Virus record (IMG/VR): IMGVR_UViG_3300049893_002024
Span: 1-24,065 of that record
Source: a virus
Length of the DNA stretch: 24,065 nt
Direction: 5' to 3' (one strand)
Part shown: positions 1 through 24,065 of the stretch, piece after piece
How the letters are laid out: every line of letters begins with the position of its first letter
Position numbering within the stretch: the stretch's first letter is position 1
The notes under the pieces: model-generated
Seen by the model: the letters and a program-made list of their open reading frames with translations, nothing else
The model's database searches: none
Told to the model about the DNA's origin: nothing
Made by a program: the position numbers and the translations under genes

Positions 1-322
1 GATGATGTGCTATAGTAATGTCAGCTGGGGTAATGCTATGCTAATAGCACCCGCCCTGCTCATTGATTAGATAAGAAGAAATGCAAAAAGAAAAAAACAG
101 TAAAAAAAGAAAAAAGAATCTCTCCCCACCATTGTACCACAGGTTTATATATTCCCCTCTTTTCGGGCCGACTCCCTACGTAATATCAATAAGATAAAAT
201 GCTTGACACTATAAAAATAGATGTTTCCTGATATGTAACTATAATAGCTGGCGTTTTGGACGGAAACATACCTCTTGACATTGTAGGCTAGATATGGTAG
301 GGTCGAAGAGTGAGAACATTAA
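1..322. other. Left-edge non-coding leader
   Basis: No convincing gene is visible in this stretch. Two frames are open from the left edge and could be the end of an upstream gene, one stopping at 13-15 and one at 68-70; the sequence cannot decide. An inverted repeat GTGCTAT (7-13) and ATAGCAC (44-50) encloses the first of these stops. Bases 71-118 are almost pure purine, mostly A. A 38-codon basic open frame (81-197) starts after AAGAAGAA but looks like a by-product of the A-rich tract. A TTGACA at 203-208 and a TATAAT at 240-245 are present but not spaced as one promoter. Confidence 0.5.
275..303 (+). promoter_or_regulatory. Possible extended -10 promoter
   Basis: TTGACA at 275-280 is a perfect -35 box. 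Seventeen bases later lies TAGGGT (298-303), a poor -10 that is preceded by TGG, giving the extended -10 TGn element. Transcription would start near 310, just ahead of the ribosome site and the ATG at 323. The -35 is strong and the -10 weak, so this is tentative. Confidence 0.4.
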
Positions 323-757
323 ATGGGTACATTTGATATGAAAACATTTCACATTGCACAATTTAGATTACTCGCTGTGTTACTGTATGGCAGGTTCGAT
401 TGGCTCCGACGATGGGAAGATGGGCGAATTGCTTTCCCTAATAAAATGATGATAAAGCAACTACGTATCGAAACCAAGGAATTACACAGGGAAATTGCCT
501 GGCTTATCGATCGAGGTTATATATACGATAAATATAGTAGACGTATACCCACTTATGGTACTGGTATACACACCGTATTTACAATCCGTAAACCCATCTG
601 GCTAGGAAACATTTATGACGATAACAACAGAGAAGCTAATTGCGGACATTCGTCGCAGCCCGGAATTAGCGCAGCTTATGATCGATTATTACGAATCACT
701 CCTGAATCCGAACGAAGAGGAGGAGGTGATGAGTATCGAGACGGGGCTGGAATATGA
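323..757 (+). CDS. Winged-helix-like DNA-binding protein (putative)
   Basis: This 144-residue basic protein is not assigned to a named family. Residues about 38-66 (PNKMMIKQLRIETKELHREI, then AWLIDRGYI) have the spacing of a helix-turn-helix, and residues 65-90 (YSRRIPTYGTGIHTVFTIRK) could form a beta wing, so a small winged-helix regulator or replication-associated protein is plausible. The start at 323 has GAGTGAG eight bases upstream; ATG at 338 is an alternative. The last 47 residues overlap the next gene in another frame and are Arg/Gly-rich and of low complexity, so the ordered protein probably ends near residue 100. It is the first gene of the cluster and could regulate it, which is inference only. 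Confidence 0.6.
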   Translation: MGTFDMKTFHIAQFRLLAVLLYGRFDWLRRWEDGRIAFPNKMMIKQLRIETKELHREIAWLIDRGYIYDKYSRRIPTYGTGIHTVFTIRKPIWLGNIYDDNNREANCGHSSQPGISAAYDRLLRITPESERRGGGDEYRDGAGI

Positions 758-881
758 ACAGCAGTATGAGTCACTAGAAGAGATGGCCGAGGCGCTTGAG
801 GAAGAAGAGTTTAGACCGTTCGCGCAGCAAGGAGCGGCCCGACTGGTCCCATTAACCTACGGTTTGTTCGGCGATCTGTGA
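615..881 (+). CDS. Small acidic protein, function unknown
   Basis: This 88-residue, Glu-rich protein has the acidic runs NEEEEV and EEMAEALEEEEF and a more hydrophobic C-terminus (ARLVPLTYGLFGDL). I do not recognise the family. The ATG at 615 has TAGGAAAC upstream, much like the site before the large terminase gene. It overlaps the preceding gene by 143 bases in the +1 frame, and its composition looks more genuine there than the other frame. Its TGA stop lies in the loop of a strong hairpin (862-899). Small acidic proteins next to terminase genes can be DNA mimics or chaperones, but nothing here shows that. Confidence 0.65.
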   Translation: MTITTEKLIADIRRSPELAQLMIDYYESLLNPNEEEEVMSIETGLEYEQQYESLEEMAEALEEEEFRPFAQQGAARLVPLTYGLFGDL

Positions 882-899
882 TGACCTGCCCGAACAAGC
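862..899 (+). other. Hairpin enclosing the stop codon of the 615 gene
   Basis: TTGTTCGG (864-871) pairs perfectly with CCGAACAA (890-897), and the stem extends by a U-G and a G-C pair to 862 and 899. The 18-base loop contains the TGA stop (879-881). No T-run follows, so it is not a standard intrinsic terminator. It is the first of a series of stop-codon hairpins in this window. Confidence 0.65.
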
Positions 900-943
900 G
901 TCACTTATGAGAATACTCATTGCGTTCCACTGTTTGGAGATTT

Positions 944-1486
944 ATGACTAAAAAGAGAAAAGCAGTTAACCTAAAGGAACTGCAGAAATTAATTAACGCA
1001 GCGGAGTTTGTGCCTACGCCAGATATGGTTAAGTTCAAGCAAAAGCTTCTAGCCAAGCTAGAAGATAACCCCGCGTTCAGCATTCTAAATATCAGCCCAG
1101 AAGTGGCGTTTGAAGTGACCCGCGATAAGCGGCTCCAGGCATGGGTTACCATTCCTGGCTTCGCGGAATGGTTGGGTAATAAATCCGAATACAAGGAGCG
1201 ACTTGGTGGGTTAATCGACATGGCCATGGAAAAGGCGGAAGAGATACTAACCTCTAAGTCAGAAAGAGCCATGGGCGCGCAAGTAACACTAATCAAGATC
1301 ATGCTTGAGGCCGGTGGTAAGTTCCCGAAAGCAGCTAAGGAAGATAATCGAATGGATAAACTTCAAGCGCTTAGCGACGATAAACTATTTGATACTCTTA
1401 AGAGTTTAGGGTGGACGCCGCCCGTAGGGCTACTAGAACCCACCAAGCAGCAAGAGAGGGGAGAGTATGAAGACTTACCAGAATGA
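944..1486 (+). CDS. Terminase small subunit (putative)
   Basis: The 180-residue product probably recognises viral DNA and hands it to the large terminase for packaging. The assignment rests on position upstream of the large terminase, on size, and on a largely helical sequence with a basic N-terminus (MTKKRKAVNLKELQKL), a central segment (ISPEVAFEVTRDKRLQAW, IPGFAEWLGNKSEYKERL) and an acidic C-terminal tail. I know similar sequences from phage small-terminase annotations but no diagnostic catalytic motif exists. The start is ATG 944 with GGAGA seven bases upstream; a TTG at 920 extends the frame by eight codons without a ribosome site. It overlaps the next gene by 20 bases, suggesting translational coupling. 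Confidence 0.55.
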   Translation: MTKKRKAVNLKELQKLINAAEFVPTPDMVKFKQKLLAKLEDNPAFSILNISPEVAFEVTRDKRLQAWVTIPGFAEWLGNKSEYKERLGGLIDMAMEKAEEILTSKSERAMGAQVTLIKIMLEAGGKFPKAAKEDNRMDKLQALSDDKLFDTLKSLGWTPPVGLLEPTKQQERGEYEDLPE

Positions 1487-1853
1487 AGTCATCGAGTTAA
1501 TCGACTTAGCAAAGCTTATGGGTATAAATGTACGTAGCCAAAGCACAGAAGACTTCGATCTAACTACCTATGGCAGCTATGATGCGGATGACCGCACTAT
1601 CTGCATGTATTACGAAAAGGAAATAACTCCTGACGCCGCTACGGTGTTCACTCTCGCACATGAACTACGGCACGCCTATCAGCATCTCACGGGACGTTTT
1701 AATGACTACTGGTTCTTTGTTATTGGTATGGGACCAAAGCCCCCTATAGAGGTCAAGAACGCCCTTGAGGCCGATGCAGATGACTGGGCACTTAAGTACT
1801 GTCGCGGACGCGGTATACGCGTCCCTAAGCACCTATTGACTCCAGCGGAATAG
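1467..1853 (+). CDS. HExxH zinc metallopeptidase, ImmA/IrrE-like (putative)
   Basis: This 128-residue protein carries the zinc-binding motif HELRH at residues 65-69 inside TLAHELRHAYQH. A downstream acidic segment, EADADDWA (101-108), fits the third-ligand helix of small gluzincins such as the ImmA/IrrE and related phage peptidases. Residues 1-60 look like the usual N-terminal mixed helix and strand region. There is no signal peptide, so it should act in the cytoplasm. The ATG follows GAGGGGAGAGT and overlaps the small terminase candidate by 20 bases. ImmA-like enzymes usually pair with a repressor they cleave; no partner is obvious here, so the substrate may be a capsid protein, a host regulator or something else. 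The fold is likely, the role unknown. Confidence 0.75.
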   Translation: MKTYQNEVIELIDLAKLMGINVRSQSTEDFDLTTYGSYDADDRTICMYYEKEITPDAATVFTLAHELRHAYQHLTGRFNDYWFFVIGMGPKPPIEVKNALEADADDWALKYCRGRGIRVPKHLLTPAE

Positions 1854-1864
1854 TTTGATATAAT
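1836..1864 (+). promoter_or_regulatory. Strong sigma70-like promoter with extended -10
   Basis: TTGACT (1836-1841) and a perfect TATAAT (1859-1864) are separated by 17 bases, with TGA immediately before the -10 giving an extended -10. The promoter overlaps the end and stop codon of the metallopeptidase gene. Transcription from about 1871 would give a leader of about 120 bases before the gene at 1993 and could continue into the terminase and portal genes. Confidence 0.8.
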
Positions 1865-1942
1865 ATGTCTTGAGTAATTGGTAAAGCTAGTCCTGTTTGT
1901 GAGACATTGCGGCAACATTGCAGATTCCGATCCGCAACAAAC

Positions 1943-1991
1943 CGTACGTTATGGACGAGCAGGAAAACACAGATCTTAGGAGGAACGTACG
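1943..1991 (+). promoter_or_regulatory. Leader hairpin next to the ribosome site of the 1993 gene
   Basis: CGTACGTT (1943-1950) is the exact reverse complement of AACGTACG (1984-1991). The 3' arm fills the space between the ribosome site AGGAGG (1978-1983, in the loop) and the ATG at 1993, so folding would place the start signal at the base of the stem. A second pair, TTGCGG (1907-1912) with CCGCAA (1932-1937), lies upstream in the same leader. This could control translation; no known riboswitch class is recognised. Confidence 0.45.
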
Positions 1992-1992
1992 C

Positions 1993-2376
1993 ATGGGTTA
2001 TCGTGGTGTAGAGAAAAAGAACGTAGATGGCGTAAGTACAGTAATTGCCGCGGCGGTGACCGCGCAGGCAGTCAGCCAGCCCTTTAGGGTATCTGAGGCT
2101 TGTAAGAACGGCATTAAGGTAGTGATGAAAGTGAGCGGAGTTACTGTGGTTGGGGCCATTAGCTTTACCATCCAAGAGCTCAGGGCCGGAACTTGGACAA
2201 GTGTTGCGAAGACTGCAACATCCATTACAGGCAATGGTACCTTTGTATTTAAGCTCCTGGACACCGTAGCTGGTGATCAGGCAGACTTGCCGCTAACGGA
2301 CATGCTAAGGGCGGTCATTACAACAACAAATGCCGGAGATAAGGTAACTGTTGACTCCGTGCTATTCTACGGATAA
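1993..2376 (+). CDS. Small beta-rich phage structural protein (putative)
   Basis: The 127-residue product has alternating hydrophobic and Thr/Ser/Gly-rich stretches typical of a beta-sandwich (IKVVMKVSGVTVVGAISFTI, SITGNGTFVFKLLDT, DKVTVDSVLFYG). No transmembrane segment or catalytic motif is visible. The composition resembles small virion proteins such as head decoration proteins, but the family is not recognised. The start is set at ATG 1993 by AGGAGG nine bases upstream; the frame continues back to a TTG at 1918 and an ATG at 1951, neither with a good ribosome site. It has its own strong promoter at 1836-1864, unusual for a gene between the two terminase genes and consistent with high expression. 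Confidence 0.6.
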   Translation: MGYRGVEKKNVDGVSTVIAAAVTAQAVSQPFRVSEACKNGIKVVMKVSGVTVVGAISFTIQELRAGTWTSVAKTATSITGNGTFVFKLLDTVAGDQADLPLTDMLRAVITTTNAGDKVTVDSVLFYG

Positions 2377-2403
2377 CGGCACATGAGTACATATGCCCGG
2401 ACT

Positions 2404-2420
2404 AGATCACTGCGTGATCT
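2404..2420 (+). other. Short perfect hairpin
   Basis: AGATCAC (2404-2410) and GTGATCT (2414-2420) form a 7-base-pair stem with a 3-base loop, 28 bases after the stop of the 1993 gene. No T-run follows. It may be a weak terminator or may protect or process the transcript between two genes. Confidence 0.4.
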
Positions 2421-2446
2421 GCGTCCATTCGCGCAGTAGGGATGCC

Positions 2447-2587
2447 ATGCCAAGAAAGATTTCCAAAAAGAAGCTTAGAGAGATGTCAGTAGATAAACTG
2501 CTTGATCTCATCAACTCTGGCGAGTTTGATGACGAGCAGGCTGAAGAACTGTACGAAATGCTGTCGCTTATTCAGCAAGATAGGTAA
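2447..2587 (+). CDS. 46-residue protein of unknown function
   Basis: A short protein with a basic N-terminus (MPRKISKKKLREM) and an acidic helical C-terminus (DDEQAEELYEMLSLIQQD). The start is taken as ATG 2447, preceded by TAGGG; a longer frame from ATG 2393 would run through the hairpin at 2404-2420 and has no ribosome site. It ends 6 bases before the large terminase gene, so the two are probably co-translated. The repeated pattern of hydrophobic residues suggests two short helices. No family is recognised. Confidence 0.55.
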   Translation: MPRKISKKKLREMSVDKLLDLINSGEFDDEQAEELYEMLSLIQQDR

Positions 2588-2593
2588 CATTTA

Positions 2594-5068
2594 ATGTCTA
2601 CAGATAATCAACTGTTAGCACTTGTGGCCGAGCGCCAGCGTAAGCTGATGTTGCGCTCGTGTTTCGACGCCGAGCTTCTAGACAGCCGTCCAAATGCAAA
2701 GCAGTGGGAATTCTTTAATGACATAAAAAACGTTAGATTCCGATGGGTTGTGGCCGGCAACCAGTGTCTTGCTGAAGGCACTCTAGTTGCCACACCGAAA
2801 GGCCCTACACCGATTGAGCAACTGTGCGTCGGGGACACTGTATACTCCGAGCATGGAAAAGAAATAAAGATAATCAAAACGCATTTCAACGGAATTAAAT
2901 CCGTGCGTAGTTTAACTTGTAGAAATAAGCAACTAGCCGAATGCACTGACGAGCATGTATGGCTCACTACGCATGAGAACGGAAAAATACAGGAGCTTAA
3001 GACTAGTGAGTTGACATCTAGACACTATGTCCTGAAACGGCAGGTTAAATCCCCATTGGGTAATGTACATGAACCACATGCATATGCCATGGGGGCTTTG
3101 CTTGGGGACGGATGCTGCAGGGAAGATAGTCTGACACGAATAAGCATATCTTCCGAAGATCACGTAATACCTGAGAAGGTGTGTCAAGTACTTGAAGGTA
3201 CTAATGTGTATCGTCAACACATTTTAAATTACACATGGAGAATCCAGTGTAAAATTCCAGGATGGTATAAGGATCATCTAGAAGGCAAATATGCTCATGA
3301 GAAATTTATACCACTAGATATTATCAAGAGCTGGGATCGTGAATCTTTATTAAATTATGTAGCGGGGTTGCTGGATACAGACGGTAGCGTAAGTAAGGCT
3401 TCTGATCACGTATCGTTTGCTCTTGGAATGCAGGCCAAAGAAGTGGTAGATTCTTTTAGGTATGCGGTATTAGCCTTATGGCAGGTCGATTTATCCTTCA
3501 GAGAGGATGCTAGATCTAAATACAAGAATGGAAGCGTGTGGGTAGCGTATACTAGAAACTCTAATGAAGTTAAACTAATACTAAGTGAACTAGGCCCATA
3601 CCTAGCTCTGGAGCGTAAAAGATGGAAGCCAGAGTACGAAGGTGTGGGCGGAATGAGAAGTAGTCTATCTAAAACTAATGCGCACAAATCTGAGCGGACT
3701 AGATTGGCGTACACTTATGACATTACTGTAGATAGCGAAACCAATCTATATCTACTTGCCAACGGGATGGTAACACATAATAGTGGCAAATCGTCTAGTG
3801 GAGCTAGAGAACTAGCTTGGATACTTAATGATGATCACCCACACTGGAAACGTCCAGATCATTGGGGGACCGGCCCACTTAAAGTAATTGTGGCCGGCAA
3901 GAGTAGGGACATATTAACAATCGAACTTTGGCGCGGAAAGCTTAAGCCATTACTCACAGGTAACTGGAAAGAGATAATGGTGCAAAGGAATATTGTCGGC
4001 GCGGAAAATGAAGACACTGGTGACTATATATTATTCCTCTGCCATGGTGATGGTAGCGATTTAACTATCGACCGAATGCAAGGGTATGTTGCCCATTACG
4101 TGTGGTGCGATGAGATGCCGGCGGAGGTTAGGGTACTCACCGAACTTCAAATGCGTGTTAACTCTCGACAAGGCTATTTTGTTGGCACGTTTACTCCTCT
4201 TGCTGTTAACAGTGAAATCAAGAATATGGTAGATGCCAGCGACGGCAAGCTTAGTAAGCGATATATATTCACCATGTTCGATAACCCTCGCTACGCAGGT
4301 AGAGAGGATGAGATTTGGCAACAAGCATCTAGCTGGCCTGTGCGCGAGCGCAGGGCACGTCTATTTGGCGAATGGTACCAGAGTGACAGTTCTGTATATG
4401 AATTAGACCGCTCTATGGTAGTAGTGAATATGCCTTCATCATATTCACCGGCATGGCGGCATCATGTTAGTGTGGACCCGGCGCTTAGTAGTAATACAGG
4501 TCTGGGTGTATACGCTGAAGATCCAGCTACTGGTGTTTGGTACTGCATACGGGCAGATTATATTAAAGAGAAAGATCCAGATAGACTCTGGGAAGAGATC
4601 TGGAGGCAAGTTAAGTCAGAATATGCTAACTTGAATATATCACGCTGTAGCACCGACGTTGCGCCGTGGTTTCAGGCGCTCTGTACAAAGAATAAAGTAA
4701 CCTTCTTGCAACCATATAACAAAACACAACGCAAAGATGAGCTTATAAAAAACTTGCAATCTGCCCTGTCATCTGGTACACTTAAACTCGTTGCTGGAAA
4801 AACTGATGGACTGCTAGATGAATTTGAAACTTGTAGATATAGCGACTCCCAGGAAGGCAAGATTGTTGCTGGACAGAAATACCACTTACTAGATCAAGCT
4901 CAGTACTTTATCGATACTAAAATAAAATCTCCCGCACCAATACCTACAAGCGTTGGGCGGGATGAAATAATTATGCAGATGTTTGAGAAACAAAAACAAC
5001 AGGAAGCGGCGGCGAAAGCTAACGCTATATCGCGCGTTCAGCGAAGGAGAAGTCGATGGTCAAGATAG
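2594..5068 (+). CDS. Terminase large subunit with intein
   Basis: The motor and nuclease that packages and cuts phage DNA at the portal. The precursor is 824 residues; removing the intein (58-396) leaves a 485-residue protein, normal for the family. The Walker A loop is split: AGNQ (54-57) joins SGKSS (397-401) after splicing. Walker B is HYVWCDE, with D506 and catalytic E507. The C-terminal RNase H-like nuclease shows candidate metal-binding aspartates at D628 (HVSVDPALSS), D688 (CSTDVAPW) and D767 (HLLDQAQYF). Until the intein leaves, the ATPase site cannot form, so activity depends on splicing. Start ATG follows TAGGTAACATTTA. It overlaps the portal gene by 13 bases. Confidence 0.95.
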   Translation: MSTDNQLLALVAERQRKLMLRSCFDAELLDSRPNAKQWEFFNDIKNVRFRWVVAGNQCLAEGTLVATPKGPTPIEQLCVGDTVYSEHGKEIKIIKTHFNGIKSVRSLTCRNKQLAECTDEHVWLTTHENGKIQELKTSELTSRHYVLKRQVKSPLGNVHEPHAYAMGALLGDGCCREDSLTRISISSEDHVIPEKVCQVLEGTNVYRQHILNYTWRIQCKIPGWYKDHLEGKYAHEKFIPLDIIKSWDRESLLNYVAGLLDTDGSVSKASDHVSFALGMQAKEVVDSFRYAVLALWQVDLSFREDARSKYKNGSVWVAYTRNSNEVKLILSELGPYLALERKRWKPEYEGVGGMRSSLSKTNAHKSERTRLAYTYDITVDSETNLYLLANGMVTHNSGKSSSGARELAWILNDDHPHWKRPDHWGTGPLKVIVAGKSRDILTIELWRGKLKPLLTGNWKEIMVQRNIVGAENEDTGDYILFLCHGDGSDLTIDRMQGYVAHYVWCDEMPAEVRVLTELQMRVNSRQGYFVGTFTPLAVNSEIKNMVDASDGKLSKRYIFTMFDNPRYAGREDEIWQQASSWPVRERRARLFGEWYQSDSSVYELDRSMVVVNMPSSYSPAWRHHVSVDPALSSNTGLGVYAEDPATGVWYCIRADYIKEKDPDRLWEEIWRQVKSEYANLNISRCSTDVAPWFQALCTKNKVTFLQPYNKTQRKDELIKNLQSALSSGTLKLVAGKTDGLLDEFETCRYSDSQEGKIVAGQKYHLLDQAQYFIDTKIKSPAPIPTSVGRDEIIMQMFEKQKQQEAAAKANAISRVQRRRSRWSR
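2765..3781 (+). mobile_element. LAGLIDADG-type intein in the terminase P-loop
   Basis: A 339-residue in-frame insertion with all splicing blocks. It begins CLAEGTLVATPKG with nucleophilic Cys (residue 58), has the TxxH motif of block B (CTDEHVW), and ends YTYDITVDSETNLYLLANG followed by MVTHN with the terminal His-Asn pair before Ser+1. The central endonuclease has two LAGLIDADG motifs, MGALLGDGCC (D172) and VAGLLDTDGS (D261/D263). Block D-like KFIPLDII and block H-like YLALERKRWKP are also present. All catalytic positions are intact, so both splicing and homing are expected to work. It would home into terminase genes lacking the insertion at this conserved site. Confidence 0.95.
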
Positions 5069-6999
5069 AAACTTGGAACGATCCTAAGCATGTTTGCTCT
5101 ATTCTTAGTAAGAAACTAAAATATAGCAAGGATGTGAAGAAGATTGACAGCTCCCGCTGGGATGAAGCAGATAGTATTTGCTACAATATGGGACTAAGAT
5201 CTACCCCAGGTATTTCTTTATCCGGCACGAATCAGGGTACTTCGTTCACTGGACTTGCTAATGCCTCGGTGAATCAACCAACCACAGACGTTAGCATGAC
5301 TTATGCGTTTAAGAATCTTAGATTCATTCACGCTCAAATGTGTGCCAATCCACCAATAGCTGCCCCACGTCCTACCAATAGTGATCTTAAAAGCAAACAA
5401 GCTGCCAATTGCTGTGATAGGCTTATTCGCTATGGAATGCGCCATTATAAAATGCAGGAAACAATTGACCTTATTGCACTGGATTGTCTGCAGTATGGCA
5501 CTGGTATTGGTAAGACCATCTGGAACCGTGAGTTGGGTGACGTCATTGGGGCGGACCCAATGACGGGCACATGTACGATGGAGGGGGATTTTGAATTGAC
5601 CGTCGTCAATCCAAGACAATTCTACATGGACCCAGATGCGAACCACCCATCTGAGATTCGCTATGCGTTCCAAGAGTATGTAATGCCAGTTGATGAAGCC
5701 TGCTATAAGTTTGGTAAGGAAGCGGTTGAGAAGATTAAAGACCGTCAGCAAAAGAAAATTAACTTCGCAGACATGAATCACCAAGACACTGTGGTTGTTT
5801 ATGAATACTGGGAAAAAGGTATGCCTCTTAATGGCTTTCTGGGCAGATATGTTATCTGTGACGAAGAAGGTCATCCGCTAATGGAGCCGACCGATAATCC
5901 ACACAAACTCGGTAAAGGCGGTAAGATAAAGAAAGCTTATTTACCTTTCCATGTGTTCACAGATATTGATGTACCTCATAGACTCTGGGGCAAAAGTTTC
6001 TTAGATTATACAATACCACTTCAAGACAGTATGAACCGACTTGATACGGTAATGCTGGACGCATTAGAAGCACATGCAGTTTATCGCATGGTTCTTCCAG
6101 AGGGATGCGAAGTTGCCAGCGATAGCGTCGGCAATAGTAACTGGGACATACTTAAGGTGACGGGTAATCAGGGGCCGCATTTTGTAACCCCTCCAAGTAT
6201 GCCACCTGATATGAGTCGCTACCGAGATCAGATTAGATCCGGTATTGACGACATGAGCGGAGTTAATGAGAGTATGTTCGGACAACAAAGCCGTGAAACA
6301 TCGGGATTCTCTGCCCAATACAATGTCAACCAAGGAAGTATGATACGTCGCAGATTATTTAATAAGTTTGCTATGTTGACGGAGAGTATCTATAATCATT
6401 ACCTACAAGTACTGGCCGATAGGTGGACTAATTCTAGGACTATTTCCGTCGTGGGTAAAGAGAAAGCCATGGATACATTAGCAATATCTGGCGCAGATAT
6501 CCAAGACGGCTATGAGCTTATCGTAGAATACGGAACTAACTTAAGTCTTGATCCAATTACAAGACGTGAAGAGATTATGTCTCTTAGCCCATTGTTTGAA
6601 AAAGCCAACATGCCGGCAGTAAGCCAGCTTAAATTAATGAGACTCAATGACACTGAGGGCATGTTCGACGAACTAGCACTCGCCGAAGATCGCCAGCGGG
6701 AGTACTTCGAGGAAATGATCGCTTCTCCTGGTAAGTACGTAGCGCCGGGAGCGTTTGAGATGCACGCACCGATGATTGAGTTTGCAATCAAGTATCGTAT
6801 GAGCGCGGACTTTAAAGGGCTTAAGCCTAACATACAGGCCAACATTTTACGCCATCTTGTGGAACGTGCCGCAATGGGCGCAGAGGAGCAACGCTTGATT
6901 TCGTCTATAAGCGGGCAGCAGACTGCGTCTGCGGTCGCACCGGAGAGTCTCGCCGGAGGTACTCCTCCGGCTGCTCCACCTCCAGTAGCTCCTGTATAA
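5056..6999 (+). CDS. Portal protein
   Basis: A 647-residue portal that would form the dodecameric ring through which DNA enters the head and to which the tail attaches. Support comes from its place directly after the large terminase, its size, and typical segments: YAFKNLRFIHAQMCANPP early on, a middle region about residues 180-330 with VNPRQFYMDPDA and YEYWEKGMP, and a helical crown-side region, SGIDDMSGVNESMFGQQSRE, QYNVNQGSMIRRRLFNKFAM. The C-terminus is Pro/Ala-rich (PPAAPPPVAPV), probably disordered. It starts at ATG 5056 with AAGGAGA five bases upstream, overlapping the terminase gene by 13 bases. The stop codon lies in a hairpin (6995-7012). Confidence 0.9.
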   Translation: MVKIETWNDPKHVCSILSKKLKYSKDVKKIDSSRWDEADSICYNMGLRSTPGISLSGTNQGTSFTGLANASVNQPTTDVSMTYAFKNLRFIHAQMCANPPIAAPRPTNSDLKSKQAANCCDRLIRYGMRHYKMQETIDLIALDCLQYGTGIGKTIWNRELGDVIGADPMTGTCTMEGDFELTVVNPRQFYMDPDANHPSEIRYAFQEYVMPVDEACYKFGKEAVEKIKDRQQKKINFADMNHQDTVVVYEYWEKGMPLNGFLGRYVICDEEGHPLMEPTDNPHKLGKGGKIKKAYLPFHVFTDIDVPHRLWGKSFLDYTIPLQDSMNRLDTVMLDALEAHAVYRMVLPEGCEVASDSVGNSNWDILKVTGNQGPHFVTPPSMPPDMSRYRDQIRSGIDDMSGVNESMFGQQSRETSGFSAQYNVNQGSMIRRRLFNKFAMLTESIYNHYLQVLADRWTNSRTISVVGKEKAMDTLAISGADIQDGYELIVEYGTNLSLDPITRREEIMSLSPLFEKANMPAVSQLKLMRLNDTEGMFDELALAEDRQREYFEEMIASPGKYVAPGAFEMHAPMIEFAIKYRMSADFKGLKPNIQANILRHLVERAAMGAEEQRLISSISGQQTASAVAPESLAGGTPPAAPPPVAPV

Positions 7000-7012
7000 T
7001 CTAGCGATTATA
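6995..7012 (+). other. Hairpin at the portal stop codon
   Basis: TATAATC (6995-7001) pairs perfectly with GATTATA (7006-7012) around a TAGC loop. The TAA stop (6997-6999) is in the 5' arm. The stem ends three bases before the -35 box at 7016. It is AT-rich and has no T-run, so termination would be weak. Confidence 0.55.
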
Positions 7013-7015
7013 TGC

Positions 7016-7044
7016 TTGACAATATCTATTACAGATGTTACATT
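7016..7044 (+). promoter_or_regulatory. Scaffold/capsid promoter 1
   Basis: TTGACA (7016-7021), 17-base spacing, TACATT (7039-7044) with TGT just before it (extended -10). It drives the scaffold and major capsid genes, with a leader of about 145 bases. It is one of two similarly built promoters 52 bases apart. Confidence 0.7.
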
Positions 7045-7067
7045 AGAAATAACATTAATTATGTGTA

Positions 7068-7096
7068 TTGACTTTATACATATTTTATGTTACTAT
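7068..7096 (+). promoter_or_regulatory. Scaffold/capsid promoter 2
   Basis: TTGACT (7068-7073), 17-base spacing, TACTAT (7091-7096) preceded by TGT (extended -10). It shares ATGTTAC with promoter 1 at the same offset of 19 bases from the -35, which suggests duplication of one element. Confidence 0.7.
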
Positions 7097-7098
7097 TA

Positions 7099-7131
7099 TT
7101 GACAGTGGTAATGTTACACTATCTGTTGACG
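7099..7131 (+). promoter_or_regulatory. Third TTGACA/ATGTTAC element with dyad symmetry
   Basis: TTGACA (7099-7104) is followed by a third ATGTTAC (7111-7117) and then TACACT, but at a spacing too short for sigma70. A near-dyad AGTG...CACT spans 7104-7120, and another TTGACG follows at 7126-7131. It could be a decayed promoter copy or a protein-binding operator between the active promoters and the scaffold gene. Confidence 0.3.
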
Positions 7132-7194
7132 TGTCCATAAACCACCCCTCCGATCTACCCTACTCCATGATGGGCGATCACTAAGGAGCAAACC

Positions 7195-8265
7195 ATGGCA
7201 GTGACTAAAGAAGATGCGAATCTAGGTTCCCTGACTGACATCCTAGCTTCGGCGGTAAACTCCGCACCGGCAACACCAAGCGAACCTGCTGCACCCAGCC
7301 AGCCGCTGGACCAGATGGTAGAAGGGATTGCCAAAGCAGCCGAGACTGTAGCTAAAGTCGAAAAATCAGAACCCGAAGCCTCCACGGCTGAAGTGGTAGA
7401 ACGATTTATCGAGCACAAAACTGCAGACGGTAAAGTCAAGAAAATAAAGATTGGGAAAGACGACAGCATAGATACTTGGGTCAAGAAGGCTCTCGACTAT
7501 GAAGAAGGCATGAGAAAGTTTCAACGGGAACGAGATGAAGTCTCGAAGAAATTTGACAAATCTGCCGAAGAAAGTCTTTCTAAATTCAATGCATTACAGA
7601 AAGCATTTAAATCCCAAGGGATTGATGGTCTGATTAATGCAATGGCTGGTAGCGAAGATGCGGCATCAGCATTCCGAAAAGAGATTGCAGAGAGAGCACT
7701 AAAGCGGCTGGACGCCAGTCCAGCTGAGATTGCCAAGATGGACTATGAAGAGATGATCATGGCAGAGAAACGTGCTCGTGAAGCTAAGGAGCTTGAACTC
7801 GAAGAGCTTAAGCAACTTAATCAAAGAACCTCTCAGCAAGCCAATGAGACACTTCTTAAATCCAGACTTGATCTGGCATTTGACAAGGTCCGGCTAGATG
7901 GAATGTTCGACGACGTTGAAAGTGAAGAATATCACAATAGTGTAATTTGGGAAAAGACTCTAAGTAGCTTAGAGAAGATTGCCGAGGGCAGGGGAATTTC
8001 GGAACACGAGATCCCACCTCAGACAATCCACGCTGAGTTTAAAAGAGTTAAGGACTTACATCTCAAAGGTCTGAATCTCAAAGCCGAAAAAGTAGCCAGC
8101 CAAACTATTGAACAAGCCAAAGAAAATGCACTTAAAACTGCACAAACCATTGCAAGTAAAGGAACTACTGGCACGGTTGATATTGATGCTTTGGCTGATG
8201 AACATATGAAGAATTACAATGGTGCTGGGTTTTTGGCTGCGATGTTGAGTAAGATCACAAGGTAA
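7195..8265 (+). CDS. Capsid scaffolding protein (putative)
   Basis: A 356-residue, highly charged, mainly helical protein between portal and major capsid genes, the usual place of the scaffold that templates procapsid assembly and then leaves. The N-terminus is low-complexity and Ala/Pro-rich (NSAPATPSEPAAPSQP), the middle (about 100-230) is coiled-coil-like (EEGMRKFQRERDEVSKKF, AREAKELELEELKQLNQ), and the C-terminus ends in a short helix with hydrophobic and basic residues (GFLAAMLSKITR), as in scaffolds whose C-terminus binds the coat protein. ATG 7195 follows AAGGAGC. No protease motif is visible, so it appears to be a pure scaffold. Confidence 0.8.
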   Translation: MAVTKEDANLGSLTDILASAVNSAPATPSEPAAPSQPLDQMVEGIAKAAETVAKVEKSEPEASTAEVVERFIEHKTADGKVKKIKIGKDDSIDTWVKKALDYEEGMRKFQRERDEVSKKFDKSAEESLSKFNALQKAFKSQGIDGLINAMAGSEDAASAFRKEIAERALKRLDASPAEIAKMDYEEMIMAEKRAREAKELELEELKQLNQRTSQQANETLLKSRLDLAFDKVRLDGMFDDVESEEYHNSVIWEKTLSSLEKIAEGRGISEHEIPPQTIHAEFKRVKDLHLKGLNLKAEKVASQTIEQAKENALKTAQTIASKGTTGTVDIDALADEHMKNYNGAGFLAAMLSKITR

Positions 8266-8307
8266 TCGCAGTTAGGAATATATACTAACAAAAAAAGGAA
8301 TAATATC

Positions 8308-9699
8308 ATGGCGTTTTCAAATGTGGACTCTCTAAGCTTAGGCTCCTTGCTGCAGATTATGTTCAGCAAGGGACTGACCTCGCAAGTAAACCGCGAGTCA
8401 GCCGAATTCGACAACATCCTCATGAAGCTTGATCAAGGCAGCGACACTTCTCGTGAGCATCGCTACCAGATCCTCAAGTCTCTTGACTTTGGCCGCGTTA
8501 AGTGGCAAAACCCAGGAACAGCCGGCGCTAGCCGTACTTTCCCAACTTCTCTTGGTGCAAGCATTCAGGAAGTAACTGTTAAGATGAAAGAGATTCAGTC
8601 AACAGTTTCTTTCGACTGGAACCTCTATGATCGTATCCTTAAGACCCCTCTTAAGTATGCATCTAACATCGACATCGAAGTTCAAGCAGCTTTGGATGTT
8701 AACAAGATCGAACTCTGCCGCAGACTCTTCGGTGATGGTACTGGAGTACTGGCCGAGCTTCATGCCAGTACCGCTCCTACCATCTCTACTGGTGTGATGA
8801 CTGTAACAGTCGCTTCGCTCACAGGTTCAAAAGGTTTCATCGGCTGGATTCAGCCATCCGATATCGTCCAGTTCGCAGCTGCTGATGGCACCTTGCACTA
8901 TGCAACAACCTCTGCCCCAGCTAACATCCCTTACTACCTTGTAACGGAAGTTAACCGCGAAGCTAATACTTTTAAGGTAACCGGTCTTAACTCGTCTTTG
9001 GCCGCTGCTACCATCAACGCTGTTGGTACCATCGCCGTAGGCGACGTGGTCTATAGCTACAACCAAGGCACGATCGTTAACGTCGGTTCTGTTTCTGATT
9101 ACGGTGTTGCTACCGAAATCATGGCTGGACTTGCTTCATGGTCGGAAGATGATGGTCGTACATTGTTTGGTGTTACGATGGCCGGTGCTCTTGGCGGAAC
9201 ACGTCATGACAACTCTGCTGCTACTTTGGACACAGATGCTATTGAAGCTCTGATGAATAAAGGTGCACTTAAGGTTGGTGATAGTAAGTATAAGTACAAC
9301 CAGATGCTCATGGGTCATGAAGTACATAGTGCTTTCATCGATGCCAACGAAGCAGACAGACGCTTCATCGACGCTGTCGATCCTAAGCGCGGTTCTAAAG
9401 GCTTTGCTTACAAGTATCGCAACCAAGAGCTGATGTGCGTAAACAGTCGCTTCGTACCACTTCAGAGAGTATACTTCATCCCCGCTTCTGCTGCCGCTGG
9501 CGAGCATGGCGAGAGTGGATATGCTGTTGAGTTCCGTGGGACACAGTTTGAGCAAATCAAGCTTGGTTCAACTGATCAGTGGTTCAAGCCAGGGTCAAGT
9601 GGCAACACTCAGCAAGTTGAGCAATACTTCAATGCTTATGCAAGTATTCTCGGTAAGCAACCTGGAGCTATTCTCTGTCTGGAGAATTTCAGTTACTAA
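8308..9699 (+). CDS. Major capsid protein
   Basis: A 463-residue protein that should form the icosahedral shell with the HK97 fold. Evidence is its position after the scaffold, its size, and a capsid-like N-terminal region (NILMKLDQGSDTSREHRY, TVSFDWNLYDRILKTPLKY) followed by a beta-rich insertion about residues 150-265 (PTISTGVMTVTVASL, EVNREANTFKVTGL, GTIAVGDVVYSY) that may form a surface domain. The C-terminal third has the pattern expected for the A-domain. The ribosome site AAAGGA sits in an A-rich tract, and codons look more uniform than in neighbours, fitting very high expression. Two tandem promoters lie upstream of the scaffold, and an intrinsic terminator follows the gene. Confidence 0.9.
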   Translation: MAFSNVDSLSLGSLLQIMFSKGLTSQVNRESAEFDNILMKLDQGSDTSREHRYQILKSLDFGRVKWQNPGTAGASRTFPTSLGASIQEVTVKMKEIQSTVSFDWNLYDRILKTPLKYASNIDIEVQAALDVNKIELCRRLFGDGTGVLAELHASTAPTISTGVMTVTVASLTGSKGFIGWIQPSDIVQFAAADGTLHYATTSAPANIPYYLVTEVNREANTFKVTGLNSSLAAATINAVGTIAVGDVVYSYNQGTIVNVGSVSDYGVATEIMAGLASWSEDDGRTLFGVTMAGALGGTRHDNSAATLDTDAIEALMNKGALKVGDSKYKYNQMLMGHEVHSAFIDANEADRRFIDAVDPKRGSKGFAYKYRNQELMCVNSRFVPLQRVYFIPASAAAGEHGESGYAVEFRGTQFEQIKLGSTDQWFKPGSSGNTQQVEQYFNAYASILGKQPGAILCLENFSY

Positions 9700-9710
9700 G
9701 CGTAACTGAA
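9688..9710 (+). other. Hairpin with the capsid stop codon in its loop
   Basis: TTCAGTTAC (9688-9696) pairs perfectly with GTAACTGAA (9702-9710). The 5-base loop TAAGC begins with the TAA stop codon (9697-9699). Two bases later a separate intrinsic terminator begins. Confidence 0.75.
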
Positions 9711-9712
9711 TC

Positions 9713-9750
9713 GCCGACAGGGCGTAACCTGTCGGCTTCTTTCTGTGTTT
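9713..9750 (+). terminator. Intrinsic terminator after the major capsid gene
   Basis: GCCGACAGG (9713-9721) pairs perfectly with CCTGTCGGC (9728-9736) around a 6-base loop, followed by a T-rich tail (TTCTTTCTGTGTTT). It is the clearest Rho-independent terminator in the window and would cap the capsid transcript, or reduce read-through into the fibre genes. Confidence 0.88.
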
Positions 9751-9821
9751 AATAATAATAGTATAGCAGACTCCACGGGTACTCCTACCCATGTGGGGCT
9801 GGTGCTAAAGGAGGTTACAAC

Positions 9822-10427
9822 ATGTCAGTTAATACAATTCCCACCGCGAAGGATTATCCTACTCGGTTCAACAAACGAGAAGCCAAGGTGCTCGAATCTG
9901 CACTGCAGGCGTCTGGTACACTCAAAAACAAAACAATCGATTCAACAAACACAATCAGTGCAGGAGTGGCTGTTGCCAGTCCAGTGCTCACAACTCCCAC
10001 CGTAAACGGCTCTGTAGTTAACGTAGCCACTGGTTCAATGACTGCTGCGCAAGTAATTGGCGCAACTACGGCATTTGATCTAGTTGCAGCACCTGGTGCT
10101 GGTAAAATCAATATTGTAAAACGTATTGAATTTTTCCTAGACTACGCCGCTGCTTTCACCTCTGGGGATGACTTCTCTGTGCAGTATGAAACCACTGCAG
10201 CTGCTGTTGCTACTATAGATAAAGCAAGTCTGCTTGGAACTGCTGATCTTGCTTTCATGGCAGCCCCTACTGGCTACGATACTTCTGCCTCTGTTGCTGG
10301 ATTCTCTATGACTGCAAATGCTAACAAGAAACTCCAGTTCAAAGTAGCGACTTCTGCTTTCGCTGACGGTACAGGTTCTGTGGTTAAGTGGCGAATTCAC
10401 TATGAGACTGTCACGCTATTAACATAA
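9822..10427 (+). CDS. Capsid decoration or virion surface protein (putative)
   Basis: A 201-residue, Ala/Thr-rich, beta-rich protein. The segment from about residue 70 (GSMTAAQVIGATTAFDLVAA, PGAGKINIVKRIEFFLDYAA, then a GTGSVVKWRIHYETV ending) matches a pattern I know from many phage structural proteins of this size, often encoded just after the major capsid or near fibre genes. Residues 1-60 look like a separate, flexible attachment region. A strong ribosome site, AAAGGAGGT, lies seven bases before ATG 9822. The gene follows the terminator at 9713-9750, so it depends on read-through or an unseen promoter. Decoration protein is the best guess; a head fibre or minor tail protein is possible. 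Confidence 0.6.
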   Translation: MSVNTIPTAKDYPTRFNKREAKVLESALQASGTLKNKTIDSTNTISAGVAVASPVLTTPTVNGSVVNVATGSMTAAQVIGATTAFDLVAAPGAGKINIVKRIEFFLDYAAAFTSGDDFSVQYETTAAAVATIDKASLLGTADLAFMAAPTGYDTSASVAGFSMTANANKKLQFKVATSAFADGTGSVVKWRIHYETVTLLT

Positions 10428-10452
10428 CGTTAATAGCCTGACGTAAGGTCAG
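10415..10452 (+). other. Stop-codon hairpin plus a second small hairpin
   Basis: GCTATTAAC (10415-10423) pairs perfectly with GTTAATAGC (10429-10437); the 5-base loop ATAAC holds the TAA stop (10425-10427). Immediately after, CTGAC (10438-10442) pairs with GTCAG (10448-10452). The pair resembles the arrangement after the major capsid gene but lacks a T-run. Confidence 0.65.
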
Positions 10453-10496
10453 TTCGTTAGTGTCCCATTACTTATGTTCTGTCGATAGGAGCAATC

Positions 10497-13343
10497 GTGG
10501 CTATTACTATTACCCCGAATTTACAACTTAAAGTAGACAGCACCCTATCGGCAGACGCTAAGTATAATCTTTCTAGAATAGACACTTTGGCGGGCAAAGT
10601 GTCGGTCGCTATCAACGGCGACACTAAACTCCGTTCCTCCACAAATATCGTAATTGAAGCCGACAGTGCTGAAGTGAGTGGCGGTACCGGTAGAGGTGTT
10701 GGGACTCTTTCCCTTGGCACTCCTTCCAATAAACTCAGTGTATTGACAATTAATGCGACCGGTATTAATTTTGGTGACGCTACAGTTTATAACTTTAAAC
10801 TAAACTCCGATAAACTTCTTATAGGTAATAGTAGTAACCGAGCTGTTGAGCTGAACACGGCGGTCACTGGCGATATTCTCGCGACTGAAGCTGCTGCTTT
10901 GACTATCAAAAACAATGTAATCAAGAATAATATGGTAGCCACAGACGCTGCCATTGATCAAAGTAAAATCAGCGGTCTTGTGTCTGATCTTGCAGGCAAA
11001 GAGCCGACGGTTGCAAAGGGCAATCTTAGTACACTTACAAGTGGGGTTACGATTACTGGTGGTACCAATGCCGTTATTGGCACCGGGACTACGGTCAATA
11101 TAGCCACCGCGTCTCCGTCCACGCCTGGATTACTAGCCCCTGTTGACTATGTGAGATTCGACGCTATCGCTCCTGCGGCGGTTAGTGATATTATCACCAA
11201 CACCAGCGGCGTGACAATATCCAATGGCTCCAATTCTATACTTGGGATTAGTGATGTTGTTATAGACATCGCAACCGCCACCGACTCACAATCAGGATTA
11301 TTATCCGCGTCCGATCATGCAAGCTATAGTGGTCATATTGCTAATAATAGTAATCCGCACAACGTAACTAAGTCGCAAGTAGGACTTAGTGATGTAACCA
11401 ATGATGCCCAGTTGCCACTTTCTGGGGGGACACTAACTGGACAGTTAGTGTTGGATAATCAGGGAATAGTCTTTAATATTACCGACGACTATGTCGGAAC
11501 GCCAGCTGAAGGTACTGTTTGGTGGAATAAAGACGACCACACGCTTAACGTCCAATCAGACATAGTTGGAACAATTAACCAAGTGGGGCAGGAGAATTGG
11601 CTTCGGGCACGCAATGACACTGGCTCACCAATTCCCGAAGGTGCTGCAGTTTATATCAGCGGCGCCAACACAGCCCGTCCTACTGTGGTACTGGCGGTGG
11701 CCAGTGCTCCCATTGCAGATAGGGTATTAGGCATAGCGACAGTAACTATAACTAGCGGACAATTGGGGGTCATTACTACCTTTGGTCTGGTGCGGCATCT
11801 CGCCACTAACGTGGACGGGGATGGGGTTGCGTTGGCTGATGGAGATCCGATATATCTTTCCGCCACTACGCCGGGTGAGTGGGTTAAAGCAAAGCCCCAC
11901 GCCCCTAATCACTGCATTAGTTTAGGTCAGATTGTAAATGCCGCCAGTGGAGCTGCTGGTAATATATTTGTCAACGTAAGTACTGGCACACATTTGCAAG
12001 ATTTACATGATGTAAATATTGAAACTGCATTAACGAATGACAACATATTAAGATATAATTCATCTACCCAGATATGGGAAAATAGCGCAGATCTTACCAA
12101 TCTGGAATCTAAATTATCCACCGCTAACGCCGACAGTAATGAATTGACTGGATTTGTTGATCCAGCGAATATCATTGTTACTTATGACAGTACTGCTCGC
12201 ACTATAATGTTATCTCGTCTCGATGCCGGTGCGATAGAATATTACAACGAGGGCGATAAATACAGTCTTGCTAGTGGATGGATTTCTGATCCACACGACT
12301 CAACTTTGAATGCAAAATATTTCCTATTTTTACACGCTAATGGAGTTGGTACTTGGTACAATGTTTTCCCAGGATTTGACAATGGCGCGTACGTTGCGCA
12401 AATTAACTACTTCGCCGCCTACAAGTTTGCTATTAGGGAATGTCATGGTCTTATGGCTTGGCAAACTTGGGAACATTTGCATAGAAACGTAGGAACTTAT
12501 CGTCTAAGTGGTGGAGCTGTTACTGGTGGAACTTATTCGTTATTATCCGACACAGTGGCTGCGGTGACGCCTGGGTTAGATAGTATGGTCGTCGTGGACG
12601 AAGATTTACCAAGTACCATAGCGGCCCTTAGTAATGGCGGACTGTACACTTTAATGTATATAAACGCAGGGGAACCTATATTTACGTTAGGTTCTAGTTT
12701 ACCTTATCCGGTGTCGGGCGCAAATAATCTCCAGTATAATGCGGGCGGCAATGGGCTTACCGAGATTACAACTAATGATAGATATATAAACATCTATGCA
12801 ATTGCGATACCCACTGCCTCCGATAATGGGAGCCAGTCATATAGATATGTATGGATAACGGGGCAGAATTTATATACCTCAACCGCAGCTGCGGCAGCAG
12901 AAGATATACGCAGTTTTACATTTGGTACCACCTTTGCATCCATAGTGCCTGAGAGTTATATTTATGTAAGATTCACGTTACGTTATCGTGGTAGCTACAG
13001 CACCACTACAGGTAAATCTCGCTTAGAAACTGGACCAGATTACTTGGTCGGTAATAGGCTTAATCAGATATCGGTAACTGGCGTAACTCCTCCTGCTGCT
13101 CCGGCATTACGTTATGCTGGTGACTTCACTACTGGTAGTTGGTCCGGGGTTGCTCCTTCTCTAACCTTTAGCGTAGCTGGTGCAACACATGGCAAGGGAT
13201 CTGATCCGGTTGTAATTGTTAGACAAAATACCACAGGAGATATTTATGAAGATGTTGGTGTGGATGTGAGTGTGGACAGGGTGACCGGGAACGTGACTCT
13301 CACGTCGTCTGAGGCATTTAACGGAGAGGTAATTATACTATAA
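10497..13343 (+). CDS. Tail fibre protein
   Basis: A 948-residue fibre protein, probably trimeric and receptor-binding. An N-terminal region of about 180 residues is followed by two related repeats of about 45 residues starting at 182 (SGVTITGGTNAVIGTG, later STPGLLAPVDYVRF) and 237 (SGVTISNGSNSILGIS, later SQSGLLSASDHASY). Then comes the fibre motif NNSNPHNVTKSQVGLSDV with LPLSGGTLTGQL (about 280-320). Residues 365-540 form a domain known from fibre proteins (IPEGAAVYISGA, LQDLHDVNIETALTNDNI). The last 300 residues are beta-rich and probably bind the host surface. It starts with GTG after ATAGGAGC. Its stop is enclosed in a hairpin. A depolymerase motif is not recognised. Confidence 0.82.
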   Translation: MAITITPNLQLKVDSTLSADAKYNLSRIDTLAGKVSVAINGDTKLRSSTNIVIEADSAEVSGGTGRGVGTLSLGTPSNKLSVLTINATGINFGDATVYNFKLNSDKLLIGNSSNRAVELNTAVTGDILATEAAALTIKNNVIKNNMVATDAAIDQSKISGLVSDLAGKEPTVAKGNLSTLTSGVTITGGTNAVIGTGTTVNIATASPSTPGLLAPVDYVRFDAIAPAAVSDIITNTSGVTISNGSNSILGISDVVIDIATATDSQSGLLSASDHASYSGHIANNSNPHNVTKSQVGLSDVTNDAQLPLSGGTLTGQLVLDNQGIVFNITDDYVGTPAEGTVWWNKDDHTLNVQSDIVGTINQVGQENWLRARNDTGSPIPEGAAVYISGANTARPTVVLAVASAPIADRVLGIATVTITSGQLGVITTFGLVRHLATNVDGDGVALADGDPIYLSATTPGEWVKAKPHAPNHCISLGQIVNAASGAAGNIFVNVSTGTHLQDLHDVNIETALTNDNILRYNSSTQIWENSADLTNLESKLSTANADSNELTGFVDPANIIVTYDSTARTIMLSRLDAGAIEYYNEGDKYSLASGWISDPHDSTLNAKYFLFLHANGVGTWYNVFPGFDNGAYVAQINYFAAYKFAIRECHGLMAWQTWEHLHRNVGTYRLSGGAVTGGTYSLLSDTVAAVTPGLDSMVVVDEDLPSTIAALSNGGLYTLMYINAGEPIFTLGSSLPYPVSGANNLQYNAGGNGLTEITTNDRYINIYAIAIPTASDNGSQSYRYVWITGQNLYTSTAAAAAEDIRSFTFGTTFASIVPESYIYVRFTLRYRGSYSTTTGKSRLETGPDYLVGNRLNQISVTGVTPPAAPALRYAGDFTTGSWSGVAPSLTFSVAGATHGKGSDPVVIVRQNTTGDIYEDVGVDVSVDRVTGNVTLTSSEAFNGEVIIL

Positions 13344-13366
13344 CCGCGTGATTACGGTATAATTAC
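13329..13366 (+). other. Stop-codon hairpin abutting a promoter
   Basis: GTAATTATAC (13329-13338) pairs perfectly with GTATAATTAC (13357-13366). The loop holds the TAA stop (13341-13343). The 3' arm ends one base before the -35 box at 13368. Without a T-run it is not a classic terminator. Confidence 0.65.
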
Positions 13367-13367
13367 T

Positions 13368-13396
13368 TTGACATTAGTTCTAACTTATTATATAAT
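13368..13396 (+). promoter_or_regulatory. Perfect-consensus sigma70 promoter
   Basis: TTGACA (13368-13373) and TATAAT (13391-13396) are both exact consensus boxes with the ideal 17-base spacing. Transcription from about 13403 would give a leader of about 19 bases before the gene at 13422. This is the strongest promoter visible in the window. Confidence 0.9.
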
Positions 13397-13421
13397 ATGT
13401 AAGTAATACATCTAGGAGATA

Positions 13422-15905
13422 ATGATGCGTTTATTTCAATCCCTCACACGTGTCGTAAATTTAATATTAAGAAAAGATAGTCAGGACATTACTTTACGTC
13501 CTAGCCAAACCATCACATATACCGCAGCAAGAAACGTAGATTTGCCTGCAGTGGATGGTGATGCTATATGTGTTGGTATTACTACAGCTTTTGACGGTAA
13601 TGATGATGATAATAAATTGGTGCGGGTGAATGCCCCGACTGGTAGCCCTGATACCGATAGTTCTATGATACAACTTACTGGTATTGTTGTGGATGACAGT
13701 AATAATGTCTCTGGTATTACCTCTCTTACCGCATCTATACTAAAAGCCACAGGAGGCGTTGAGGTTGAAGACCCAGACGCTGGGACCAACAAGGTTACTA
13801 TAGTTGCAGATACTACACTTTCCTCCGACGTCACAATGACCCTGCCGAAAGTAACAGGAACATTCGCCTCTCTTGCTGGTACAGAGACACTAGAGAACAA
13901 AACCCTCAAGGCCGACTTGGTAGATGACTACCTCGCCATTAATCACGAAAGCGACCCCGCCGCAGCCTCCGCAGGTACTGTTAGGCTATACGCAAAAAAT
14001 GATAACAGCCTCTACGTAATGGACCCAGCTGGGGTGTCAACACCTGTTGGCTCGTCTACCGGACAAGGCGAGAAAAACTATATCCTCAATCCCAGTGCCA
14101 AAAGTGCCACGACTGGCTGGGTTGCGTCGTCTGCGAATATAACCATCGCAAGGACGACGACTGCAGCAAACTGCCCACGCGAAAACACCACCGGCACAGC
14201 GGTTAGTCTCACATCCAGCACCGACGAAGCCTATGCATATTACAGATTTACCCTCGACGATGTCGATCTAAGTAAGAAGCTTAAAGCAGTACTCGCGTTT
14301 ATCAATGCTGACACAAGTGATGCTTGGCGTATTGAGATGTGGAAGAACAGTGCGAGCAACTATAGCGGCACATACACCGAGCTGTCTCTTAGTACAGACT
14401 CGTCAGGAGATAGCTACCTACCTGTAACCACTGGAGAGTATAAGACTACATTCGACACGGACACAACAGCTTGGCTTGAATTACGAATTGTCCATAATAC
14501 AACAAACAGCGATGTGCTTTATATTTCTGACGTAATTGTTGGTCCAGGTAGTGTTGTGACCGGCGCGGTTATTGAGCCTTCAATATTGGTTACTATGACC
14601 ACTACTAACGTAACCAGCACTATTACGGCCTACAGCTCAAGAAGTGGAAATAAGGCAACAATAAATGCTCGTATAGCCGCCACAGGCAACGCCAGCAATT
14701 CTGTAGTTCTGAATATGCCCAGCGGGTATACTATAGACACGTCGTCACTACCAAGTAATACGGCAGTGGGCGCAGGTTTAGTATATGATAGTTCTACTGC
14801 AGTATATTACTCCGTTATTGCTTATGTCGCTTCCTCTACTCAAATAGGATTTACTTCCGATGGTGAGGGACTGGTCGGTACCAATGACCCCGGTCCAGAT
14901 GGCTTTGACAATGGAGACATATTGTCCGTTGAGTTCACCGTCCCCATCGCTGAATGGGCCGGAAGCGGCACGGTAAACTTAGCCGCCAACGATGTTGAGT
15001 ATGCGGCGTCAACAACTGGAACTTGGGATGCCGACGCAGCGGCTGGTAACACGGTTTATGGCCCTGTAGGTGCGTTAATCAGTGGCTCTCTTACTGCAAA
15101 CCGAAGCAAAGTTGTAAGATTCTCATCACCAATTCAAGTCACGGACAAAATAGTTCTTGAGTTTTACTCAGGCGGTGTGTGGAGAGAACAGAGTTCTTAT
15201 GCTCCATATATCGGACTTCCTGGTATTGATATAGGTTGTTGGCTGTATCAAGCGAGCGGTACCGATGTGACTGTTGTGTTCTTTCAATACTTTAGGCAAG
15301 GTACTACTTATAACACGTCTACCGGAGCGCAGAACTGGGTTAACGGGACCTATTGGAGGCTACGCAAAGTCTCTGCAAGCTCCGTTGCCGGCTTTGAATT
15401 ACACAAACCCGGCGTATCGGCGGGGCTTGTTCCTGCACAGGGGCTTGATGGTAGGACAGATGGGGTTGCGGTAGCGGCTGGTAAGGTGGGGGAAGTTATT
15501 GAAGGCACAATTACCAACAACGTCACAATTGGAACATCTGCCACAACTATTTCATCTGACATAACTTTATCAGCGGGCTCGTGGGAAATATTTGCTTTAG
15601 CTCCAATGTCTGTAGAGTCTGGAGCAATCTCAGGTAATTTAACTCAAGTTAGCATGTATATCGCATACGGTGCCGGTAACACGCAAATTGGTTCATACAG
15701 TACCCTTGCGGGCGCTAAGACGAATACTTCGAGCGCCTCTTCTATTTACGCCACGTTACCACATCAAACGGTCCATAATTTTACCGGCAGTGCTATAGCC
15801 GTTAGAGTTAGGGCTCTTAGGAGCTATGAGGTAGGTACGGGCTCGGCAGTTACATTCGGTGCGGCTAACAGTCAAGGTAAATTTTATGCAGTTCGAATCG
15901 CATAA
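13422..15905 (+). CDS. Second fibre or appendage protein with carbohydrate-binding-like region
   Basis: An 827-residue, Thr/Ser/Ala-rich, beta-rich protein. The N-terminus (MMRLFQSLTRVVNLILRKD) could anchor it to the virion. Near residue 151 it has GTETLENKTL, a motif common in fibre N-terminal regions. From about 218 a segment starting KNYILNPSAKSATTGWV has the look of a carbohydrate-binding jelly-roll module (also YYRFTLDDVDLSKKLKAVLA). The C-terminal half carries further beta domains and ends in a compact region (FGAANSQGKFYAVRIA). Two in-frame ATGs follow AGGAG. It has its own perfect-consensus promoter, so it may be expressed more strongly than, or separately from, the first fibre. Exact role (spike, branched fibre, baseplate appendage) is unknown. 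Confidence 0.7.
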   Translation: MMRLFQSLTRVVNLILRKDSQDITLRPSQTITYTAARNVDLPAVDGDAICVGITTAFDGNDDDNKLVRVNAPTGSPDTDSSMIQLTGIVVDDSNNVSGITSLTASILKATGGVEVEDPDAGTNKVTIVADTTLSSDVTMTLPKVTGTFASLAGTETLENKTLKADLVDDYLAINHESDPAAASAGTVRLYAKNDNSLYVMDPAGVSTPVGSSTGQGEKNYILNPSAKSATTGWVASSANITIARTTTAANCPRENTTGTAVSLTSSTDEAYAYYRFTLDDVDLSKKLKAVLAFINADTSDAWRIEMWKNSASNYSGTYTELSLSTDSSGDSYLPVTTGEYKTTFDTDTTAWLELRIVHNTTNSDVLYISDVIVGPGSVVTGAVIEPSILVTMTTTNVTSTITAYSSRSGNKATINARIAATGNASNSVVLNMPSGYTIDTSSLPSNTAVGAGLVYDSSTAVYYSVIAYVASSTQIGFTSDGEGLVGTNDPGPDGFDNGDILSVEFTVPIAEWAGSGTVNLAANDVEYAASTTGTWDADAAAGNTVYGPVGALISGSLTANRSKVVRFSSPIQVTDKIVLEFYSGGVWREQSSYAPYIGLPGIDIGCWLYQASGTDVTVVFFQYFRQGTTYNTSTGAQNWVNGTYWRLRKVSASSVAGFELHKPGVSAGLVPAQGLDGRTDGVAVAAGKVGEVIEGTITNNVTIGTSATTISSDITLSAGSWEIFALAPMSVESGAISGNLTQVSMYIAYGAGNTQIGSYSTLAGAKTNTSSASSIYATLPHQTVHNFTGSAIAVRVRALRSYEVGTGSAVTFGAANSQGKFYAVRIA

Positions 15906-15916
15906 GGAGGTGTAAA

Positions 15917-16000
15917 GTGAAACTATCAAATTCATTCTGCATTTCTCTCCTCGGCCTCGCCTCCCTGCTGGTGCTTACTAAGGAGATTTATTATGTTTGA
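15917..16000 (+). CDS. 27-residue membrane peptide, truncated copy of the 16061 protein
   Basis: GTG 15917 follows AAGGAGGTGTAAA and opens a 27-residue frame that begins MKLSNSFCISLLGLASLLVL. The full-length protein at 16061 begins MKLSNSFAISLLGLVSLMIL, so 16 of the first 20 residues are identical. The copy stops after KEIYYV, where the match breaks down. It keeps one hydrophobic segment and a good ribosome site, so it may still be made. It could be the remnant of a tandem duplication or a short modulator of the neighbouring holin candidate. Its end overlaps the next small frame by 8 bases. Confidence 0.5.
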   Translation: MKLSNSFCISLLGLASLLVLTKEIYYV

Positions 16001-16058
16001 AATCCCAGAAGAACTAGCTCTGCCTGGAGGCCTAATCAACCAAAAGGAGGTAAAGTAG
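15993..16058 (+). CDS. 21-residue micro-ORF (possible leader peptide)
   Basis: ATG 15993 follows AAGGAG with seven bases between, opening a 21-residue frame MFEIPEELALPGGLINQKEV plus a final K. Its last codons form the ribosome site AAGGAGG of the 16061 gene, and its stop ends two bases before that ATG. This arrangement suits translational coupling. It is acidic and has no membrane segment. It may be a genuine small protein or only a coupling leader. Confidence 0.4.
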   Translation: MFEIPEELALPGGLINQKEVK

Positions 16059-16060
16059 GT

Positions 16061-16273
16061 ATGAAACTTAGCAACAGCTTTGCAATCAGCCTCCTCGGAT
16101 TAGTATCCCTAATGATACTTGGATTAGTTAAGGGGCTGGATACTAGCGTGGCAATAAGTGGTATTGTTCTGAGTTATGTAGGTTCCAGATCTGCACAAAA
16201 GGTTGGAATCGGAATGGCGGCAAGTAGAGACCCTAACTCTAAGGTAAGTGATGTAATTGACAATATAAAGTAA
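16061..16273 (+). CDS. Small membrane protein, holin candidate
   Basis: A 70-residue protein with a strongly hydrophobic helix at residues 8-24 (AISLLGLVSLMILGLV) and a weaker second one at about 29-43 (VAISGIVLSYVG), followed by a polar tail (KVGIGMAASRDPNSKVSD). Size, two hydrophobic segments and a charged tail fit a small holin that would permeabilise the inner membrane. It sits between the fibre and adaptor genes with another small membrane protein. No endolysin is present in the window to confirm a lysis cassette. The ribosome site AAAGGAGG is strong. Confidence 0.55.
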   Translation: MKLSNSFAISLLGLVSLMILGLVKGLDTSVAISGIVLSYVGSRSAQKVGIGMAASRDPNSKVSDVIDNIK

Positions 16274-16291
16274 TCTAGGAAGTACAGTAGC

Positions 16292-16507
16292 ATGGGTGAT
16301 TTAGAAAAAACATTAATAAATCAGCTAGATAAAAAGCTTGACAAACTCGACACCAAGCTCGATAATATAATTGAAAGTTTAAAGGACGATCATGGTCGCA
16401 TTACTAAACTTGAATCTTTTGCGGGGTTTATAAGGACCGGGGCGGTTGTGCTACTTCCTATATTAATAAAAGTAATGTATGATCTAATTATGTTAATTAA
16501 ACTATAG
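16292..16507 (+). CDS. Coiled-coil plus membrane-anchor protein (holin or XhlA-like candidate)
   Basis: A 71-residue protein. Residues 1-45 form a charged heptad coil (LINQLDKKLDKLDTKLDNII), then comes a hydrophobic C-terminal segment at about 49-70 (IRTGAVVLLPILIKVMYDLI). This order, coil then one membrane helix near the C-terminus, resembles XhlA-type haemolysin or lysis-accessory proteins. AGGAAG precedes ATG 16292. With the preceding gene it may form a two-component membrane lysis unit, but function is inferred only from size and topology. Confidence 0.5.
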   Translation: MGDLEKTLINQLDKKLDKLDTKLDNIIESLKDDHGRITKLESFAGFIRTGAVVLLPILIKVMYDLIMLIKL

Positions 16508-16520
16508 GGGGGGTGAGCAT

Positions 16521-16886
16521 ATGGCTAATATGAGCAAACGATATAAAATGCCCAAAAAGCGGTACGGTCTCGAATATGGGAGCATGACGGAAGCGGACAG
16601 ATCAGAGGAGCCGGACTTTGAGGGGGTAGGTGGCGCAGTGTGGGATGAGATCGACACGCTAGAATCGGACATAACATCTCTAAAGGATGAGTTTAATAAA
16701 CACCGCGAGACAAGGGATAGTTTCACCCCTCCAAAAGATCGGGCTGATAAAGGCGACTGGACACAAAAAGAAAAGAAGAACTGGTTTGGCGCAGACGAGA
16801 AACTAAAAGCCGTCGAACAAGAACTGGAAAAAAAGAGGACAATTCTTAGGAAGCTGAAAGAGTCAGCGTCCCCTAGAAAATCCTAG
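16521..16886 (+). CDS. Charged coiled-coil protein of unknown function
   Basis: A 121-residue hydrophilic protein with a basic N-terminus (MANMSKRYKMPKKRYGLEYG), an acidic stretch (EADRSEEPDFEGVGGAVWDE) and two helical segments likely to form coiled coils (IDTLESDITSLKDEFNKHRE and LKAVEQELEKKRTILRKLKE). No membrane segment is visible. The ribosome site is the G-rich GGGGGGTGAG before ATG 16521. I do not recognise the family; a minor virion component or an assembly factor would fit the location. Confidence 0.6.
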   Translation: MANMSKRYKMPKKRYGLEYGSMTEADRSEEPDFEGVGGAVWDEIDTLESDITSLKDEFNKHRETRDSFTPPKDRADKGDWTQKEKKNWFGADEKLKAVEQELEKKRTILRKLKESASPRKS

Positions 16887-16950
16887 AAGAATAAATACTT
16901 ACATAAACATATAGTAGGCCGAATTGATCGGAGCAGAAAAGGAGACAATC

Positions 16951-17133
16951 ATGAAATTCACAATGCCTAAAAAAGGCGAGATTGAATCGATGGATGCGGA
17001 AATGGCGATGGAAGAGCCAATGGCCGAAGAGATGCCTGTGGAAGAAAGCCCGGCTTCGCCAGACTTGTCTTCTTTTGATGATCAGGTGTTGCTGGAGGAA
17101 CTAAAGAAGAGAGGCTACGAAGTGGAGATGTGA
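16951..17133 (+). CDS. 60-residue acidic Met/Glu-rich protein
   Basis: Short acidic protein with the low-complexity run MAMEEPMAEEMPVEESPASP and a helical C-terminus (DQVLLEELKKRGYEVEM). ATG 16951 is chosen over an upstream TTG (16924) because AAAGGAGAC lies directly before it. Its first residues, MKFTMPKKGE, echo the MPKK of the neighbouring 16521 protein, perhaps a shared interaction motif. Unknown function; possibly a minor virion or scaffold-like protein. Confidence 0.55.
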   Translation: MKFTMPKKGEIESMDAEMAMEEPMAEEMPVEESPASPDLSSFDDQVLLEELKKRGYEVEM

Positions 17134-17172
17134 TCTCTTCTATCTATCCCTCGCACTCACTTTGTTCGCGCA

Positions 17173-17190
17173 CTCCCTTAGCAAAGGGAG
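17173..17190 (+). other. Hairpin between the 16951 and 17230 genes
   Basis: CTCCCTT (17173-17179) pairs perfectly with AAGGGAG (17184-17190) around AGCA. No T-run follows. It may be a weak terminator or a transcript-processing element ahead of the adaptor gene. Confidence 0.45.
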
Positions 17191-17229
17191 CATCGTGATC
17201 CTAGTGTAACCATACTGGAGATGCTCTCT

Positions 17230-18183
17230 ATGGCTAGATTAAAGACAGTAGATAATTTAATATCTGACGTACGGTCCCTGTGTGACGAGAGTAGTGGGGC
17301 GCTGAACGATTTAACCGATATCATTCCGTCGCTTAATAGGGCGCAGACATACGCCTTTAATATCCTCGCGCGACAATATCCAGATCCGCTTATTGAGCAT
17401 GCGGTGCTGACACTCACTGGTGGTGTCAGCGAGTATGACATTCCCGAGAATATCTTTGAGGATAGACTTGAGAAGGTCGAGATCTTCGACGGGCAATACT
17501 ATAGCGAGTGTACACGAATAAGTTACCGAAACGGTACTCTACTTGACTCTCCTCAAAGCACAGCGCGTCCTTATGAGTTTATGATAATTGGTAGGAAGAT
17601 TAGATTCCTTCAGCCACCCACGGGCGCCTATAATGCGCGTATCTGGTACCTACGTGAACCGGATTCCCTGGTCACTTCCCAAGGGCGCGTCTCTTCCGTC
17701 GGAAGTGACTATGTTATCGTCGATGATATTGGGGATGACTTATCAACTGTAGAAGATGCACTGGCCAATTATGTAAATGTAATCGATGGGCAGACTGGAA
17801 TAATTAAACAGACTCTGCAAATAGGTAATATTGCAGGGAACAAGATCACTTTCAGGAGTGTTCTTACTCGCTCTTCCGACCCTTACGTAGTTAACCGCTT
17901 AATTGATACATCAGTAGATATCGACGTAGAACTTGATGACTATATCTGCGGCGTTGAGGGTAGTTGCGTACCATTTTTCACTTATCCAATCTACAATTTC
18001 ATGGTAGAATATACTGTGGCTGAGATGAAGCGAAAGCTTGGTGGGACGAGCGATATGGAAGAGCGGGTAAAGAAAGCCTTCGAGGCGCAGATCGAACATA
18101 GCTGGACGAACCGCGAAACAACCTACCGAGTCAAACGCACCAGCCGCGCGTGGCGGATAGGTAGGACGTCTATTTACCGCTAA
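17230..18183 (+). CDS. Head-to-tail adaptor protein (tail tubular A/gp4-like, putative)
   Basis: A 317-residue protein expected to dock on the portal and carry the nozzle. The N-terminal region (LISDVRSLCDESSGALNDLT, IIPSLNRAQTYAFNILARQY) and the C-terminal helices (FMVEYTVAEMKRKLGG, RVKKAFEAQIEHSW) enclose a beta-rich middle (LTLTGGVSEYDIPENIF, FMIIGRKIRFLQPP). This helix-sheet-helix arrangement, the size and the position just before the nozzle-like gene fit adaptors of podoviruses. The start is ATG 17230: TACTGGAG ends nine bases before it, whereas ATG 17221 directly abuts that site. Confidence 0.65.
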   Translation: MARLKTVDNLISDVRSLCDESSGALNDLTDIIPSLNRAQTYAFNILARQYPDPLIEHAVLTLTGGVSEYDIPENIFEDRLEKVEIFDGQYYSECTRISYRNGTLLDSPQSTARPYEFMIIGRKIRFLQPPTGAYNARIWYLREPDSLVTSQGRVSSVGSDYVIVDDIGDDLSTVEDALANYVNVIDGQTGIIKQTLQIGNIAGNKITFRSVLTRSSDPYVVNRLIDTSVDIDVELDDYICGVEGSCVPFFTYPIYNFMVEYTVAEMKRKLGGTSDMEERVKKAFEAQIEHSWTNRETTYRVKRTSRAWRIGRTSIYR

Positions 18184-18226
18184 TAGCACTACGACATAAT
18201 CTTACCTTAACACGAGTGAGTAATAT

Positions 18227-21200
18227 ATGGCAGATGATAAAGTAGCAATACAGGATAGAACCTTTGTCCTTGGTATCGATGCCGAAAAGAGCGAAGATCA
18301 GCTGCCTGTCGGAAGCTGTGAAGATATACTTAATGGGTACATTGAGGCGGGTAGAATCAATAAACGCAAGGGACAAGAATACAAGGGGGCGTTACCCATT
18401 AACGTTGTTGGGGTGGATGCACAGACGGGTAATAACGCGCTTTACTTTCTGCTCAGTGCAAATGTAGATTCCGGTACTTTATCTGATTATCTGAGCGATG
18501 CCGGGGATATTCAAATATGTGGTAGCCTTTTCTATTCTAATATCTCTGCCGCATATAATATGCCACTGTTTGGGTTTAAACGCTATAAGATCTATAGTGT
18601 GGATAAGACCAATGAATATGTTAATATCGTCTATGATATTGATCATGAGTTAGTTACTGGGGATCGGGTAGTATTTACCCATGCCATCGGTGACACCGAG
18701 GTCGTCGCCTGTACGGACGTACTGGACGCCACGATGAGCTACTATGTTCGTTTAATCACTACAACGGCGGCAGCTGCGGGTGATCCTGCCATTGCTAGTT
18801 ACACGCTCCACACGACGCGCCAAGACGCTTTCGATGGGACAAATAACATTGTATGGGAAGCAGATCCGAACGATACCGTAAGTCCTTTGCCGACTTACAT
18901 GGTTCAGCCCAGAATTATCGCCCGTGATAATTTGACAATACCTTCCGGTAGTTATACATTAGGTACGTTTCCTGACGGGCTAGTTTATATCAAAGCAGAA
19001 AACATAACAGATGTAACGGTAGCAGTAGACGAAGAAACCATACCCTGTGTACTCTCTCTGTATGGTGGGAATGTCGGGGCGGCTTACAGCGAGAGCATTG
19101 AGCCCGAGCATATTGACAGTTACAAAGTCCCCGCCGGCAGCAATCTCCTTTGCGGCGCAGAGGGTATTGAATATCGTGAGGTAACCGACCCTGGGTTGGT
19201 TACCAGCTACCCTCGCATCCGAGCGAATATAGACGACATCCGCGTCATTGGCCCTGCTATTTACGACACGGGCGAAACTCCGGGCCGCACTAGTTACTAT
19301 ATGACGTGCGATAATGGTGGTAGTCACTTTGTTCAGGTGACGCAGTTTGAGTATGTATCTGGAACCACCTGCCGCGTACACTGCTACGCAGCGAACAAGA
19401 AAGTATTTACACAGTTAAATACTGAGGTACCTGGTGGCGCGCTTAGCACGGTGATGAAGCCCGGATACGACCAAGTAACACTGACCAACATGCGTCGCAG
19501 TGAACTTAATGGAGTGTTTGAGATAGTTGACGTGGCCACCACTGGTCCTGATACGTTTTACTTCGCTGTAACCATGGACGATATAGTAGACAATAGATAC
19601 GACGAGACTGGACTGCTTGGCGAAGCAGCTGTTTATAGCGATAAGATCTCCGTCACTGAGAATAATCTCATTGTCGGCGATAAATTAAATCACTACAGTC
19701 TTCGTGATGTTAATGGGGAACTGCTTTATGACACGTACGTCATAAAATCCGATTCTGTAAGTGTGGTAGTATCTCCCCTACAAGATCCAGTCACACTGGT
19801 AACTAGTTATACGCAAGATTTAACCACAGTTGATAGTAGCTTTATTCCCTGTATCCGTACGTCAACGGCCATTCCTATGCGCGGACCTTATGGCTATGAG
19901 GCAAGTGCTACGTTTCATCAAGATGACTTTAACGTCACTGCCAACTACATATCCATCACACCGTCCAGCAGTGATGCTGATTATGGTTTCACTATTTACG
20001 ACACTGTCGTAATTACTGGGGAAGGACCACTGCCTCCGCCACTAAAAACACATCAGCGATATGTTATTATTGACTTCTACCAAGGAGATCAGAATAAGAT
20101 AATTCTAGGATATAGTGCGGAGGATGTAGATGAGATTGAGTTTGGTAGTTACACACCGCCAGAGAGTCCGGTGGCTACTACATTTACAATCAGAGCAATT
20201 ACCTGTGATATAGTTGCCGGCGACTGTGTGCAATTCTCTGATGAAGGATACACACACCGCGTGGTCAGTACCTCGACTAGCATTACCTTGCCTGGACTTC
20301 GTACAGTTACTTTCCCTTACGAAGTAACCGCAACAGACTGTGAAGATTTTAGTTGTTATGTGAAGATAGTTAATCGATATGAGCCGCTTACTTCGCCGGT
20401 CGATGATTACCTATCAACCAACCCTATGCATCCAGTTAATCTGGTGGATAATACAAATCAGTCCCGCTCCGCTATGGTTAGTGGTTGTATGTATTTTACT
20501 AACTACATCGATCCCGTGCGTAAGTTTGACGGAGAGAATCATTACCGTGCAGGTATTATTCCTTTCCGGCCAACTATAGGAATGACACTAGACACATCTG
20601 CCTCCGACAAAGTAGATATACTGCCCCCTAGCTTAGCTAGTGTGTCTGCTACCGCTGGTAGTACACTACTTAAATTCGCAGCTACGCCAGAGAATGTGCG
20701 CATATTCGTACCGGGCGATATTGTCCGTCTCGGCACAGATACTGTAGATTATACTGTTGTTGCAGTGAATGTAGACACCACGACAGTGGCAGGCCCTACT
20801 ACACTCACTACTGGAACAATTACGCTAGACAAAGCAGCCAGTAGTACCGCTAGTGTTACTGTTACGAAACAGATATATTATCGGTACTATTTCAGATTTA
20901 ATTACGTCGATGCGCAGAACAACATTGTTGCGTCTGCCTGCACCGATCCGTTCGGTGCGGAGATGCGATTAACTGCTTCGGCAGCAATAAATATCCACCT
21001 GTGTAATTTGCCTACTTTTGATTACTTTAAATACTATGCCATTGATGTGGAGATATATCGTACCAAAATAGACAGCTTAAATGTGTTCTATAAAGTAGCC
21101 AGCGTACCGCTTACATTCGACGCTGGTCAGAATTACGTGCACTATGTTGATAGCAAGAATGATAGCGATCTAACTCAAGTGGATAACGTCATGAGCGCGC

Positions 21201-23194
21201 TGCTTGGAAACAATCTAGGTACAGCGTGGAGCGACGCCCCTCGTGCCAAGTACATCTCTTCTGTCGATAACAGACTGGTTCTTGGTAACATAAAAACCAA
21301 CCCAGAGATTGATGTGTCCTTCAATTTCCCCGCCTCAGTTGCCGTATCTGGTGGGGCCGGTGTTGATGATTTAGTGTTTGTACTCGCGCAGCAAGAGCCT
21401 GAAGTAGTGAATAGTGCTCCTATTGACTTTTACTCCCCCGAAGATTACGTACATAAATTTATCTTCACAGCGGACACCTTCACAGCTATTACTGTTGACA
21501 CTGAGAGTGGTGATACAGTGACAATGGATAGAGGCTCTGCACATGGTTTATCTGTCGGTGATTGGGTATATATCAAAAACACAGCGGCTGCAAGTGCTAA
21601 TCCTGATCTAACATACACAGGTTGGTGGCAAGTATTTGCAGTACCTACTGCAAATAAGTTTTCATTCCACTGTAGCTATCGTGATGCAGGTACTCCTACT
21701 TATACCTACATTGCAGACACATTTGGTCGGGTGCCGATATCCTTAATTACCGATGAGAATCAGCTTAATACTGTAAGTAGTGAGATCAACAATAGATTAG
21801 CTGATAACCTAGCTAGAGCCATTAACGCGGTCATGGCCAGCGTTGATCCATATATTGACTTTGGTACAAACGATTTATATCAATACGATTGGTCGCCTTG
21901 GCTGATCGCCAAGGCTGGGGGGTTGTTTAAAAAGGGCCAAATAGTGATTGAATCACCGGTCGGCAAAGATATCGTTGCTTGGTTTGAACCAAAATCAATA
22001 GCGACCGCCGGACGTAGTTATGTGTCCATAAATGGCAGCCGCGTAACAACCGGAGAGATCGTACAAAGTGTTACTCCACTATACCCCTCTCGTATTGCCG
22101 TAAGTTATTCTAACTTCCCGGAGATGTTCGATAATCTGCGTGCATCTAACCCAGAAGAGAGCGATAGTATAATTGACGTGAACAGCTCGGACGGGGAAGA
22201 GATCACCGGCATGATCCCATTCTTCGGTGAAGCGGCATTTGATCAAAGTAAGCAAAGCGCCAATATTGTTGTGTTTAAAGAAAATAGCATCTACATTGTA
22301 GATGTTAGACAGAAAGAACTGTATCGGGTAACAGGTGGTGCGCGTGGATTGGCCAACCCAGTTCAGAGACTTGAAACGAACGGCATTGGCTGCACTGCTC
22401 CGTACAGTATTGCTGCCAGTAAGCATGCGATATTCTTTGCCAATGAGTCGGGCATCTGGGCACTGGGGCGGGATCTTTCTGTAAACTTTGTAGGCGAACC
22501 ACTGGACCGCTTATGGGCGCGGACTAATAAAGATTACCTTAGTTTATATCACGGGCACCACGATCCGAAGAACCGTACCTACATGCTAAGCTATACAAAT
22601 GGAAGTGATGAGACATTTGACGATGCATTTGTATTTAAACATTCCGTAGACCAGCCTGCTGGTAGCTGGACTAGGTACGACAACATTCCCGCTCTGGGAT
22701 GGGCAAATCTCAATTATGAGAGCCGATATCTGTCCACTAGTGGCGAGGTATGGGGATGGAGGGATTTGGGCCTTACAAGCGATTTTAGAGACGACGCTGA
22801 CGGTATATCTACGGAGGTTACATTTCGAACCATTAGCTACGGGGAAGAGGGGATACGGATGAATGCCAAGTATGTACTTGGATACTATAAGCCCTATACC
22901 CAGATCGACAACATAGATCTGTATTATGCTACGGACTTTAATACAACATGGACTCAGGCGGGTAGCTTTAGTATTGATGTGGATACAACCACCGATAACC
23001 TCAGCGACCTTGGTAGTAAAAAGATGGAAATGATTAAGCATGGACTTGCGGACACTAGGTGCCACCATCTTCAACTTAAACTAGTTTGGGATGGGGCAGA
23101 CGAGGCAATGGACTTTGCTGGCTGGGTATATAGAGTTACGCCTTTGGATGACAAAGGAATAACGGAAGCCGGCGAAACTTCAGGGGCAAATTAA
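18227..23194 (+). CDS. Very large tail nozzle-like protein (tail tubular B/gp10-like)
   Basis: A 1655-residue beta-rich protein predicted to form the tail nozzle below the adaptor. The N-terminus has the family-like segment LPVGSCEDILNGYIEAGRIN (24-43) then KRKGQ. The C-terminal 350 residues resemble nozzle proteins (VVFKENSIYIVDVRQKELYR, ETNGIGCTAPYSIAASKHAI, FFANESGIWALGRDLSVNF). The middle contains many Thr/Val-rich beta segments with no recognised enzyme motif. Known nozzle proteins are much shorter (T7 gp12 about 800, P22 gp10 about 470), so this one probably has large inserted domains reaching outward. The ribosome site is weak, GAGTGAG. It could also include fibre-attachment or host-contact domains. 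Confidence 0.7.
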   Translation: MADDKVAIQDRTFVLGIDAEKSEDQLPVGSCEDILNGYIEAGRINKRKGQEYKGALPINVVGVDAQTGNNALYFLLSANVDSGTLSDYLSDAGDIQICGSLFYSNISAAYNMPLFGFKRYKIYSVDKTNEYVNIVYDIDHELVTGDRVVFTHAIGDTEVVACTDVLDATMSYYVRLITTTAAAAGDPAIASYTLHTTRQDAFDGTNNIVWEADPNDTVSPLPTYMVQPRIIARDNLTIPSGSYTLGTFPDGLVYIKAENITDVTVAVDEETIPCVLSLYGGNVGAAYSESIEPEHIDSYKVPAGSNLLCGAEGIEYREVTDPGLVTSYPRIRANIDDIRVIGPAIYDTGETPGRTSYYMTCDNGGSHFVQVTQFEYVSGTTCRVHCYAANKKVFTQLNTEVPGGALSTVMKPGYDQVTLTNMRRSELNGVFEIVDVATTGPDTFYFAVTMDDIVDNRYDETGLLGEAAVYSDKISVTENNLIVGDKLNHYSLRDVNGELLYDTYVIKSDSVSVVVSPLQDPVTLVTSYTQDLTTVDSSFIPCIRTSTAIPMRGPYGYEASATFHQDDFNVTANYISITPSSSDADYGFTIYDTVVITGEGPLPPPLKTHQRYVIIDFYQGDQNKIILGYSAEDVDEIEFGSYTPPESPVATTFTIRAITCDIVAGDCVQFSDEGYTHRVVSTSTSITLPGLRTVTFPYEVTATDCEDFSCYVKIVNRYEPLTSPVDDYLSTNPMHPVNLVDNTNQSRSAMVSGCMYFTNYIDPVRKFDGENHYRAGIIPFRPTIGMTLDTSASDKVDILPPSLASVSATAGSTLLKFAATPENVRIFVPGDIVRLGTDTVDYTVVAVNVDTTTVAGPTTLTTGTITLDKAASSTASVTVTKQIYYRYYFRFNYVDAQNNIVASACTDPFGAEMRLTASAAINIHLCNLPTFDYFKYYAIDVEIYRTKIDSLNVFYKVASVPLTFDAGQNYVHYVDSKNDSDLTQVDNVMSALLGNNLGTAWSDAPRAKYISSVDNRLVLGNIKTNPEIDVSFNFPASVAVSGGAGVDDLVFVLAQQEPEVVNSAPIDFYSPEDYVHKFIFTADTFTAITVDTESGDTVTMDRGSAHGLSVGDWVYIKNTAAASANPDLTYTGWWQVFAVPTANKFSFHCSYRDAGTPTYTYIADTFGRVPISLITDENQLNTVSSEINNRLADNLARAINAVMASVDPYIDFGTNDLYQYDWSPWLIAKAGGLFKKGQIVIESPVGKDIVAWFEPKSIATAGRSYVSINGSRVTTGEIVQSVTPLYPSRIAVSYSNFPEMFDNLRASNPEESDSIIDVNSSDGEEITGMIPFFGEAAFDQSKQSANIVVFKENSIYIVDVRQKELYRVTGGARGLANPVQRLETNGIGCTAPYSIAASKHAIFFANESGIWALGRDLSVNFVGEPLDRLWARTNKDYLSLYHGHHDPKNRTYMLSYTNGSDETFDDAFVFKHSVDQPAGSWTRYDNIPALGWANLNYESRYLSTSGEVWGWRDLGLTSDFRDDADGISTEVTFRTISYGEEGIRMNAKYVLGYYKPYTQIDNIDLYYATDFNTTWTQAGSFSIDVDTTTDNLSDLGSKKMEMIKHGLADTRCHHLQLKLVWDGADEAMDFAGWVYRVTPLDDKGITEAGETSGAN

Positions 23195-23205
23195 ATAATT
23201 AATTT
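23188..23205 (+). other. AT-rich hairpin at the nozzle gene stop codon
   Basis: AAATTAA (23188-23194) pairs perfectly with TTAATTT (23199-23205) around ATAA. The TAA stop (23192-23194) is at the top of the 5' arm. The -35 box of the next promoter begins six bases later. Confidence 0.55.
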
Positions 23206-23210
23206 TGTCC

Positions 23211-23239
23211 TTGACTGTCGTTTTCAAATAGCGTACACT
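23211..23239 (+). promoter_or_regulatory. Sigma70-like promoter after the nozzle gene
   Basis: TTGACT (23211-23216) and TACACT (23234-23239) with 17-base spacing. Transcription would begin near 23246 and run through a structured region with no gene before a second promoter at 23415. Confidence 0.65.
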
Positions 23240-23261
23240 CACCACATACAACGGGGGTTGG

Positions 23262-23372
23262 GCGTTACTATATATTAGCTATAGTAATGCTTATAGCGTA
23301 GCTACTAGCTAAGCTGATATATAAGCGGGCCTGATATAGTAGCTACTAGAGCAGATATTATATGATCATATA
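23262..23372 (+). ncRNA. Structured intergenic segment, candidate non-coding RNA or leader
   Basis: GCGTTACTATA (23262-23272) pairs with TATAGTAATGC (23280-23290), an 11-pair stem with one G-U pair and a 7-base loop. GTAGCTACTA (23298-23307) pairs perfectly with TAGTAGCTAC (23337-23346). A 14-base palindrome, TATATGATCATATA, lies at 23359-23372. Stop codons interrupt all useful frames. It lies downstream of the promoter at 23211 and upstream of the one at 23415. It may be a small RNA, a regulatory leader or a set of DNA-binding palindromes. Confidence 0.35.
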
Positions 23373-23414
23373 TTAGGGCGGGATTAGTGGCCGTATTCTT
23401 ATATAAAGTAATCT

Positions 23415-23443
23415 TTGACATTTAGCCGGTATTGTGCTATTAT
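23415..23443 (+). promoter_or_regulatory. Promoter of the right-edge gene
   Basis: TTGACA (23415-23420), 17-base spacing and TATTAT (23438-23443), preceded by TGC as an extended -10. Start of transcription near 23450 leaves a short leader before ATG 23478. Confidence 0.8.
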
Positions 23444-23477
23444 TAGTCAGTAATATTGGGATATATTCGGAGGATCT

Positions 23478-24065
23478 ATGGCATTCAACTTCAGCTTTGA
23501 TAATATAAAAGCAGAGACATCTCCGAAACTTAAGGTAGATAAGGGCACAAATAAGAAGGTAGGGGCTGATGGGCAGGTAGTCGCTGCCTCCACAGGCACG
23601 ACTACAAGTCCTCTGCAGGCCGCTACCGAAGGTGTCAGCCCAGATCAAAGTAAGATGGTTGGAACGCCTGCCCAGAAACAGTCAGCTCGTGACACCGCTC
23701 AGGTAGATAAAGTCGAACTGGAGAAGCAAAAGGCAGCAGCCAACGATAAGATTGAACGCATGAAGGCCGCCGAGACTTTCGGGTCGCTTAAGGTACAAGT
23801 AACTGATTTACTTGAAGCAGCCAATACCTCCAGTGCGTTATCCGCCGACACAACAGATCCACTGGATGTGTCGGACGTCGCGTCCGTGGGTAAGCTATTT
23901 ACGGATAATGGGCTGACTCTAACTACCGCCGACATGAACGATCCAGTCGTCTTTGCTCAAAAAGTGAAGGATCTAAAGGCCAAACTAGCTACTACACATG
24001 GTGACGCCTATGCCGATCAGATGGCCAGTAAGCTAGCATCGGGACTCAGTAATCTAACTGCCGAC
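23478..24065 (+). CDS. Alanine-rich virion-like protein, cut by the window edge
   Basis: The frame starts at ATG 23478 after GGAGG and is still open at the last base, giving 196 residues so far. The N-terminus (MAFNFSFDNIKAETSPKLKV) is followed by a Thr/Ala-rich linker (AASTGTTTSPLQAATEGVSP), a charged helix (ARDTAQVDKVELEKQKAAAN) and an acidic/Ala-rich region. This suits an internal virion (ejection) protein or another structural protein, as expected after a nozzle gene in podoviruses, but the family is not recognised. It has its own extended -10 promoter. Confidence 0.6.
   Translation, partial: MAFNFSFDNIKAETSPKLKVDKGTNKKVGADGQVVAASTGTTTSPLQAATEGVSPDQSKMVGTPAQKQSARDTAQVDKVELEKQKAAANDKIERMKAAETFGSLKVQVTDLLEAANTSSALSADTTDPLDVSDVASVGKLFTDNGLTLTTADMNDPVVFAQKVKDLKAKLATTHGDAYADQMASKLASGLSNLTAD

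Follow-up and report, generated by a model that had tools for sequence, protein, structure and literature searches.

What happens in the 283 bases between two genes of an uncultured phage: is a structured RNA made there, or does transcription simply start there? The window that we analyzed is a whole virus contig of 24,065 bases, which carries a P22/SU10-type portal. The gap at 23195-23477 is bounded by the stop codon of an open reading frame (ORF) and by the ATG of the next gene (Table 1). It ranks second in length among the stretches between ORFs; the one at the left end is longer (the lengths are 322, 283, 195, 162 and less). A sequence-only reading had placed two promoters and several repeats in the gap, and had suggested that it encodes a small RNA or a regulated leader. 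Our analysis points instead to a probable tandem-promoter region with a long 5' leader, whose two sites are separated by a repeat-prone stretch that changes fast. The papers found by a literature search look unrelated to this gap, as judged from titles and the starts of abstracts.

The gap and its neighbors

We rejected a gene inside the gap because there was no plausible ORF, which bears out the earlier view. The ORFs of at least 20 amino acids that touch the gap are four on the minus strand and a 24-amino-acid ORF on the plus strand, which starts with GTG and overlaps the downstream gene.

The window's upstream protein had no match in PHROGs or Pfam, so its earlier name ("nozzle") was not confirmed. 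Two of the nine aligned members of this protein's family weakly matched a virion structural protein in PHROGs. The downstream gene had no match in Pfam or PHROGs. Elsewhere in the window, a terminase-like ORF (2594-5068) seems to bear an intein: its match to Hint_2 was above the cut-off, and its matches to Intein_splicing, LAGLIDADG_3 and Terminase_6N were below theirs. A small predicted metallopeptidase-like protein (DUF6782) lies at 1467-1853.

Table 1. Features in and around the gap, in coordinates of the window.
Feature	Position	Strand	Details
Upstream gene	18227..23194	+	1655 amino acids; called "nozzle" in the sequence-only reading
P1, distal promoter-like site	23211..23239	+	TTGACT-17-TACACT; 9/12; expected start near 23246
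Hairpin	23259..23293	+	14 pairs with G-U, 7-nt loop
Imperfect direct repeat	23290..23363	+	two 33-nt copies (23290-23322, 23331-23363), 73% alike, 41 nt apart
Palindrome	23359..23372		14 bases; read from the sequence
P2, proximal promoter-like site	23415..23443	+	TTGACA-17-TATTAT with TG-extended -10; 11/12; expected start near 23450
Ribosome-binding-like GGAGGA	23467..23472	+	5 bases upstream of the ATG
Downstream gene	23478..24065	+	continues past the contig end; 9 of the 44 records searched have a homologous start region

Two promoter-like sites in the window

Promoter-like sites were present at both of the places where promoters had been read, and the second one was indeed the stronger. 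Each is a correctly spaced -35/-10 pair on the gene's strand, with P1 weak and P2 strong. We scored them against a sigma-70-type consensus. When the gap was shuffled, a site of at least 11/12, such as P2, had P = 0.009. Two or more sites of at least 9/12 had P = 0.126, so P1 by itself is not significant. Elsewhere in the window, the pattern TTGACA-N15-18-TANNNT occurs at five places on the plus strand, some of them intragenic, and nowhere on the minus strand; a backward control of the pattern matched once. There was no terminator-like site on either strand of the gap.

Relatives of the locus

We searched for relatives of this locus in several ways. In a phage collection, the gap region and the upstream protein had no match, and the window's portal gave 17 remote matches. 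The window's own upstream protein and its capsid-position protein found no relatives as queries, and neither did a terminase query against genome contigs. A portal search gave 55 loci, and we examined 44 of their records further; the upstream protein was matched in 11 of these 44. A profile was then built from nine upstream-protein sequences (30-35% identity to the window's). It found 40 loci in viral contigs (26-41% identity in the best segment) and three in genome contigs (32-35% identity).

The stop codon and the next gene were readable in 37 of the 40 viral loci, with gaps of -4 to 454 bases if starts were chosen automatically. L109, L116 and L122 were left out, as the sequence examined lacked either a downstream gene or a stop codon. 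The 37 readable loci, L141-L143 and the window gave 41 gaps. Dropping three duplicates (L107, L124 and L126) and 11 gaps of under 100 nt left 27 distinct gaps. Start codons were assigned manually in L106, L127 and L129 before the promoter scan, and in L114 and L132 after the second promoter was seen, as was the gap in L110 (which has an insertion). The uncorrected gaps of L110, L114 and L132 were used for reading the sequences, for counting sites of at least 10/12, 8-mers and TACTA, and for the folds of 20 and seven gaps; the comparison of motif density left out L110. These loci are related by descent, and the P values are only a guide.

The promoter-like sites recur at fixed places

We considered a site to be P1 if it lay within -20 to +100 of the upstream stop, and we considered another site to be P2 if its -10 lay within 130 nt of the next start. 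Among the 27 distinct gaps of at least 100 nt, 25 had P1 (the mean in shuffles was 1.33), 11 had P2 (0.67), and nine had both (mean 0.08, maximum 2). Without the post-hoc starts of L114 and L132, both sites were present in 7 of 27 gaps, and without the correction to L110 as well, P2 was present in 8 of 27. The fixed rule counts L105 only once, even though both sites are there. All 10 gaps of at least 250 nt had P2, and eight of them had both sites. For gaps below 250 nt, the rule identified P2 in 1 of 17, and all 16 gaps that lack P2 are in this class.

The sites also have a preferred strand. Sites of at least 10/12 were found 23 times on the plus strand of 25 gaps (0.73 expected) and once on the minus strand (0.79 expected), which is no excess. 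TG precedes the -10 of all 11 P2 sites; it is absent from 13 of the 25 P1 picks. More broadly, TTGACA-N15-18-TANNNT matched 199 times in the records of 25 relatives, versus 45 matches for the control (from a summed table), and TTGACA-type sites seem to serve gene expression quite generally in this phage group. Overall, the predicted promoters are well supported. We observed the sites and their recurrence, and from these we infer that they probably act as promoters.

In three relatives (L114, L117 and L130), there is an ATG at +1 of P1. We dropped the idea of a leaderless start because there is no such ATG in L123, L128, L129, L102, L105 or the window. In L110 (from G032), the gap after the upstream gene contains a minus-strand ORF that by eye is HNH endonuclease-like (L161:849-1562), and a P2 site before the next gene is kept. 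In another relative, G058, three TTGACA-type promoter-like sites lie within about 460 bases (L160:14400-14960, minus strand).

Repeats between the two sites

The hairpin, the 10-pair repeat and the 14-base palindrome were all found where the sequence-only reading had put them. The core of the hairpin has two arms of 11 nt (23262-23272 and 23280-23290) that are 91% complementary, and the odd pair is G-T. The arms of the 10-pair inverted repeat (23298-23307/23337-23346) are 100% complementary and flank a loop of 29 nt; this inverted repeat lies inside the imperfect direct repeat. The longest stem in the gap, with a loop of up to 8 and G-U allowed, had P = 0.003 relative to shuffles, and three other settings of the stem search gave P = 0.077, 0.027 and 0.030. 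The gap contains 27 inverted 8-mers (10.1 expected, P = 0.023); for direct 8-mers, P = 0.06. The palindrome does not recur in the contig beyond chance (3 matches, 1.59 expected). A 17-base exact string from the repeat matched one contig, which by eye is unrelated.

In several relatives whose gaps are long, the stretch between the promoters abounds in short palindromic repeats. Reading the sequences, we found GTAC-type repeats in L114, L117, L128, L129 and L130, and a 15-bp unit arranged head to tail between the promoters of L123. L132 and L135 are not of the palindromic-repeat kind. Across the gaps, TACTA occurs 87 times (42.5 expected from shuffles) and is present in 23 of 27. The median density of TACTA/GTAC was 2.32 per 100 nt in 26 gaps of this family versus 0.67 in 116 other gaps (P = 2.6 · 10−5, Mann-Whitney test), for a motif that was picked from the same data. 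Compared to its own shuffles, the motif had z > 2 in 10 of the 26 gaps and in 15 of the 116 others. In the window's gap it is weak (z = 1.27), and its density there is reached by 9.5% of other gaps.

L102 and L105 are close relatives of each other. They have P1, the bases after P1, and P2 in common, and the middle, including the palindrome of L105, diverges. The stretch between the promoters is thus apparently one that turns over quickly. By eye, there seemed to be a shared 5' element after P1 in L114, L123, L128, L129 and L130; we rejected it, as a scan for the pattern returned the same five loci and seven unrelated-looking ones. In two relatives (G052 and G057), a second gap has GTAC/TACTA repeats (L149:18493-18627 and L156:2299-2429). 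The gene after this second gap starts MSLKDINKILAAAQTDL and by eye resembles the window's ORF at 920-1486.

Structure of the RNA

An RNA from P1 (23246-23477) was expected to be mostly structured. It folds at -61.1 kcal/mol, and the mean for shuffles is -58.3 (z = -0.69); 44 of 200 shuffles fold at least as well. In other words, the transcript is structured, but not beyond what is expected for its composition. The first 60 transcribed bases are more stable (z of about -2.36 to -2.50 on the plus strand). These bases are equally stable on both strands (z = -2.36 and -2.35), as expected of palindromic DNA. The most stable stretches of 60 and 110 bases on the plus strand of the gap were reached by a fraction of 0.02 of 60 shuffles, and the most stable stretch of 35 bases by 0.12. 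The window's leader thus contains one good hairpin, and its degree of structure as a whole is unremarkable.

A covariance-model search against RNA families had been proposed as a check. Searching Rfam found nothing in the gap, so we rejected a known small-RNA family there. The only match in the whole window up to E = 5 was to sR12, outside the gap at 18289-18346, with 19.5 bits versus a gathering score of 38.

We also compared the RNA across relatives. An alignment of nine sequences (A2) had 0 consensus pairs, but it is poor outside the promoters, so this is a weak test for distant relatives. The close pair L102/L105 differ in their pairing; the window itself has no close relative. From P1 to the start codon, the RNAs of 20 gaps had a mean z of -1.15 (range -4.61 in L106 to +2.68 in L142). 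From P1 to P2, seven gaps had a mean z of -1.33, and their reverse complements had -0.85. In L123, both strands are equally extreme (z = -5.04 and -4.76), which is what DNA palindromes would give.

For the first 60 bases after 25 P1 sites, the mean z was -0.84, with z ≤ -2 in 8 of 25 on the plus strand and in 2 of 25 on the other strand. As a control, the middles of 116 other gaps had z ≤ -2 in 14 and 7 cases on the two strands (21 of 232). As a group, the stretches after P1 were not lower than these controls (P = 0.18, Mann-Whitney test), and each relative with a stable stretch has its own shape. The strand bias in a minority of relatives is the strongest remaining indication of RNA hairpins downstream of P1, and it led us to lower our confidence in the tandem-promoter reading slightly.

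What the gap may do

We propose that, in this family of uncultured phages, transcription of the gene downstream of the 1655-amino-acid one starts in the gap. Two tandem promoters would both feed that gene: P1, right behind the upstream stop codon, and P2, which has an extended -10 and lies shortly before the gene's start. Because there is no terminator-like site between P1 and P2, an RNA initiated at P1 most likely forms a leader of about 230 nt on the mRNA of the downstream gene, rather than a separate small RNA. The window's hairpins most likely mirror, at the RNA level, short palindromic DNA repeats, which could bind a regulator or could be plain spacer. Several observations do not sit easily with this proposal: the window's P1 is weak, P2 is missing by rule from 16 of 27 gaps, some start codons were set by hand, the window's hairpin is long, and 8 of 25 stretches after P1 are stable on the plus strand. 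As for the repeats, the motif is weak in the window and the palindrome does not recur beyond chance.

Alternatively, the RNA from P1 might function by way of its fold, either as a small RNA or as a leader under regulation, and the hairpin at 23259-23293 would be the active part. This would fit the hairpin of 14 pairs (P = 0.003 under one of the four stem settings), the z of -2.50 for the first 60 nt, the stable stretches of 60 and 110 nt, and the excess of stable stretches after P1 on the plus strand (8 of 25; the other strand had 2 of 25, and the controls 21 of 232). But the leader as a whole is ordinary (z = -0.69), the two strands of the window's stretch have equal values, and the P1 stretches as a group are not below the controls. 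Also, the absence of an Rfam match, of a terminator-like site and of consensus pairs (in a poor alignment), together with shapes that differ among relatives, even between L102 and L105, does not support a small RNA. We consider a structure-based role to be improbable. What stands from the original suggestion is the pair of promoters, given their strand- and position-specific recurrence, and a likely leader in the plain sense, as RNA from P1 would run about 230 nt to the next start codon. The small RNA was not supported by the Rfam, terminator and fold searches, and the strand-biased excess of local hairpins after P1 in 8 of 25 relatives makes regulation of the leader through its structure conceivable. 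Another explanation is that only P2 matters (or only P1, in relatives with short gaps), so that in the window P1 would match by chance and the remainder would be neutral spacer. A score of 9/12 is often expected by chance, and 16 of 27 gaps have a single site by rule, but the window's P1 is at the position of a site that is present in 25 of 27 gaps, which makes this explanation doubtful.

The repeats between the promoters might also be putative binding sites, in an operator or activator array, for a protein, encoded by the phage or its host, that controls how P1 and P2 are used. TACTA is above shuffles (87 vs. 42.5), the motif is denser than in other gaps, the window has an excess of inverted 8-mers (27 vs. 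10.1, P = 0.023), and a second gap in two relatives has similar repeats. On the other hand, the motif was picked from the data that it was tested on, it reaches z > 2 in only 10 of 26 gaps (and in 15 of 116 others), it is weak in the window, the repeat unit differs between phages, and any regulator is just a candidate. We view such an array as possible but unlikely. More specifically, the TACTA/GTAC repeats could be a putative binding array for a regulator encoded by the phage, which would switch the genes that follow the upstream structural gene from one of the two promoters to the other. The array and its regulator would change together and quickly, each phage would have its own version, and some relatives would have a second array before the first structural genes. 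This is speculative, and rather unlikely.

Under the tandem-promoter reading, the feature would be real but of an ordinary kind, and local hairpins may still play a role in the leader. The comparison yields a map of probable transcription restarts among the structural genes of an uncultured phage family (contigs of up to 61.8 kb), whose gap and upstream gene had no counterpart in the phage collection that we searched. It also illustrates that apparent RNA structure in such a gap can stem from palindromic DNA repeats.

Comparison with known systems

Phage small RNAs and structured leader RNAs have a promoter and then a hairpin, with no gene. The gap has this arrangement, but our searches found no terminator-like site, conserved fold or Rfam match in it. 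Clusters of operators or iterons have several short dyads or direct repeats near promoters. The short dyads and direct repeats near P1 and P2 are similar, as is the 15-bp head-to-tail unit of L123, but here the unit varies from phage to phage, the two copies in the window are just 73% alike, and the binding protein is putative. Tandem sigma-70 promoters with an extended -10 occur in intergenic regions of phages. The sites described here are like them in having a TTGACA-like -35, a spacer of 16-18 nt, a TATAAT-like -10, TG before the proximal -10, and the orientation of the gene. They are unlike them in that the pair is embedded among structural genes and that a palindromic stretch which changes quickly separates P1 from P2.
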